DNA from: Stieleria varia
GTDB taxonomy: Bacteria; Planctomycetota; Planctomycetia; Pirellulales; Pirellulaceae
Length of the DNA stretch: 64,000 nucleotides
Assembly (NCBI RefSeq): GCF_038443385.1
Contig: NZ_CP151726.1
Coordinates: 5,952,001-6,016,000, forward strand
Direction of reading: 5' to 3'
In this document: positions 1 through 64,000 of the stretch, piece by piece
How the letters are laid out: every line of letters starts with the position of its first letter
How positions within the stretch are numbered: position 1 is the first letter of the stretch
Notes under the pieces: model-generated
What the model was told of the DNA's origin: nothing
The model's database searches: none
Seen by the model: the letters and a program-made list of their open reading frames with translations, nothing else
Program-made: the position numbers and the translations under genes

Positions 1-1
1 G

Positions 2-1264
2 AAATCCCGACGGCTACAGAGCAGCAAGCAGATCCTCGGACTAAAACCCTTGGAACTCGATACTGGCCTCTTGGCGGCGCAACGCGTTGTTCAATCAGAT
101 CTGCGCGTGCTGCGTAACAGCTTGCAAGAATGGTTGTCCGAGCGTGAGGAACTCAGTGGAATGATTGTGATGGAACCCATGCGAGCGTCCATTCAAAAGC
201 AAGTCCAGGCATTAGAAATGACAATCGCAGAGGTTCGTCGCGAAATCGCGGCGGCAGAAATCGAGTCCGCCAGGCTCAGTCGAGAAGTTGAGCGGGATCA
301 TGAGCGTGCCGAACATCTGCGGGCTGCGGAGTTGGATGATTTAGATCAACAACTGACAGAACTCCGTCAGCGGATCGAGCGTGCCGAGAGTTCTGTGGCG
401 GTCCGAGCTCCTCGTGATGGGCGCATCATTTACCAGAGTTCTTCTCCAGAATTTTTAGGCAACGACCAACCACTGCTTGTCCTTGGTCCCAAGTCCGGCT
501 TTCGATTTCGATTGCGGCTGCCGGAATCACAGACCAACTCGCTTTCGCCAGATGAGTCGATGGTGATTATGCTGGATCGTTCACATCAAGTCCGGCGAGT
601 GCGTGCTCGTTTCCACGGCAGTGACCCATTGCCGCTGGAACCGGGCGTCGCATTGGCTGAGTTCGAATGCTTGCTGCCCTACGAAACGGCTAGCCGCTTG
701 GTACGTGGCGAAACGGTGTCTGCGTCACTGGACTTAAAAACACCCTGGGCAACCTTTTGGCCGATTCAGTCCGGCGCCGCATTGATCGCCTTGGGTGCCT
801 GTGGGCTACTCTTCTTGCCAACCGCCCAGAAACGCGTCGCAGACAAGAGCAAAGCGTATCCTCCAGCGGTACAAGCAAAACCAATGATGGTCGATCGACG
901 GATTCACAACGCCGCTACACCTCCGCACTTGCGGCGTCTGGCCGATCGGTTCCAGGCTGCAATCCAGGCCAGGAAGGTGGATTCCGCGTTGATCAGCGAC
1001 GTGGAGTCCGCCATCGTTCAGGATCAACAACAAGCCGTGGAAGTATTTTGCGATGCAGTGGGTGGTGCGATGGGTGGTGCGATGGGTGATGAACAGTCGA
1101 TTGTGCATCGAATGGAGTCCAATCTCAGTTCCATCCAATCACTGCTGTCGGAGGGGTCGACGGCGGAGGATCAGCAACGACTGGAGAGACTGTTGCAATC
1201 GATCACCGAGAGTTCACCGAGTTCTGCACGACGAGAAAAACCTGCGATGGCCGCCAAGGTTTGA
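2..1264 (+). CDS. HlyD-like membrane-fusion/coiled-coil protein, 5' end cut by window
   Basis: The frame is open from base 2, upstream of a TTG at 50, so the gene begins outside the window. Numbering from that TTG, residues 1-115 are a long charged coiled coil. SVAVRAPRDGRIIY (115-128) is the half-lipoyl/barrel-sandwich segment typical of HlyD/RND membrane-fusion proteins, and a beta-rich region follows. Unlike usual HlyD proteins, it has a hydrophobic segment near 236-257 and then about 145 hydrophilic residues. That tail contains an in-frame 12-bp repeat giving GGAMGGAMG (about bases 1065-1090). Role inferred: envelope transport or adaptor protein. The partner transporter would lie to the left. 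Family moderately sure, function not. Confidence 0.6.
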   Translation, partial: KSRRLQSSKQILGLKPLELDTGLLAAQRVVQSDLRVLRNSLQEWLSEREELSGMIVMEPMRASIQKQVQALEMTIAEVRREIAAAEIESARLSREVERDHERAEHLRAAELDDLDQQLTELRQRIERAESSVAVRAPRDGRIIYQSSSPEFLGNDQPLLVLGPKSGFRFRLRLPESQTNSLSPDESMVIMLDRSHQVRRVRARFHGSDPLPLEPGVALAEFECLLPYETASRLVRGETVSASLDLKTPWATFWPIQSGAALIALGACGLLFLPTAQKRVADKSKAYPPAVQAKPMMVDRRIHNAATPPHLRRLADRFQAAIQARKVDSALISDVESAIVQDQQQAVEVFCDAVGGAMGGAMGDEQSIVHRMESNLSSIQSLLSEGSTAEDQQRLERLLQSITESSPSSARREKPAMAAKV

Positions 1265-1303
1265 GTTGAATGAACGTCAGTCATGGCTGACTCAGGACGT
1301 CAC

Positions 1304-1942
1304 TCAATCGATCAAACCGAACTCTCTGAGAACGTCACATGCCGGATGGCCACCGATGCATTGCACGGCGTGCCAGCCGCGTTGAAGCGCCGCGAGAACG
1401 TTCTCCTCGCGGTCATCTAAGAACAGAATTTCGCCCGGTGACACTCGGGCGACTCGATGAGCTTGTGATTCCGCTGCGATGTAGATGCCTGGATCGGGTT
1501 TCATCGATCCGACATCGCAACTGAGTATCATCGGGTGAAACCTGCGATCGGTCACAGCCCACCTCTGTCTCGTGATCCAATCCCAGTGGGCGACGCAGGT
1601 GTTGGAAAGCAGTCCGAACGGGATATAGCGTGCGAGTAGTCCATCGAATGCATCGCACATTCCGTCGATTGGGACAAACATGTCGCTGATGGCGTCCAGC
1701 CAATCGCTGACCGGCCAGCGATTGGGATCCATGGACAATGATTCGGCGAGTCGTTTCGCGTACGACGGGCCGTCGATCCTGCCGTGCTCGAATTCATCCT
1801 GCAATCCGCTCGTATAGATCGCTTGCTCGGCTGCCTCGATCGTTACATCAAAACGCTCGGCGACGTTTCGACAGGCGACCTTGGGATCAAACGAAACCAG
1901 CACGTTGCCGAGGTCAAAATAGACAAACCTGACATCCGCCAT
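1304..1942 (-). CDS. HAD-superfamily hydrolase (YihX-like phosphatase)
   Basis: A 212-residue protein. Motif I is FDLGNVLVSF near the N terminus, the FDLGNV form seen in the E. coli YihX (alpha-glucose-1-phosphate phosphatase) subgroup. LLSNT is motif II, MKPDPGIY carries the motif III lysine, and FLDDREENV is motif IV. The ATG at 1942 was chosen over an upstream start at 2002 because the extra 20 residues do not look like a HAD N terminus and would run into the preceding gene. It starts 7 bp after the stop of the DUF1080 gene on the same strand, so the two are probably co-transcribed. Substrate is not predictable; a small sugar phosphate is plausible. Confidence 0.8.
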   Translation of the reverse strand: MADVRFVYFDLGNVLVSFDPKVACRNVAERFDVTIEAAEQAIYTSGLQDEFEHGRIDGPSYAKRLAESLSMDPNRWPVSDWLDAISDMFVPIDGMCDAFDGLLARYIPFGLLSNTCVAHWDWITRQRWAVTDRRFHPMILSCDVGSMKPDPGIYIAAESQAHRVARVSPGEILFLDDREENVLAALQRGWHAVQCIGGHPACDVLREFGLID

Positions 1943-1949
1943 GATGAGC

Positions 1950-2732
1950 CTACAGTTCCCGGATTCGGATGTTTCGGTACCACGCTTCCAGCGGTTTTCC
2001 ACTGTGAACTTGGACTGCGATCACACCGTCTTTGGGGATCTTGGGTTCCGTTTCGGTGTAGTCGACGGTCTGCTGTCCGTTCAGAAAGATCTGGATCTTG
2101 GGTCCTTTGGCCACGACACGGATCTCATTCCAGTCACCTGGTTTCAACGCAGCGTTTGAAACATCTGGGTTTTCGGCCAAGAATTTACGGCGACGAGATT
2201 CGTCGTACAGCGAACCCCAGATCGAGCGGTCTCCCATCATCCCAATATCGGCTTGATAGCCGATGACTTCGTGATGATCGGGAATCCGCTCGGTGCGGAA
2301 TTGGACACCCGCATTGTTGCCTTGCCCGACCAGCTTGACCTCGACACGCAACTCAAAATCGCCGTATCGCTTTTGGGTCGACAAAAACCAGTTATTGGGG
2401 ATGTCTTGGTCAAGTTTGCCGGCCACGATCGCCCCGTCCTCGACGCGAAACCACTCGCGGTCTCCTTGCCAACCGGCTAGCGATTTTCCGTCAAAGATCG
2501 TCACAAAGGGCGCGTCGGCGGATTTCCCGGCGGTTTGCCCAGTCGATGCCCCGTTCGATGCCCCGTCCGTCTGGGGAGTGTCCTGTGTGTTTGCGTCCTG
2601 TGCGTTTGCGTCCTGTGCGATCACGAGGGTGGAGGCAGCAAGCATGACGACGCCGAGCACCGCGACGGAACGAGAAACAGGGGCAAATGTACGTGAATTC
2701 TTGGGTAACGGGGCTGAGAAAATCGAAAACAT
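1950..2732 (-). CDS. Secreted DUF1080 (3-keto-disaccharide hydrolase family) protein
   Basis: A 260-residue exported protein. The hydrophobic segment VAVLGVVMLAASTLVIAQDA (about 24-43) is a signal peptide. After it lies a low-complexity linker with repeated AQDAN/TQD units encoded by short direct repeats (about 2590-2625). The rest is a beta-jellyroll DUF1080 domain: FVTIFDGKSLAGWQGD at the start, GDFELRVEVKL and NAGVQFRTE in the middle, and WYRNIRIREL at the end. DUF1080 proteins are very abundant in planctomycetes; characterised members act on 3-keto-glycosides. The start lies divergent to ilvD. Fold confident, substrate unknown. Confidence 0.85.
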   Translation of the reverse strand: MFSIFSAPLPKNSRTFAPVSRSVAVLGVVMLAASTLVIAQDANAQDANTQDTPQTDGASNGASTGQTAGKSADAPFVTIFDGKSLAGWQGDREWFRVEDGAIVAGKLDQDIPNNWFLSTQKRYGDFELRVEVKLVGQGNNAGVQFRTERIPDHHEVIGYQADIGMMGDRSIWGSLYDESRRRKFLAENPDVSNAALKPGDWNEIRVVAKGPKIQIFLNGQQTVDYTETEPKIPKDGVIAVQVHSGKPLEAWYRNIRIREL

Positions 2733-2900
2733 CGCGATACCTCCGAATGGCCCTACGGGGCGTCCTATGGATTTGTGTCTTCGAAGATCATAATCTGTGT
2801 CTCAAGATTGGTCTGTGCCTTGACTCGACGATTTGATTTTCGTCCGGTCGGCGACCGCATTTTCTACTGACTCCATCCACACCGACGATTCTGACCGAAC

Positions 2901-4577
2901 ATGACCCAGCTGAACAAATATTCCAGCAAAATCACTCAACCGAAAAGCCAGGGAGCATCTCAGGCGATGCTCTACGCGACCGGAATGAGCCGCGAAGACA
3001 TGGACAAGCCGCAAGTCGGAATCGGCAGTGTTTGGTACGAAGGCAACAGTTGCAACATGCACTTGCTGGACTTGGCCGCGGAAGTCAAAAAAGGAGTGAC
3101 GGACGCTGGCATGGTCGGAATGCGATTCAATACCATCGGAGTCAGTGACGGAATTTCGATGGGGACCGACGGGATGAGCTTTTCCCTGCAGAGCCGCGAC
3201 CTGATCGCCGATTCGATCGAAACCATCATGGGCGCGCAGTGGTACGACGCATTGATCGCGTTGCCCGGGTGTGACAAAAACATGCCCGGATGCTTGATCG
3301 CCATGGGACGGTTGAACCGACCCGCCATCATGATCTACGGCGGAACGATCAAACCCGGTTTTCGGAACGGCGAGAAACTGGATATCGTCAGCGCGTTTCA
3401 GTGCTACGGCCAGTACATCGCCGGCCAAATCAGCGACGATGAACGACAAGAGATCGTTCAAACCAGTTGCCCGGGAGCCGGAGCCTGTGGCGGGATGTAC
3501 ACCGCCAACACAATGGCCACTGCGATCGAAGCTTTGGGAATGTCGTTACCGTACTCGGCCAGCATCCCAGCCGAGAATCAGGAAAAGAAGGACGAATGCC
3601 ACAAAGCCGGCGCTGCCATCCTGAACCTGCTGGAAAAGGACATCAAACCAAAGGACATCATGACTCGCGCCGCATTTGAGAATGCGATGGTGACTGTGAT
3701 GGCGTTGGGTGGCAGCACAAACGCTGTGCTACACCTGCTGGCGATGGCTCGTGCCGTTGACGTGCCGTTGACCATTGATGATTTCCAGTCCGTCAGTGAC
3801 CGCGTTCCCTATCTCGCTGACCTTAAACCCAGCGGACGTTTCGTCCAAGAAGACTTGCATTCGATCGGCGGCACGCCCGCGGTGATGAAGTACTTGTTGG
3901 AAAAAGGTTTCATGGACGGGTCATGCATGACCGTCACCGGCAAGACGCTTGCGGAAAACCTGGAGTCATTGCCGGGACTGAAGGAAGGGCAAAAGATTGT
4001 CGCACCGGTGGAAAAGCCCATCAAGTCGAGCGGTCATATCCGGATCTTGAGAGGATCACTGGCCCCCGATGGTGCGGTGGCCAAGATCACGGGCAAGGAA
4101 GGCCTGCAGTTCACCGGCCCGGCAAAATGTTTTGACAGCGAAGAAGAAATGTTGGCCGCGTTGGAGCAAAAGAAGATCGCCAAAGGTGACGTCGTTGTCA
4201 TTCGCTACGAAGGTCCACAAGGTGGCCCGGGCATGCCCGAGATGCTGACTCCCACCAGCGCAATCATGGGCGCGGGGCTCGGCTCCGATGTGGCGATGTT
4301 GACTGACGGGCGTTTTAGCGGTGGAAGCCACGGGTTCATCGTCGGACACATCACTCCAGAAGCTCAACTGGGCGGCCCGCTGGGACTGTTGCAAGATGGA
4401 GATCAGGTCACCATCGACGCCGAAACCAATCGTCTGGACGTAGATGTCTCAGAAGAAGAAATGCAGCGTCGTCGCGATGCATGGGTCGCCCCGCCACTGA
4501 AAGCAACCCGAGGGACGTTGTTCAAATACATCAAGTGCGTGAAAACGGCCAGCGAAGGTTGCGTCACTGACGAGTGA
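2901..4577 (+). CDS. ilvD: Dihydroxy-acid dehydratase
   Basis: A 558-residue enzyme of the IlvD/Edd family, the usual length. It dehydrates 2,3-dihydroxy-isovalerate and 2,3-dihydroxy-3-methylvalerate to 2-keto acids in branched-chain amino-acid synthesis. Diagnostic segments are GCDKNMPGC (Fe-S cysteines), [16 protein letters not shown] (third cysteine region), the active-site lysine region around QEKKDE, and the C-terminal GGPGMPEM and [10 protein letters not shown]. The ATG at 2901 has no good Shine-Dalgarno, but the protein begins as the family does. Its neighbours are unrelated, so it stands outside an ilv operon. Confidence 0.97.
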
Positions 4578-4638
4578 CGCTCCGCGGCTGTCAACGTGCT
4601 TCAGAATCCATTTCATCTACCATTCCAGGAGGACCGCC

Positions 4639-5613
4639 GTGGCATACCTTTCCCCCGGTGGCGCCAATCGCTCGGCTGCCGATGCACACCGTCTCGCTGA
4701 ACGCGGAATGCGTCACATCGAAACGGCGTTGAAACGTCAAGACGACTCCTTTACGGGGGAATTGGAAAAGGCGATTGATGCGTTCAAACGATCACTGGCG
4801 ATTCAACCGGATAACCCAACGGTTTTTTATCACTACGGCTTCGCTTGCTTCATGATGCTGGACGTCGTCGAAGAAACGGGGCAACGCATCGAAATGGCCG
4901 ATGAAGCGATCCGGCGCTTCAAACAACTGATGGTGATCGAGGAAGACCAGCATCTGATGGATTTGCTCGGGGGCGTGCTGTTTCGACGAGGAACGCTCGC
5001 CGATTCGCCAGAAGAACGCCTGAAGTATTTTGAGGACTCGATCGATCACTTGCAGCGGTTGTTAGCTTGTGAGCCAGAGGACGAAGAACTGCGCGGAAAG
5101 ACGTGGGTTTCCCTGGCGTTGTGCCACGCTCATCGTGCCGTCAACTCGTCACCAGATGCAAAGCGAGCCGGTTTTCTCACCGCGGTGGATTGCTTTGAGA
5201 AAGGCATCGAGCTTGATGGCTTGGATCTCTCGATGCGTTACAACTACGCCAACGCCCTGATGGATGTGGGCAAGTGGACGGACGATCCCGGTGAGAAAAT
5301 GCAGTGGTTTGAGCGGTCCCTCGAGGTGCACCGCGACTCCGTTACGCAACTCGATGTGATCAATGACCCGATGATCGAAGTGGTCTCCGACGAAGTCATG
5401 ACGGCGATTCAGACGGGGACGGCAGAGGACTTTCGCTACAACTACGCGTGCCTATTGTCCCTGATGGGCCAGCCCGATCGAGCGATCGGGGTGTTGAGAG
5501 AAATCATCGCTGAGAATCCGCAGCGTGTAGCCGACGTCATCAACGATCCGGATTTCGAATCGTTGCACGAATCCTCAGACTATCAAGAACTGATAGCTGA
5601 CGGGACTACATGA
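4639..5613 (+). CDS. Tetratricopeptide-like repeat protein
   Basis: A 324-residue soluble protein without signal peptide or membrane segment. Helical TPR-type units are visible, for example AIDAFKRSLAIQPDNPTVFYHYGFAC (about 49-74) and a last pair ending PDRAIGVLREIIAENPQR. The final motif DVINDPDFESLHESSDYQEL is the common C-terminal form of planctomycete TPR proteins. The GTG start is preceded by a perfect AGGAGG at 4628-4633. The 3' end overlaps the converging lipoprotein gene by 8 bp. Probably a cytoplasmic scaffold; partner unknown. Confidence 0.8.
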   Translation: MAYLSPGGANRSAADAHRLAERGMRHIETALKRQDDSFTGELEKAIDAFKRSLAIQPDNPTVFYHYGFACFMMLDVVEETGQRIEMADEAIRRFKQLMVIEEDQHLMDLLGGVLFRRGTLADSPEERLKYFEDSIDHLQRLLACEPEDEELRGKTWVSLALCHAHRAVNSSPDAKRAGFLTAVDCFEKGIELDGLDLSMRYNYANALMDVGKWTDDPGEKMQWFERSLEVHRDSVTQLDVINDPMIEVVSDEVMTAIQTGTAEDFRYNYACLLSLMGQPDRAIGVLREIIAENPQRVADVINDPDFESLHESSDYQELIADGTT

Positions 5614-5824
5614 TCCCGCCGTGCGTCCGAATGGGCGTTAAGTGGCTGGGCTGATCGATCAGCCAAAAACGCTCCCACTCGTCGACAAGCGACCGCATGT
5701 CTTCGGAGGTATACAGCAACTGCTGAACACGACGTTCCGGCCGAGGTGAGTAGATCGGAACAAAGCATCCGACCGTGGTGCTCAGGCAAAGGGCCAAGAA
5801 TGAAAGTTGCATCAGGCGACGCAT
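5606..5824 (-). CDS. Small predicted lipoprotein (72 aa)
   Basis: A 72-residue protein. MRRLMQLSFLALCLSTTVGC is a short signal peptide ending in a lipobox (TVG-C20), so the mature lipoprotein would be about 53 residues. The C-terminal PSHLTPIRTHGGIM resembles tails I recall from short secreted planctomycete proteins; this is from memory, not a search. GGAGG sits about 9 bases before the ATG. It lies 45 bp downstream of the HU gene on the same strand and may be read through from it. Function unknown. Confidence 0.75.
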   Translation of the reverse strand: MRRLMQLSFLALCLSTTVGCFVPIYSPRPERRVQQLLYTSEDMRSLVDEWERFWLIDQPSHLTPIRTHGGIM

Positions 5825-5869
5825 CGGGCGTTCCTCCGTGAACGATATCGACTCTGGATAGGTTGGGTT

Positions 5870-6256
5870 TCAGTCCGTGTCCCAACGACCACTGTGATTT
5901 GGAGGGGCCGATGAGTCGGGATTATTGGTGCCGCTTGGCTTCGACGGTTTGCTGTCAATGGAGTCAAACGTCTCCAAATCCAGATTCTGGACAATCGATT
6001 CCATATACTTTCCTGGCTTGAAAGTCACAACATGCTTTTTCGGCACCGTGACTTCTTCGCCCGTCCGCGGATTGCGTGCCCGTCGGGCAGCCCGCGTCTT
6101 TACTTCAAAAACGCCAAAATTCCTCAGCTCGATGCGGCCGTCACGCAAAAGCGTGTCGATAATCGCATCAAAAGTCTTCTGGACAATTTCTTTCGTCTGT
6201 TGCTGAGTCAGCCCGACCTCTTCCGAAATCGTTCGTACGATGTCTTTTTTGGTCAC
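5870..6256 (-). CDS. HU/IHF-family DNA-binding protein with C-terminal extension
   Basis: A 128-residue protein. Residues 1-92 are a complete HU/IHF fold: the N-terminal helices [17 protein letters not shown], the beta-arm segment [12 protein letters not shown] that inserts in the minor groove, and [12 protein letters not shown] normally ends near residue 90-95; here about 33 acidic/Ser/Pro-rich residues follow ([20 protein letters not shown]). The GTG start has a strong GAGGAG upstream. It would bend and compact nucleoid DNA. The tail is an accessory extension, possibly for protein contacts; that is inference. Confidence 0.93.
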
Positions 6257-6524
6257 CGATGACTCCTCGCCACACGCGATTCTCCACGGTTTCCCGCGTC
6301 AAACCCTCGCGTTGCAATCGCTGTAAACCCTTGTGAAATTACGACTTAACGAATTTCAGTCTAGGGCAGCGGTTGAGTGGCGTCAAGCCTCCGGAAGCAA
6401 CCTGGGGACCCCAGGAGGAACCGATCGAACTGTCTCACAACTTGCTATCGGCACAAACCACCGGGACGCTTGATCTAATCGGCAAAATCCGTCCAAAAGG
6501 TACAACCGGGCTGATAAAGCCTTC
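6257..6524. other. Intergenic region between HU and YkgJ-type genes
   Basis: No convincing reading frame. It holds the HU leader and promoter area plus a short perfect palindrome, CCTGGGGACCCCAGG near 6401-6415. This sits about 145 bp upstream of the HU start and downstream of the YkgJ-like gene's stop, so it may act as a weak terminator hairpin, although no T-run follows it. Confidence 0.4.
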
Positions 6525-7034
6525 TTAAACCGATTTTTGCCTGCGGCTGATCTCGATTTCCTCGAGCGTGTACAGGCGACCGTGCCCTGCCCCCGGACAG
6601 ACCTCGCAGGTTTCCTTCCAATCCTTTTTTTTCTCCAACGTCGAATCCCAAAATGGCCAAGTCCGACATTGGATCGGACGCGACTGGTAGACGAGGCACT
6701 TGCGAGTCTTGGGATCCAACAGGATGCAATCCCCATCGGGATACTCGATCAGACTGCGATCACGCCCGACTTGTCGCACGAATTTTCGCTCGAACGCCTC
6801 TTCCGTGATTCCGATCTCGGCTGCCATCGCCGCAATTTCAGCGTCGTCGACCCAGACAAATCCGGGTTCGCCGCTGCAGCATGCTCCACACTGCGTGCAC
6901 TCAAATCGCAATCCGTCTCGATACCAAGGCCCTTTTTCTGCCTTCTTGGCGTCCTTGGCTTTCTCCTTTGCCTTCTTGCCACCGGACTTCTTGCCGCCGG
7001 ACTTGTTCTCTTTGGATGGCTTAGAATCAGACAT
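6525..7034 (-). CDS. YkgJ-family cysteine-cluster protein
   Basis: A 169-residue protein. An N-terminal Lys-rich, low-complexity stretch (about 5-34) precedes the conserved core: FECTQCGACCSGEPGFVWV, then ACLV-type CLVYQSRPIQCRTWPFW and CEVCPGAGHG. This is the CxxCxxCC...C...CxxWPF pattern of UPF0153/YkgJ proteins, believed to bind zinc or an iron-sulfur cluster. Biochemical role is not established. The ATG is followed by an upstream intergenic stretch of palindromic repeats. The Lys/Gly-rich tail is unusual in the family but common in planctomycete basic proteins. Confidence 0.85.
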   Translation of the reverse strand: MSDSKPSKENKSGGKKSGGKKAKEKAKDAKKAEKGPWYRDGLRFECTQCGACCSGEPGFVWVDDAEIAAMAAEIGITEEAFERKFVRQVGRDRSLIEYPDGDCILLDPKTRKCLVYQSRPIQCRTWPFWDSTLEKKKDWKETCEVCPGAGHGRLYTLEEIEISRRQKSV

Positions 7035-7165
7035 GCCTGCAGGTGCGGTAAGGTGCTGTAGTGGACGGCTTGTTCAACGCAGGGGATTGTACTGACCACA
7101 GGCCCGGTTGCGAAAGTCGCCCCCATGAAACCATGCACTCGCAGAAGACTCTTGTCGAACGAAAC

Positions 7166-7286
7166 GTCAGCCTTTCCAGGCTGACATACACAGGGGCATG
7201 TCAGCCTTTCTAGGCTGACATACACAGGGGCATGTCAGGCTAGAAAGCCTGACGTACGCGGGGCGCGTCAGGCTGGGGAGCCTGAC
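7166..7286. repeat. Cluster of four GTCAGCC...GGCTGAC palindromes
   Basis: Four copies of a 20-bp inverted repeat occur at 7166-7185, 7200-7219, 7234-7253 and 7267-7286. Arms are GTCAGCC or GTCAGGC, and the centre varies (TTTCCA, TTTCTA, TAGAAA, TGGGGA). Short ACATACACAGGGGCAT-type linkers separate them. The last two copies are in the opposite orientation to the first two. Two more copies lie downstream of pgk (36016-36072). They resemble REP-type interspersed palindromes. The last copy overlaps the end of the M48 gene. Confidence 0.9.
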
Positions 7287-9340
7287 GTACAGGGGGCGAT
7301 CCAATCTTCGCTGCATCGCAGGATCTTTCGGACCACTTGCACAAGCACTGCTTCCTGAGGGCTGATCACGTGGTCTCCCGATACCGTGTTGGCAATTGCA
7401 ACGAGCAATTTGTGCTGAAAAGGGGCTGGTGCTGAGGAGACCCCATTCAATGCTTCTTCAAATGCCGCCCAACTCAATTCCTCAGGTGGCAAGCGTTCGG
7501 CATCGCCCACTTCCAGCTGGCCCCAACCACGCATGTATTCAAAATCAGTGAGCGCTCCGTCGCCATCGCAACAACACAGCACAGAAAGGATAACTTGCGC
7601 GTGATGCACAAGATCACCCTGAACTTTGCGAGGGTCAGCGGGCACAGCAGCTTGCAGTGAGTGCCGGATCATCCACGCCCAGCCCAAACGCTGCCAGTCG
7701 GACGAATCGATCAATTGCATGCAGCGATCGACAATCGCCAACGCCGACTGACGCTGCTGGGCGGTGGCGTTGACCGAACTGTCGCAGATCGCGGCCAGCA
7801 ACGCGTACTTGGCCTGTGGCTCCAGCGATTCAAATACCGGCCACAGTTTGTCGATGTCATCCTGATGGGAATGGTCATCCAAAGTGATCCCCAGCAGAAG
7901 CGGCAAGGCGATCGGCAAGGATGCGGGGACGCAGGCGAATTCAATCAATGGCTGAGGAATCGAATCGTAAAAGCCATCGAGCCCCGATGAGAGCTGAGAG
8001 ACTTGCTCCGTACCTGTTGCCAGAGGCTCTCGAAACGACAAGGGCTGACCACTATCGACGGGGTCGATCTGTTCGCCGAAAAGTTTGCTCATCACTGCCA
8101 TCGTCTGGGGTGACTCGTGGCGAATTGTTTTGGAAGCCACAGGCGCATAGATAGGTGAGTGCTCACCGTTGGGATCGATCGCCTGCAATCGACTGGCGAT
8201 CGACGGATGCGTTGAAAGCATTCCTCGTCGAATGAATCGATCCACGAACAACATCGGGGCAACAATGGCAGCTTGTGGATGTCGAATGCGACCATGTTCG
8301 CGGTGCCCATCGATTCGTCGCAAAGCGGAGGCGAGCGCGAGCGGGTCGCGAGTCTTGGCAACGGCATTGGCATCGGCGAATCGTTCGCGAGATCGGCCAA
8401 ACGCCATCGCCAGCAGTTGCGCCGAGATCGCACCCACCAACCCGAAAGGATAAACTGCGGCGCCCGCGATCATGAACAGAATTGCCAGCCCCGTGTGCGA
8501 GACCTCGTCGTCCAACAACCGCTTGCCTTCGATGAACAGATTCATGGACACGGATTCGATCCCCGCCAGTCCGTACAGGATCGCAGTCAGCTTGGTTCCA
8601 TAGTGCGTGTCGCCTGAGGAAAGATGGCTGTATTCGTGAGCGATCACGGCTTGCAGTTCATCTCGCTGCAGATGCTCCAATGCTCCAGCAGTCACACAGA
8701 GGATGCTAGAGCGGGGATCAAGTCCTGCTGCGAACACGTTGATCCCCGGTTCGGCTTCCATCACCAAGACAGCGGGCGGCACGCAGTGATAGGCAATCGC
8801 CAATTCCTCGACAATGTTGATCAGCCGACGTTGCTCTGCATTGGAGGGCTGGTCGACATGATGACCACCCACGGCCAACCCGATCGCCCAGCCTCCTTCG
8901 CGTTCGATCCGGCGCCGCTCGAAACGCGTCGCCAAACCGATTGCCATCCATGTGCCCAAGATCGACAGCAGTGATGTGCACCAAAGCATCTTCGTCGGGT
9001 CCACGCATTTTTCGGAGACCGGCACCTCCTGATCAAACGCGTGGACAAACTCGAGGTATGCATCGCGATACTGTCCGGCCGAGTGGACACGATTTGATTG
9101 TGACCAGGATTGTGGTTCTTCGGTGCTGTAAACAGCATCCACATTTTCGCTGCGGCGCCGGGCTTCGTCATTTTGAACGACCGCAAACGCGATCGCAGCC
9201 ACCGTCAAGAACATGAGGATGTATCCCAGAACGATCCCGGTCGTCGTCGCCGTGATCGCTTGGGCGACCAGCACCATCGAATACCAACGAGCCGAGACGC
9301 GCGTCTCACGCGTCTTGCGTTTCCAGAAATCAAGCATCAC
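7268..9340 (-). CDS. M48-family membrane zinc metalloprotease
   Basis: A 690-residue protein. Two N-terminal membrane segments (about 22-55 and 119-138) precede an M48 domain: HEYSH at 235-239 gives two zinc ligands and the catalytic Glu, and RSRERFADA near 317-325 gives the third ligand (E319), as in HtpX/Oma1-like peptidases. Further hydrophobic segments lie near 283-312. The C-terminal ~280 residues are extra and include a TerB-like helical region. The gene follows lemA by about 78 bp on the same strand, a frequent pairing. GTG at 9340 or ATG at 9337 can start. The last few codons and the TGA come from an intergenic palindrome. Confidence 0.88.
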   Translation of the reverse strand: MMLDFWKRKTRETRVSARWYSMVLVAQAITATTTGIVLGYILMFLTVAAIAFAVVQNDEARRRSENVDAVYSTEEPQSWSQSNRVHSAGQYRDAYLEFVHAFDQEVPVSEKCVDPTKMLWCTSLLSILGTWMAIGLATRFERRRIEREGGWAIGLAVGGHHVDQPSNAEQRRLINIVEELAIAYHCVPPAVLVMEAEPGINVFAAGLDPRSSILCVTAGALEHLQRDELQAVIAHEYSHLSSGDTHYGTKLTAILYGLAGIESVSMNLFIEGKRLLDDEVSHTGLAILFMIAGAAVYPFGLVGAISAQLLAMAFGRSRERFADANAVAKTRDPLALASALRRIDGHREHGRIRHPQAAIVAPMLFVDRFIRRGMLSTHPSIASRLQAIDPNGEHSPIYAPVASKTIRHESPQTMAVMSKLFGEQIDPVDSGQPLSFREPLATGTEQVSQLSSGLDGFYDSIPQPLIEFACVPASLPIALPLLLGITLDDHSHQDDIDKLWPVFESLEPQAKYALLAAICDSSVNATAQQRQSALAIVDRCMQLIDSSDWQRLGWAWMIRHSLQAAVPADPRKVQGDLVHHAQVILSVLCCCDGDGALTDFEYMRGWGQLEVGDAERLPPEELSWAAFEEALNGVSSAPAPFQHKLLVAIANTVSGDHVISPQEAVLVQVVRKILRCSEDWIAPCTSGSPA

Positions 9341-9418
9341 GCTGTCTCATGCTTTGCGACGGTGCCGGAATAGAAATCAAGTCAGAGGCTGTGCCCCGAC
9401 CCGCCTGAGTCGCCGGGC

Positions 9419-10036
9419 TCAGACTCCTGCGGCTACCAATTCGACTTTGGGTGCGTGCTGAAGCTCCGCCGAATCATCGAATTGCAACATCGACAGATCT
9501 TGGCCGAAACCAACCGACGACGCGACGACGACTGTTGGGAAGCAGCGACGCTGAATGTTAAAATTCGTGGCCAAGTCGTTGTACAACTGACGGGCAAATG
9601 AAATGCGGTTTTCGGTGCTGGTCAACTCTTCCATCAAGTTGGCGACCGTTTCATTGGCCTTCAAATCCGGGTACGACTCGATGACCATCGACAAACGTCC
9701 CATCGCACCCATCAACGCTCCTTCGCTCGTCGCCAAGCCTTTCATTGCCGTCGCGTCGGTCAAGTTGCCCGATGCGTTGGCCAAATTGCTCGACGCCTGT
9801 TGACGTGCTTTGATGACAGCCTCCAGTGTTTCACGCTCATGCCCCAGGAAAGCGCGGGTTGCTTCGACCAGCGAAGGGATCAAGTCGTGGCGTCGCTTTA
9901 ATTGGACTTCAATCTGGGCAAAGCCGTTGGTGGCTTGTTGGCTGGAGGAGACCAGCAGGTTGTAAATTTTGACGACAAATCCAGCGAGACCGAGTGCAAC
10001 TCCGGCAACGCAAGCGAGGACGATTCCAGGAACCAT
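9419..10036 (-). CDS. lemA: LemA-family protein
   Basis: A 205-residue protein. The N-terminal membrane segment (IVLACVAGVALGLAGFVVKI) is followed by the LemA signature: YNLLVSSSQQATNGFAQIEV, QLKRRHDLIPSLVEATR and ENRISFARQLYNDLATNFN. LemA proteins have a short outside N terminus and a helical domain. Their function is unclear, but they are often encoded beside M48/HtpX-type proteases, as here, where the protease gene follows about 78 bp downstream. An envelope quality-control role is an inference from this pairing. Confidence 0.93.
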   Translation of the reverse strand: MVPGIVLACVAGVALGLAGFVVKIYNLLVSSSQQATNGFAQIEVQLKRRHDLIPSLVEATRAFLGHERETLEAVIKARQQASSNLANASGNLTDATAMKGLATSEGALMGAMGRLSMVIESYPDLKANETVANLMEELTSTENRISFARQLYNDLATNFNIQRRCFPTVVVASSVGFGQDLSMLQFDDSAELQHAPKVELVAAGV

Positions 10037-10353
10037 GGCGGGATTCTCTTTTCTATTCGAGCAAGAGCAGTTGCGATCGACGTCGCGTGCCTGCTCATCA
10101 GGGAGAGGGTTGACAGCACAAGCCTAGGATCGGATCGATGGTTTTCCGGGCGCCGAGGGCAGCAGAAATCCGGCCGGGGGGACGTAAGAGGCATGGAATT
10201 CCACGTTTGTGACGTTTGTATCAACCGCAACGGCGATCCAACCGCTGCCAGGTGCTGGTCATCGGTTCGGGAACGTGTACCCTAAAGGCCTACCTTCGCA
10301 ACTGCGTCGGTATTTCCACCCTCCCGCCTGCCATCCCCCATTCTCTGCTGACG
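10037..10353. other. Intergenic region, divergent promoters of lemA and the 10354 gene
   Basis: A 317-bp stretch between divergent genes. A longer reading frame could extend the rightward gene upstream to 10216, but the extra residues look non-coding (Arg/Cys-rich). TTGACA occurs at about 10109 on the + strand without a well-placed -10 box. I see no structured RNA, repeat or other gene here. Confidence 0.35.
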
Positions 10354-11517
10354 ATGAATTCCTCCGCCATTTTTGAACAATTGCTGTCCGCTGGCGACGA
10401 TCCAGAACGAGTCCTTGATCAAACAGTCGAGTATTTTCGTTCACAGGCACTGCCGATGGAATTGTTCGAGGCGTTGAAGATGCAGATTCGAGCCCGGCTC
10501 GGACTGGCTTTGAATCCAACAGACAACGAACCAAGTCGCAGCGAGGACATCGACCGTGCATTGGAGTCAGGGTTGCTCAACGCGTGCCGCGAATCCGGAC
10601 GCATGCTGATCGATCAAGGACGCGTATTGGAAGGCTGGACCTACCTGCGTCCCATCGGAGACATGGACGAAGCGCGTGAGATGTTCAGCAAGATCGAAAT
10701 CACAGATGAAAACTACGAGGAGATGATCCAGGTCCTGTTGCATGAAGGTGTCGATATCGGCCGCGGTTTTCAAGCCATCTTGGATCACCAGGGAACCTGC
10801 AACAGCATCACCATGTTTGACCAAGCCGTTGGACAAAGGGGGAAAACTGATCAACAGGCCGCCGCTGAGCGACTGCTGCTTCATTTCTACAACGAACTGA
10901 TCGAACTGGTCCGAGCAGACATCACCGAACGGGACAAAGCACCCGGCCCCGACGAATCCTTGTACGACATGATCTCGACGCGCAAGTGGGTTCTGGAGGA
11001 AGGCGGCTACCACTTGGATACAACCCACCTCTCAGCCACCGTCCGCATCGCGTCCGTGTTGAACCAGAGGGAACTGATCGACAAAGCGTGGGAGTTGACG
11101 CAGTACGGTAAACGATTGAATCACCAGTTCCAATATCCCGGCGAAGAACCGTTTGTCGATTTCTATCCCGCCTACGCCGCGTTCTACGGAATCCTACGTG
11201 GCGAAAACGTTGAGCCGGGCCTGAAACTGTTCCATCGCAAGGCGACTTCGGTCAACGCCGAGCAACACGGCACGGGCGCCATTGAAACCTACGTCGACCT
11301 GCTGGATCGGGTCGGACGGCATCAGGAAGCCATCGATGCAGCGATCGAAATGGTGCCGGACGACGTTCCCAGCGCACGAATCGTTCCCCTGTTGCTGGAC
11401 ATCGCGGGACGAGCCAAAAAAGCCGGTGTGGAGAACCCATACGATGCTGTCCTGGCGTACTGCCAAGACCACAACGATGTGTTGGGATACGCCGCCGCCC
11501 TGCACGCAAGCAAGTGA
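10354..11517 (+). CDS. Unrecognised soluble protein (387 aa)
   Basis: A 387-residue protein I cannot assign to a family. It is acidic and largely helical, with no signal peptide, membrane segment or clear catalytic motif. Segments such as GWTYLRPIGDMDEAREMFSK and the C-terminal VPLLLDIAGRAKKAGVENPY suggest TPR-like helical pairs. I chose the ATG at 10354 (MNSSAIFEQLL) over an upstream in-frame start at 10216, whose extra 46 residues look non-coding. The gene converges on the second M48 protease, with a hairpin between them. Coding by length and composition; function unknown. Confidence 0.75.
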   Translation: MNSSAIFEQLLSAGDDPERVLDQTVEYFRSQALPMELFEALKMQIRARLGLALNPTDNEPSRSEDIDRALESGLLNACRESGRMLIDQGRVLEGWTYLRPIGDMDEAREMFSKIEITDENYEEMIQVLLHEGVDIGRGFQAILDHQGTCNSITMFDQAVGQRGKTDQQAAAERLLLHFYNELIELVRADITERDKAPGPDESLYDMISTRKWVLEEGGYHLDTTHLSATVRIASVLNQRELIDKAWELTQYGKRLNHQFQYPGEEPFVDFYPAYAAFYGILRGENVEPGLKLFHRKATSVNAEQHGTGAIETYVDLLDRVGRHQEAIDAAIEMVPDDVPSARIVPLLLDIAGRAKKAGVENPYDAVLAYCQDHNDVLGYAAALHASK

Positions 11518-11535
11518 GCCGCTAAGAAGTCCCGC

Positions 11536-11558
11536 TAGGTCATGCTCTGCATGACCTA
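11536..11558. repeat. TAGGTCATGC hairpin between convergent genes
   Basis: TAGGTCATGC - TCT - GCATGACCTA is a perfect 10-bp-stem palindrome lying between the convergent stops at 11517 and 11556. Its right arm overlaps the TAG of the M48 gene. The same motif recurs at 13574-13593, and a half copy lies at about 14039-14050. It may serve as a hairpin terminator or as a mobile REP-like unit. Confidence 0.75.
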
Positions 11559-13463
11559 CGAGTCCTGCTTCTGCAACAACAGCTTGTGTTCATCCCGCAA
11601 GACGTTTTCCAGTGGCGTGGTGTGTTCTGCCAGGATCTCCTGGTCCGTGACACGACTGTAAAAGTCCAGCGTGATGTCTTTGCAAAGCTGTTGCCAGTGG
11701 TGAATCAAATCTGATGCCGGTCGATTGATGGTGACGATACCATTCTGATTCAATTGTGCCGCTGCCGCATTTCGCTCACGCGTCGGCGGGTGTGTGTCGT
11801 GCAACTCCTGTTTGCGTTGTTCCGTTTCAGCAGCAATTTGCTGGATCGTTGTTGCAGGTAGTGTCCTGCCGATGTGCAGCATGAATCGCGGAATGTTGTC
11901 GACCAACACCCCCGCGTGGAAGAGCTGTTTGAGATTCTCGATCGTGATTTGATAGGCCGCGCCGTAGCGTTCGAAATTGGCAGAGGACTCAATGAAAGCC
12001 CTGGTGCCCGCCAAATGGATCGCGTGCCGATCCGCATCGTACTCCATCTCCCTGGAGAGTGACCCAGCCACGGCATGCCCCGCCAGTCCAAAGTACCACA
12101 TCATGCGGCGTCCTACCCAACCGATCACGTACATGATTCCCAACAAGAAGTTGTTGCTGTGCTCGGAATTTGCGATCAGGTACGAGTTGATTTCAGCACG
12201 AACCATGCCCACGTAAGCCGAATGCATGAACCATCCGGTCAGGCTGCGGATTAGGTAACTCGCCTTCATTTCGCGTCCTTGGCGAAAATGCCCGAATTCA
12301 TGTGCAATATCGACCGCCAATTGCTGGGTCGATTGCACAGCGATCAGAGGAACTCCCAATGTCAACACCAGATCGGGCTTGCCAAAACTCATCCACCCGC
12401 GACGAAGTGATGCTGAAGCATTGAATTCACAATCCAGATTGATTCGCGACGGTTTCGGCGCACCGACCTTGTCGCAGATCTGGTCCACGAACTCATACAT
12501 CACAGGTTGATTTTCCCGGGTGAGCGTCATGGATTGCTCGTCACCGCCGGCTCCATGCAGCATCAGGCGAATCACCGCGATGAACATGTTGAACACCGGC
12601 AGCCATGAGGCGAGCACCAAAAAGCAGGCGGCTACGAAGAGCATTCCCAGAGCGGGATGCGGCAGCATGAAGGGTTCGCTGCCCAGCCAGCGAAAGAAAA
12701 GCCAGAACAGAATGACGCTCGATGCGATCACGAACAGGGTGAACAAGGCAGGAACAATCAACATCGCCATCGAAACCGTGACGAGCTTGGACCCCATCTC
12801 CTTGGTCCTTTCCACCGGCGGCATCTCAGCGGCAAAGGACTGTTGAATCTGGACAACGGTCAACTTTGGAGCGACGGCAGCTCGATTGCGCATCTGTTGA
12901 ACAGCGACCGCTGACGCAACGGTTTGGTCCAAGCTGCCGAGCACATCGGCAATGTCTCCCGACATGGGGGCTGCAGAGGCAGGTACTGAGATCATTTCTG
13001 CTGCAGCATCCTGCACATGAACCGGCACGCGATGAGGGGCGGAGACACCGGGAACCTCCAAGTGCGCGGTCGCATCCAGCGCCGCCGCAGAAAGTGCTTG
13101 ATCAAAAATCGGATCCGCCGACCGAGGCGCCGCAACCGGCGCAGACAGTTGTTCAAACGCCGGCAGGTTGTCAAACAAACTGCCCTCAAGCTTTGGCGTT
13201 GAGGGCGTCCCGCTGTCTTGATTCAACCACGCGTCTTCCTGAGGCTGACTCGCTTGGGATGGCGGTGACTCACCGACAAATCGCTCGGGCTGTTGTGCCG
13301 ATGGATTTTGCCCCGACGACTGCGTGCGGCCTTGCGCCGATGCGGGCACACCGGGAATCACCAAGATCGTTTGGCATTGCGTACATTTGGTTTTGCGACC
13401 CGCGTTCTTTGCGTCAACCTTAAAGACTTTCTCGCATTGACCGCATTTGAACCGAATGAACAT
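11556..13463 (-). CDS. M48-family metalloprotease with N-terminal zinc ribbon
   Basis: A 635-residue protein. Residues 1-33 form a zinc ribbon (FKCGQCEKVFKV...KCTQCQ), the MJ0042/GYF-like ribbon common in planctomycete membrane proteins. A Pro/Ser/Gln-rich linker of about 180 residues follows, then two membrane segments (about 228-262 and 272-300) and the M48 catalytic domain. HEFGH lies at 388-392, and EMEYDADRHA at 472-481 carries the third ligand. Membrane segments also flank 440-460. The ATG at 13463 was preferred to 13511 because the ribbon begins there. It is a second M48 enzyme within 5 kb, not in operon with the first. Cytoplasmic ribbon orientation is inferred. Confidence 0.88.
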   Translation of the reverse strand: MFIRFKCGQCEKVFKVDAKNAGRKTKCTQCQTILVIPGVPASAQGRTQSSGQNPSAQQPERFVGESPPSQASQPQEDAWLNQDSGTPSTPKLEGSLFDNLPAFEQLSAPVAAPRSADPIFDQALSAAALDATAHLEVPGVSAPHRVPVHVQDAAAEMISVPASAAPMSGDIADVLGSLDQTVASAVAVQQMRNRAAVAPKLTVVQIQQSFAAEMPPVERTKEMGSKLVTVSMAMLIVPALFTLFVIASSVILFWLFFRWLGSEPFMLPHPALGMLFVAACFLVLASWLPVFNMFIAVIRLMLHGAGGDEQSMTLTRENQPVMYEFVDQICDKVGAPKPSRINLDCEFNASASLRRGWMSFGKPDLVLTLGVPLIAVQSTQQLAVDIAHEFGHFRQGREMKASYLIRSLTGWFMHSAYVGMVRAEINSYLIANSEHSNNFLLGIMYVIGWVGRRMMWYFGLAGHAVAGSLSREMEYDADRHAIHLAGTRAFIESSANFERYGAAYQITIENLKQLFHAGVLVDNIPRFMLHIGRTLPATTIQQIAAETEQRKQELHDTHPPTRERNAAAAQLNQNGIVTINRPASDLIHHWQQLCKDITLDFYSRVTDQEILAEHTTPLENVLRDEHKLLLQKQDS

Positions 13464-14054
13464 CGACGCATCGCTCCGGAAATCTCTTGTACTTCGCTCG
13501 ACTCGTTCCAAGTCAATTTGTTGGCCGTAAGGTTAGTTTATCAGGTTTGGCAGCAGCACGAGCCAAGTTCAGGTAGGTCATGCTCTGCATGACAAAAAAC
13601 GTCCATCGCAACCTGACGGCACTGGATGCCACTCGTTTTTCTCGTTCAATTCAGGCTGCCGAACGTGACGAAGGGCGTGCCGTATTTCGTCATGCAGGGG
13701 ACGTGAAAAGAATTGTTGCTGTCTATGACCGTGAAGCTGTCTCAGACGGTAGCCGGTGATAGAGCGCAGCGATCATCGCCGGTTCATTTTCACGTTCCCA
13801 GCAATCCCCTCAGTCGCGGATGCGACGACAGCATACAGCCTGGGGCGCGAGCCCCAGGTGAACACCGCCCGACGCCGCCAACAAGCCGCGGAGCGGCGGC
13901 TTCGCCGCGACCCCAGGCTATGTTGTTTAACCACTTCGTGGTCGGTTTGGAGAATAAGTGTCCTCTCTCGTTGCCAAAATCACGCGGAGCGATGATTGCT
14001 ACGTGGATTTCGCGACACTTATTTTCCGCACGTCCCGAGCATGACCTACGAGTT
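13464..14054. other. Palindrome-rich intergenic region
   Basis: A 591-bp gap without a credible gene. It holds a TAGGTCATGC hairpin (13574-13593), an 8-bp-stem hairpin CCTGGGGC/GCCCCAGG (13839-13858), a larger inverted pair AGCCTGGGG/CCCCAGGCT (13837-13845 and 13911-13919) enclosing a GCGGCGGCTTCGCCGC-type core, and an inverted pair GGAGAATAAGTGTC/GACACTTATTTTCC (13949-13962 and 14014-14027, one mismatch). A half copy of the first motif ends the region at about 14050. It looks like nested small non-coding mobile elements. Confidence 0.6.
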
Positions 14055-15083
14055 CTAATCACTGACGTGATGCAGTTGGACTGTCACCGAACGATGGTCC
14101 GATCCCATGCGTGGACCGACGCGGTGAGAGGTGCAATGCCAGTCCTCCGTGGTCAGCACGTGGTCCAGGACCAAGCCGAACGGGAAACCGCGAGCTTGAT
14201 ACCACGTCGGCGTGATGTCAAATCCATCGATGGCACGGTGCAAATGATTGGCCTTCGCAAAGTCCCAAAAGACGGGAGACCAGGGAGTCAAATTCAGATC
14301 ACCCATCAGAATCTTGGAGTTTTTATCCATCGAGTTCTCGTCGGTCTGGCGAACCAGTTTCGTGACTTCCTCCAGATGCCGGTTGCGAGCAGCAAACAAG
14401 GACGATCCCATCGGCGGCAACGGATGCGTGGCGATGACAACGCACCCGTGATTCGGTAACTCGGCAACGATCGTTTCGATCTCCGTGTTCTCGTGCAGAT
14501 AGACTCGTGAGTTGTTCATCGGAATCGATGAGTACAGGCCGATTCCAAAGTTGCCCGTGTTGCTGGGGCGTACTAAGCGATGGGGGTAGTCGGTATGGAA
14601 CTCACTCTCGAGCCTGCGGGCGAGAGGACCGCTTAATTCCAAGATCGCAAACACAGTGGGATCGGCGTCACGGATGTCGGCGACGATGGCATCATGATTC
14701 TGGTTTCGGGTCAACACATTCATGGTCATGACCCGCAGCGGTGGACCGTCTGACAATTCACTGTCGCCGCGTTTGGGAAACGCGAACTGAAACGCTGGCA
14801 GGTGGAGGATGCCGATCATTATCGCCAACGCGACGCCACGCCAACGACGCAAGATCAAGCACAGCAAGCCAATCCCGATCGCAGCGATGAGTTGCTGCGT
14901 TCTTAAGTTGGCCAGCAGATCAAACAACCAAAAGCTGCGGGCAAAAAACGTGAAGATGCAACTCAGAGCAAGTCCCAACAGCGACACCACAATGAACGCG
15001 TCGAGGGTGCCCCTGAAGCCTACTCTGGCTGGTGTCTTTACGTCGTCTACATTTTCCGCGAGGTCGGTCGTGGATTTGCTCAC
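14055..15083 (-). CDS. Membrane-anchored endonuclease/exonuclease/phosphatase family protein
   Basis: A 342-residue protein with three hydrophobic segments in the first 105 residues, then an EEP (DNase I-like) domain: LRVMTMNVLTRNQNHDAI, FAILELSG (metal-binding Glu), VVIATHPLPP, ILMGDLNLTPWSPVF (GDLN motif), and GSDHRSVTV (catalytic SDH). This arrangement is that of bacterial YafD-like proteins. The GTG at 15083 lies 2 bp after the stop of the NHL-repeat gene, so the two form an operon. Substrate is unknown: nucleic acid or a phosphoester lipid or sugar. Confidence 0.88.
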   Translation of the reverse strand: MSKSTTDLAENVDDVKTPARVGFRGTLDAFIVVSLLGLALSCIFTFFARSFWLFDLLANLRTQQLIAAIGIGLLCLILRRWRGVALAIMIGILHLPAFQFAFPKRGDSELSDGPPLRVMTMNVLTRNQNHDAIVADIRDADPTVFAILELSGPLARRLESEFHTDYPHRLVRPSNTGNFGIGLYSSIPMNNSRVYLHENTEIETIVAELPNHGCVVIATHPLPPMGSSLFAARNRHLEEVTKLVRQTDENSMDKNSKILMGDLNLTPWSPVFWDFAKANHLHRAIDGFDITPTWYQARGFPFGLVLDHVLTTEDWHCTSHRVGPRMGSDHRSVTVQLHHVSD

Positions 15084-15085
15084 GG

Positions 15086-16186
15086 TTACCGGCCCAACAG
15101 CACTCGATGCATCTCCGAGTCACCCACCAAGAAGGCTTCGGCACCGAAAGGAGCGATTCCGTGCGGACGTTTCATGTTGGATTTTGACGATGTCCCGACC
15201 GTTTCAATGGTGTTGGCGGTTAAGTCGATGCGTCGGACCACGTGGTTTTCGGTGTCCACTACCAACACATGTCCTTGGCCGTCGATTGCGATTCCCTTGG
15301 GACCGCGAAAGGTCGCGTGCAGCGGTGGGCCGCCATCTCCGGTGTGTCCTTTCTGCCCGGTCCCAGCAACGTGTTCGATTTTCGATGTCTCGCGATCAAT
15401 TCTCCAAACACTGTTTCCTTCCCGGAGCACGACCCAGATGTATTGATCGTCAACAGCGAGCGAACGGGGGCCGAACAACGGTGTCTCCGAAGCGACGGCA
15501 CCGTTGGTAGGCAAGGCTGGTTTTCCGGTTCCGGCAAAGGTGGTGACGATTCCGGTTGCCAAGTCGATGCGTCTGACTCGATGATTAATCGTGTCGGCAA
15601 CCAGCGCACCGCCCGTCCCGTCGAGCACGACGCTGTGCGGCTGACTGAATCTCACGGCGTCACCGGATTTCCCGTCCCCCTGAAAACCCGGTTGTCCGTC
15701 GCCCGCAATCGTGCGAATGATTCCGGTCTCTGCATCAATAACCCGAATCACGTGATTGCGTGTATCAGCGATGTAGAGATCGCCGTTCTTGTCCAAGCGG
15801 ACTTCGTGGGGCCAATTGAACGTCGCCATCGTGGCCGGCCCCCCGTCGCCCGAATATCCTTGCTTGCCATTGCCGGCAACTCGGTGCAGAACGTTGTCTG
15901 ATTCCTGCCAACGCCAAACGGAGTGATCGTCGATTGTGGTCAAGTAAACCGTGTCCGGGCTCAAGCACTCAATGCCGAACGGGTTACCAAGGGGCGTCGA
16001 CGTCGGCGGCAAGGCCTCGTGAACTGGATCTTTTTCGGGCAACGCCAGCGGTGACTCTCCGGTGCCGGCCCAGACGCGGTAGCCATCCTGGGCAGTCGCT
16101 GAATCTTGAGCGATCCCAGGATGAATCCCTGCGATGACGAATGGAATGCACAGCGAGATTGCGGCAATGAAGCGAATTCTATTCAC
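15086..16186 (-). CDS. Secreted NHL-repeat protein
   Basis: A 366-residue protein starting at GTG 16186 with GGGAG just upstream. A longer frame reaches 16534 but would overlap the ldhA start and lacks a signal peptide. From the GTG, NRIRFIAAISLCIPFVIAGIHPGIA is a signal peptide. The rest is an NHL beta-propeller with repeated units such as FNWPHEVRLDKNGDLYIADT, FSQPHSVVLDGTGGALVADT and GPKGIAIDGQGHVLVVDTENH. GYSGDGGPA-type loops join the blades. Probably a periplasmic ligand-binding propeller. It is followed after 2 bp by the EEP gene. Confidence 0.87.
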   Translation of the reverse strand: MNRIRFIAAISLCIPFVIAGIHPGIAQDSATAQDGYRVWAGTGESPLALPEKDPVHEALPPTSTPLGNPFGIECLSPDTVYLTTIDDHSVWRWQESDNVLHRVAGNGKQGYSGDGGPATMATFNWPHEVRLDKNGDLYIADTRNHVIRVIDAETGIIRTIAGDGQPGFQGDGKSGDAVRFSQPHSVVLDGTGGALVADTINHRVRRIDLATGIVTTFAGTGKPALPTNGAVASETPLFGPRSLAVDDQYIWVVLREGNSVWRIDRETSKIEHVAGTGQKGHTGDGGPPLHATFRGPKGIAIDGQGHVLVVDTENHVVRRIDLTANTIETVGTSSKSNMKRPHGIAPFGAEAFLVGDSEMHRVLLGR

Positions 16187-16376
16187 GCAAGAGACTCCCA
16201 AGAATTGAATCGAAAAAGTGACGGTGGTGCAGTTGGCATGATAACCCCATTCTAGGCGAAGGCGAGATCCGATTGGCGAAACAGCACCAGGTGTGACCAG
16301 ACACGTTGACGATTCTGGTATAACCTCCTGCGTCTCTGGTAGCTCTGTCGATAACAAACACATTGAAAGTCGTCTT

Positions 16377-17375
16377 GTGAAAATCGCTGTGTTCAGCACC
16401 AAGCCGTACGACGAGTCGTTTCTGCGTGCCGCATCAGAAAACCACTCCCATACGCTGACGTTCCTGGAACCGCGTCTCACCGCCAAGACGGCCGCATTGG
16501 CCAATGGCTTTGATGCCGTCTGTGCGTTTGTCAACGATCAGTTGGACAGCGACGTGATCCACACTCTGTCCGATCATGGCGTACGAGCGATCGCATTGCG
16601 TTGCGCCGGATTCAACAATGTCGATCTCGCTGCGGCGTCTGAGTGTGGCGTCACCGTGGTCCGAGTACCGGCCTACTCACCTCATGCCGTTGCCGAGCAC
16701 ACCGCGGCACTGGTATTGGCCCTGAACCGCAAGATCCATCGAGCGTACACTCGTGTGCGTGACGGCAATTTTGCGTTGGGGGGACTGCTGGGGTTTGATC
16801 TCAATGGCCGCCGCGTCGGCGTCGTGGGTACCGGCAAGATCGGGGAGATCTTTGCCAAAATCATGTCAGGATTTGGCTGCAAGCTGCTGGGATTCGATGT
16901 CCAGCAGAACCCGGAATGCGAGCGGTTAGGAATGCAATACGTTTCGCTCGACGAGCTGTTCGCCGAGTCCGACGTCATTTCGCTGCACTGCCCTCTGACC
17001 CCACAAACTCATCATTTGATCGACGCTGCGGCGATCCAGAAGATGAAACCAGGGGTCATGATTGTGAACACGAGTCGCGGCGCGGTCATCGATACCGGCG
17101 CAGTCATCAACGGGCTCAAGAGCGGCAAGATCGGGCACCTGGGAATTGACGTTTACGAAGAAGAAGCCGATTTGTTTTTCGAGGATCTCTCCAGTCAAGT
17201 CATTCCCGATGACATGCTGTCGCGACTGCTGACCTTTCCCAACGTCATTGTCACCGGCCACCAAGGATTCTTTACCGAAGAAGCCTTGAGCTGCATTGCC
17301 GAAACGACTCTGCAAAACTTGACCGACCTGGAAAGTACCGGCAATTGTCCCAACGCGGTCACGACGACTGGATAG
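16377..17375 (+). CDS. ldhA: D-lactate dehydrogenase (fermentative type)
   Basis: A 332-residue NAD-dependent D-2-hydroxyacid dehydrogenase. I recognise close similarity to E. coli Ldh[16 protein letters not shown] at the N terminus, [25 protein letters not shown], the nucleotide-binding [37 protein letters not shown] with the catalytic Arg, and the His motif [13 protein letters not shown]. It would reduce pyruvate to D-lactate to reoxidise NADH when respiration is limited. GTG 16377 gives the family's N terminus. It converges on the c-type haem gene and borders the stress island. Confidence 0.93.
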
Positions 17376-17496
17376 CCGTAGCAGATATTTCGTCGATGGG
17401 GATTTGATGACGGTAGAGCCGAGCACTGTTTGCCCGTCAAAGTAATCAATGTCGGCCAAGTGTGACCGACCTACAACCAGATTCGCTTGTTGCCGC

Positions 17497-17967
17497 TCAC
17501 TCAGGCCATTGTGAGGGAATCAAAGTGGTGGCAGGTCGGCCTGGTTCTTTCGCCACGCGGACGGAGTCACGTACATGGTCGTGACACGTGATGCACAGCG
17601 AGGTCAGTTGCAAATACGTGAACGCTGCCGCTTGGTGATTTTGTTTCTCCGCGAGCTCCTCCAATTGGCGACATTGGCGACGAAATTCGGCGCTGAAATG
17701 CTCATAGATGGTGTCACGTGGGCGTGGCCACTCTGCCGCTTCGCTGATGTGTCGCATCTCAACGGCGCCACGTTGGATGGCTCGATAGTCCCTACGCAAG
17801 AGGCCCTCCAGGACGCTCTGGGAATACGTGAGCTTTGAACGCATCAACAGACCTTCGGACTCGTTGATGCGAGCCACGGGAGGAGGATCCGCTTGGGTGG
17901 CGTTGGTGAGTAAGAAAGCCGAGCCGATCAGTGCGACCGCCGACACAAGAATCAAAAATAGTCTCAT
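17497..17967 (-). CDS. Periplasmic c-type haem protein (cytochrome c'-like)
   Basis: A 156-residue protein. MRLFLILVSAVALIGSAFLL is a signal peptide. A helical domain follows with one haem-binding motif near the C terminus, CITCH (C125, C128, H129). A single C-terminal CxxCH on a four-helix protein is the arrangement of cytochrome c'-type proteins, which bind gases such as NO. The helical part MRSKLTYSQSVLEGLLRRDY is consistent. It stands downstream of a sigma-54-like site (18026-18042) and beside the truncated haemoglobin and ldhA genes. Exact family is inferred. Confidence 0.75.
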   Translation of the reverse strand: MRLFLILVSAVALIGSAFLLTNATQADPPPVARINESEGLLMRSKLTYSQSVLEGLLRRDYRAIQRGAVEMRHISEAAEWPRPRDTIYEHFSAEFRRQCRQLEELAEKQNHQAAAFTYLQLTSLCITCHDHVRDSVRVAKEPGRPATTLIPSQWPE

Positions 17968-18025
17968 TTCATAGCCTCATGCATTGAGATGGGAACGGGG
18001 GAGCGTCATTGAAGCAGAAACCACA

Positions 18026-18042
18026 GGCATCTTTCGAGCCAG
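18026..18042 (-). promoter_or_regulatory. Possible weak sigma-54 promoter of the cytochrome gene
   Basis: On the minus strand, CTGGCTCG-AAAG-ATGCC keeps the invariant GG and GC at the required 10-base spacing but departs from the consensus at three other positions. Transcription would start about 48 bases before the cytochrome ATG. Chance matches of this quality are not rare, so the call leans on the stronger ppsA site nearby. Confidence 0.3.
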
Positions 18043-18224
18043 ATCATGGCTTGGATGACGAAATACGCGATATTTCAGCGAGAGGCATTCGTCAAAAACT
18101 GTATGTGTGCGAGGTTGCACAGGATGAGGCAAGGAGAGCTGTGCGAAGACGCTCGCTTTCGGTTTTCGAAGCGTAATAATTCTGGCGAAGCCCATTACGA
18201 AGTGCGCCAACAAAGGCATCCTCC

Positions 18225-18641
18225 TTACCAGACCAGAGGTAGCAATCGATAGGTGCTCTGCTGATAGGAGGAGTACGCCTCGAAATGCTTTCTCAGCATG
18301 GCCTCTTCGTGAAGTAGCTTGGCGATCAGCACGCCCAGCAGCACTAACCAAAGCACTGTTCGCCAGACGGAGAGGGGGCTCAACAGCAGTGCTGCGGTGA
18401 ACAGCAGCAGACCTGTGTACATGGGATGGCGAATCCATCGATAGGGTCCGTGTGTTGTCAGGACGGTTCGCTGGGTGGGCGAAGGCTGGATACGGATTCG
18501 ACTCCAGCCGATCGCCCACCATGCCGCGATGGCGATCAACGCACCGGGCAGGCTGAGTCCGAGTGCGATCGGGTCAGGATGCCGCCAGTCTGCGGACAAC
18601 ACGATCACCGCAGAAAGAACGAACTGCGCCAGAACGAGCAT
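18225..18641 (-). CDS. Isoprenylcysteine/phospholipid-methyltransferase-like membrane protein
   Basis: A 138-residue integral membrane protein with about four hydrophobic segments. THGPYRWIRHPMYTG (about 63-77) and the downstream HEEAMLRKHFEAYSSYQQ are hallmarks of the ICMT/PEMT (NnrU-like) S-adenosylmethionine-dependent methyltransferase family. The target is not known in bacteria. Its ATG directly follows the TGA of the truncated haemoglobin gene (TGAATG on the minus strand), so the two are translationally coupled. Confidence 0.82.
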   Translation of the reverse strand: MLVLAQFVLSAVIVLSADWRHPDPIALGLSLPGALIAIAAWWAIGWSRIRIQPSPTQRTVLTTHGPYRWIRHPMYTGLLLFTAALLLSPLSVWRTVLWLVLLGVLIAKLLHEEAMLRKHFEAYSSYQQSTYRLLPLVW

Positions 18642-19025
18642 TCAGCCACCCACGTTCGTATCGCCGGTGACCCGATCCTTGTAGATTGCCAGTCGAGCCA
18701 ACGCGTCATCCAGGTCCTTTTGGTTCACATCATGAGATTGCATGGCGTCGGCAAAGTGCTCACAGAACCGGGCAAAGTGCCGAGCGGTGATCCCGCGACC
18801 GGCGTGCACCTGAGTCAGTTCTGCGCCGGAGTACGCGACGGGGCCGTCGAACGCGGCCGCCAAGAACTGATACTGCATGTGTTTGAGTCGCTCCATCGAC
18901 GTATCGGCAAAAAACGGCGACAACATGGGGTCGTCCATGATGCGGTCGTAGGCTTCCTGAACGATTTTTGCGACGGCTGCGGTTCCCCCCAGGCGGTCGA
19001 AAAGTACTCTCGCGTCGTCGGTCAT
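18642..19025 (-). CDS. Group I-like truncated haemoglobin
   Basis: A 127-residue globin of the 2/2 truncated class. The LFDRLGGTAAVAKIV start, MLSPFFADT, MQYQFLAAAFDGPVAYSG and the proximal His in LTQVHAGRGIT (H74) are typical; the glycine pairs fit the truncated fold. Such globins bind O2 or NO and protect against nitrosative stress. It sits about 115 bp downstream of ppsA and is coupled to the membrane methyltransferase. Together with ldhA and the c-type haem protein this suggests a low-oxygen response. Confidence 0.93.
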   Translation of the reverse strand: MTDDARVLFDRLGGTAAVAKIVQEAYDRIMDDPMLSPFFADTSMERLKHMQYQFLAAAFDGPVAYSGAELTQVHAGRGITARHFARFCEHFADAMQSHDVNQKDLDDALARLAIYKDRVTGDTNVGG

Positions 19026-19139
19026 GTCGATGGATCCCGAATAGCAGTGTTAATTGACTCCCAGCAATAGAGCCATTGATAGCGACCTCAACGTGGGCGT
19101 CAATCAGACACACGATTTTTGACGTTCCATGCGATAGGC

Positions 19140-21563
19140 TTATTGCTCTCTACGGAGCTCTTTTTCGATTTCCAGGACATGAATGGTTGTTGGCAGGACC
19201 GCGTCGGGCGTCAAAGAGATGCTGTCGATTCCTTGCCGGACGAGGAATTCAGCAAACTCTGGATAGTCGCTCGGGGCCTGACCGCAGATCCCGATCTTCA
19301 CCCCTTTTTCCTTCGCAACCTGGATCACTGCGGCGATCGTTCGTTTGACCGCTTCGTTTCGTTCATCGAACACATGGGCGACGATTTCGGACTCGCGATC
19401 CACCCCGAGGGTCAGTTGCGTCAGGTCATTGGATCCGATCGAGAAACCATCAAAGATTTCTGCGAACTGATCGGCGAGGATCACGTTGCTGGGAATTTCG
19501 CACATGACATAGATCTCCAATCCGTCCACGCCACGAATCAGCCCGTGCTGGGTCATTTCCTCTTGAACCTTTCGTCCCTCCTCGACGGTTCGGCAGAATG
19601 GAATCATCACTTTGACGTTCTTGAGTCCCATTTCGTCGCGAACACGTTTCATCGCTCGACACTCTAGGGCAAAAGCCTCGCGATAGCTGGGGTGATAGTA
19701 ACGCGAGGCGCCACGAAAACCGAGCATCGGGTTTTCTTCTTTGGGTTCAAAATCTTTGCCGCCCAGCAGGTTGGCGTACTCGTTCGTTTTGAAATCACTC
19801 AGCCGTACGATGACGTCCTTGGGATAAAACGCCGCGGCAATCATCGCGATACCTTCGGACAGACGATCGACGAAGTATTCCGGTTTGTCATCGTACCCTC
19901 GCGTGGCTTCTTCCACCGCAGCCCATGTCGCATCGTCCAGTGAGTCGAATTCCAGCAGCGCTTTGGGATGCACTTTGACGTAATTGGTGATGATGAACTC
20001 TTCGCGTGCCAGGCCGACGCCATCGTTGGGGATGAATGAGAGTGCGAGAGCTTCGTCAGGCGTCGCGACATTCATCATGATCTTTGTCTTGGGCCGAGAG
20101 AGAGCCCCCAAATCAATCGTCTCCACGTTAAATGACAAAGCACCGTCGTAGACGAACCCGGTTTCTCCTTCTGCGCAACTGACTGTCACCATCTGTCCTG
20201 GCGAGAGCATCTGCGTCGCCCGTGACGTTCCAATGATGGCGGGCAACCCTAGTTCACGACTGATGATGGCAGCGTGGCAGGTGCGACCGCCGCGGTTGGT
20301 GATGATCGCCGATGCCCGTTTCATCACGGGCTCCCAATCTGGATCCGTGATGTCGGCCACCAAGACCTCACCGTCGCAGAAATCGCTCAATTGGGTAACA
20401 TCCCGAATCAATCGAACACGCCCCTGAGCGATTTTTGATCCGACGGCTCTGCCGGACAAGATTTTCGTGCCCGATTGGGTCAAGTGGAAACGTTCCAGCG
20501 AATTGGTCAATCGGTGCGACTGAACCGTCTCCGGCCGTGCTTGAACAATGAACAGTTCGCCCGTCCTGCCGTCCTTTGCCCATTCGATGTCCATCGGACG
20601 AGACTCGCCAGTGAGTTGACTGTAGTGATCTTCGATATCGCACGCCCACCGGGCCAACTGCAAGATGTCATCGTCTTTCAACGCAAAACGTTGTTGATCT
20701 GTCTGGCTGACCGGCACACTCTTGGTCATCTTGCTGCCCCCATCGTCGTACACCAGTTTGACCGCCTTTGTTCCCAACGTACGTTTCAGGATCGGGCGGA
20801 AACCCTCACGCAGTGTCGGTTTGAAAACGTAGTACTCGTCTGGATTCACGCTGCCTTGGACCACGGTTTCACCCAAGCCGTAGGCCGCATTGATCAAAAC
20901 GGTGTCGCGGAACCCTGTTTCGGTATCGATAGAAAACATCACGCCGGCGGCGGAAAGATCCGAGCGCACCATTTGCTGAATGCCGATCGAAAGCGCGACC
21001 TGCATCTGGCCGTAACCGCGTTTGGCACGATAGGACATCGCTCGATCAGTGAATAACGATGCAAAGCAACGCCGACATGCGTCCAGCAGTGAGGCTTGAC
21101 CACGGACGTTGAGATAGGTCTCTTGTTGGCCCGCAAAACTGGCATCCGGCAAATCTTCCGCCGTCGCGCTGCTGCGAACCGCCACATCGGCCAGCTCACC
21201 TCCGCCCCTGCTCAATTGGTGATAGGCCTCCACGATGGCGTGCGACAACGCATCGGGCAGCGGCGTCTCTAAGATCATGTGCCGGATCATCAGCCCATGA
21301 TGCTGCAGACTGCCGACATCGCCGATGTTCATTCCGCTGAGCAACTGTTCAATCTTTTCATCTAAGCCGCTCTCGGACAAAAACAAGCGATACGCATCCG
21401 CCGTGGTGGCAAAGCCGTTTGGAACGCGGATGCCTCGTGGTGCCAACTGTTGGTACATTTCTCCCAACGATGCATTCTTGCCCCCGACGCTGGGGATATC
21501 GTTGATTCCGATGTCAGAGAACCAGCGAATGTATTTGGTGGCCGATACAACAGCGGTGCTCAT
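19140..21563 (-). CDS. ppsA: Phosphoenolpyruvate synthase
   Basis: An 807-residue enzyme of full family length (pyruvate + ATP + water to PEP + AMP + phosphate). The N-terminal ATP-grasp domain starts YIRWFSDIGINDIPSVGGKN and contains VRSSATAEDLPDASFAGQQETYL. The mobile phosphohistidine domain has GGRTCHAAIISRELGLP. The C-terminal TIM barrel has NPMLGFRGASRY, SIGSNDLTQL and GICGQAPSD. ATG 21563 gives the conserved N terminus; an upstream extension to 21695 is non-coding in character and contains the promoter. Probably the first gene of the leftward haemoglobin/methyltransferase unit. A sigma-54-type promoter precedes it. Confidence 0.96.
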   Translation of the reverse strand: MSTAVVSATKYIRWFSDIGINDIPSVGGKNASLGEMYQQLAPRGIRVPNGFATTADAYRLFLSESGLDEKIEQLLSGMNIGDVGSLQHHGLMIRHMILETPLPDALSHAIVEAYHQLSRGGGELADVAVRSSATAEDLPDASFAGQQETYLNVRGQASLLDACRRCFASLFTDRAMSYRAKRGYGQMQVALSIGIQQMVRSDLSAAGVMFSIDTETGFRDTVLINAAYGLGETVVQGSVNPDEYYVFKPTLREGFRPILKRTLGTKAVKLVYDDGGSKMTKSVPVSQTDQQRFALKDDDILQLARWACDIEDHYSQLTGESRPMDIEWAKDGRTGELFIVQARPETVQSHRLTNSLERFHLTQSGTKILSGRAVGSKIAQGRVRLIRDVTQLSDFCDGEVLVADITDPDWEPVMKRASAIITNRGGRTCHAAIISRELGLPAIIGTSRATQMLSPGQMVTVSCAEGETGFVYDGALSFNVETIDLGALSRPKTKIMMNVATPDEALALSFIPNDGVGLAREEFIITNYVKVHPKALLEFDSLDDATWAAVEEATRGYDDKPEYFVDRLSEGIAMIAAAFYPKDVIVRLSDFKTNEYANLLGGKDFEPKEENPMLGFRGASRYYHPSYREAFALECRAMKRVRDEMGLKNVKVMIPFCRTVEEGRKVQEEMTQHGLIRGVDGLEIYVMCEIPSNVILADQFAEIFDGFSIGSNDLTQLTLGVDRESEIVAHVFDERNEAVKRTIAAVIQVAKEKGVKIGICGQAPSDYPEFAEFLVRQGIDSISLTPDAVLPTTIHVLEIEKELRREQ

Positions 21564-21633
21564 GGCAGGACTCACATGAGAGAGTGAGAGGAACGAGCAG
21601 CGTCTACAACAGGCTGCTGGGCCATTTCGAACG

Positions 21634-21650
21634 TGCAATCGGTGTGCCAG
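21634..21650 (-). promoter_or_regulatory. Sigma-54 (-24/-12) promoter of ppsA
   Basis: The minus strand reads CTGGCACACCGATTGCA, which matches the sigma-54 consensus TGGCAC-N5-TTGCW at all specified positions with exact GG-N10-GC spacing. The start of transcription would be near 21623, giving a leader of about 60 bases before the ppsA ATG at 21563. Sigma-54 promoters need an ATP-driven activator bound upstream. Direct repeats CGCCAATCG at 21678-21686 and 21690-21698 are a possible activator site. Confidence 0.75.
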
Positions 21651-21763
21651 AGACTTACGCGGAGCGCTCAAGTGGTTCGCCAATCGGAGCGCCAATCGTT
21701 TACTCGGATCGCCTGGGTTTTGAAGAATCTTTGCGACCGTCGCTGTCGTACTTTCACGTCGAT

Positions 21764-21780
21764 TGGCACGATATCTGCTA
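21764..21780 (+). promoter_or_regulatory. Sigma-54-like promoter facing the stress-protein genes
   Basis: On the + strand TTGGCACGATATCTGCTA carries GG-N10-GC with one departure (CTGC instead of TTGC) from the consensus. It points toward the small membrane protein and usp genes, 695 bases downstream. Between lie a hairpin element and a 27-bp inverted repeat, so the leader would be long. It is divergent to the ppsA sigma-54 site 113 bp away. Confidence 0.6.
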
Positions 21781-21835
21781 CTAACAGCCTATTGATTGAG
21801 TGAAGCGCGAGGCGTACGCAGTCGGGCCTAACGCT

Positions 21836-22173
21836 GGACTGCTCAAAGTTTGGTGTTGTTTCTTTTTGGGTTTGCGAAAGTTTATGTCCTACTGCCGGCG
21901 CAGCTGGTGGTCCCCAGTGAGCCTCAGGCGCTAGCCGTGGGCCTGAAGCTGCCGGCGCAGCTGGTGGTCCCCAGTGAGCCTCAGGCGCTAGCCGTGGGCC
22001 TGAAGCTGCCGGCGCAGCTGGTGGTCCCCAGTGAGCCTCAGGCGCTAGCCGTGGGCCTGAAGCGGATTGTGGTGCCGGCCCACGGCTAGCGCCTGAGGCT
22101 CACTTTGGATTGCGATGCATGGAACAAAAACATGGACTGAAAAAACAATGTCAACACCAAACTTTGAGCAGTC
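21836..22173. mobile_element. MITE-like hairpin element with terminal inverted repeats
   Basis: A 338-bp non-coding element. Its ends GACTGCTCAAAGTTTGGTG (from 21837) and the reverse complement at about 22155-22173 form 22-bp perfect terminal inverted repeats. Inside, a 57-bp unit is tandemly triplicated (21892-21948, 21949-22005, 22006-22062). Each copy carries the left arm of a 28-bp stem; the single right arm is at 22077-22104. The right half is nearly identical to the units at 38.5-39.8 kb. No transposase frame is present, so any movement would need a transposase supplied in trans. The open frame through the triplication is a repeat artefact. Confidence 0.8.
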
Positions 22174-22270
22174 AGGCCTACCGCACTGCCCGGTGCCTTA
22201 CGGCCCACGGCTCACTTTTTCGTTCCCAAGTTCAGCTAAATCATCAGCCCGCTAGGCGCGGATGATTCAT

Positions 22271-22340
22271 CAGCCGGCACGCGATAGCGTCCGGTTCCCG
22301 ATTACAGGCGTGAGAACCGGACGCTATCGCGTGGCGGCTG
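22271..22340. repeat. 27-bp-arm inverted repeat (large hairpin)
   Basis: Arms 22271-22297 and 22314-22340 are reverse complements with one mismatch in 27; the inner 20 bp (CACGCGATAGCGTCCGGTTC and its complement) are perfect. The loop is 16 bases. It lies in the leader between the sigma-54-like promoter and the usp genes. It could be a transcription or RNA-stability element, or a small mobile palindrome. Confidence 0.85.
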
Positions 22341-22474
22341 AAATGCGCAGACTGTTTTCGTGCCAATCCGCGTAAACCGTTTCGTGCAAACGTATTGCGA
22401 AGACTGTAGCGAGCCAGCGTGAATTATCCGCGCCTCGGGTCGCGATCTTTACATGTTTCAACGGGAGTACGCAA

Positions 22475-22591
22475 ATGTCCGACGAAAGATCCTCCGAGCA
22501 CCTCCGGGAACCGGTATTCTGGACACTTATCTTTGCGCTCGCCGTCGGGCTGATGTTGCTCATAACGGGAAAGATTGCCGGATTTTATTGA
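22475..22591 (+). CDS. 38-residue single-span membrane protein
   Basis: A short frame, ATG 22475 to TGA 22589-22591, with GGGAG 10 bases upstream. It reads MSDERSSEHLREPVFWTLIF and continues ALAVGLMLLITGKIAGFY. That is a charged N-terminal third, one hydrophobic span of about 20 residues (VFWTLIFALAVGLMLLI), and a short tail. The layout resembles tiny subunits or regulators of membrane enzymes such as CydX or CcoQ, but I see no specific family. It lies 118 bp upstream of the universal stress protein gene on the same strand and is probably in the same transcript. Coding is supported by ribosome site and topology only. Confidence 0.6.
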   Translation: MSDERSSEHLREPVFWTLIFALAVGLMLLITGKIAGFY

Positions 22592-22709
22592 GCCAATCGT
22601 TCCCGCTATTCGGTTCTCACCCCGTGACCGAATCGCTCACATGCGCGACGTTGTGGCGCATCGCGTTGCTCCAATTCGCCAATCATCCGACCAGCACAAG
22701 AGAGCTACC

Positions 22710-23624
22710 ATGCGAAAAATCATCTTAGCGAGCGATGGATCCAATCATGCAGACGAAGCCGCTTGGTTTCTGTCGCATTTGGTGCACGACGAGCCGCTTG
22801 AGATCATTGTGTGCACCGTCCTGACTCGAAATCCGAACCTGAGAGACGACACGACGAGCGATGCGATCAACGATTTGAATCGACAGACCGAGCACGCAAG
22901 TCGGGCCTTTGATCGAGTCTCCGGCATGTTCACGGGGGCCAACGTCACGGTCCGTCAGCTTGTACGGGTCGGACGTCCGCAAGACGTGCTGATCGAAGTC
23001 GCCCGAAACCTACGCGCAGATCTCATCGTCGCCGGAGCCGTGGGACACTCACGTATCACCAGAATGCTGCTGGGCAGTACCAGTGACTATCTCGCCACGC
23101 ATGCGGACTGCAGTGTTCTGATCGTGCGTCCGACCGGATTACGATCGGGTGATCGTCCATTACGCATTGCCGTGGGATACGACGAGACCGGCCCTGCGCA
23201 AGCCGCTGTGGAAGAACTGGCTGATTTTCGTTGGGGAGCAAACACCACCGTGAATCTGTTGACAGCGGTACCACTTCATGCCGATGCGAGCTTCCTGCCG
23301 GTCGATGGACAAACGCATACCGAACGGGTGAAGGAGGCAATCGAATCGGTCAGGGAACAGATTCGTTGTGTGGCACCGAACACCAATGGATACCTGCTAG
23401 AGAACAATCACGTCGGCGATGCCCTGGTAAACTTCGCCGAAGTCCATCAGTGCGACCTCGTCGTCGTCGGTGAAACACAGCGGAGCACCCTGGGACGATT
23501 CCTGATGGGCAGTGTTTCACGATTCGTTCTTCGACATGCCCCGTGCAGCGTCTGGATCACCAGGAATCGAATGTTGCACGGTATCAAAAAAACGGAGTCG
23601 CACAGTGAATCAACACACCGATAG
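22710..23624 (+). CDS. Tandem universal stress protein (two Usp domains)
   Basis: A 304-residue protein of two Usp domains. Domain 1 begins RKIILASDGSNHADEAAWF and ends with the ATP-binding motif GAVGHSRITRMLLGS and ADCSVLIVRP. Domain 2 begins LRIAVGYDETGPAQAA and ends GETQRSTLGRFLMGS, in which the second glycine of the G-2x-G-9x-GS pattern is Gln, so it may bind ATP poorly. ATG 22710 gives the domain start; the frame continues upstream but without conserved sequence. Tandem Usp proteins rise in energy or oxygen stress. The next gene overlaps it by 20 bp. Confidence 0.92.
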   Translation: MRKIILASDGSNHADEAAWFLSHLVHDEPLEIIVCTVLTRNPNLRDDTTSDAINDLNRQTEHASRAFDRVSGMFTGANVTVRQLVRVGRPQDVLIEVARNLRADLIVAGAVGHSRITRMLLGSTSDYLATHADCSVLIVRPTGLRSGDRPLRIAVGYDETGPAQAAVEELADFRWGANTTVNLLTAVPLHADASFLPVDGQTHTERVKEAIESVREQIRCVAPNTNGYLLENNHVGDALVNFAEVHQCDLVVVGETQRSTLGRFLMGSVSRFVLRHAPCSVWITRNRMLHGIKKTESHSESTHR

Positions 23625-25263
23625 CCAACACGCCGATAGCCAACACACCGACAGCCAGCGAAACAATGCGTTGGTCAGAGATCTACAGGATCCAAACGCC
23701 TATCCCGGAATCGATGTGCAGACGGTGGACTTGCATGAGACGCACATCTCGTGGGTCTTTTTGGCTGGCCCCTACGCGTTCAAAATCAAGAAACCGCTGA
23801 AGAACAGTTTCTTGGATTACTCCACACTGGCTCAACGCAAGTATTTTTGCGAAGAAGAACTGCGGCTGGATCAACGCTTTGCTCGCGAATTGTACCTGGA
23901 TGTTGTTCCGATCACTCAAGAAAACGGGCGGTGGAAGGTCGGTGGTCAAGGAGAACCGCTCGAGTACGCGGTTCGAATGAAACGCTTTCCTGAGGATGCA
24001 TTGCTGAGTGTGAAAGCCCAGTCTGGCGAGTTGTCACACGAAGACATCAACCGATTGGCAACACGCATCGCGGATTTCCATCAAGCCGCCCGGCGACTGG
24101 GTGATAACGACCAAAACACGGACCTTAGCACCGACTTGGGGACTGCCGAAAGCATTCAGCGTGCCGCGTCGGATAACTTGGATGAACTGTCCGAAGTCGC
24201 AGGCGGACCCGCCGAGTTCGCGTTTGAGTTTGTGCGTGACTGGACCGGGAAAAAAGCTCAGACGCTTCGGCAAGAGTTTATCAAACGTCGCGAGAACGGA
24301 TTTGTCCGAGAGTGTCACGGCGATTTGCATCTTGCCAACATCATCGGGTGGCATGGCGAACTGATTCCCTTTGACGGAATCGAGTTCAATGACGAGTTTC
24401 GCTGGATTGATGTGGTCAGCGATGCCGCCTTCACGGCGATGGACCTAAAATCGATGGGGCTGAAACATCTCTCCAGAAGCTTTATCAACACGTATCTTGA
24501 GCGCACCGGCGACTATTCATCACTCTCGGTGATGCAGTGGTACCTTGTTTATCGGGCAATGGTTCGAGCCAAGGTCGCCTTGTTGCGATCCCATCAATCG
24601 GGTCTGACACAGGCGGAACGTGATGAAATCGACGTCGATGTACGCAAACACGTCCGCTTGGCGCATTTATATGCCGTCGGCTCACTACCTGGCATCTTCA
24701 TCACGCATGGCGTCAGCGGCAGCGGTAAGACGACCGTGAGTGAACAACTTGTCCAGCGTTTTGGCGTGATTCGCATTCGCAGTGATGTCGAACGTAAACG
24801 GGAGTTTGACATCGACAGTTCTCAGCATCCTGATGATACGGTCAAGAATGAACTCTACTCGGCTGCCGCGACCGAAAGCACCTATCGTCGACTGCGTCGT
24901 TTAGCGCGTGGTATCGTACGAGACGGATATACGGTGGTGGTCGACGCCACTTTTTTGAAGCGCCGGCAACGCGACCGATTTCGATCCCTGGCGTCGCGTG
25001 AGGGAGTACCATTTGGCATACTCGACTGCAAAGCCGCCCCCGAGACGCTTCGTCAGCGTATCATTGATCGTGCAAAGGCCAACACCGACGCGTCAGATGC
25101 TGATCTTGCGGTCCTGGAGCGACAGTTGAGCACGCGAGAGCCGTTGGATCGACGAGAGCTGCCTGAGGTGGTTGACCAAGTAAAATTTGGCCTGCAAAGA
25201 GATGAGAGTGAGGATCTGTCAGTTCACTCGATCAAGGAAATGGCTGAACGAACGACAAAGTAG
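23605..25263 (+). CDS. Aminoglycoside-phosphotransferase/P-loop kinase fusion
   Basis: A 552-residue two-domain protein. The N-terminal half is an APH-like kinase fold, with [15 protein letters not shown] (nucleotide-binding Lys) and [12 protein letters not shown] (catalytic HGDxH..N, about residue 234) followed by PFDGIEFND. The C-terminal half is a P-loop kinase with [14 protein letters not shown] near 369-377 and [15 protein letters not shown]. This fusion is often found with Usp and PEP synthase genes. GTG 23605 is preferred: it follows GGAG by 7 bases and overlaps the usp stop by 20 bp. The first 16 residues are a [10 protein letters not shown] repeat. Substrate unknown; resistance is unlikely to be its role. 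Confidence 0.85.
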
Positions 25264-25270
25264 AGACACC

Positions 25271-26752
25271 ATGATGACCAAGGATTCCAGCGTTGAGGGC
25301 CAGAGGGAAAGCGGCGAGCGATCATCGGATCGACGCTGTTTTTTGGCTGACAATGCGACCGCGTTGGGATCAATCGCGTTGGCGAGTTTGCTCGGCGGCG
25401 ATGGATTGCATGCGGAGGAAACGGGACCGGTCATCGATCCTGCGCAGCCGTACGCGCCGCGGCAACCGCATTTCCAGGCCAAGGCAAAGAACGTCATCGT
25501 GATCTTTTGCGCCGGTGCGGTCAGCCAATTGGAGACTTGGGACTACAAGCCGGAATTGATCAAGTGGGACGACAAGCCGCTTCCCGGCGGCCCGGCGGTG
25601 ACCTTTCAAGGCCCAGCGGGCAATCTCGCTCGCCCCCAATACGCGTTCCGACAACGCGGTCAGACGGGCAAATGGGTCAGTGACATGATTCCGCACTTGG
25701 CGGAATTGACGGACGACATCGCCTTTGTGCACTCGCTGACAAGCAAATCGAACACGCACGGTCCGGCAGAGAATTTCTTGTCGACGGGATTTGTGTTGGA
25801 TGGATTTCCGAGTCTCGGTTCGTGGGTCACATACGCGTTGGGCAGTGAAAGCCAGGAGTTGCCAGCGTACGTAGCGATTCCCGATCCCCGCGGTGTACCA
25901 CAAAACGGTGCGAACAATTGGGGGGCAGGTTTTCTGCCAGCGGCTTTTCAGGGAACAACGATGAGCTCTAAGTCGCCGGTACGACATTTGGTCGCACAGG
26001 GCGTGACGTCGGGAGAGAACCGAGCGGCGCGGTTGTTGTTGGACAAAATGAACGCGAGACACTTGGCCGCGAATCCAGGCAACAGCAACTTGGCGGCTCG
26101 AATTGCGAGCTATGAACTTGCCGCGCGGATGCAACTGAGCATGCCGGAACTCAACGACATCGACAGCGAACCGGCACACGTCTTGCGGATGTACGGTGCG
26201 GACGATCCACAGAATGCCGACAAAGCAGCTTTCGCACGGAACTGCATTCTGGCTCGTCGGTTGGTCGAACGAGGTGTCCGTTTTGTGCAGTTGTTCAACG
26301 GTGCCTACGCGAGCGGTGGGAAACTCAATTGGGACGGGCACAATGCGTTGAAGGAACAATACGACGTTCACGCAGAGATCATGGATCAACCTGCAGCGGC
26401 GCTGATTCGGGATCTGAAGCAGCGTGGGTTGATGGATGAAACGCTGGTGGTTTGGTGCACCGAGTTTGGCCGCATGCCGTTTTTTCAAAAGGGTGCCAAG
26501 GGACGTGACCATAATCCGGACGGCTTTACGTGCTGGCTGACCGGGGCGGGAGTGAAGCCGGGAGTGAGTCACGGCATGACGGACGAGTTGGGACAGAAAG
26601 CGGTCGAAAATGTTCATCCGCTGTACCACTTCAACGCCACCATCTTGCACCTACTGGGGCTTGACTATGATCGCTTGAGTTTTCAGCACAACGGAATTCA
26701 ACGTCGACTGACGAACGTGGAGGGCAAGATCATCCCCGACGTGCTGGCGTAG
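25271..26752 (+). CDS. Secreted DUF1501 protein (alkaline-phosphatase/sulfatase-like fold)
   Basis: A 493-residue protein beginning at ATG 25271, 7 bp after the preceding stop. [20 protein letters not shown] is a Tat-like signal region (paired Arg before a hydrophobic stretch). The DUF1501 core includes [71 protein letters not shown] and [13 protein letters not shown] with metal-ligand Asp/His residues. DUF1501 proteins are a large planctomycete family, often beside secreted cytochrome/DUF1553 genes; no such partner is adjacent here. Function not established. Confidence 0.88.
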
Positions 26753-26753
26753 T

Positions 26754-26797
26754 GGATTTCGCCAGAAATCCTGTTTGACAGAAATTCTGGCGAATCC
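26754..26797. terminator. Hairpin between convergent genes
   Basis: GGATTTCGCCAGAAAT (26754-26769) and GAAATTCTGGCGAATCC (26781-26797) form an imperfect stem of about 15 bp between the stops of the DUF1501 and D-threonine-aldolase-like genes. No T-run follows on either strand, so termination is a guess from position. Confidence 0.4.
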
Positions 26798-26826
26798 CAT
26801 TTCCTGCGCCAGTAGGTCAGTCACTA

Positions 26827-27930
26827 TTATCGATCGCGAGCATCGATTTCGATGATACGATCAGTGGCACAGCCGTTTTCAATGATGGTCGCTTTGCCAT
26901 ATAAGGCGACGCTCGGACAGATGTGCTTGGGCAAGGAAACGAGAGTTTGGCCGATCGACAGCGGTCTCTCCGTTTCGATCACCATGTGTTCTTCGCTGTG
27001 CCCGCAAAACATTGCATCCGGCACCGATGGCAACATCACGCGTTGCGGCAAGGGCATCTCGCTTGCGACCGCTTTGTATCCCAGATCCAAACACCATGTG
27101 TTAGCGGTCGGATGACTGATCACCCGAGTGACCAAGGCCGCTGCGATCTGGTGAGGCATCTCAGCATACGAGTTTGCGTAGCCAATGTCCCAGAGCACAT
27201 TTGTACCGGGGCTGCACTGGTAGTCGGTTTGTGCCGCATACAAGCCAAAGGTTGGTGAACCGCCGCATACGATTGCAGGGCAAGCGTGACTGCTGGTGTA
27301 GTCGCGTATCGAATCTAAGATCGTGTCGACTTGACGCTGCCTGGCATCGATATCGGCGTCATGAATGTGGCCGTCATAGACGTGCAAGCCGGCGAATTTC
27401 AACACCGGCGAGCGTTCGATTCGCGACTGCAGTTCGGCGGCTCCATCACCCAACTCAATGCCCGTGCGATGCATCCCGCAGTCGACATCAATCCAAACGG
27501 GAAAAGGCTTGGAGTGCGTCGCGACGGCTTGTTCGATTTCCGTCAGCGTCGCCGCGTTGTCCACGACGGTCGAAAACAAGGTTCGCGGATTCGATTGTGC
27601 AAGTTGCAACAACCTGGTGAACTTTACTCCCGGCAATTGATGTGCGAGCATCACGTCGTCCGCTCCTGCCATCGCAGCGGCGCGAGCTTCAGAGACCGTT
27701 GCCGCCTTGAATTGCCGGATCCCGGCGTCGACTTGCATTCGAATGATCGTCGATGACTTGACCGTTTTGACGTGGGGACGCAGGCGGCCGACGTGATCGG
27801 GGCCACCAACCGTCTGAATCATCGTTCGGATGTTGTGTCCGATACGATCCAAGTCGAACAACAGTCCAGGCGTACCGAGGTGTTGGAGACCTGAGATATC
27901 GCTCCAGTAGGAATCCGCTGCCGCGCTCAT
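26827..27930 (-). CDS. D-threonine aldolase/alanine-racemase-fold PLP enzyme
   Basis: A 367-residue protein of the type III fold PLP family (D-threonine aldolase/D-serine dehydratase group). LGTPGLLFDLDRIGHNI is the N-terminal signature. RPHVKTVKSSTI contains the PLP Schiff-base Lys, and VWIDVDCGMHRTGIELGD, GLHVYDGHIHDAD, GGSPTFGLY and CLDLGYKAVASEMP follow. The C-terminal SEEHMV and PKHICPSVALY carry metal-binding His/Cys, as in D-threonine aldolase. Its ATG overlaps the TGA of the PmoA-like gene (ATGA), so expression is coupled. Exact substrate (D-threonine, D-serine or other beta-hydroxy amino acid) is not set. Confidence 0.85.
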   Translation of the reverse strand: MSAAADSYWSDISGLQHLGTPGLLFDLDRIGHNIRTMIQTVGGPDHVGRLRPHVKTVKSSTIIRMQVDAGIRQFKAATVSEARAAAMAGADDVMLAHQLPGVKFTRLLQLAQSNPRTLFSTVVDNAATLTEIEQAVATHSKPFPVWIDVDCGMHRTGIELGDGAAELQSRIERSPVLKFAGLHVYDGHIHDADIDARQRQVDTILDSIRDYTSSHACPAIVCGGSPTFGLYAAQTDYQCSPGTNVLWDIGYANSYAEMPHQIAAALVTRVISHPTANTWCLDLGYKAVASEMPLPQRVMLPSVPDAMFCGHSEEHMVIETERPLSIGQTLVSLPKHICPSVALYGKATIIENGCATDRIIEIDARDR

Positions 27931-28922
27931 TTGGTCTCCGCGAAATCGGCATACTTCGCAGCAATGTTGGCGGATTGCACGTCACCGGTGTGGAACAAGA
28001 ATCGATAGCGGAATGTCAAGGATTCGCCAGCGGGGATGGTCACGTCGCCCGTGCCTTTCGGCTTGCCTTCGAAATCGTGCACGCCAAAGGGATTCGCGGC
28101 GACCAACCCGTAATTGCGTGCGTGCCACCATGTCGGGTGCTTGGGGTTGGACGGATGATCAAAGATCGCAACGCCGACGACGTGGTCGTTTACCGGAGCC
28201 CAGTAGTCGACCCACTTGGCGCGTTTGCCCCAGATGTCTTTGCCCTCGACGCCTTCGCTGTTGATCGCTTTTCCCTTGGCTGTGTGATTTCCGCGTTTGG
28301 GGTCATTGGACAGACGCAGCAAAGGATTCGTGCGGATGCCCATGGTGCCTTCCTTGGTGTCGCCGATATGGACTTCGCCATTGGTAGCGCGCCATTGCAC
28401 GGTGACGTCGATGTGTCGATCGTTGTCATCTCCGCCGAAGGTCAACGTGCGTGTGTCACTGCAAACGACTTTGCCATCCGGACCGACCCAGTCATCCGTC
28501 GTCGTAATGGTGTTGCCCTCGATCTTCATCGACGTTTGGACAATTTTTCCGACCGCGATGTTTTCCTTGGTGCTTTCGCCTTCCATCCAAAACCGAACCC
28601 CGTTGACTTCGTCATGCGTGTACCACAGTGATTTGTGGTGGGGGTGATCGCTCGCTTCATTGTCGACACCCTTTTCCATCGGATAACTGCGTGTCATCGG
28701 GATGCCGTGTGGCCCAATGATCGGATAGACGATCGGTTTTGCGTAGCCGTCACTGCGGTACTCGGCAAACGGTTTTCCGTCGAGGGTGACGACGGCTTTG
28801 CCTTCGGTTTCCGTGATCGCGACTTCGCCAGCATGACTGAGCGTCGCAATGACGGTCACACACAAAAAAATCGGAACGAGTGAAAAGCAAGTGAGTGCGG
28901 GGGCGATCAAGGGGCAACGCAT
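27927..28922 (-). CDS. Secreted PmoA-like (DUF6807) protein
   Basis: A 331-residue protein from ATG 28922, with GGAG 10 bases upstream. ALTCFSLVPIFLCVTVIATLSHA is a signal peptide. The body has the features of the PmoA-like DUF6807 family: KPIVYPIIGPHGIPMTRSYP, DHPHHKSLWYTHDEVNGVRF, ITTTDDWVGPDGKVV, WVDYWAPVNDHVVGVAIFDHPSNPKHPTWW and the C-terminal LTFRYRFLFHTGD. Despite the database name, it is unrelated to methane oxidation in planctomycetes. It is a galactose-mutarotase-like beta-sandwich, likely acting on sugars. Coupled to the downstream PLP enzyme; the biochemical link is not obvious. Confidence 0.85.
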   Translation of the reverse strand: MRCPLIAPALTCFSLVPIFLCVTVIATLSHAGEVAITETEGKAVVTLDGKPFAEYRSDGYAKPIVYPIIGPHGIPMTRSYPMEKGVDNEASDHPHHKSLWYTHDEVNGVRFWMEGESTKENIAVGKIVQTSMKIEGNTITTTDDWVGPDGKVVCSDTRTLTFGGDDNDRHIDVTVQWRATNGEVHIGDTKEGTMGIRTNPLLRLSNDPKRGNHTAKGKAINSEGVEGKDIWGKRAKWVDYWAPVNDHVVGVAIFDHPSNPKHPTWWHARNYGLVAANPFGVHDFEGKPKGTGDVTIPAGESLTFRYRFLFHTGDVQSANIAAKYADFAETK

Positions 28923-29068
28923 CGAGAAATCTCCGGAGAATGATCGTTGGGGGGAATCCAAATCACGGATTCGGCAGGTGGACGTTATGATAACCCGCAA
29001 TGCCGTGGAGTGCTGCTACGCGCAGAGAAAACAATACGAACGTGATAGAAATCGGGAGTCTGAGGACG

Positions 29069-29434
29069 ATGGGCGAAATTCAGAGCACGGACGGCGGGTC
29101 AAGCGATCGTGAAACCACGGTGTCTCAGTTGCGCGATGTTGTGCAACAATTCGTGGATGAGCGGAACTGGCGTTCGTTTCACAACCCCAAGAATCTGGCG
29201 ATGTCGCTGGCGATCGAGACGGCGGAGCTGATGGAGCACTTTCAGTGGTTGTCGCTCGAACAGTCCGATGAACTGTTGGATGATCCGCAGAGGATGGCAG
29301 CGGTCGGCGAAGAATTAGCGGACTGTTTATCCTACGTGCTTGCGTTGGCCAACACGATGCAAATCGATTTGAGCACCACGCTGAGGCGAAAGATGGTGCT
29401 GAACCGAAAGAAGTATCCCGTCGACCCGGCGTGA
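29069..29434 (+). CDS. MazG-like nucleotide pyrophosphohydrolase
   Basis: A 121-residue protein. ATG 29069 has GAGG six bases before it; the frame continues upstream but without conserved sequence. NPKNLAMSLAIETAELMEHFQW holds the ExxE metal motif, and VGEELADCLSYVLALAN the ExxD half, matching the MazG-like/RS21-C6 (dCTPase-type) all-alpha NTP pyrophosphatases. It would hydrolyse a non-canonical or excess (d)NTP to the monophosphate and PPi. It ends 4 bp before the stop of the convergent uracil-DNA glycosylase gene. Confidence 0.9.
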   Translation: MGEIQSTDGGSSDRETTVSQLRDVVQQFVDERNWRSFHNPKNLAMSLAIETAELMEHFQWLSLEQSDELLDDPQRMAAVGEELADCLSYVLALANTMQIDLSTTLRRKMVLNRKKYPVDPA

Positions 29435-29438
29435 TGAA

Positions 29439-30194
29439 TCAGCTCCAGATTCCGGCATCACAAAGCTGCTTTTCAGCTTGTTCGGCCCACCCGCGATTGG
29501 CCGCAGGCGATGCCGGACTGGGGTGCAGGACGCGGCTGATTTGGATCGGCGACTTGCGTTCTTGGTTTCCGATTTGTTCGAGCGCTCGGGCCAAACATTG
29601 TTCGGCATAGGCGCCGACACCAACGACATGCTTGGGCTCCAATATTTGCAACACCGTTTGCAAATGTTGATCACAAACGTCATCCAGCGGTTTGCGTTCG
29701 TCCACGGGCAGTTTATCGGGCGTCCGGTTTCGCGCGGACGATTCCATGAACACCAGCGGACAGTAGTTCAAAATGAAGTGTTGTTTGAGAAATGCGTTGG
29801 GTTTGCCGAATCGGGATTGCATCAGTCCCCAAAGTCGACGTCCACTGACTTCGCTGCGTGTGCACTGAAACCCTTCGATCGGTCGCTTGGGATGTTCGTT
29901 GTCGGGTTTACTGACCGGAACGTCGATCCCCAACCAGTTTTTGACCGCATCGATTTCACCGAAGGGAACGCCGGTCTGTGCCATGCCCCACGGACCAGGG
30001 TTCATGCCCAAGAAGACCACTTCGGTACTCGCAGACGCCATCGAAAGGTAGGCTCGGTGAGCCTTCCAGGCGTAGTTGAGTGGGTTGTAAACATGGGTGA
30101 CGGGGTCGGCAAAGCAGAGTTGATCGCATTGACGCGAGAGTTTCTTGGCGGCTTTGATCAACCGCTCGCACGGAGCGGATGCGGGTCTATCCAT
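29439..30194 (-). CDS. SMUG1-type (family 3) uracil-DNA glycosylase
   Basis: A 251-residue protein from ATG 30194. Motif 1 is GMNPGPWGMAQTGVPFG (63-79), with the family-3 GMNPGPxGM form, and motif 2 is HPSPASPAANRGW near the C terminus. Both mark single-strand-selective monofunctional uracil-DNA glycosylases, common in animals and rare but known in bacteria, including planctomycetes. It removes uracil and oxidised uracil from DNA to begin base-excision repair. Its start overlaps the stop of the upstream membrane-protein gene by 8 bp. Confidence 0.9.
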   Translation of the reverse strand: MDRPASAPCERLIKAAKKLSRQCDQLCFADPVTHVYNPLNYAWKAHRAYLSMASASTEVVFLGMNPGPWGMAQTGVPFGEIDAVKNWLGIDVPVSKPDNEHPKRPIEGFQCTRSEVSGRRLWGLMQSRFGKPNAFLKQHFILNYCPLVFMESSARNRTPDKLPVDERKPLDDVCDQHLQTVLQILEPKHVVGVGAYAEQCLARALEQIGNQERKSPIQISRVLHPSPASPAANRGWAEQAEKQLCDAGIWS

Positions 30195-31005
30195 CGGTTG
30201 AGACCTCGGCAAGCGCCGTTGAATCATCCGACGGGGGCTCAATGGGTGCAGGGTTCGATTCAAACGCCGTCGGTGCGGGGGCGGACTTTCCGGCGACGGA
30301 CAGATCACTCAGGATCACGATCTTTTGCCAGATCTTTCGAGACAGCCCCGTGGTCAACTGCTCGACATCGCTGACCGCAGCGACGGCCGCCGGGTCGTCG
30401 AAACGTTGGATGTACAACGCAGCGATCTTACCTATCAGAGACAGCATCTCCGAGCAGTAGTCCAGGTATCGCGACAGCTCCTCGGGAGTCATGGAGCGTT
30501 GTGGAGAATGGCTGGTGGTGCGATAGCGTGGGAATGCTCGCTCGGGATCTTTCGTCAATTGGTGCATGTCGACGACGTGCGCGATCGCTCGCAGTTCGTG
30601 AACGGCTTGCAACGCCCGTCGGCGTTTGATTCGCATTTCCAAGCTGATCAAGAAGTACAGGATCGCACTGATCACGATGGCGCCGCTGGTGGCTGCATCA
30701 AAGTTGGTGATCAGATCGGTCCAACTCATTTCTTCGTCACGTAATCGCACGGAGCTGGCGATGTAGTAGATCGTTCCCAACAGCAAGGCGATCAAACTGG
30801 CCGCCATGCAGTAGCCGGCCAAACGAATCCAGAGCACGGGGCGACCGATATTGGTCGAGCGAACGGAAGCTTTCCTGGCAACCTCCAGCAGTTGTTCACA
30901 GAGTCGACTGAGACCACATGCGGGAAAGCGATCATCGATTCGCTTGCACAAAGTCGCAATCGTTTCAATGATCCGTTCGTCTTTGAGATAGATCTCGTTG
31001 GACAT
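30187..31005 (-). CDS. Two-span membrane protein, function unknown
   Basis: A 272-residue protein with two hydrophobic spans, LWIRLAGYCMAASLIALLLGTIYYI (about 58-82) and AIVISAILYFLISLEM (about 113-128). They separate a cytoplasmic N terminus from a long helical C-terminal domain (KRRRALQAVHELRAIAHVVDMHQL...). I do not recognise a named family. The 3' end overlaps the SMUG1 gene, and the 5' end follows the shikimate-dehydrogenase-like gene by about 30 bp, giving a likely three-gene leftward unit. Role unknown. Confidence 0.75.
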   Translation of the reverse strand: MSNEIYLKDERIIETIATLCKRIDDRFPACGLSRLCEQLLEVARKASVRSTNIGRPVLWIRLAGYCMAASLIALLLGTIYYIASSVRLRDEEMSWTDLITNFDAATSGAIVISAILYFLISLEMRIKRRRALQAVHELRAIAHVVDMHQLTKDPERAFPRYRTTSHSPQRSMTPEELSRYLDYCSEMLSLIGKIAALYIQRFDDPAAVAAVSDVEQLTTGLSRKIWQKIVILSDLSVAGKSAPAPTAFESNPAPIEPPSDDSTALAEVSTDG

Positions 31006-31036
31006 TTTTCGCGGTGCTGTTCTTGAGGGAGCCGAT

Positions 31037-31867
31037 TCAGACGGCCAAGTATTCTTCGATGGCTTCTTGGATAATATCGATCGGAGGACGAGTCCCGGTC
31101 CAACGCGTCAGACACTGGCTCAAAGCGGCGGCGCGGCGTTCTTCTACACTGATGAAGGTGTAGCCGAGTTTTGAAAGTGCGGCGTGGTTTCCACCGTCGG
31201 GATTTTCCTGACTGTCAGAAAGGTCGATCACCAAGGTGGACTGGTCATTGGCGGGCCATTTGCTGACGTTGACCGGTTCGCTGAGTACGATCAGCTTGGA
31301 ATGCTCGATGGACTCGGAATCGGCCCATGCGATCGGTGATTGCGTGTCGATGTCGACCATGGTTTTTGGAAAACGGACGTCGGTGTCGCCGATCCACAGG
31401 ACCGGCCCCATCGCATCGCCGTCAGCCACACTCTCAGGAGAGCGAAAATGGCTGCGAATCAATTCTTCCAGCCAACTCGATTCGGCATTCTCCGACCGAT
31501 AGGCTTGCTTGTCAGTGGAGTCCCAAAAGAAGCACGTCGGGGGCGCGCCCTCGGAAACCTTTTCTGTTTGTTGGCTCTGCTCGATCTGCTGGGAAGACTC
31601 GGCCTCTGCAGTGGTGTCGGTCGGAGTGACCCTCTGACGAAGGTGGCCAGCTGCTGCCGCGTTGACATCGTCCAGTAACAGGCCACGGAACCCCATCACC
31701 TTTGCACCCGTGATCGCGGCATCAATGTTTTCCGGATGAACGTCCAGAGAGAGAACACGCCAGTCCAACCGCATCGCCTTGAATGCTCTTTCTAGAGCAA
31801 ACTGCGACGGATTGCCAGCGATCGGATGTCCCAGCACGGCGATGATCGGTTCGGTTGCACCATCCAT
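31037..31867 (-). CDS. Degenerate shikimate-dehydrogenase-like protein
   Basis: A 276-residue protein from ATG 31867; a start at 32014 is possible but adds a Gly/Pro/Arg-rich leader. The N-terminal IIAVLGHPIAGNPSQFALERAFKAMRLDWRVLSLDV resembles the substrate domain of AroE. The catalytic NVTxPxK segment is absent: at that position it has GFRGLLLDDVNAAAAGHL, without the Lys. A Rossmann-like GDTDVRF segment survives weakly. It probably lacks shikimate dehydrogenase activity. Stands in a leftward unit with a membrane protein and SMUG1 gene. Confidence 0.55.
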   Translation of the reverse strand: MDGATEPIIAVLGHPIAGNPSQFALERAFKAMRLDWRVLSLDVHPENIDAAITGAKVMGFRGLLLDDVNAAAAGHLRQRVTPTDTTAEAESSQQIEQSQQTEKVSEGAPPTCFFWDSTDKQAYRSENAESSWLEELIRSHFRSPESVADGDAMGPVLWIGDTDVRFPKTMVDIDTQSPIAWADSESIEHSKLIVLSEPVNVSKWPANDQSTLVIDLSDSQENPDGGNHAALSKLGYTFISVEERRAAALSQCLTRWTGTRPPIDIIQEAIEEYLAV

Positions 31868-32029
31868 GATCGGAAACACAGGAAATGGAGGAATCTGGCG
31901 GCCGCGTTCGGCAGCCGAGTTGAAAGGATCTGGGTCTGCGGAACGAGCTTTGGAATCAGCGTGGCGAGGAATGCCCCCTCGGTCAACTCCCGGTGGTCGC
32001 CCCCCCGAAGCCAACTCTCGGTGGTCAAC

Positions 32030-32779
32030 TCATCGGCCAACGACGTAGTGGAAAATCCCGTAAAAGTGAATCGAGGCAGCGAAGATCACCAAAACATGCC
32101 AAACAGCATGCAGATACTTGCTGCGATAATCATTGACGAGGACCGCAACCCCCAAAGTGTAGACAATCCCGCCGCTGAGCATAGCGAGCCCCAGTTCACG
32201 CGGAACGCTCCCGTATAGGGGGATCGATGGCAACCAACCCAACAGCAAGTAGCTGACGGTGGTCACCGAGTTGATCCGGTGCCGAAAAGCCAGCTTTGCC
32301 GCGATCCCGACTGCAGCGGCAAGCCAAATCGCTACCTGAAGGGAAACCTGGGCGCTGCCGTTGAGGTAGCGGAAAACGATCGGGGAATACGTCCCCGAGA
32401 TCATCGCGTAAATCATGGCTTGGTCCCAAGCCCTCATCGTGTCCCGCAACGGTTGACGTTTGACGTGATGGGAAAGCGTCGAACAGAGAAACGTTGCCGA
32501 TACGGCGGTGATGTAGGCCGTGCATGCATAAGCCAGTCCGTGTTCGGCTTTCCAAGCGGCACCAATCAATGGCACCGCTGCCACCAGTGTGAGGGCGACT
32601 GCAAAGCCATGAGTCAGCGTGTTGAGCCATTCTTGACCATCGCGCTGCAGTGGCGAAGATTCCAGAGTGTCCGGTGAATTCACAGTTCCGCTTTGCCAAT
32701 TTGGGAAAAATACGCTGTTGAGTTGATTTAGGTCTTCGCCGAATTGCGAGTCGGGTTTCTTGGTCCAAGGGTACCGCAT
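32030..32779 (-). CDS. Haemolysin III/TrhA-family (PAQR) membrane protein
   Basis: A 249-residue protein with about seven membrane spans. Conserved elements are LTHGFAVALT at the first span, LCSTLSHHVKRQP, WDQAMIYAMISGTYSPI, and the C-terminal HAVWHVLVIFAASIHF, the His/Asp set that binds zinc in PAQR proteins. Bacterial members (TrhA) influence membrane fluidity and lipid composition; the haemolysin name is historical. The N-terminal 50 residues are hydrophilic and longer than usual. It lies divergent to the halogenase gene. Confidence 0.88.
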   Translation of the reverse strand: MRYPWTKKPDSQFGEDLNQLNSVFFPNWQSGTVNSPDTLESSPLQRDGQEWLNTLTHGFAVALTLVAAVPLIGAAWKAEHGLAYACTAYITAVSATFLCSTLSHHVKRQPLRDTMRAWDQAMIYAMISGTYSPIVFRYLNGSAQVSLQVAIWLAAAVGIAAKLAFRHRINSVTTVSYLLLGWLPSIPLYGSVPRELGLAMLSGGIVYTLGVAVLVNDYRSKYLHAVWHVLVIFAASIHFYGIFHYVVGR

Positions 32780-32873
32780 TGCCGTCGACAGTGGCCAATG
32801 CAGTGTCGTGGGATTTCGGGTTTCCCGCCAATTGCTCTTTTCTCTTCAAGTCAAAAAGTGCTAGTTCGATTCT

Positions 32874-34592
32874 ATGGAACCGAATTCGCATACCACCGCC
32901 CCCCCTGGGACTCCTCCGCCCGATAGCCTGCAAGGCAAATCGCTGCGAGAGATGCATATCGCTATTGTGGGCGGCGGAACAGCGGGCTGGATGTCGGCCG
33001 CCACGCTCCGACGGCGTCTTGGGTGCCGCGTGACGCTGGTGGAATCAAGCGACGTTGCATCGATTGGTGTCGGCGAAGCGACCATTCCTGCGATGGTCGA
33101 CTGGATCGAGAACATGGGCATCGACGAAGACGAATTCTTACGTCGTTGCGGTGGAACCTACAAGCTGGCGATTCGTTTCGACGACTGGGTCACCCCGGAA
33201 CATCAATATTGGCATCCGTTCGGCAGCTGCGGCCGAATCAAGGGTCACGACCTGATTCACCAATGGCGAAGAGGAATTGCCGAAGGTTGGATCGATTCCA
33301 ACTGCCAATACACCGACTTCTGCTTGCAAAAACAGCTTTGCCAGTCTCGACGATCATTGCGTCCGGCCCGTCCAAGCAACAATCCAGCGGCAATGAGCAC
33401 CAACTGGAGTGATCACGATTACGGCGCGGTCGGAATGCCACGTTTTGACTCGCCGATCGTGGAGAACTACGCGTTTCACTTGGACGCAGGCCTGTTGGCA
33501 AAGTTCATCCAATCCATCGCTGTTACTGATGGCGTCACCCATCGTGTAGGACATGTTTGCGGCGTGCAACGATCGGAGAACGGCGACATCACATGTGTCG
33601 AAGTTCGAGATCAACCAGCAATCCATGCCGACTTGTATATCGACTGCAGTGGCTTCGCCAGCGTCTTGATCGAAAAGAGTCTGCAAAGTGATTGGACCGA
33701 TTGGTCAGACCAGTTGCTCTGCGACAGGGCAGTGACCGCACGTCAACCGGTAGATCATCAAGACGACAACGTCACCGAAAACTCACCAAGTTCTGCTCGG
33801 AATTCGGGCGACTCGCTCGATTCATTTCAGCAGCCATCGGACGCGCCGTTCACAATCTGCACAGGGCGTACCGCCGGTTGGACTTGGCGGATTCCGTTGA
33901 TGCATGCAACGGGCAACGGCTACGTTTATTCGTCAAACCATCTCAGCCGAGACGAGGCAGAGAGCGAGTTCCTGCGATATCTGAGTGACGACGTTGAGTT
34001 GAACTCTGTTCGTTTTCGTGTTGGACATCGTAGACAGAGTTGGCAAAACAACTGCGTCGCGATCGGTCTCTCGTCCGGTTTCATCGAGCCGCTGGAGTCC
34101 ACCGGGATCTTTCTGATTCAGCGAGCCTTGGACGAGCTGGTGAATTGCTTGCCGGGCTCTGGTTCGATCACATCAAGACCTGACCTATTCAACCGCCGCA
34201 TGACGGATGTCTACGAAGAAATCCGTGACTTTGTGCTGCTTCACTACGTTCTCTCAGATCGCGATGACACGCCGTTTTGGCGTGATGCACGTTCGGTCCG
34301 ACTGCCTGATTCGCTTGACGCCACGATCCAGCTCTATGAGCAACGTGGCCATGTCGAGTTGCCCGAGCATGATCCAGTTTTTGCCGAAGCCAACCATCAT
34401 TTCATCTTCCAAGGCGCCGAGCGTCTGCCCCCTGTCAACGATTCTGCATCGAGTTCATTGCTCGATCGCCCCCACGCCGTCGCGCTGATGAGTTCGATTC
34501 TTCAGCGTCATAACGAAATCAATACATCGCTTCCTTCCAATCGACAGTTGCTGCAAAGCATCCACATCCAATGCCCCACCGTTTATTGCTGA
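32874..34592 (+). CDS. Flavin-dependent tryptophan-halogenase-family protein
   Basis: A 572-residue FAD enzyme. GGGTAGW at 33-39 is the FAD Rossmann motif, and GVGEATIPAMVDWIENMG continues the halogenase signature. K97 (RCGGTYKLAIRF) corresponds to the catalytic Lys of PrnA/RebH. The GWTWRIPL motif (335-342) is the WxWxIP halogenase fingerprint. SSGFIEPLEST (400-410) carries the acidic segment near the active site. It would use FADH2, O2 and halide to form a halogenating lysine intermediate, needing a flavin reductase not seen here. Substrate unknown. The beta-barrel gene starts 8 bp after its stop. Confidence 0.88.
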   Translation: MEPNSHTTAPPGTPPPDSLQGKSLREMHIAIVGGGTAGWMSAATLRRRLGCRVTLVESSDVASIGVGEATIPAMVDWIENMGIDEDEFLRRCGGTYKLAIRFDDWVTPEHQYWHPFGSCGRIKGHDLIHQWRRGIAEGWIDSNCQYTDFCLQKQLCQSRRSLRPARPSNNPAAMSTNWSDHDYGAVGMPRFDSPIVENYAFHLDAGLLAKFIQSIAVTDGVTHRVGHVCGVQRSENGDITCVEVRDQPAIHADLYIDCSGFASVLIEKSLQSDWTDWSDQLLCDRAVTARQPVDHQDDNVTENSPSSARNSGDSLDSFQQPSDAPFTICTGRTAGWTWRIPLMHATGNGYVYSSNHLSRDEAESEFLRYLSDDVELNSVRFRVGHRRQSWQNNCVAIGLSSGFIEPLESTGIFLIQRALDELVNCLPGSGSITSRPDLFNRRMTDVYEEIRDFVLLHYVLSDRDDTPFWRDARSVRLPDSLDATIQLYEQRGHVELPEHDPVFAEANHHFIFQGAERLPPVNDSASSSLLDRPHAVALMSSILQRHNEINTSLPSNRQLLQSIHIQCPTVYC

Positions 34593-34600
34593 GATCACGG

Positions 34601-35866
34601 ATGATAACACCAAGAGTCCTCCAGGCATTCTGTGCCAACATCGTTTCGACGCGATTGACCCTAACGTTTGCCGTGCTGGCCAGCTTAGCTGTCGCATCCC
34701 ACGCGACAGCTCAGGACGCCTCGCCGGGAACATTCAACACCAACATGTTGGACATCGTGGGCGTCACCAACAGTGATGTCCGGTACGAGCCGGTCGACAT
34801 CAGCGAACAATCCGCAGTCGAACAAGCGTCTGTGACCAGCATTTCCGATGGAATCGATCCCAAGGCAAGTAAAGAACTGGTGGAACTGGAGTCGCGGGTG
34901 GCAGAACTGAATCACGAAATCAACGTGCTGCGAAGCAAAATTCGCCGGCCCGTCAGCCGCCAACAAGTCAACGCCCCACGATTGTTCGCATCATTTGAAA
35001 GCATGTTGTTGCAACCCGCGCACACGAACAACACGGGTTTGATCGTGGAAGTCCCGGATGGGTATTCCCACGTCATGTTCCCTTGGCAAATCGAGCACAG
35101 TCCTCGCGTTTCGTTCGGCTACGACCCCGGAGATGAAAGTCTTGGATGGCGTGTTCGTTTTTGGCAATTCCGCCACGGTGAAAGGTTTGTCGCGAACGCG
35201 GACAACGGGTTGCTACCCACTGGATTTGAAGGCACCGTCGGATTCTTGAGCGAAGACGGCGATATCACCACCGGTTTGGCGTTCATCGAAGAAGGCGAGT
35301 TTCACTCACACATCCGGACCGATGTGATCGATTGGGAAGTGCAGCGTCGACTCAACGACGCCATCAACCTGTACGCGGGTCTGCGTTACGCCAAGGTGTT
35401 GAGCGAGTATGCCGCATTGACCGATCGAGGAACCGCTCACTCGCACGCACAGTTCCGCGGATTCGGACCGACGATCGCGTTGCAGTTCGAACACCGCTTG
35501 CCCCTGGATCGCTTGATGCTGTTCTCAGGACTGCGTGGATCGATTCTGTTTGGTCAGCAAGAGTTTCGGGCTGTTGACGACGTCAACAATCTGACGCAGT
35601 CGATCAACGCGATTGATTTACGAAGCGGTGATGAGGGTGCCGATTCGGTCGCCACCAATGCGGAGGTGCAATTCGGAATTCAGTACGATATCGCCGACTG
35701 GATCGCATTCCGCGTGGCTTTGGAAGCACAAACGTACGGCAATGTGGGCAGTGCCAATCCCACCGGCGTGTTCACCGGTCCCGACAGCGGCCTCTCCGGG
35801 GATTCGCCACTGGATGATAGCCTCAGCTTGTTCGGGCTGTCGGTTGCTACCGAGATTCGCTTGTAA
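34601..35866 (+). CDS. Outer-membrane beta-barrel protein (Lpg1974-like)
   Basis: A 421-residue exported protein from ATG 34601. RLTLTFAVLASLAVASHATAQ is a signal peptide. A coiled-coil segment (SKELVELESRVAELNHEINVLRSK) follows, then alternating-strand barrel sequence: FASFESMLLQPAHTNN, SFGYDPGDESLGWRVRFWQF and the C-terminal LFGLSVATEIRL, ending in a Leu-like terminal strand. The layout matches pore-forming Lpg1974-type outer-membrane proteins frequent in planctomycetes. It is 8 bp after the halogenase gene, suggesting co-transcription, possibly as an exporter. A clear terminator follows. Confidence 0.75.
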   Translation: MITPRVLQAFCANIVSTRLTLTFAVLASLAVASHATAQDASPGTFNTNMLDIVGVTNSDVRYEPVDISEQSAVEQASVTSISDGIDPKASKELVELESRVAELNHEINVLRSKIRRPVSRQQVNAPRLFASFESMLLQPAHTNNTGLIVEVPDGYSHVMFPWQIEHSPRVSFGYDPGDESLGWRVRFWQFRHGERFVANADNGLLPTGFEGTVGFLSEDGDITTGLAFIEEGEFHSHIRTDVIDWEVQRRLNDAINLYAGLRYAKVLSEYAALTDRGTAHSHAQFRGFGPTIALQFEHRLPLDRLMLFSGLRGSILFGQQEFRAVDDVNNLTQSINAIDLRSGDEGADSVATNAEVQFGIQYDIADWIAFRVALEAQTYGNVGSANPTGVFTGPDSGLSGDSPLDDSLSLFGLSVATEIRL

Positions 35867-35900
35867 GACGCTAGGCGCGGTTGGTGGATGAAATGAAAAC

Positions 35901-35935
35901 GAAAAACGCCAGGTTTTGTGCCTGGCGTTTTTTTT
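35901..35935 (+). terminator. Rho-independent terminator
   Basis: AACGCCAGG - TTTTGTG - CCTGGCGTT followed by six more T residues. A 9-bp perfect stem 35 bases after the barrel-protein stop, preceded by an A-rich run that could make it bidirectional. It ends the halogenase unit. Confidence 0.9.
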
Positions 35936-36015
35936 AGCAATGAAGTTGCTTGCGGATGCGGTGCGATTTTGGGGTGGGATCTTCTTGATAATCCTCGGAA
36001 AAAAGTTTGGAGTAT

Positions 36016-36072
36016 GTCAGCCTGGAAAGGCTGACGTACGAGTTCGGGGTAAGTCAGCCTGGAAAGGCTGAC
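36016..36072. repeat. Two GTCAGCC...GGCTGAC palindromes
   Basis: Copies at 36016-36035 and 36053-36072, both GTCAGCCTGGAAAGGCTGAC, in the same orientation and joined by a short CGTACGAGTTC linker. They are the same family as the four at 7166-7286. They lie just outside the 3' end of pgk (36079). Confidence 0.9.
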
Positions 36073-36078
36073 GTACGG

Positions 36079-37275
36079 TTAGGCTTCGTCGAGCAGGTCG
36101 ACGGCGGCAAAGGCTTGGCCTTCCAACATCGCCAAGCTTGCTCCGCCGCCAGTGCTGACATGGCTGACTTGGTCGGCAAATCCGAGTTGGTCAACGGCGG
36201 CGGCGCTGTCACCACCACCGATGATGCTGATCGAATCGCTGTCCGCGACGGCTTGCGCGACCGCCTTGGTGCCTTCGTCCATCGGTGGCTTTTCAAAAAC
36301 GCCCATCGGTCCGTTCCAGACAATCGTCTTGGCGCTCTTGATCACTTCGGCATAGGTCTTGGCGGTTTCGGGACCGATGTCGAATCCTTCCCAACCGTCT
36401 GGGATTTCACCCGCGGTGACGATTTGTTTGTTGCACCCGGGAATGTCTTTGAAATTGTCGCCACAGTGGGTGTCCGATGGTAGGTGCAGTTTATCACCGC
36501 CCGCTTCGATCAATTCTTTTGCCAAGTCCACCTTGTCTTCCTCGACCAAACTGCCGCCGACCTTGCCGCCCTTGGCGAGAGAGAAGGTGTAGGCCATGGC
36601 GCCACCGATCAAAACAGCGTCGCAGATTCCCAACAAGTTCTTGATCACGTTGATTTTGTCGCTGACCTTTGCTCCGCCCAGGATGGCGACGAAGGGGCGT
36701 TGCGGATTGCTGATCGCGTCGCTGAGGTACTGGATTTCCTTGGAAACAAGATGTCCGACGACGCGTGGTTTGCCTGCCATGGCTTTGGGGACGGCGACCA
36801 TGGAGGCATCTTTCCGATGGCAGGTTCCGAATGCATCGTTGCAGTAAACGTCGGCCATTGCGGCCAGTTTGCCAGCAAATTCGGCATCGCCTTTCTTTTC
36901 ACCCGGATTGAATCGCAGATTTTCCAGCACCAAGACGTCGCCGTCGGACAACGCTGCGGCCTTGGCGGTTGCGTCGGGGCCGACCGTATCGGTAGCAAAC
37001 TGAACGTCTTTGTCCAAAAGCTCGCCGAGTCGCTTTGCCGTCGGAGCCATGCTGAATTCTTTCACGTCGCTGGGTTCGCCGGTCGGACGCCCCAGGTGGC
37101 TCATCAGGATCACGCGGCCGCCGCGGTCCAGAACACTTTGGATGCTGGGCAGTGCCATGCGAATTCGGCGGTCGTCGGTGATTTGCTGGTTTTCGTCGAG
37201 CGGGACATTGAAATCGACTCGCATCAAGACGGTTTTGTTGGCGACGTCGGTTTGGTCGATGGTTTTCTTGGCCAT
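36079..37275 (-). CDS. pgk: Phosphoglycerate kinase
   Basis: A 398-residue enzyme of normal length. Signatures: [15 protein letters not shown] (substrate loop), [45 protein letters not shown] (NDAFG), [39 protein letters not shown] and [13 protein letters not shown]. It transfers phosphate between 1,3-bisphosphoglycerate and ADP in glycolysis. No gap or other glycolytic gene is adjacent. The ATG at 37275 lies divergent to a secreted-protein gene. Confidence 0.97.
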
Positions 37276-37546
37276 TATTTTGCTTTCGTGAACGGATATG
37301 TTTCGGGTCGATGTTTGGCCGCGATTATCGACATCAGGGGCCGGGTGTCGAGTCCCGAAGAAAATCCGGCATTCTGGGGCCGCCTTGGAATTTTCTCTGC
37401 AGTCGGCTCAGTCGGTACCAGCGTCAGTTTTTGACTCAACTCCGTGGCAGAGGATCGCCGAACTCAATGGGGTCTGAGAATCGCAGTCGTGTTCGTCACA
37501 CCGCGATTCGGGCAGCGGTGAATCAAATGCCGACAGGGGGGAATCT

Positions 37547-38455
37547 GTGGCGCTGGAACCTGCAAAATCATTTGCTCTCGGTCTATTGGCCGTGGCGATG
37601 CTGATGGTCCAGACCGGCCCAGGCATCGCCGCGGAACCGATCGCAGACAGCTCCAGTGGACCTTGGTCGGTTTTCGGAGGCAAAGCGTCCCGCCAGCGTA
37701 GCGAATTGATCGAAGTGTTGCCGCTGGGACGTTTGACGCCATCGGCCCGCGACCAGATCACTCGGATCACGGACTCACCGACCCTCTATCGCCGATTGCC
37801 CAAACAAGCCATTGCGGCAGATCGCGATCTGTTTTTGTACATGACTCGAAATCCCGAGATCATTGTCGGTATGTGGGAGCTGATGGGGATCACCCAAGTG
37901 CAGACGCAGCGTGTGGGACCCTATCAACTGGACGCCGAAGACGGCGCGGGGACCAAGTGCCGCATCGATTTGCTCTACGGCGATCAGAACTTGCACATCT
38001 ACTATGCCGACGGCAGTTACGACGGACGCTACGTCAGCAAGCCCATTCAAGGGCAAGGCATTTTTGTGCTTCGTAGCGAGTACGCCGAAGCAGCCGATGG
38101 CAGCACGACCGTGATGGGGACCCTGGACTGCTTTGTCAAGTTCGACAGTCTGGGCGCGGATCTGGTGGCGCGAACCATGAGTGGTCTGATCGGCAGATCG
38201 GCGGATCACAATTTTAATGAAACGGCCAAGTTCATCAGTCAAGTCTCTCAGGCCTGCGAAACCAAACCGACGTCGATGCTCGATATGGCTGAACAATTGC
38301 CACAAGTCAGCCAGCCGGTGCAAACACAATTCGCACGACTGATCGTCCAGGCGGCACGCAAAGCCGATGCACGCGCAGCATCGACGATGCCGCCGAAGAT
38401 CTCGTCAACCGAGTCTCGCCAGTCGGTTCACCCCGCGATGACGTCGCAACGCTAA
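37547..38455 (+). CDS. Secreted protein of unknown function
   Basis: A 302-residue protein from GTG 37547, preceded by a G-rich ribosome site (GGGGGG). SFALGLLAVAMLMVQTGPGIAA is a signal peptide. The central part includes PLGRLTPSARDQITRITDSPTLYRRLP, VGMWELMGITQVQTQRVGPY and YYADGSYDGRYVSKPIQGQGIFVLRSEY. The style is that of conserved planctomycete-only proteins, but I cannot name a family. The tandem repeat array starts 55 bp after its stop. Confidence 0.75.
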   Translation: MALEPAKSFALGLLAVAMLMVQTGPGIAAEPIADSSSGPWSVFGGKASRQRSELIEVLPLGRLTPSARDQITRITDSPTLYRRLPKQAIAADRDLFLYMTRNPEIIVGMWELMGITQVQTQRVGPYQLDAEDGAGTKCRIDLLYGDQNLHIYYADGSYDGRYVSKPIQGQGIFVLRSEYAEAADGSTTVMGTLDCFVKFDSLGADLVARTMSGLIGRSADHNFNETAKFISQVSQACETKPTSMLDMAEQLPQVSQPVQTQFARLIVQAARKADARAASTMPPKISSTESRQSVHPAMTSQR

Positions 38456-39803
38456 GCCGGGGCTGTTCAACAGTTTGGGCTTGTGTCTTTTCGGGTTTGC
38501 GCAAGTTATGTCCCTACTGCCGGCGCAACTGGTCACCCCAGTGAGCCTCAGGCGCTAGCCGTGAGCCTGAGGCGGATTGTGGTGCCGGCCCACGGCTAGC
38601 GTCTGAGGCTCACTTTGATTGCGATGCATGGAACAAAAACATGGACTGAAAAAACAATGCCAACTCCAAATTTTGAGCAGTCCAGCTAAGTCCCTACTGC
38701 CGGCGCAACTGGTCACCCCAGTGAGCCTCAGGCGCTAGCCGTGGGCCTGAGGCGGATTGTGGTGCCGGCCCACGGCTAGCGCCTGAGGCTCACTTTGATT
38801 GCGATGCATGGAACAAAAACATGGACTGAAAAAAACAATGCCAACTCCAAATTTTGAGCAGCCCAGCTAAGTCCCTACTGCCGGCGCAACTGGTCACCCC
38901 AGTGAGCCTCAGGCGCTAGCCGTGGGCCTGTGGCGGATTGTGGTGCCGGCCCACGGCTAGCGCCTGAGGCTCACTTTGATTGCGATGCATAGAACAAAAA
39001 CATGGACTGAAAAAACAATGTCAACTCCAAATTTTGAACAGTCCAGCTAAGTCCCTACTGCCGGCGCAACTGGTCACCCCAGTGAGCCTCAGGCGCTAGC
39101 CGTGGGCCTGAGGCGGATTGTGGTGCCGGCCCACGGCTAGCGCCTGAGGCTCACTTTGATTGCGATGCATGGAACAAAAACATGGACTGAAAAAACAATG
39201 CCAACTCCAAATTTTGAGCAGTCCAGCTAAGTCCCTACTGCCGGCGCAACTGGTCACCCCAGTGAGCCTCAGGCGCTAGCCGTGGGCCTGAGGCGGATCG
39301 TGGTGCCGGCCCACGGCTAGCGCCTGAGGCTCACTTTGATTGCGATGCATGGAAAAAAACATGGACTGAAAAAACAATGCCAACTCCAAATTTTGAACAG
39401 TCCAGCTAAGTCCCTACTGCCGGCGCAACTGGTCACCCCAGTGAGCCTCAGGCGCTAGCCGTGAGCCTAAGGCGGATTGTGGTGCCGGCCCACGGCTAGC
39501 GCCTGAGGCTCACTTTGATTGCGATGCATGGAAAAAAACATGGACTGAAAAAACAATGCCAACTCCAAATTTTGAGCAGTCCAGCTAAGTCCCTACTGCC
39601 GGCGCAACTGGTCACCCCAGTGAGCCTCAGGCGCTAGCCGTGGGCCTGAGGCGGATTGTGGTGCCGGCCCACGGCTAGCGTCTGAGGCTCACTTTGGATT
39701 GCGATGCATGGAACAAAAACATGGACTGAAAAAACAATGCCAACTCCAAATTTTGAGCAGCCCAGCTAAGTCTAGCCGCCTCGGTTCGGCCCCAAGTGAA
39801 ACA
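38456..39803. other. Intergenic region filled by the repeat array
   Basis: This 1348-bp gap is almost wholly the tandem array. The 55 bases before it (from CTGTTCAACAGTTTGGGC) look like a diverged left end of the element, imperfectly matching the reverse complement of the unit ends. The 33 bases after the array lead into the 3' end of the convergent selO gene. No gene is visible. Confidence 0.8.
38511..39770. repeat. Seven-copy tandem array of ~180-bp hairpin units
   Basis: Units begin (TCCCTACTGC) at 38511, 38691, 38872, 39052, 39232, 39411 and 39590, with periods of 179-181 bp and only a few base differences between copies. Each holds a 28-bp inverted repeat starting AGTGAGCCTCAGGCGCTAGC (for example 38720-38747 and 38767-38794, perfect in unit 2) around a 19-base loop, then a conserved GCGATGCATGGAACAAAAAC spacer. 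It is the same family as the element at 21836-22173, but amplified. No spacer is unique, so this is not a CRISPR array. Short open frames within it are artefacts. Confidence 0.95.
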
Positions 39804-41525
39804 TCACGAGCTGCAGGACAGCATCGAGCATCCGGCGCGATGACGCGCCCACTCGGGGCGTTTTTCGGCAAAGGACTCCCGGCCCGGCTGCTCATCGTAG
39901 GGATTCCTCAACACATCCAGCAACTCTGCGATCAACGAATCGTCGCCTTGCTCGCTGCGATCAATCGCCATCTGCGCCAAGTAGTTTCGCAACACGTACT
40001 TCGGATTGACTCGGTTCATTCGAGTCCGACGCGTGATGTCGTCCACGCCGTCCAGTGCGACCCGCTGGCGGTATCGCGTAATCCATTCGCTCGTCTTCTG
40101 GCGAACTTCGTCCGTCAATTGTTCCGTGCGATAGTACGCTGCGGAAAGTACCTCCAATGCGTCGGCCGTGTCACTTCCATCAACTCGCGCGCCAACAAGC
40201 GACAGTTGCCGAAAGAAAATCGTCATGTCCGTCTCCGCCAGTTGTAGCAATCCCAGCAGGTCTTCGATCAACGGCTCGTCGGTCTCCTTGTCAAAGGATT
40301 CCAAACCGAGTTTCGATGCCATCATGGCATGCCACTGTTGGTTGAACGTTTCCACGTAAGCTCGTAAACCGGCCTGCAACGGCGAAAGATCGTCGCCTAA
40401 GAAAGAAGCCAGTGCACCGGCAAGTTGCGCTAGGTTCCACTGTGCGATCTGCGGCTGATTGCCAAAGCAGTACCGGCGTCCTTGTGCGTCCGTTGTGTTG
40501 GGAGTCCAGTGAGGATCGTAGTCCTCCAGCCATCCGTAGGGTCCGTAGTCGATCGTCAAACCGAGGATCGACATGTTGTCCGTATTCATCACACCGTGAA
40601 CAAATCCGACTCGCATCCAGTGCACAATCATCTCCGCCGTGCTCCGGCAGACTTCGCCAAACCATTCCGCGTAGACTTCGGGTTCGAATCGGTCTCCGCC
40701 GAATGAATCGGTTGGCGAACCAGGCGCAAGTTCAGGGAAGTCGTTGCGGATCGTATAGGCAAGCAGCTTGGTCAGGTTTTCTGTGTCGTCACGTGATGCA
40801 AAGATTTGAAAGTTGCCGAAACGCAAAAACGATGGGGCGACCCGGCACACCACCGCGCCGGGTTCGTATCGCGGATTGCCGTCGTAAAACATGTCACGCA
40901 TCACCGACTCGCCGGTGGCGACCAGGCTCAAGGCACGCGTGGTGGGGACCCCCAAGTGATGCATCGCTTCGCTGCACAGAAACTCCCTGACCGACGAACG
41001 CAGAACGGCCAGGCCATCGGCGGATCGTGAATACGGCGTGGGACCGGCGCCTTTGAGTTGCAACGTTTGACGCCGTCCGTTGACATCGACGACTTCGCAC
41101 ATATTGATGGCCCGACCGTCGCCGAGTTGCCCCGCCCAGTTGCCGAATTGGTGGCCGCCGTAGCACATTGCAAACGGATCCATGGGTTCCAGCACGCGAT
41201 TGCCGCCGAATACATGGGCAAAATCCTCAGATTGCACCAGCTCGCTGCTCATGCCGAGCATTTCGGCGACTTCCCGCGAATGGGCCAGCAATCGCGGCGC
41301 GGAGACCGGTTTGGGGTGGACGCGGGAAAAGCACGCTCCGGTGACTTGGCGGCAGCGATTCTCCGTATTCGGGTCCGCCGGCAAGCTTCGCGAGAACAAG
41401 TTGTCAAAGCGGAGGTCTTGCCAGAGCGGTGATGGTAGTTGGGGCTGAGTCAAAACGTGGGGGGCTCGTGCTGAATGCGGGGTTTGGCTGCGTTGTTTCG
41501 CAGCAGGATTTGGCACAGATGCCAA
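39804..41525 (-). CDS. selO: Protein adenylyltransferase SelO (YdiU family)
   Basis: A 573-residue pseudokinase-fold AMPylase. Recognised segments: LRFDNLFSRSLPAD, FAHVFGGNRVLEPMDPFAMCYGGHQFGNWAGQLGDGRA, TLQLKGAGPTPYSRSADG, REFLCSEAMHHLGVPTTRAL, VMRDMFYDGN, FVHGVMNTDNMSILGLTIDYGPYGW. It transfers AMP from ATP to protein Ser/Thr/Tyr residues. The C-terminal CSMLSCSS keeps the conserved Cys where some eukaryotic SelO proteins have selenocysteine. The start is uncertain: TTG 41525 and GTG 41516 are in frame, and the conserved region begins only near residue 35. Confidence 0.93.
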   Translation of the reverse strand: MASVPNPAAKQRSQTPHSARAPHVLTQPQLPSPLWQDLRFDNLFSRSLPADPNTENRCRQVTGACFSRVHPKPVSAPRLLAHSREVAEMLGMSSELVQSEDFAHVFGGNRVLEPMDPFAMCYGGHQFGNWAGQLGDGRAINMCEVVDVNGRRQTLQLKGAGPTPYSRSADGLAVLRSSVREFLCSEAMHHLGVPTTRALSLVATGESVMRDMFYDGNPRYEPGAVVCRVAPSFLRFGNFQIFASRDDTENLTKLLAYTIRNDFPELAPGSPTDSFGGDRFEPEVYAEWFGEVCRSTAEMIVHWMRVGFVHGVMNTDNMSILGLTIDYGPYGWLEDYDPHWTPNTTDAQGRRYCFGNQPQIAQWNLAQLAGALASFLGDDLSPLQAGLRAYVETFNQQWHAMMASKLGLESFDKETDEPLIEDLLGLLQLAETDMTIFFRQLSLVGARVDGSDTADALEVLSAAYYRTEQLTDEVRQKTSEWITRYRQRVALDGVDDITRRTRMNRVNPKYVLRNYLAQMAIDRSEQGDDSLIAELLDVLRNPYDEQPGRESFAEKRPEWARHRAGCSMLSCSS

Positions 41526-41598
41526 TGTTTTTCATTGTAGCGACTTGCCCAATTCGCTGATCGGGTCGATGCTGAGCATCAGGATGACCATCCTGAGA

Positions 41599-41641
41599 GT
41601 GCATCCGCACGGCCCAATGATTGTGCATCCGCACGGCCCAA
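41599..41641. repeat. 19-bp direct duplication upstream of the U32 gene
   Basis: GTGCATCCGCACGGCCCAA occurs exactly at 41599-41617 and again at 41623-41641, ending 9 bases before the ATG of the U32 gene. It may be a chance slip duplication or an operator. Confidence 0.7.
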
Positions 41642-41650
41642 ATTGAAATC

Positions 41651-44170
41651 ATGAACGCACCAGCCAGACCAACCATCGAATTGCTTGCCCCCGCCGGAGA
41701 CTGGGACTGCGCCCGCGCCGCCGTCGAAAACGGTGCCGACGCGATCTACTTTGGGTTGGATTGCGGATTCAACGCGCGGTATCGCGCGAAAAATTTTGGC
41801 CTCGATGACTTGCCCGATCTGATGCGATTCTTGCGTCAGCGAGGCGTCCGCGGCTACACGACCATGAATACGCTGGTGTTCGATTCGGAGTTGCCACGGT
41901 TTGCGGAAGTCATCGAGCAGGTCGCCGCCGCAGGTGTGGACGCCGTCCTGGTGCAGGACTTGGGAGTCGCCACGTTGGCTCACGAGATTTGCCCGGATCT
42001 GGAGATTCACGCCAGCACGCAGATGAGCATGACCAGCGCCGAAACGATCGCCGTCGCTCGACAGCTTGGGCTCTCCAGAGTCGTGCTTGCGCGAGAACTG
42101 TCGGTCAAAGAGATCACTCAGATTGCCGCCAAGACCGATATGCCGCTGGAGGTGTTCATCCACGGAGCTCTCTGTGTGGCGTACTCCGGTCAATGTTTGA
42201 CCAGCGAGTCGCTGGGCGGTCGAAGCGCGAATCGAGGACAGTGCGCACAAGCCTGCCGACTGCCGTATGACCTGATTTGCGACGGCGAGCCGCGTGATCT
42301 CGGTGATGTGAAGTACCTACTCAGCCCGCAGGACTTGGCCGGATACGCGATGATCCCAGAATTGATCGACGCGGGCGTTGCGTCGATCAAGATCGAAGGG
42401 CGTTTGAAAACGCCTGAATACGTCGCCAACATTTCGCGACATTATCGAGCAGCGATCGACGAAGCCCTGGCGACGCGGATGGTTTCCATGTCCGACGTTG
42501 CTCGTCAAGAAATGGAGCTTTCGTTCTCACGCGGTTTTTCACCCGGTTGGCTTGAGGGCAACGATCACAAACGCTTGGTCCCTGGCAAGCAGTCGGCCAA
42601 ACGGGGCATCCACCTGGGCAAGGTGCGGTCCATTCGCAAAGAGCGAATCCAAGTCGAGTTGTCGGCGCCGATCGCTTTGGGCGACGGGCTGGCGATCCAG
42701 TCTCAACGCGTCGACACGTCCGAACAAGCGTTGCAGGGCGGACGAATCTATTCCCTCAACACCGCTTGGGGAAACAAGCAAAGCAGCGCCGAGGCGGGAG
42801 ACGTCGTTTGGATCGGGTTCGGTGAAGACAGCATTGATTGGGAGTTGATCGACATCGACGCGGACGTTTTCAAGAACGACGATCCCAAACTCAATCGACG
42901 TTTGCGTCAAAGTTTCTCCGGTGCTGATGCCGTTCGACGACAACCGGTCGACGTGACGGTCCAGGCATGCGTAGGCCAACCACTTTCGTTGACCGCAACG
43001 CTGCCCAGCGGCCTGACGGCGACGGCTGTCAGCGAATTGCCCCTGGAGGCCGCGCGTAAACATGCTGCAACGCAGTCGCACCTGCGTGAACAATTGGACC
43101 GATTTGGTGCAACACCCTTTGAACTCGGCTCGGTCACCATGACCATCGATGGCGGCCCGATGGTTCCCGCCAGTGTGTTGAATCAAACACGTCGTGAACT
43201 CGCCGATCGTTTGATGGATATGATCGCCAATCCACAACCACGAGCCATCCACCGCGACGCGGGTGCCGCGATGTTGGCACATCAGGTCGAAACCGATTGC
43301 ACCAATTGCAACCCGCAGCTCGCCGTTTTGTGTCGCAATGAGGAACAGCTCAGAGCCGCTGTTGGTTCCGGCGTCGAGATGGTCTACGTCGACTTTCACG
43401 ATGTCCGCAAGTACGGCGACGCCGTCGCGATTGCCAGATCAAGTGGTGTGCCGATTGCGATTGCAACGGTACGGATGCAAAAGCCGTCGGAGATGGGGCT
43501 GATGCGAGTGCTGTTGCGTCATCAGCCCGAGTGGATCTTGGCTCGAAATCTGGCTGCGATTCAGTTTTTCATCGACGCAGGCGTCGGAGTGATCTCTGAT
43601 TTCTCATTGAACGTCGCCAATCGACTTTCCGCACGCTGGCTCCGCGACCTTGGCGTCCAACGTGTGACCGCATCATACGATTTGAATCGTGACCAGCTAC
43701 AAGCGTTGTGTGACAGCGGGGACGGGCCGTCCACGGAAGTCGTCATTCATCAGCACATGCCGATGTTTCATATGGAGCATTGTGTGTTTTGCAGCGTCTT
43801 GTCGCCGGGAACCAATAAAACCAACTGCGGTCGACCGTGCGACGATCACGTCGTCCAACTGCAAGACCGAGTCGGGGCAGCGCACACGTTGCAAGCCGAC
43901 GTGGCTTGTCGAAACACCCTGTACAACGCCCAACCACAGAGCGGTGCCGAGTTGGTCAGTTCGCTGCAGCAACGCGGCGTTCAGTGGTTCCGCTTGGAAA
44001 TGCTGGATCAGTCGGCCGACGAAGTTCGCCAGACGATTCGCTTGTACCGAGGCTTACTCAGTGGTGAGTCCACGCCGTCGGAGGTTTGGCAACGGCTCAA
44101 CGCTGTCAACCGAGTCGGCGTGACCCGAGGAACGTTGGAATCAGAACGAAATCCGCTGGCGATTTTGTAA
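41651..44170 (+). CDS. U32-family (RlhA-like) iron-sulfur protein, extended
   Basis: An 839-residue protein from ATG 41651. The N-terminal U32 domain opens IELLAPAGDWDCARAAVENGADAIYFGL and has SGQCLTSESLGGRSANRGQCAQACRLPYDL, the Cys set that binds the 4Fe-4S cluster in RlhA/TrhP-type RNA hydroxylases. A central DUF3656-like part follows. The C-terminal part has a second Cys group, HMPMFHMEHCVFCSVL and NKTNCGRPCDDH. E. coli RlhA is about 653 residues, so this is a longer form. It probably hydroxylates an rRNA cytidine or a tRNA uridine. Confidence 0.85.
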   Translation: MNAPARPTIELLAPAGDWDCARAAVENGADAIYFGLDCGFNARYRAKNFGLDDLPDLMRFLRQRGVRGYTTMNTLVFDSELPRFAEVIEQVAAAGVDAVLVQDLGVATLAHEICPDLEIHASTQMSMTSAETIAVARQLGLSRVVLARELSVKEITQIAAKTDMPLEVFIHGALCVAYSGQCLTSESLGGRSANRGQCAQACRLPYDLICDGEPRDLGDVKYLLSPQDLAGYAMIPELIDAGVASIKIEGRLKTPEYVANISRHYRAAIDEALATRMVSMSDVARQEMELSFSRGFSPGWLEGNDHKRLVPGKQSAKRGIHLGKVRSIRKERIQVELSAPIALGDGLAIQSQRVDTSEQALQGGRIYSLNTAWGNKQSSAEAGDVVWIGFGEDSIDWELIDIDADVFKNDDPKLNRRLRQSFSGADAVRRQPVDVTVQACVGQPLSLTATLPSGLTATAVSELPLEAARKHAATQSHLREQLDRFGATPFELGSVTMTIDGGPMVPASVLNQTRRELADRLMDMIANPQPRAIHRDAGAAMLAHQVETDCTNCNPQLAVLCRNEEQLRAAVGSGVEMVYVDFHDVRKYGDAVAIARSSGVPIAIATVRMQKPSEMGLMRVLLRHQPEWILARNLAAIQFFIDAGVGVISDFSLNVANRLSARWLRDLGVQRVTASYDLNRDQLQALCDSGDGPSTEVVIHQHMPMFHMEHCVFCSVLSPGTNKTNCGRPCDDHVVQLQDRVGAAHTLQADVACRNTLYNAQPQSGAELVSSLQQRGVQWFRLEMLDQSADEVRQTIRLYRGLLSGESTPSEVWQRLNAVNRVGVTRGTLESERNPLAIL

Positions 44171-44593
44171 TGTCATTTGTTGTAGCGTCATAAGTGACAG
44201 AACAAGACAGCCCGGGGCATAGCGAAGCGGCGCCCCGGGATGATGAATAGCGTGATTGTCTCACCCTTTCAGGGTGAAATGGGGACTGCTACTGCTTAAC
44301 CCTTAACCCAGGGCGTCGCTTCGCTTTGCCCTGGGCTGTCATGTCCCGGCCCTTTCAGGGCGCAGGCGGAATCGGAGTTTGACTCTGCGGTGCAATCTGG
44401 CTGGTAGTGTTTCCTGCGCCTTCGGCTGCGGGTCAAACGAAAGTGTTGCGAATGCCATGGTAGACAAGAAGTGGCACAGAAGAAAAGCCAAAACATGAAG
44501 TTAGCCTTAGGATTGAACCGCTAACCTCTGTCGGTCTCAAATCGATTAAACTGCTCGCTTTCATTTCTTGAGAGATCTTGCAGGCCCCCGACC
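44171..44593. other. Intergenic region upstream of ribulokinase
   Basis: A 423-bp gap holding the inverted-repeat element above and, from 44341 to 44593, sequence with a GGCGCAGG/CCTGCGCC palindromic pair and no reading frame of note. The promoter of the sugar operon should lie in the last 120 bases, but I see no convincing boxes. Confidence 0.5.
44206..44340. repeat. 35-bp imperfect inverted-repeat element
   Basis: Arms 44206-44240 (GACAGCCCGGGGCATAGCGA...) and 44306-44340 are reverse complements with about six mismatches, 65 bases apart. Inside lies a smaller palindrome TCACCCTTTCAGGGTGA, and a CCTTTCAGGG motif recurs just after. The composition and structure are those of a non-coding mobile palindrome. 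Confidence 0.75.
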
Positions 44594-46222
44594 ATGACTG
44601 CTGATTTGGAACTTCCCGTTGCCCTTGGGTTGGATTTCGGAACCGAGTCCGTGCGTGCTCTGCTGATCGACTCACAGGGACGAGAACTTGGATGCGTCTC
44701 ACGCAACTACGAGCACGGACAGATCACTCAAACGCTGCCAGGGACCGGCCTGACGATACCGCCCGATCACGCGTTTCAATCGCCCAGCGATTGGCTCGAC
44801 GGCGCAGCCGAGGCGACACGACAGGCGATCGCCGATGCTGGGATCGATCCCAGGCGCATCGTCGGCATCGGTGTTGATTTCACCAGTTGCACGATGCTGC
44901 CGACCAAGCGAGACGGAACGCCCTTGTGTCAATTGGATGCGTTTACAGATGTCATGATGGCGTGGCCAAAACTTTGGAAACATCATGGCGCGATCGAGCA
45001 AACGCAGCGTATGAACGCAATCGCGGAGGAACGTGGCGAAGCGTTCATGGATCGCTACGGCGGCACCATCGGATTGGAGTGGTTTTTCCCAAAACTGCTG
45101 GAGACAATCGACAAGTCGCCCGAGGTGTACGATGCGGCAGAGGTTTGGCTGGAAGCCGGTGATTGGTTTGTTTGGCAATTGGTCGGAGGCGAAGCAGAGC
45201 GGTTGCCCAGGTCGACTTGCCAGGCAGGGTACAAGGCGCTGTGGTCGGCCGAGGAAGGTTACGCCAATGACGCGTACTTGTCCGCCGTCGAGCCGCGACT
45301 TGCCGAAGCGGTCCGGCGCAAGATGCCCGGCAGGATGCTTTCGCCGGGAGAGAAAGCTGGTGAGTTGACCGAGAAGATGGCCGAGCGATTCGGTTTGCCA
45401 GCGGGGATCGCTGTCTCCGCCGCAACAATCGATGCACACTCGGCGGTCCCGGGTGTCGGAGCGGCCGAGCCGGGCACCTTGGTAATGGTGATGGGGACCA
45501 GCAGTTGTCACATGCTCAACGCGACGATCGGCAAGCCCGTCAATGGCGTCGCGGGTATCGTCGATGGAGGAATCTTGCCGGGCATGTTCGGTTACGAAAC
45601 GGGACAAGCCGCTGTCGGTGACGCGTTTGCTTGGCTATTGAAACTGCTGAATCTCCAATCGTTTGATGAACTGGGGCGTGCAGCGATCGCTTTACCACCA
45701 GGATCGGAGGGTGTGGTGTGCTTGGATTGGATGAACGGCTGTCGTACTCCGTTGATGGACGGTTCGCTGAAAGGCGTTTTCGCTGGTTTGACTTTGGCGA
45801 CAACGCCAGCTCATCTGTACCGCGCCTTGTTAGAAGCGTCCGCGATGGGTGTTCGGTGGATCGTCGACTTGCTCACCGAAGGCGGCGTGCCGGTGGAGCG
45901 TTTTATCGCGACCGGCGGATTACCGCACCACAATCCTGCCGTCACACAGATTTATGCGGATGTCTTGGGCTGCGAGATCGAAGTGCATCCGTCGGAGCAA
46001 GGTCCCGCTGTGGGGGCCGCCGTGTTGGGAATGTTGGCGGCAGGGTCTGAAAAAAGTGGCTTTGAAAACGTCGTCGATGCCGCCAGTGCCATGGCGGCCG
46101 TTCCGGTAGAGAAAAAGAAAATCGTCAAGCCGCAGCAAGACCACCGTGCCGCATACGACGTGCTGTATGCTCGATACGGTCGTCTGGCCGTCACCTTTTC
46201 AACACCCGATTTGCTAAACTAG
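44594..46222 (+). CDS. araB: Ribulokinase (AraB-type FGGY kinase)
   Basis: A 542-residue carbohydrate kinase. [17 protein letters not shown] is the N-terminal phosphate-binding loop of ribulokinase. [69 protein letters not shown] and the FGGY C-terminal [13 protein letters not shown] follow, all in the order seen in AraB. It phosphorylates L-ribulose (often also other ribuloses) to ribulose-5-phosphate. The partner 79 bp downstream is a fucose/arabinose-isomerase-like protein. No araA or araD is visible. Confidence 0.92.
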
Positions 46223-46301
46223 ACGTTTTGTTAGTGTCCGCTTCGCGGGCTTCTTACTGCAGGCTCCTCAACGCCATCCCCATCCCACCATCACTGCTCG
46301 A

Positions 46302-47903
46302 ATGAACCAACCGATCACTCTCATCGCCTCAGGCGATTTGCGTCTGTCCGCCAACCAAGTCTGCTGGCCTGCACAGCAACAAATGGAGATGGCGTTGACT
46401 TCTGCGATCGAGCAGCACGGCCATCGCGTCGTTCGTGGTCATGCACCAGATGGGGCGTTGGGACATGGTTTCATCTCGTCGCAACGTCAGGGGATGGACG
46501 TCTTTCGTGGCATCGATCCTGATTCGCCGCTGATCGTCGCCGAAGCGGTTTGGCAATACTCGCATCACGTATTGGCGGGACTGACGACGCATCAGGGACC
46601 GATCCTGACGGTCGCCAACTGGTCCGGGCAGTGGCCTGGTTTGGTGGGGCTGTTGAACTTGAACGGATCGTTGACCAAAGCGGGCGTTCCCTACAGTTCA
46701 TTGTGGAGCCAGGATTTCAATGACTCCTGGTTTCAAGAAAGGCTGGGACAATGGCTGAGAAGCGGCCGGGTCGAGCATGATACCTCGCACGTCTCTCACT
46801 TTGACCCATCGACGGTGGAGATAGCGACTCGCAACATCGGTTCTGAAATCGCTAGGGAACTGAAGCGTGATAAAGCGATCATGGGAGTGTTCGACGAAGG
46901 GTGCATGGGGATGTTCAACGCGATCATCCCAGACCATTTGCTCAATCCCGTCGGCGTATTCAAAGAACGACTCAGTCAGTCTGCGTTATATCACGAAGTC
47001 CAACAGGTCAGTGATTCAGAGGCACAAGCGGTGCGTCGTTGGCTTGACGATGCGGGCATGCGATTCCACACCGGTCCGAGTCACGAATCGGATTTGACCG
47101 ATGCTCAGATCTTGGACCAATGCCGGACGTACATTGCCGCGGTTCGAATCGCCGATGACTTTGGATGCGACTGCATCGGAATCCAGTATCAGCAGGGCTT
47201 GAAAGATCTGCTGCCGGCAAGCGATTTGGTCGAAGGAATGCTGAACGATTCGGTGCGCCCTCCCGTCATGTCGCGCGACGGTTCACGTGAGTTGTACGCC
47301 GGCGTGCCGCTCACGCATTTTAATGAAGTCGACGAGTGCGCGGGACTGGACGGGCTGCTGACCCAGCGAGTTCACTCGACGATGGGGCAACCGGTCGAAA
47401 ACACCTTGCATGATCTGCGATGGTCCGATCGAGACGAGTCGGGAACCACCGATGATGAGGTTTGGGTACTGGAAATCAGTGGCGCCGTCCCCGCGTCACA
47501 CTTCGCCGGCGGCTGGTCGGCGGCGGAGGGTTTTCGTCAGCCCGCGATGTATTTCCCAAGCGGCGGCAGCACGATTCGAGGAATCAGCAAACCGGGTGAC
47601 GTCGTTTGGTCTCGCATTTTTGTTGAAGGAGACCGCCTGAAAATGGACCTGGGTCGAGCCTCCGCCATTGAATTGCCCATCGAGGAGACGCAGCGACGCT
47701 GGGACAGCACCACGCCGCAGTGGCCGATCATGCACGCGGTTTTGCACGGTGTTACTCGAAATCAAATGATGGCTCGGCACAAAGCCAACCATATCCAAGT
47801 CGCGTACGCGAACTCGGCGGAGGAAGCAGATCGGGCGATGAAGGCAAAGGCGGTTGCGGCCGCCGAACTGGGGATGGAAGTTGCCCTGTGTGGGGTCTCG
47901 TGA
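46302..47903 (+). CDS. Fucose/arabinose-isomerase-like protein
   Basis: A 533-residue protein resembling the L-fucose/L-arabinose isomerase superfamily. Features: [17 protein letters not shown] and [28 protein letters not shown] in the N-terminal domains, [36 protein letters not shown] with candidate metal ligands, and a C-terminal [23 protein letters not shown] whose His fits the third ligand position. It follows ribulokinase on the same strand and probably makes its ketose substrate from an aldose. Which sugar is not decided by sequence; it is not a classical AraA. Confidence 0.65.
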
Positions 47904-48534
47904 CGGCCGATCTCACGAAGACCGTGGAGATTTCGCAGCAGCTCATGCAAAGGAGCCGATTGGACATTTACGACCTGTGCAACTGTCCAAGTAAGGCGGC
48001 TTGGTAGTTTTTTGCGATTTTTTCTAAAGTTGCCCAGATAGTGCCATGGCCTACGAATTTGAACGTTTTTTTTCTTCGGCGAGTTCCAGCAGCCGATCTG
48101 CATCCGAATTTGAAACGCCCAAACCCTGGCCGCTCGTGACTCGCCCGGCCAAAAAATGAAAAAAAGCCAGAATTTTTGGCCACTATTGGAGTGACGCTGT
48201 GTCTGTCAAGGCAGAGGAAACGGTTCCCGGGCAGCATCTCCAGGGCCGCTATTTTCATCACAAGCGTCTCAACGGGAACCGGTTTTGGTCGCAATGTCCA
48301 CCGCCTTTCGGGTTTCAGGGTCAGAAAACGGGTCCTGTCAAGTCGTATTTGCTTGACCGCCACTAATTTTGACCTAGAGTTACGGTGGCAGGAGCATGCA
48401 GACTCCTCTTCTAGGGGAATTCTCGCACTCAAGCCGGTCGATAGCGTGGTTGGTTCGCGAACGAGGTTTGAGAGCGACTTACTGCGATAGGCGGCGAATC
48501 GAAGATACAAGGCCGGTTTGGAAAGGAATGAACA
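47904..48534. other. Long leader region of csrA
   Basis: A 631-bp gap. It contains an AT-rich stretch near 48000-48180 with a GGCCAAAAA/TTTTTGGCC stem (48147-48155, 48173-48181), an inverted pair AAACGGTTCCCG (from about 48221) and CGGGAACCGGTTT (from about 48272), and the csrA promoter. A 37-codon frame 48046-48159 (MAYEFERFF..., Ser-rich) is possible but unsupported by a ribosome site. The 180-residue minus-strand frame here looks spurious. Confidence 0.5.
48353..48380 (+). promoter_or_regulatory. Candidate sigma-70-type promoter of csrA
   Basis: TTGACC (48353-48358), a 16-base spacer and TAGAGT (48375-48380). Transcription would start near 48387, leaving a leader of about 148 bases with GGA motifs, including GGAAAGGAAT at the ribosome site, where CsrA could bind its own message. 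Confidence 0.5.
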
Positions 48535-48729
48535 ATGTTGGTTTTATCAAGAAAGAAGAACGAGAGTATCGTCATCAACAACGACATCAAAATCGTGGTC
48601 GTTGAAATTCGAGGCGATAAAGTCCGTCTGGGCGTTGAGGCTCCCCGTGAGGTGCCGGTGCATCGTCGCGAAGTCTACGATGCGATCCAGCGCAGCCTGG
48701 AATCGGGCGACGCAACGGTCGAATCCTGA
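48535..48729 (+). CDS. csrA: Carbon storage regulator CsrA
   Basis: A 64-residue RNA-binding protein of normal size. [20 protein letters not shown] is the N-terminal beta strand with the RNA-contacting LxR, and [20 protein letters not shown] contains the conserved core and the VxVHRxEV strand with the RNA-contacting Arg. The dimer binds GGA loops over ribosome sites to control translation. Its own site reads GGAAAGGAAT, two GGA motifs, consistent with autoregulation. Planctomycete csrA is often away from flagellar genes, as here; no fliW is adjacent. Confidence 0.95.
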
Positions 48730-48791
48730 GAAGTCAGTGGATTCACGGCGTTTCGAGCGAGTTAGCCTTTTTTTGCTGGCACAGGAATCCT

Positions 48792-48820
48792 CGTGATCAC
48801 ATTTTTTTCGTGTGATCACG
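48792..48820. repeat. Paired GTGATCAC palindrome downstream of csrA
   Basis: CGTGATCACA - TTTTTTTCG - TGTGATCACG is a perfect 10-bp stem with each arm itself containing GTGATCAC, a self-complementary octamer. It lies 63 bases after the csrA stop. As RNA it is a hairpin whose loop is T-rich. As DNA it resembles two operator half sites (TGTGATCAC is CRP-like). Confidence 0.7.
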
Positions 48821-48946
48821 GGGCTTGCACCTGAGGCAATTTCGTTTTGCGATTGAGGCGGCATTCAATTTCGGTCGCATAATAGGCCTTTCGACGCCAC
48901 GGTGAGCATCTTTGGTACCAATTGTCGCACGGTGGCTAACGAACCC

Positions 48947-48976
48947 TTGACGCTAGGGCCGTGTCTCCGGTACAAC
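48947..48976 (+). promoter_or_regulatory. Promoter of tRNA-Glu
   Basis: TTGACG (48947-48952), an 18-base spacer and TACAAC (48971-48976), placed about 40 bases before the tRNA. Good -35 and fair -10 agreement with the sigma-70 consensus. Confidence 0.6.
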
Positions 48977-49015
48977 CTCGCTCGTTGGAGAAAAGCTCGC
49001 TTTTCAAAAAACGAA

Positions 49016-49088
<73 letters not shown>

Positions 49089-49121
49089 CTGAGTGACACA
49101 ATCGACGAGAAGTCGAATTTT

Positions 49122-49150
49122 TACCCCGGTTCATCATCCGGGGTATTTTT
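49122..49150 (+). terminator. Rho-independent terminator of tRNA-Glu
   Basis: TACCCCGG - TTCATCAT - CCGGGGTA followed by TTTTT. An 8-bp perfect stem, 34 bases after the tRNA. Confidence 0.9.
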
Positions 49151-49215
49151 ATGCGCCTTCTGCAGAATGTTGCCTTCGTCGTCCTCGCTGGGACCGTTAC
49201 AGGACAATCGATGAT

Positions 49216-50262
49216 TCACTTAATCGCCTTGGCGATTTCCCGGCCCAGTTGAGCGGATGACTTTGGGCCGTAGTGGCCATAGGCAATCCAATCGAATTCC
49301 TGCCGGTCGACCGAACGCAGGTCGATGATTTTTATTTTTTTGGATGTTGAGGGGGGCAATGTCACCGGGCCGACGTGCTGGGATTGGTGCGGCAAGGCGA
49401 TGACCAACACCCTGCCGATTCCCAGTTCTGTGAGTCGCACAGCCGCTTTGTAGATGGACAATACGTCATCGGGTTGCTCGTTGGGCTGGTCATGCGATTC
49501 GGATTGGCCAGATGCCTGACCCTGATTGAATCGCGAGATCATGCGGAGCGGTGTTTGTGCGACGCGACAGATCCCAGCAGCGACATAGCTTTTGTAGTAA
49601 AGCTCGCCGGCAAGATCGGCGGCCGGGTCCGCAGGCATGACCACCGAGTCGATCATTCGAAAATCATCGACCGGTTCGAACCGATCCCAATTGGAATTCA
49701 CCCGATAGTCTTCCGCCCCATGAGCGAAAACGATCGCTAAATCGAACTCACTGGGACTGGTAAACCGCTGGAGTTTTCGAAGGTCTTGACCCAGCGTGAA
49801 TCCAGGCCATGAAATCAAATCGATTTGGATCGATTCATCCAATCGTTGGGCCACTTGCTGGTGCAAACACTCCGCATCGGAGAGGCCGTAGCAAAACGTC
49901 ATCGACGCACCGCCCAACATGATGACTCGCAATGGATCACTATCACCGGTTTCGTTGCGGATCGCCGGTTGTCGAAATCCGCTGGCATCCAGTTGCAGTG
50001 GTTCCATCCAGACGTGATCCGCGTTTCTCATCGCGCCTCGGAATTTGGGACGATAGACAAATCCGAATTCAGCATCCCGCTCGTGAACGCCTTCGGTGAA
50101 CCATGTCGAATAAAACAGCTCCTGCGGCACCAGCATACGCAAAACGCTTTCGCACATGCCCCAACCAATCACTAACGCCACCAACATGGACAAGCCCGTT
50201 CGAAACGGACGTCTGACCACGAATGTATCTCTTGCGCTGGGCTGCCGGCGGATGTCAGACAT
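49216..50262 (-). CDS. SGNH-like hydrolase/acetyltransferase partner of the MBOAT gene
   Basis: A 348-residue protein with one N-terminal membrane anchor (GLSMLVALVIGWGMCESVLRM, about 23-43) and an SGNH-like domain outside. Block I is LRVIMLGGASMTFCYG (GGAS in place of GDS), the block III region is FAHGAEDYRVN (GAED in place of GxND), and the C-terminal AYGHYGPKSSAQL supplies the His. Such proteins next to MBOAT genes (compare AlgJ/AlgX with AlgI) transfer acetyl groups to exported polysaccharide. It is 13 bp downstream of the MBOAT gene. The altered block motifs leave catalysis uncertain. Confidence 0.7.
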   Translation of the reverse strand: MSDIRRQPSARDTFVVRRPFRTGLSMLVALVIGWGMCESVLRMLVPQELFYSTWFTEGVHERDAEFGFVYRPKFRGAMRNADHVWMEPLQLDASGFRQPAIRNETGDSDPLRVIMLGGASMTFCYGLSDAECLHQQVAQRLDESIQIDLISWPGFTLGQDLRKLQRFTSPSEFDLAIVFAHGAEDYRVNSNWDRFEPVDDFRMIDSVVMPADPAADLAGELYYKSYVAAGICRVAQTPLRMISRFNQGQASGQSESHDQPNEQPDDVLSIYKAAVRLTELGIGRVLVIALPHQSQHVGPVTLPPSTSKKIKIIDLRSVDRQEFDWIAYGHYGPKSSAQLGREIAKAIK

Positions 50263-50274
50263 TTTGGGTGACGC

Positions 50275-51705
50275 CTAGAACTGAAAATAGAGAAACGTAG
50301 TGGGGCGAAAACCGACCGAGATCACCGACAGGATCATGAACACGTAAAGACTCCATCGCACGATCACCGGAGCACGCAAAAACACCAACTCGCTTTGCGT
50401 TGCTTCACGCCAAATATCGATCGACAGCATGATCGAAAGTGCCGTAAGAGTCGGAATTGCGAACGAAATCCATCGTGGATCCCAAAACCGCGATGCAAAA
50501 AGGACGCTGAACGTCTCCCGGATCTGCATGAAGCTTTCACAGCGAAACAGCGTCCAGCCGATCAGCGTCAGAACGAACATCAATGCGATTTGGAATACTC
50601 TGGCAACCGCTCGAATTGACCTGGAATGAGTGGGGCTCCTGCTGGTCGATCGGCAGGCATTCCAAGCGTGCACCCCGATCAGCAATGCTCCGTGATAGAC
50701 GCCCCAAAGCACAAAGTTCCAGGAGGCACCATGCCACAACCCGCCCAGCAACATGGTGATCATCAAATTGCGACATGTTTTGGCTAACCCAAAACGATTT
50801 CCTCCCAGCTCAAAGTACAAATAGCGTCGCAACCACATCGAGAGGGAGCGATGCCAGCGATTCCAAAAGTCTCGTGGACTGGTGGCGAGGTACGGTTGCC
50901 GAAAGTTCGACATCAGTCGAAACCCCATCCATCGCGAGATCCCGCGAGCAATCAGACTGTATCCGGCAAAGTCACCGTAGATCTGAACGGCGAATGCGAT
51001 GTTGGCCAGCCAAGCGACCGATGCGCCATACCGGCTGGGCGAAACATAGAATTGATCGACCATGGGCGCGACGGAGTCTGCCAGCACGACTTTGTAGAAA
51101 CAACCCAGGACGACAAACTGTGTTCCGATCGCGAGATCCACGCGACGTATCCGCCGTTTGTGAAGCACTTGCGGTAGAAAATGCGTCGCCCGCTCGATCG
51201 GCCCGGCGACCAATTGGGGAAAGAAAGCGACGTACACGGAGAAGCCCAACAGGTCCCTACAGGCCGGCACTCGACCCCGGTAGACGTCGATCGTGTAGCT
51301 GAGTGTTTGGAAGGTGTAGAAACTGATCCCGACCGGCAATACGATCTCTGCCAATGTGGGAGATAGCGGCAATCCAAAGAATCCTGTCAATTGGCAAAAC
51401 GACTCGATCGCGAACCCCAAGTACTTGAAGGTCGCAAGGACACCCAGATTGACGGCAAGACTCAGCATCAGCCAAGTCTTTCGGGAGGTAAAACTCTGAG
51501 AATCGTCGATACGTCGTGCGGCGAAATAGTCCACGCCGGTGGACAACAGGATCAGGCCAAGAAAACGATAATCCCAGGCGGCGTAGAAGACATAGCTCGC
51601 TACCAACAACAACACGTTCTGCGTGCCGACACGTTTGCCTGATGCCAAATAGGCAAGGTAGACAATCGCGTAGAAGCCTAAGAATGTGTAGCTATTGAAG
51701 AGCAA
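50275..51705 (-). CDS. MBOAT-family membrane O-acyltransferase (AlgI-like)
   Basis: A 476-residue integral membrane protein with about ten spans. NSYTFLGFYAIVYLAYL, YVFYAAWDYRFLGLILLST, VGISFYTFQTLSYTIDVYRG, FFPQLVAGPIER and WNRWHRSLSMWLRRYLYFELGGNR match AlgI-type proteins; LGGLWHGASWNFVLWGVYHG holds the conserved active-site His. It would move acetyl groups from a cytoplasmic donor across the membrane for attachment to an exopolysaccharide or other glycan. The SGNH-like gene follows directly; no alginate synthesis genes are in view. Confidence 0.93.
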   Translation of the reverse strand: MLFNSYTFLGFYAIVYLAYLASGKRVGTQNVLLLVASYVFYAAWDYRFLGLILLSTGVDYFAARRIDDSQSFTSRKTWLMLSLAVNLGVLATFKYLGFAIESFCQLTGFFGLPLSPTLAEIVLPVGISFYTFQTLSYTIDVYRGRVPACRDLLGFSVYVAFFPQLVAGPIERATHFLPQVLHKRRIRRVDLAIGTQFVVLGCFYKVVLADSVAPMVDQFYVSPSRYGASVAWLANIAFAVQIYGDFAGYSLIARGISRWMGFRLMSNFRQPYLATSPRDFWNRWHRSLSMWLRRYLYFELGGNRFGLAKTCRNLMITMLLGGLWHGASWNFVLWGVYHGALLIGVHAWNACRSTSRSPTHSRSIRAVARVFQIALMFVLTLIGWTLFRCESFMQIRETFSVLFASRFWDPRWISFAIPTLTALSIMLSIDIWREATQSELVFLRAPVIVRWSLYVFMILSVISVGFRPTTFLYFQF

Positions 51706-51723
51706 GCGGCAGGACTCTAGCGT

Positions 51724-52539
51724 TCAATTGGATGACTCGGGTTTTCTCTCAGGCGATGCAAATTCTAACTCAGCAACCACCAACGAGTGGTCCGATCCTT
51801 CTCGATGGATGATTTTTGAATCGATCGATCTAAAGTGCCGCGAGTGAAAGATGTAGTCAATTCGCAATAGCAAAGGCAAAGGCTGTGTCGGCCAGCTCCA
51901 AGTTGGATGTGTATCGGCTTCGTCATGGTTGGCGGCGTAGGCATCAACCAAGCCTTTTTCGGCGAGAAGCTTCGGTGCCTCGAAGGTGGAGATGCTGTTG
52001 AAATCACCGAGTACGATGGTTGGTTGATCGGAATCAATGGTCTCGACGATTCTCTCGATCTCAAGGACATGTTTTTTCTCGGTCGTAGAAAGAGCTTTCA
52101 TCGCATCACGAAGTCCCGAACCACGATTGATTTGAAACGGTGTCAAATGAACATTCACAAGGTGGACCGCCTTGCCGGAGCGATTCAGTTGCGCAGAATA
52201 GAAACCGAACAGTCCGGCAGACGGTGGTGTGAATTTTAGATCACTGAGTTCTGTCTTCGATGCAAACGCAAATCGCTCCCCCGCGTAGCGTCCATCGTGT
52301 CCGACCGAATGAAAATGTGGGTATGTCGCGACGAGGTGCTCACGAAGGAAACGTTCGGACTGCACTGTGGTTTCCTGAAAGCAGACCAGGTCGGGATCGG
52401 CTGTGCGAATCGCATCGAGCACCTGATCTCCACGTCGATTGCCCCAATTGAGGTTGTAGGTTGCTACGCGAATGGATTCGGCGCTGGCGTCAGTCGCCAA
52501 TGTCAAAACGATGAAGAGTAGAGCGGAGGGCGTTCTCAT
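51724..52539 (-). CDS. Secreted endonuclease/exonuclease/phosphatase family protein
   Basis: A 271-residue protein from ATG 52539; a frame extending to 52638 adds 33 residues that do not fit a signal peptide. RTPSALLFIVLTLATDASA is a signal peptide, then the EEP domain: IRVATYNLNWGN, VCFQETTV (metal Glu), VHLVNVHLTPF, PTIVLGDFNSI and the catalytic GSDHSLVVAEL. RIDYIFHSRHF is the substrate-side motif. Extracellular nuclease or phosphodiesterase. It is a second EEP gene in the window, unrelated in context to the first. Confidence 0.88.
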   Translation of the reverse strand: MRTPSALLFIVLTLATDASAESIRVATYNLNWGNRRGDQVLDAIRTADPDLVCFQETTVQSERFLREHLVATYPHFHSVGHDGRYAGERFAFASKTELSDLKFTPPSAGLFGFYSAQLNRSGKAVHLVNVHLTPFQINRGSGLRDAMKALSTTEKKHVLEIERIVETIDSDQPTIVLGDFNSISTFEAPKLLAEKGLVDAYAANHDEADTHPTWSWPTQPLPLLLRIDYIFHSRHFRSIDSKIIHREGSDHSLVVAELEFASPERKPESSN

Positions 52540-52649
52540 GACAACCGTTCGTCCAAGATTGTTGATACAACTCCGCGTTACCAGGAAGCGAATCAGGCCC
52601 CGCGAAGGGTAGCAGAAGTCATAGAGGCGAGCATCCACTACTACAAATT

Positions 52650-54074
52650 CTAACGAACGAAGTCGTTGATATCGATCGCGAGCGATTTGATTTTGCTGCG
52701 TAGGGTGACGCGGGAGATGCCCAAGATGTTTGCCGCCTTGAGTTGATTTCCAGAGGTGTGCGTCAAAACCTGTCGAATCAATTGCCGTTCCGCGATCGTG
52801 ATCGCTTCGTGGTAGAGATTGGTGCTACCAGCGTTCAAGCGATCAGCGACGAAACGTTCGGACACAAGATCGGTCGTCTCGGGCTGCGCGTCACCGAGAA
52901 ATAGTTCCCCGGCCATCGGCGGCAAAAAGTCAGGCAGCAGCACATTCCCCCTGGCTGTGAGCAGGGATTGTTTCATCGCATTTTCCAGCTCTCGCACATT
53001 TCCCGGCCAATGATACTGGTTCAAAACTTCCAGAGTTTCGGGGGCGATGGTCCGGATGTCTTTTCCAAACTCGCTGCTGTAGCGTCTCAGGAAATACTCG
53101 GCAAGAATCTTGATGTCGTCTTCACGTTCACGCAGCGGCGGCAAGAGGATGGTGACCACGCTGAGGCGAAAATACAGGTCGGCTCGAAAGAGTCCTTCGG
53201 AGACCAACTGTTTGAGATCGTGATTGGTTGCCGCAATGATTCGCGTGTCGACCGTGATGGGTGTGTTGCCGCCGACACGTTCAAAGGTCTGATCTTGCAG
53301 GACACGCAAGAGTTTGGCTTGGGTCATCGGTGACATATCGCCAACTTCGTCCAGAAAAAGCGTGCCGCCGTCGGCCTGCTCTAGTTTTCCGATCCGCTGT
53401 CGGTGGGCGTCGGTGAACGCGCCTTTTTCGTGGCCGAAGATTTCACTTTCCAGCAACGCGTCGGGGATCGCGGCGCAATTGATCGCTTGAAAGGGTCCAT
53501 TGGCGCGAGCGCTGTGATGATAGATGGCTTGCGCAACGACTTCTTTACCTGTGCCGCTTTCTCCTTGCAGCAACACGGTCAGGTTCTGCGGCGCGACTCG
53601 GCCGATGGACTTGTAGACTTCCTTCATCGCCCTGCATCGACCGACAATCGCGTCGCTGAGCGCATCATGCGATTGCCCGTCATCCGACAGCACCGGTTGA
53701 ACCCTCACCATACGGCTCAGGTTGAATGCCTTCTCCAGCAAGCTACGGATTTCATCCAGTTCCAGCGGCTTGAACAGATAGTCATACGCTCCCAACTTGG
53801 TGGCTTCGATCGCCGATTGGACCGTCCCATGCCCGGTGATAAAAATGAAGGGAACGCGTGGATCGATTTCACGCAAGCGAGTAAACAGCTCGATGCCGTT
53901 GGTGTCTGGCAGACTCAAGTCGAGGACAACGACGTCGGGTTTGGATTGAACAAAGAGAGCCTGCCCCTCAGCACCACTGCTTGCCGTCAAAACCGTCGTC
54001 GTATCACTTCCAAAGGCGCGTTCGAACGCCTTCAATATGGACGCTTCATCGTCGATGACTAACAGGCTTTGCAT
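52650..54074 (-). CDS. NtrC-family sigma-54-dependent response regulator
   Basis: A 474-residue protein of three domains. The receiver has phospho-acceptor D52 ([10 protein letters not shown]), the paired acidic residues VIDDE, and Lys in LFKPLEL. The AAA+ domain has Walker A GESGTGKE near 175 and the sigma-54 contact loop GAFTDA. The C-terminal Fis-like helix-turn-helix reads [34 protein letters not shown]. It would switch on sigma-54 promoters on phosphorylation by the adjoining kinase, whose gene overlaps it by 16 bp. It is the only sigma-54 activator in the window. Confidence 0.95.
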
Positions 54075-55414
54075 GATTCCTCGCCGGATGATTTGTCACT
54101 GTCTGCGGAACTCGACGGCGACGACTGTCCATCGCCGCTGCCTTCGGACGCGATCGGCAGTGTCAGTTGAAACACAGCTCCCTGGGTGGAACCGTTGGCT
54201 CCCGTCAAGGTTCCGCGATGTGATTCCGCGATCTGACGACAGATTCCCAAACCGAGACCGACGCCATTGGGTTTGCTGGTGGCAAAGGGAGTAAAAAGCT
54301 TTGGCAGCATCGAGTCGCTGATTCCGGTTCCGGTGTCGGCAACGTGGACGCAAACTTCTTGTTCGCTTGCCGAGACCTTGATCTCCAGGTCTCCTCCCTC
54401 GGGCATGGCGTCGAGCGAATTGAGGGTCAGATTCAACATCAGTTGCTGGATTTGCGAGGCGTCTCCCCAAATCAGGATCGGATCGCTGGGGCAGTGGAGC
54501 CGAAGTGTGACACTCTGCGACTTGCACCGTCCGTCAATCAGTTTAACGGCGTTATGTATGGCGTGCTGAATCGAGAACTTGCTTGTCTCCCCTTTTTCAG
54601 GGCGGGCAAAGTCGAGCAAGCTGTTGACGGATCGCTCCATCCGACGAATCTCTTGTTCGACCAATTCCAGATCGTCCGTCGGGAATCCTTCCTCGGCAAA
54701 TAGGCTGCGGTTGACTTGAATCAGCATCTTGATTGATGTCAACGGATTGCGGATTTCATGTGCGACGCCGGTTGCGAGTTGAGCCAACGTGGTCATCTGC
54801 TGAGCACGTAGAGCTTCCGTTTCGCGAGCCATCATCAACCGTTCCTGTTCGGCTTGTTCGGACTGGGTCAAGTCGCGAATGATTGCGATGCGCAATTGCC
54901 CCAACTCCGATGGGTACTCACTGATGGAGACTTGGATCGGAAACGACTGGCCACTGGCATCCTGGAACGTTGATCTGAAATCACGAGGCAAGTTCTCCAG
55001 GCTTTGCGGAATCCCAGGCATCAAGCGTTTAGTGGAGCTACCAACCACAGCATCCGCGGGGATGCTGAACAATTCCGAGCAGGCTCGATTGCACGACAAA
55101 ATACGTCCGTTGGAATCAAACGTCAGGATGCCTTCGCTGGCGTTGGCGACGATGGTCTCGCTTCGCAAGTGTTCCTGAACGGCGACGCGTCGCAGCGGGC
55201 CGATGATGACCCACCACAGGACGGGTGCGCAAATCAGAGTCAGCATGACCGCATCCAAGAATGCTCTACCCGACTCGCCGAAAAATGACGGCATGATGTA
55301 GGGCAGTACAAACATCACCCCGACTTCCGCGACGAAAACCACCAGCAGCACGACCGCCAAAATCCGCGTTGGGGAACGCAGGATCGAGGAGAGGGCCGTC
55401 GCTGAGTAGGGCAT
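54059..55414 (-). CDS. PAS-domain sensor histidine kinase (NtrB/AtoS-like)
   Basis: A 451-residue kinase from ATG 55414. Two membrane spans (about 17-40 and 53-75) flank a short external loop, then a PAS domain (ETIVANASEGILTFDSNGRI), a coiled coil, the H box ATGVAHEIRNPLTSIKML (H219), N box NLTLNSLDAMPEGG, G1 DTGTGISD and G2 GVGLGLGICRQI. The C terminus is a Ser/Asp-rich tail. The tiny external loop suggests it senses a membrane or cytoplasmic signal. It is upstream of and overlaps the NtrC-type regulator gene. Confidence 0.93.
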   Translation of the reverse strand: MPYSATALSSILRSPTRILAVVLLVVFVAEVGVMFVLPYIMPSFFGESGRAFLDAVMLTLICAPVLWWVIIGPLRRVAVQEHLRSETIVANASEGILTFDSNGRILSCNRACSELFSIPADAVVGSSTKRLMPGIPQSLENLPRDFRSTFQDASGQSFPIQVSISEYPSELGQLRIAIIRDLTQSEQAEQERLMMARETEALRAQQMTTLAQLATGVAHEIRNPLTSIKMLIQVNRSLFAEEGFPTDDLELVEQEIRRMERSVNSLLDFARPEKGETSKFSIQHAIHNAVKLIDGRCKSQSVTLRLHCPSDPILIWGDASQIQQLMLNLTLNSLDAMPEGGDLEIKVSASEQEVCVHVADTGTGISDSMLPKLFTPFATSKPNGVGLGLGICRQIAESHRGTLTGANGSTQGAVFQLTLPIASEGSGDGQSSPSSSADSDKSSGEESCKAC

Positions 55415-55518
55415 CGGAAAGTCGCGTATGAGTCGCGGTGTGCTGGTGGTGTGTCGAACGGAAGCGGTGATCAACTAACCTAATCGACGAACGTCAGGCC
55501 GGGAAACCATTGGCATCC

Positions 55519-58350
55519 TTATTTGACCACGAAATTCACCAAGCGACCGGGCACCGCGATTTGTTTTACAATCTGCTTGCCCTCCAGCAGTGACTGGACA
55601 CGCTGGTCCGCCAAGGCAGCTTCCATCATTGCGTCTTTTCCGGCCTCTGGCGGGACATGGATCTTGGCCTTCACCTTGCCGTTGACCTGCACCGGAACTT
55701 CGATCGTCTCCTGGACCAATGCGGCTTCGTCCCATTGCGGCCAAGCCTCCAAGGAGATCGACTCGGTTCCTCCCAAAGCACGCCAAAGCTCCTCCGCCAA
55801 GTGTGGTGCGTAGGGCGACAACAGGATCAGGAAAGTTCGCATCGCCGACTTGGGTCGCTGTTCGCAGCGTGTGAAATGGTTGGTGAACTCCATCATCCGA
55901 GCGATCGCGGTGTTAAAGCTCATCGCGTCGGTGTCTTCGGTGACCTTCTTGATGGTCAAGTTCAACACGCGATTCTGTTCATCGTCGCAAGGCTCATCGG
56001 TCAACGCTGATTGCAGCGTGAACTCATCTTCGCGATCGTCGACGACCATTCGCCAAACGCGATCCAGAAAACTGCGTACTCCCCCGACACCGGCCATCGC
56101 CCACGGCTTGGTGGCTTCCAGTGGTCCCATGAACATTTCATACAGTCGCAGCGCGTCGGCACCGTAGTCGCGGACGACCACGTCTGGATTGACAACATTG
56201 CCACGACTCTTGGACATCTTGTGCGCGCGGCTCTCGATTTTGATCGACGGGTCTGACTTCAACACGAACCCTTCGCCCTTCTTTTCCACGTCGTCTTCGC
56301 TGACTCGTTTGAGCTCCACGATCGATCCATCCGCCGTGACCCGCTCACCCTGTTCGTTCTTTCGCGTTTTCTTGGCCGAGACTGGGTTTCCGCTCTCGTC
56401 AAAATATCCGGTGAATTCGACTTCCCCGAGAATCATTCCTTGATTGACCAATCGACCAAAGGGTTCCGGTGTGCTGACGTAGCCACGGTCGTACAGGACT
56501 TTATGCCAAAACCGCGAGTACAACAGGTGCAACACGGCGTGTTCGGCTCCACCAACGTACAAGTCGACCGGCATCCACGCTTTTTCTTTCTCCGGGTCCA
56601 CTAATGCGTCGGAGTTCTTGGGATCGATGTATCGCAAGTAGTACCAGCAGGAGCCGGCCCACTGTGGCATCGTATTGGTTTCGCGGCGGTAACGCTTACC
56701 GTCGATGGTGACGTACAACCAGTCATCGTCGGCCTTAGCCAACGGCGGTTCCGGTCGACCGTGCGGTTTGAAATCCTCCAGGTCGGGCAGACGCACGGGC
56801 AAATCACTGTCGGGCACGCCACGCATTTGACCGGTCGGATTTCCGTCGGCGTCCAACTCATGCAAGATCGGAAAGGGCTCGCCCCAGAAACGCTGGCGGC
56901 TGAACAACCAGTCACGCAGTTTGTAATTGACCGCTTCGCTGCCTTGCCCGCATTCGCTCAACCAACTCGTGATCTCCGTTTTGACTTCGTCGGTCGTCTT
57001 GCCGTCGAATCTGCCGCTGTTGATCGCGCGGCCTCGTGCGGCAAAGCACGCTTTGCCCGCCAAGATCGCATCGCGGTTGGGATCATCTGCGTCCGGCTCC
57101 ACCACGGCGATGACGGGCAAATCAAACTGCACCGCGAATTCAAAGTCGCGTTCGTCGTGCGCCGGGACCGCCATGATGGCTCCCGTGCCGTACCCGGCCA
57201 ATACGTAATCCGCAACCCAGATCGGGATCGGTGTGCCGTTGACCGGGTTGATCGCGTGCGAGCCGGTGAACACACCCGTTTTGACCTTGTCGCCCTCGGT
57301 GCGTTCGCGGTCGCTCTTGAACGATGCTTTTTCGCGATACGCTGCTACCTCCGCTGCTTGTTGCTGGCTGGTCAACGCGTCGACCAGCGGGTGTTCGGGG
57401 GAGATCACCATGTAGGTGGCGCCGAACAAGGTGTCCGGCCGGGTCGTGTAGACACGCAACGCGGAGTCGCCGGGTTGTTCGGGAAAGCCCAACTCACTGC
57501 GTTGAGCTTTCCAGCGATCAAACTCCGATTCCGGGCCGGTATAAAAGTCGACTTCAGCTCCGGTGCTGCGGCCGATCCAATCCTGCTGCAGTTTCTTGAT
57601 CCCGGTCGGCCAATCCAAATCATCCAGTCCGCTCAACAGGCGTTCGGCGTAGTGCGTGATCCGCAACATCCACTGTCGCAGCGGGATCCGTTTGACCGGG
57701 TATCCGCCACGCTCGCTCTTGCCATCGACGACTTCCTCGTTGGCCAACACCGTGCCCAGCTCTTGACACCAGTTGACCAACGCGTCGTCTTGATAGGCCA
57801 AGCGGTGCTGGTTCTTGTACGTTTCGACGGCATCGCTGCCCGCCGCACTGATTTCAGCGGGGATGGGCAATTCATCGATCGGGCGCCCTTTTTGGGATTC
57901 GGCGTCGAACCAAGTATCAAAGAGCACCAAAAAGATCTTCTGCGTCCAGCGAAAGTAGTCTTCGTCGGTCGTCGCCAAGACACGGTCCCAGTCATAGCTG
58001 AAACCCAGCATCTTCAATTGGCGTGTGAAATTGTCGATGTTCCGTTGCGTCTGAATCCGCGGATGCTCTCCGGTCTTGATCGCATGCTCCTCGGCCGGCA
58101 AACCGAACGCGTCAAATCCCATCGGGTGCAGCACGCTTTCGCCTCGCATGCGAGCGAACCGTGAGACGATGTCCGTCGCCGTGTAGCCTTCAGGGTGCCC
58201 GACGTGGAGGCCGTCGCCACTGGGATAGGGAAACATGTCCAACACATAGCGTTTCTTGGTACCGGGCATCTCCGGTGTCGCAAAAGTATTGTTCTCGTCC
58301 CAGTAGGCTTGCCAACGTGGTTCGATTTCTGCGGGGTTGTAGCGAGGCAT
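55519..58350 (-). CDS. leuS: Leucyl-tRNA synthetase
   Basis: A 943-residue class I synthetase of bacterial length. The HIGH-type motif is [20 protein letters not shown] (HVGH at 49-52). The editing domain includes [31 protein letters not shown] and [18 protein letters not shown] is the second ATP-binding signature, and the anticodon-binding C-terminal domain ends LVNFVVK. It charges tRNA-Leu. It stands alone, with the sensor kinase gene downstream. Confidence 0.97.
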
Positions 58351-58445
58351 CTGAGGGTGTGAATGAAAAGGAAAGGTTGCAAATGAAAGTCAACACAGCG
58401 ATGGCACGGCATCAACACGATGCATTTATGCGCGTACCGCGGCTC

Positions 58446-59144
58446 TTATGCGGGAACCGCGTCCGCCGAAACGTACCACTGAGTCGGTTTGATCAATTGA
58501 GAGGGATACAAGTGAGGTTGGTGATTCGTTGACAAGACTTGACGCATGGCGGCCTGCTTGGCCGATCCCGTGATCACAAACCAGATGTTCTGTCCGGAAT
58601 TGATCGCGTCGGCGCACAGCGTGTAACGAAAGGCATCAAATTTCGGAACCCAGTTTTCGACAAACAGCCTGTCGGTGCACTGCAACGCTTGTGTTTCGGG
58701 AAACAACGAAGCCGTGTGAGCGTCGTCGCCCATCCCCAACAACACCAAATCCCAAGACGGCAGTTGCCCGGCAAAATGTTCGCGCAGAGTTTGATCGTAT
58801 TCTAAGGCCGCCGCCGCGGGATCATTCACCTGGACCGGAACCGGATGGACATTTCCAGACGGAACAGGTACGTGATCCAACAAGGCTTGATGGACCATCC
58901 GGCAATTGCTGTCCTCGTGGTCATGCGGCACATTTCGTTCATCGCCCCAAAACCAATGGATGCTGGCCCATGGCAAATCCTCGTCCCGAAGTCGCTCATA
59001 CACGACCTTGGGCGTTGATCCGCCCGAGAGCGAAACGTTGAACGTCCCGTTGGCCTCCACACAGCGGCGAGCCAACGCACAAAAATCGTTGACCAAGGCG
59101 GATTGCAGTGTCGGAACGTCGGGAAAGGGCTCAAATGGCGTCAT
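58446..59144 (-). CDS. pgl: 6-phosphogluconolactonase
   Basis: A 232-residue protein from ATG 59144; longer upstream frames are non-coding overlap with the opposite-strand crotonase. FNVSLSGGSTPKVVYERL, WASIHWFWGDERNVPHDHEDSN, DLVLLGMGDDAHTASLFPE and ITGSAKQAAM are the family's sugar-phosphate-binding motifs. It hydrolyses 6-phosphogluconolactone in the pentose phosphate pathway. No zwf is adjacent. Confidence 0.95.
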   Translation of the reverse strand: MTPFEPFPDVPTLQSALVNDFCALARRCVEANGTFNVSLSGGSTPKVVYERLRDEDLPWASIHWFWGDERNVPHDHEDSNCRMVHQALLDHVPVPSGNVHPVPVQVNDPAAAALEYDQTLREHFAGQLPSWDLVLLGMGDDAHTASLFPETQALQCTDRLFVENWVPKFDAFRYTLCADAINSGQNIWFVITGSAKQAAMRQVLSTNHQPHLYPSQLIKPTQWYVSADAVPA

Positions 59145-59268
59145 GATTGGGGTTGAATTTTCGTGGGGTCCTGTCCAGATCAGTGCGTCAAGGCGGTACG
59201 ATACCATGACCGGACAAACTACAAACCTCCCCCTTTTTTTCGCGGCCGCCCACCGTCCGCTCCGAACC

Positions 59269-60054
59269 ATGCAGAACGTACGCGTCAAAGTCCACGAAAA
59301 CGTCGCCACGGTGGTCTTGGATCGTCCAGAATCGCACAACGCGCTGAACCCGCAACTCGTGGCGGATTTGAAACAAGCGTTCTCGGATGTGCACCAGGAA
59401 AAACGTGTGGGTGCGGTCGTGCTGAGCGCCGCCGGGGACCATTTCTGCTCTGGTGTTGATCTCAAGGTTTTTTCAGAAATCTCGCAATTGCCTGGACACG
59501 AAGCGATGGCCCAGTGGCACACCATCTGGAAAGAACTGACCGAATTGCTGGAACAGATGCTGCGTTTCCCCAAACCGATCGTCGCAGCGGTCGATGGAAA
59601 GGCGATCGGCGCGGGGCTCTCGCTGGTGCTGGCTTGCGACCTATTCGTGATGAGCGACCGCGCGACCTTGAGCTCCAACGCCGTCCAAAGAGGATTGGTC
59701 GGCGGCGCGACTGCGGCCCTGATGTCGTTTCGATTCGGCGGAGCGATCGCAGCGCGCATGATGCTCAGCGATGCCGAGATGAGTGCCGCTCAAGCCGATG
59801 CGATGGGCTTGACCAGTGAGGTCGTCGACTCATCGCAAGTTTGGGTCGCGGCAAATCGGTGGGCACAGCGATGCGGCCAAGCCCCCCGGGAAGCCCTGCA
59901 AGCGACCAAACGTGTGCTCAACGAAAGTGTCGGAGAAGCCTTGTTGACGCAACTCTCGGCCGTCGCCGCCGACAGCGCCGCGGCCTGTACCACCGACGCC
60001 GCTAACGAAGGCATCCGTGCATTTGTCGAAGGCCGCTCGGCCAATTGGCCATGA
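59269..60054 (+). CDS. Crotonase-family protein without the standard catalytic glutamates
   Basis: A 261-residue enoyl-CoA hydratase/isomerase fold. VATVVLDRPESHNALNPQLV and AAGDHFCSGVDL (oxyanion hole) and GKAIGAGLSLVLACDL are clear. The two Glu used by enoyl-CoA hydratase (GGGCE and QPE in the mammalian enzyme) correspond to Ser (GAGLS) and Ala (SSNA), so ordinary hydration is unlikely; it may be an isomerase, hydrolase or non-catalytic. ATG 59269 gives the family start; ATG 59206 is also in frame. Divergent to pgl. Confidence 0.85.
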   Translation: MQNVRVKVHENVATVVLDRPESHNALNPQLVADLKQAFSDVHQEKRVGAVVLSAAGDHFCSGVDLKVFSEISQLPGHEAMAQWHTIWKELTELLEQMLRFPKPIVAAVDGKAIGAGLSLVLACDLFVMSDRATLSSNAVQRGLVGGATAALMSFRFGGAIAARMMLSDAEMSAAQADAMGLTSEVVDSSQVWVAANRWAQRCGQAPREALQATKRVLNESVGEALLTQLSAVAADSAAACTTDAANEGIRAFVEGRSANWP

Positions 60055-60081
60055 CGGCTGTTGTTCACTGAGCATCCCAAT

Positions 60082-60115
60082 CGCAAAGAGTCAACGACCG
60101 CAAAGAGTCAACGAC
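60082..60115. repeat. 17-bp tandem duplication
   Basis: CGCAAAGAGTCAACGAC occurs twice in direct tandem, 60082-60098 and 60099-60115, in the gap between the crotonase and sulfatase stops. It looks like a simple slip duplication. Confidence 0.85.
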
Positions 60116-60119
60116 ACTC

Positions 60120-62024
60120 TCAGTTCGCCTTGGCTTTCGACTTGCCCTTCGTTTTTGCCGGCGGCTTGCTGCTGATCTTCATGTACTCCTTCATCCGATC
60201 GACGTAGCCGCCGTGGCTGTATTGGCACGCCGCCATGGCTTCTTCGTATGGCTGTGTCCCGTTGCCGATCCAGTCGATGATGTTAAAGATCTTGAGCGAT
60301 GCGTACGAGCTTTCACGCAACATCTCGTTCCAACACGCCTGAGCGGCGTCTTGGTCTCCGCTGCGATACAGAATCCATGCGGCCATCGCGCGGACGTGAT
60401 CACTCTCGTCGTCAAGTGATTTTCGAATGACCTCCATGTCCAAATCCGCTTTCTGCGGCAACAGAAAGCATCCGACGATCGCCCAGTAGCGAACTCCGGA
60501 GTCCGTGTGCTGTAGATCCTGATAAAACTTGGCACGATTCTGCGGATCGATTGCCAACGCGGCGGCTGCGGCTTGCTGGTACGCCTTGACGTCATACAAG
60601 CTGGGATCGCGAACGATGTCGTAGATCATCTTGCCGCTTTGTTCTACCCGTTTCAGCATTTCGCTCTCGGGGATCAGCCCAGAGTCAAAGTGTTCGAGTT
60701 GCCACGCGTCCAGAGCCTTGCTCAAACGCTCAACTTCTGCGGCATATTTCGGATCGTCGACCAAGTTGTTGACGTTGTCCGGATCGACGGACGTGTCATA
60801 AAGTTCTGCGGGTGGTTTGGTGCCGAAGAAGCGTCCCGTGACCGAATCTGTCTTGCCCGCCAAGTAATGCTCTTGCCAAGCCTGCGTCGCGCGCATGTTC
60901 CACAGATAGTTGAGGTGTTGTCCCCAAGGGGCATAGGGCATGTAGTTGCGAATGTACAAGAAACGTGTGTCGCGAATCGCGCGAACGTTGTCACATCGCT
61001 CGTCCATTCGAGTACGGAAACTGACGTGATAGTCGCGTGACGCTTTGTCTGGTCCCAGGAACACGCGTCCCTGTAAGTAGTCCGGCGTCTGCGCGCCGCA
61101 TAGATTCAACCACGTCTTGGTCATGTCGATGAAGCTCACCAAATCGTGAACTTTGCTCCCAGGATCGCCCGGCCGCAAGTGCTTGAACTTTTCGGGGATG
61201 CGAATGATCAAGGGGCAATGCGTTCCGCTGTTGAACAGAAAACGCTTGCTGCGCGCGATCACACCACCGTGGTCCGAATTGTGAACGACAATCGTGTTCT
61301 CAGCCAATCCGGCGGCCTCCAACGCATCCAGTGACGCTCCGATCTCAGCGTCCATCTTTTTCATCTGGTCGTGGTAGTGGGCGTAGTTCTTGCGGATGTC
61401 TGGAATGTCCGGATGATATTTTGCCAATCGAACGTCGTCGGGGCTGTGCGTCGTATGATCAACATCGCCGAACGCTTTGGACTCATGAGACAACGTGCTG
61501 TTGATGACCATAAAGAACGGTTGCTTTTGTTTCAGCTCTTGCCAATCCGCTTTGTTGGTGTCCCAGGCCTCCGTGTCAGGACGGCCTCCGATGTTGTAGT
61601 CCGTCTTCTTTTCATTGCCGACAAAGTATCCGGCTTCTTTGAGCAAGTCCGGATAGTATCGAATGCGATCGTGTGGAATCTCGTTTCGGCTACGCATCGG
61701 ATGCGTGCCCATCGAGATCGCGTGGACACCGGTGATCCAAGTGCTACGAGAGGGAGCACAAACGGGAGCGTTTGAATAACAGTGCATGTACTGAAATCCC
61801 TCGGTCGCCAACGCGTCGATGCGGGGCGTCTCGGCGTATGGGTTGCCGTAACACCCGACCCAATTGACGTTGTTGTCTTCACAGGTCAGCCACAAGATAT
61901 TGGGGCGTTGTGAGGAGTCAGCCTCTGCGGCGCACAGAAGATCGCGATGGAATGCCGCAGGCGTCAGAATCAAAGTCAAAAAAAGGCACGCAACCAAGAA
62001 TGCTTTGGATGTATTTCGATGCAT
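60120..62024 (-). CDS. Secreted sulfatase with C-terminal helical extension
   Basis: A 634-residue exported sulfatase. SKAFLVACLFLTLILTPAAF is a signal peptide. CAPSRSTWITG contains the formylglycine site C89-x-P-S-R93, to be modified by a sulfatase-maturing enzyme. LWLTCEDNNVNWVGCYGNP and VHNSDHGGV supply metal ligands. After about residue 450 lies a helical region with HEAT-like repeats (RYWAIVGCFLLPQKADLD, VRAMAAWILYRSGDQDAA), then a Lys-rich tail. Planctomycetes use many sulfatases on algal sulfated polysaccharides. Substrate unknown. Confidence 0.92.
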   Translation of the reverse strand: MHRNTSKAFLVACLFLTLILTPAAFHRDLLCAAEADSSQRPNILWLTCEDNNVNWVGCYGNPYAETPRIDALATEGFQYMHCYSNAPVCAPSRSTWITGVHAISMGTHPMRSRNEIPHDRIRYYPDLLKEAGYFVGNEKKTDYNIGGRPDTEAWDTNKADWQELKQKQPFFMVINSTLSHESKAFGDVDHTTHSPDDVRLAKYHPDIPDIRKNYAHYHDQMKKMDAEIGASLDALEAAGLAENTIVVHNSDHGGVIARSKRFLFNSGTHCPLIIRIPEKFKHLRPGDPGSKVHDLVSFIDMTKTWLNLCGAQTPDYLQGRVFLGPDKASRDYHVSFRTRMDERCDNVRAIRDTRFLYIRNYMPYAPWGQHLNYLWNMRATQAWQEHYLAGKTDSVTGRFFGTKPPAELYDTSVDPDNVNNLVDDPKYAAEVERLSKALDAWQLEHFDSGLIPESEMLKRVEQSGKMIYDIVRDPSLYDVKAYQQAAAAALAIDPQNRAKFYQDLQHTDSGVRYWAIVGCFLLPQKADLDMEVIRKSLDDESDHVRAMAAWILYRSGDQDAAQACWNEMLRESSYASLKIFNIIDWIGNGTQPYEEAMAACQYSHGGYVDRMKEYMKISSKPPAKTKGKSKAKAN

Positions 62025-62114
62025 GTCAAGATCTTGCTGGGAGGGGAAGCGTTTGGGGAATCCCCCACATCTTAACCCAAATCAAGTCGCCCAACTTGCG
62101 ATCTCTCCACTCAC

Positions 62115-62735
62115 CTACAGCATCGGTGGCGGCGGTGGTGGCGGCGGTGGTGGCGGCGGAGGCGAGGGCACCGGTGGCGGATCAGGGCTTGGTGGCGGGA
62201 CGGGACTGGGAGGTGGATCCGGGCTGGGCGGTGGTGGAGGAGGTGGCGGTGGCTCTGGCAAATTTGCCGACATTTGCATCGGAGCCCGCTCGGTCATCAT
62301 CCGGCTGCGTCCTCGCAATTCGCCTGAGACGAACTGCGGAATGACCAACGAATTGCTGGCTGTCGGTGCTGTCACCGTGACTTCGACCAACTTGGTGTTC
62401 TCGTCGATCGTTGCCGGATTGAGCGTGACCACGCCATGATTGACTCCGATGGTCGCCAGATGATTCTCCGCACGTTGCTGCACATCGGACGCTTTCGCCC
62501 CAGGGACAATCGCGTCGCGGGCGGCCAAGTAGGCGGCGTGATTCAGGGTGTGCCTCAGCATGCTGATACGAGTGATTTCAATCCCGCCGAAAACCAACAT
62601 TACCAAGACAACAAGAATGAGTGCGAACTCAACGGCGGTGGCACCCTGGCGACTCGAGTAATCGCGACCGTGCAACGCGTCGTTTGCATCGCGATGACGG
62701 GCTGAAGCGGTCCGTATGGATCTTGGGGTCGCCAT
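62115..62735 (-). CDS. TadE-like protein with proline-rich tail
   Basis: A 206-residue protein. RQGATAVEFALILVVLVMLVFGGIEI is the TadE pattern (Gly-Ala before Glu, then a hydrophobic span), and TLNHAAYLAARDAIVPGA continues the TadE/TadG-like core. The last 45 or so residues are nearly pure proline broken by Ser, Asp and Val (from about 160), which is not usual for TadE. The opposite strand of this tail gives a false poly-Gly frame. It is 18 bp downstream of the TadG-like gene. Predicted envelope assembly or pilus-related minor protein. Confidence 0.8.
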   Translation of the reverse strand: MATPRSIRTASARHRDANDALHGRDYSSRQGATAVEFALILVVLVMLVFGGIEITRISMLRHTLNHAAYLAARDAIVPGAKASDVQQRAENHLATIGVNHGVVTLNPATIDENTKLVEVTVTAPTASNSLVIPQFVSGELRGRSRMMTERAPMQMSANLPEPPPPPPPPPSPDPPPSPVPPPSPDPPPVPSPPPPPPPPPPPPPML

Positions 62736-62753
62736 GGTTGATTCCTCGTAGGC

Positions 62754-63869
62754 CTACTGGGTCAACAAGGTGGGTAGCCGACGAGCGATTTGCCGAAACG
62801 CATCTTGCAATTGGGTTGCATTGATCGCATGGAAATGCTCTCCGCCACATTTTTCTGCCACTTGTTGCATCAACACTTGATCGGCTTCGTTGCTGAATGT
62901 GACGGCGAATAGCGTTACCCCGGCGTCAGCGACGCTGTCCGCAGCCCACAACGGATTGGTGCCGTAGTTATGCACTCCGTCGGTCATCAGCAAGATAACT
63001 TTGGACGCTTCTGGCCTAGCAAACGCGGGGTCCCTGAGTGAGTTGAGTCCCGATTGCATCCCACCGCCGATATTGGTGCCTCCGGCATCGAACCCTTGTG
63101 AGACCAAGCCCAACTGATCAACTACCAATTGATACTCGTCGGTCAAGGGCTGCGCCGTGGCAGCGTTGTGGTTGTACATGGTCAGCGACATCAACTCTTT
63201 GGTCGGAGTTGTGTTCAGTTCGCCGATGAAGGTTTGAACGCTGCCCAACAGGTCGAGCCACCTGGCATGATTTGGAACGGTGTCACCGAAATCCCATCCG
63301 TAGGGAGCGGAATGGGGTTTGGGTGGGTAGGCGGCTGTCTCCCAAGAACTGTATGCCATCGAGCCGCTGCGATCGACAACCAACGCAATATCAATCACGC
63401 CTTGTGTGCTGACAGCAACTCGCTCCGGGCGAATATCAAAAGAGGAACCGAAGAAGGGAAAGACCGGTTTGATTCCAGAGCTGCTCGTTGCCAAAGTTCG
63501 CGTGGTCAGACGCACCGCATTGCCCTGAGCTGCCGGAACGAAGGAGTAAGCGTCACCAGAACTTGCTCGATCACTGATGCCGAACTCAAGGTCCGTGCTT
63601 GCGATGGGGACCACAAAACCACCGACCGGATTCTTTGCTGCTGCTTCTTGGGCCGCTTGCAGGGCAAGCGATTCATCGCCAGTGATCGCGTAGACCTTGC
63701 CCGCCGCTCGGGCTGCAGCGTCCGCCGCAATTTGAACTTCGGTTCCGACGGACTCCATCTGTGATACGTTGATGGCAAATGCCGCCAATGCAAATAGAGC
63801 AGGCAACAAGATAACGATCAGCACCATCGTCACGCCATGACGGTTTTGCACGCGTTGCAGTTCAGTCAT
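62754..63869 (-). CDS. TadG-like protein with von Willebrand A domain
   Basis: A 371-residue protein. GVTMVLIVILLPALFALAAF is the N-terminal TadG-type membrane span, with the Flp/Tad pseudopilin-like motif following (VSQMESVGTEVQIAADAAARAAGKV). A VWA domain starts IDIALVVDRSGSM, with the metal-ion site D166-x-S168-x-S170, and contains GGTNIGGGMQSGL and KVILLMTDGVHNYG. Such proteins bind partners on the cell surface. The ATG overlaps the stop of the preceding gene. Confidence 0.85.
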   Translation of the reverse strand: MTELQRVQNRHGVTMVLIVILLPALFALAAFAINVSQMESVGTEVQIAADAAARAAGKVYAITGDESLALQAAQEAAAKNPVGGFVVPIASTDLEFGISDRASSGDAYSFVPAAQGNAVRLTTRTLATSSSGIKPVFPFFGSSFDIRPERVAVSTQGVIDIALVVDRSGSMAYSSWETAAYPPKPHSAPYGWDFGDTVPNHARWLDLLGSVQTFIGELNTTPTKELMSLTMYNHNAATAQPLTDEYQLVVDQLGLVSQGFDAGGTNIGGGMQSGLNSLRDPAFARPEASKVILLMTDGVHNYGTNPLWAADSVADAGVTLFAVTFSNEADQVLMQQVAEKCGGEHFHAINATQLQDAFRQIARRLPTLLTQ

Positions 63870-64000
63870 TGCGAAGAGCTACCGATCGACTGAGAGTCAT
63901 GCCTTGATAAAACCATCCGCCAATGAGAGCGTTGTCGGCAAAGGCGGCGGATGCGGTCACGGTCAAATAGTCGCCTTCGCCCAACGTGCTCGGGTCGGCC
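63862..64000 (-). CDS. TadE/TadG-like protein, 5' end beyond the window
   Basis: The last 139 bases of the window encode a C-terminal fragment on the minus strand, ending DYLTVTASAAFADNALIGGWF and YQGMTLSRSVALRND with a TGA at 63862-63864. It is 45 residues long and cut by the right edge. The stop overlaps the TadG-like ATG by 8 bp, so it is upstream and coupled in the same operon. The sequence fits the end of a TadE-like protein (TVTASAAF). Confidence 0.7.
   Translation of the reverse strand, partial: ADPSTLGEGDYLTVTASAAFADNALIGGWFYQGMTLSRSVALRND

Follow-up and report, generated by a model that had tools for sequence, protein, structure and literature searches.

Two motifs that resemble sigma-54 promoters lie between a gene of the phosphoenolpyruvate synthase family (ppsA) and a universal stress protein (Usp) gene on the opposite strand, and they raise the question of whether both are real promoters and which genes they would serve. 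The initial annotation read them as a divergent pair with joint control of ppsA, a haemoglobin gene and Usp genes. The motifs were analyzed in the window, which is the whole 64-kb stretch of DNA and sits in a 9.72-Mb chromosome, and in related genomes. The features of the locus are listed below.

17497-17967, minus strand: CxxCH (haem c motif) protein, read from the sequence
18026-18041, minus strand: weak sigma-54-like site before the CxxCH gene, score 9.5
18106-18121: candidate activator dyad TGTGC-N6-GCACA, 9 of 9 defined positions
18140-18155: second candidate dyad, 8 of 9 positions
18225-18641, minus strand: PEMT/ICMT-type methyltransferase (PF04191), abutting the globin gene
18642-19025, minus strand: bacterial-type (truncated) globin (PF01152), 114 bp after ppsA, with the same order in 7 congeners
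19140-21563, minus strand: ppsA (phosphoenolpyruvate synthase family), with PPDK_N, PEP-utilizers and PEP-utilizers_C domains
21634-21649, minus strand: sigma-54-type -24/-12 element TGGCACACCGATTGCA, 0 mismatches to TGGCACN5TTGCW
21764-21779, plus strand: divergent sigma-54-type element TGGCACGATATCTGCT, 1 mismatch to TGGCACN5TTGCW
21837-22173: MITE-like repeat bounded by 22-nt terminal inverted repeats, with three further copies inside at a spacing of 57 bp
22270-22341: inverted repeat (strong hairpin), 28 nt, 96% complementary, 16 nt between the arms
22475-22591, plus strand: 38-aa ORF with one hydrophobic stretch (MSDERSSEHLREPVFW...), from a pattern scan
22710-23624, plus strand: universal stress protein (PF00582, two stretches)
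23590-25263, plus strand: AAA_33 kinase-like gene (PF13671), overlapping the end of Usp and found downstream of Usp in 7 congeners

Two divergent sigma-54-type elements

The description of the motifs in the initial annotation was confirmed in the sequence. The minus-strand element fits the consensus without mismatch and leaves a gap of 70 bp to ppsA, whose ATG begins at 21563 (minus strand), a start that agrees with that of its relatives in the alignment. The plus-strand element departs at one position, and the GG-N10-GC core is intact at both sites. They point apart with a spacing of 114 bp, and the reported 9-bp direct repeat, CGCCAATCG, is present between them at 21678-21686 and 21690-21698, with its two copies 12 bp apart. 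With a weight matrix that we set from the consensus, the minus-strand site ranks first and the plus-strand site, scoring 15.5, ranks second among sigma-54 scores in the 64-kb window. Transcription of ppsA would be expected to start at about 21624 (minus strand), and that from the divergent site at about 21789 (plus strand).

With up to two mismatches allowed, the window has 35 matches where 38.1 are expected, which is background, and perfect matches are only mildly above the reversed-pattern control genome-wide (21 vs 13). Therefore, one single site carries little weight, and the motif count alone was dropped as evidence. Sites scoring at least 15.4 number two in the window against 0.33 expected, and 0/300 shuffled windows had two divergent sites of this strength no more than 300 bp apart.

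The plus-strand motif had been said to point toward the usp genes. The direction holds but the nearness does not, with 930 bp separating the site from the Usp ATG at 22710. The MITE-like repeat, the long hairpin and the 38-aa ORF intervene, and no ATG or GTG ORF of at least 100 aa begins within 400 bp of the site in the window. The inverted GGCTAGCGCCTGAGGCTCAC words and CACCAAACTTTGAGCAGTC-like ends of the MITE-like repeat are shared with an array of about 180-bp units at 38541-39762. Look-alikes of the 38-aa ORF lie directly before ppsA in G011, G225 and G233 (4 finds in the 46 ppsA loci scanned), and the ORF may encode a small island protein that has been missed.

On the other flank, the CxxCH protein is probably secreted, as judged by eye. 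It gave no informative Pfam match, and its relative in G233 displays a weak likeness to cytochrome c' (PF01322, E 0.0071) that is below the cut-off. The sigma-54-like site before its gene is weak alone, because 35 window sites score at least 9.

Recurrence of the sites in related genomes

Every genome whose ppsA match reached E <= 1e-80, 45 in total, entered the ppsA set; they came from two overlapping genome sets (23/117 and 42/241) and, together with the locus of the window itself, gave 46 loci. Forty-two of the 45 genomes belong to the same family as the window and three to other families of the order. At 22/46 loci the 150 bp upstream of ppsA contain a same-strand site scoring at least 12, compared with 0/46 for the reversed motif, and at 30/46 one scoring at least 8, compared with 7/46; near relatives are included among these loci and the counts are not independent events. 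The motif before ppsA thus reappears at the same position in relatives, and a chance origin of the ppsA-side site was rejected on the basis of this recurrence. Among the other ORFs of the same loci 25/239 reached 12, several of which are island genes. By genus labels, eight of the 22 sites fall in the genus of the window and 14 are spread across 10 other genera.

The site is not universal, with 24/46 loci below 12 and 16/46 below 8. In two of the misses (G225 and G233), one or two same-strand genes precede ppsA and the site is located before those genes, scoring 11.7 in G225 and 13.2 in G233. The congener G011, whose ppsA is intact, lacks a site both ahead of this gene and ahead of the small ORF that precedes it, and was not counted as having a site ahead of the ppsA operon, since an opposite-strand gene intervenes. 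Because the site recurs across genera and rpoN is present in the genome, sigma-54 control of ppsA is well supported by sequence comparison. Joint control of ppsA and the globin gene is plausible, given that the two are consecutive genes on one strand, with ppsA first, in the window and in 7 congeners. The joint control initially proposed is partly supported; its extension to the Usp gene of the window is not, since the plus-strand site is 930 bp from that gene and no site in the nearest 250 bp scores above 3.7.

The order globin-ppsA / Usp-kinase is shared by seven congeners (G001, G002, G003, G005, G008, G012 and G013). In 7/7 of them TGGCAC-N5-ATGC is found 34-36 bp before the Usp ATG, and a sigma-54 promoter on the divergent Usp side is well supported for these syntenic congeners. 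A stretch of 25 letters, GATTTTGGCACAAATCATGCAAACC, is common to six of the seven, and the rest of the intergenic sequence is mostly different between the subgroups G001/G003/G005/G012 and G002/G013. The site is kept though the divergent gene changes in five further genomes. It is located 25 bp before another Usp gene in G131, before a P-type ATPase in G022, before a like ORF in G265, and, with a score of 12.1, before a Kinase-PPPase gene in G221, which we take to belong to the family of PEP-synthase regulatory proteins. The ORF behind the site in G123 looks like pyruvate:ferredoxin oxidoreductase by its first residues; a like protein of G055 was run against Pfam.

The Usp protein of the window matches that of the congeners only partially (about 33-37%) and, judged from this comparison, its gene (22710-23624) is not the congeners' Usp gene. 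Homologues of the window Usp have a site scoring at least 12 at 14/30 loci, where the own locus is included as a miss, compared with 0/30 for the reversed motif. The plus-strand site in the window may be either a distant promoter or a relic.

Sites scoring at least 12 in these loci precede genes for Usp, an Acg-like nitroreductase (G225 and G233), a P-type ATPase and others. They also precede genes for iron-sulfur and NAD-binding proteins, apparently subunits of a NiFe hydrogenase that occurs in loci of this kind. For the nitroreductase next to ppsA in G225, the top PDB hit is 2ymv, 'ACG NITROREDUCTASE' (E 1.3e-18). Elsewhere in the congeners, genes encoding a CBS protein and a protein like cytochrome c are preceded by sites accompanied by CGCACA, and these shared sites may be real. 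The own genome also has a perfect site 31 bp upstream of a thioredoxin gene, a relative of which is present in the island of six congeners. A lipoprotein-like CxxCH gene at L194 (G012), L208 (G001) and L218 (G003) carries CGCACA and GTGTGCG half sites together with a nearly perfect sigma-54 site 53 bp upstream of the ATG; the same DNA is present in G005. Since like sites recur in many related genomes, they suggest a gene set of the low-oxygen-survival type run by RpoN; a low-oxygen role of the window genes would follow from gene content only.

RpoN, the linked activator family and its candidate DNA site

The genome encodes RpoN (one PF04552 match, E 1.5e-61), which was also found in 92/98 genomes and in 84/84 of those of good quality; no rpoN match was obtained in G008, one of the seven congeners, which is 85% complete. 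There are 27 PF00158 matches to AAA+ activators in the genome, 21 of them with E below 1e-50. A motif with core and context, its recurrence before orthologous genes, RpoN and AAA+ activators in the genome are thus all present. One sigma-54 activator domain is located in the window itself, about 31 kb from the island (53148-53648, minus strand, within a 481-codon frame), and has the loop GAFTDA where the usual motif of these activators is GAFTGA.

A gene for an NtrC-type response regulator adjoins the globin-ppsA pair, whole in six congeners and partial in G008, where it is cut by the contig end. The copies from the own genome and from G225 possess receiver, sigma-54 activation and Fis-type HTH domains. 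In G225, G233 and G131, relatives of this activator with at least 67% identity are encoded on the other side of ppsA, 4-9 kb from its start, and G225 also has a PAS histidine kinase gene beside the activator gene, with a perfect sigma-54 site before the kinase gene. This places the activator gene near ppsA at 10/45 relatives' loci, and it was not detected in the stretches retrieved for the other 35; the count excludes weaker matches (30-46% identity) close to ppsA in G022 and G049. The own copy (C1:6563866-6565278, 83% identical) is about 590 kb from the island and not linked to it.

The direct repeat between the two promoters might be a diverged activator site. GCGCCAAT is found at a like place in G003 and G013, and other congeners have diverged. 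Two candidates were rejected: GCCAATC, taken from the 9-bp repeat, occurs in 0/16 of the Usp promoter set, and TTCGCACAG has no occurrence within one mismatch in 21501-22720.

Among the top words upstream of the ppsA sites is CGCACA, present at 15/24 loci against 5.0 expected (24 of 30 upstream regions were used after six near-duplicates were dropped). It is present in 8/16 of the Usp promoter set against 3.6 expected (p 0.015). A mirror half to the left of this word makes up the dyad TGNGC-N6-GCACA, with T, G, G and C at -10, -9, -7 and -6 in 14, 19, 20 and 27 of the 36 CGCACA rows. At least three of these four letters are found in 17/36 of all rows and, without five near-duplicates, in 15/31 compared with 53/394 in the background (p 1e-5). 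The signal comes from the ppsA set (12/21) and is not clear in the Usp set alone (3/10). The dyad is found at 16/46 ppsA loci compared with 1/46, a comparison which is partly circular. No dyad of 8 of 9 positions or better is present between the two promoters of the window.

Upstream of the CxxCH-protein gene, the dyads at 18106 and 18140 are arranged 34 bp apart, start to start. In shuffles the dyad in the promoter of this gene has p values of 0.003 for the window (200 bp above the site), 0.074 for G233 and 0.081 for G011.

CGCACA above a sigma-54 site was counted 25 times vs 17 in the control, and 33 vs 14 in the control (14 genus genomes). The left half of the dyad is not enriched genome-wide (6/43 dereplicated sites vs 53/394, p 0.54; seven island loci and near-duplicate keys were dropped, and the background includes island loci too), and as a genome-wide predictor the dyad failed. 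In the own genome, the word occurs in the 220 bp above 3/11 other perfect sites, the 11 being hand-picked from 20. TGNGC-N6-GCACA is accordingly a tentative activator site, put forward from word statistics.

Readings of the locus and known low-oxygen gene sets

With high confidence, we favor the reading that the locus has two divergent RpoN promoters, of which the ppsA(-globin) side is active and the plus side is the counterpart of the congeners' Usp promoter. RpoN would bind the minus-strand element and drive ppsA, and then probably the globin gene by read-through. The plus-strand promoter would correspond to the one located about 35 bp before Usp in the congeners; the repeat element and a change of the Usp gene would have left the Usp of the window 930 bp away, and the site would now yield either a long leader extending as far as the 38-aa ORF and Usp, or else a vestigial transcript. 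The likeliest activator would be the NtrC-type response regulator family linked to the island in relatives, and low oxygen would be the signal.

A serious competitor, to which we give somewhat less than an even chance, is that only the ppsA promoter works and that the plus-strand site is a relic stranded by the arrival of the repeat and the change of Usp, with Usp read from elsewhere. The distance to Usp, the repeat in between, the lack of an ORF of at least 100 aa starting within 400 bp and the partial match of about 33-37% to the congeners' Usp all agree with this; however, the site scores 15.5, keeps GG and GC intact and is not visibly decayed, and the interval to Usp includes a small ORF that has look-alikes in relatives. 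It is highly improbable that both motifs are chance matches and that the genes use sigma-70 or ECF promoters: although matches to the relaxed motif are no commoner than expected in the window and perfect ones genome-wide number 21 against 13 in the control, the sites recur in the same position in different genera, for which the reversed motif gives little or no signal, and the Usp-side site is found in 7/7 syntenic congeners.

The sites could also be real and depend on another activator than the linked NtrC-type regulator, perhaps one that binds the CGCCAATCG repeat. The genome has 21 strong sigma-54 activator domains, the own copy of the linked family is 590 kb away, and between the window promoters the dyad is missing and the repeat is present. 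We nevertheless consider this unlikely, as one activator family is repeatedly linked to ppsA in different arrangements and GCCAATC is not enriched in the Usp promoter set (0/16). Returning to the favored pair of RpoN promoters, a wider proposal, which we regard as possible though short of probable, is that the DosR-like low-oxygen or dormancy set of Pirellulaceae forms one sigma-54 regulon with a single NtrC-type two-component activator acting at TGNGC-N6-GCACA dyads. Its members would be Usp, ppsA, globin, the CxxCH protein, the Acg-type nitroreductase, NiFe hydrogenase, the P-type ATPase, the CBS protein and PFOR.

The mycobacterial regulator DosR is of the NarL type and is not known to use sigma-54, whereas the loci studied here have sigma-54-like sites and an NtrC-type candidate regulator. 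Rv2626c of mycobacteria is a CBS protein. In the passages cited here, the DosR regulon contains genes for Usp, truncated haemoglobin, an Acg-type nitroreductase, a cation ATPase (ctpF) and Rv2626c, described as a hypoxic response protein (PMC4090907, PMC11876180); the kinds of genes are alike, which is a likeness of content and not of membership. Among the microoxia-induced genes of Bradyrhizobium diazoefficiens, the rows cited likewise include phosphoenolpyruvate synthase, Usp, CBS and nitroreductase genes (PMC6515984). None of these rows is marked there as a target of NifA plus RpoN; some rows for Usp, CBS and nitroreductase genes carry the FixK2 mark, and the phosphoenolpyruvate synthase row carries neither (PMC6515984).

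In Planctomycetia, Usp genes (COG0589) are reported to be enriched among predicted sigma-54 targets (PMC12316311), just as Usp would be under sigma-54 control in the congeners here. The main text of that paper contains none of the terms 'phosphoenolpyruvate synth', 'ppsA', 'COG0574' or 'hypoxi', and the passages cited here describe no divergent ppsA/Usp pair. No account of a sigma-54 ppsA/Usp pair was found in searches of openly licensed literature. The promoters are ordinary in kind, and what is new is the proposed connection of these genes, as a set, to sigma-54.

These results offer a candidate activator and a candidate DNA site, and thus a concrete, testable start on how planctomycetes may respond to low oxygen. 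If the proposal is true, the same dormancy-type gene set would be wired to different regulators in different phyla, i.e. to DosR in mycobacteria, in part to FixK2 in Bradyrhizobium, and to sigma-54 with an NtrC-type activator here.
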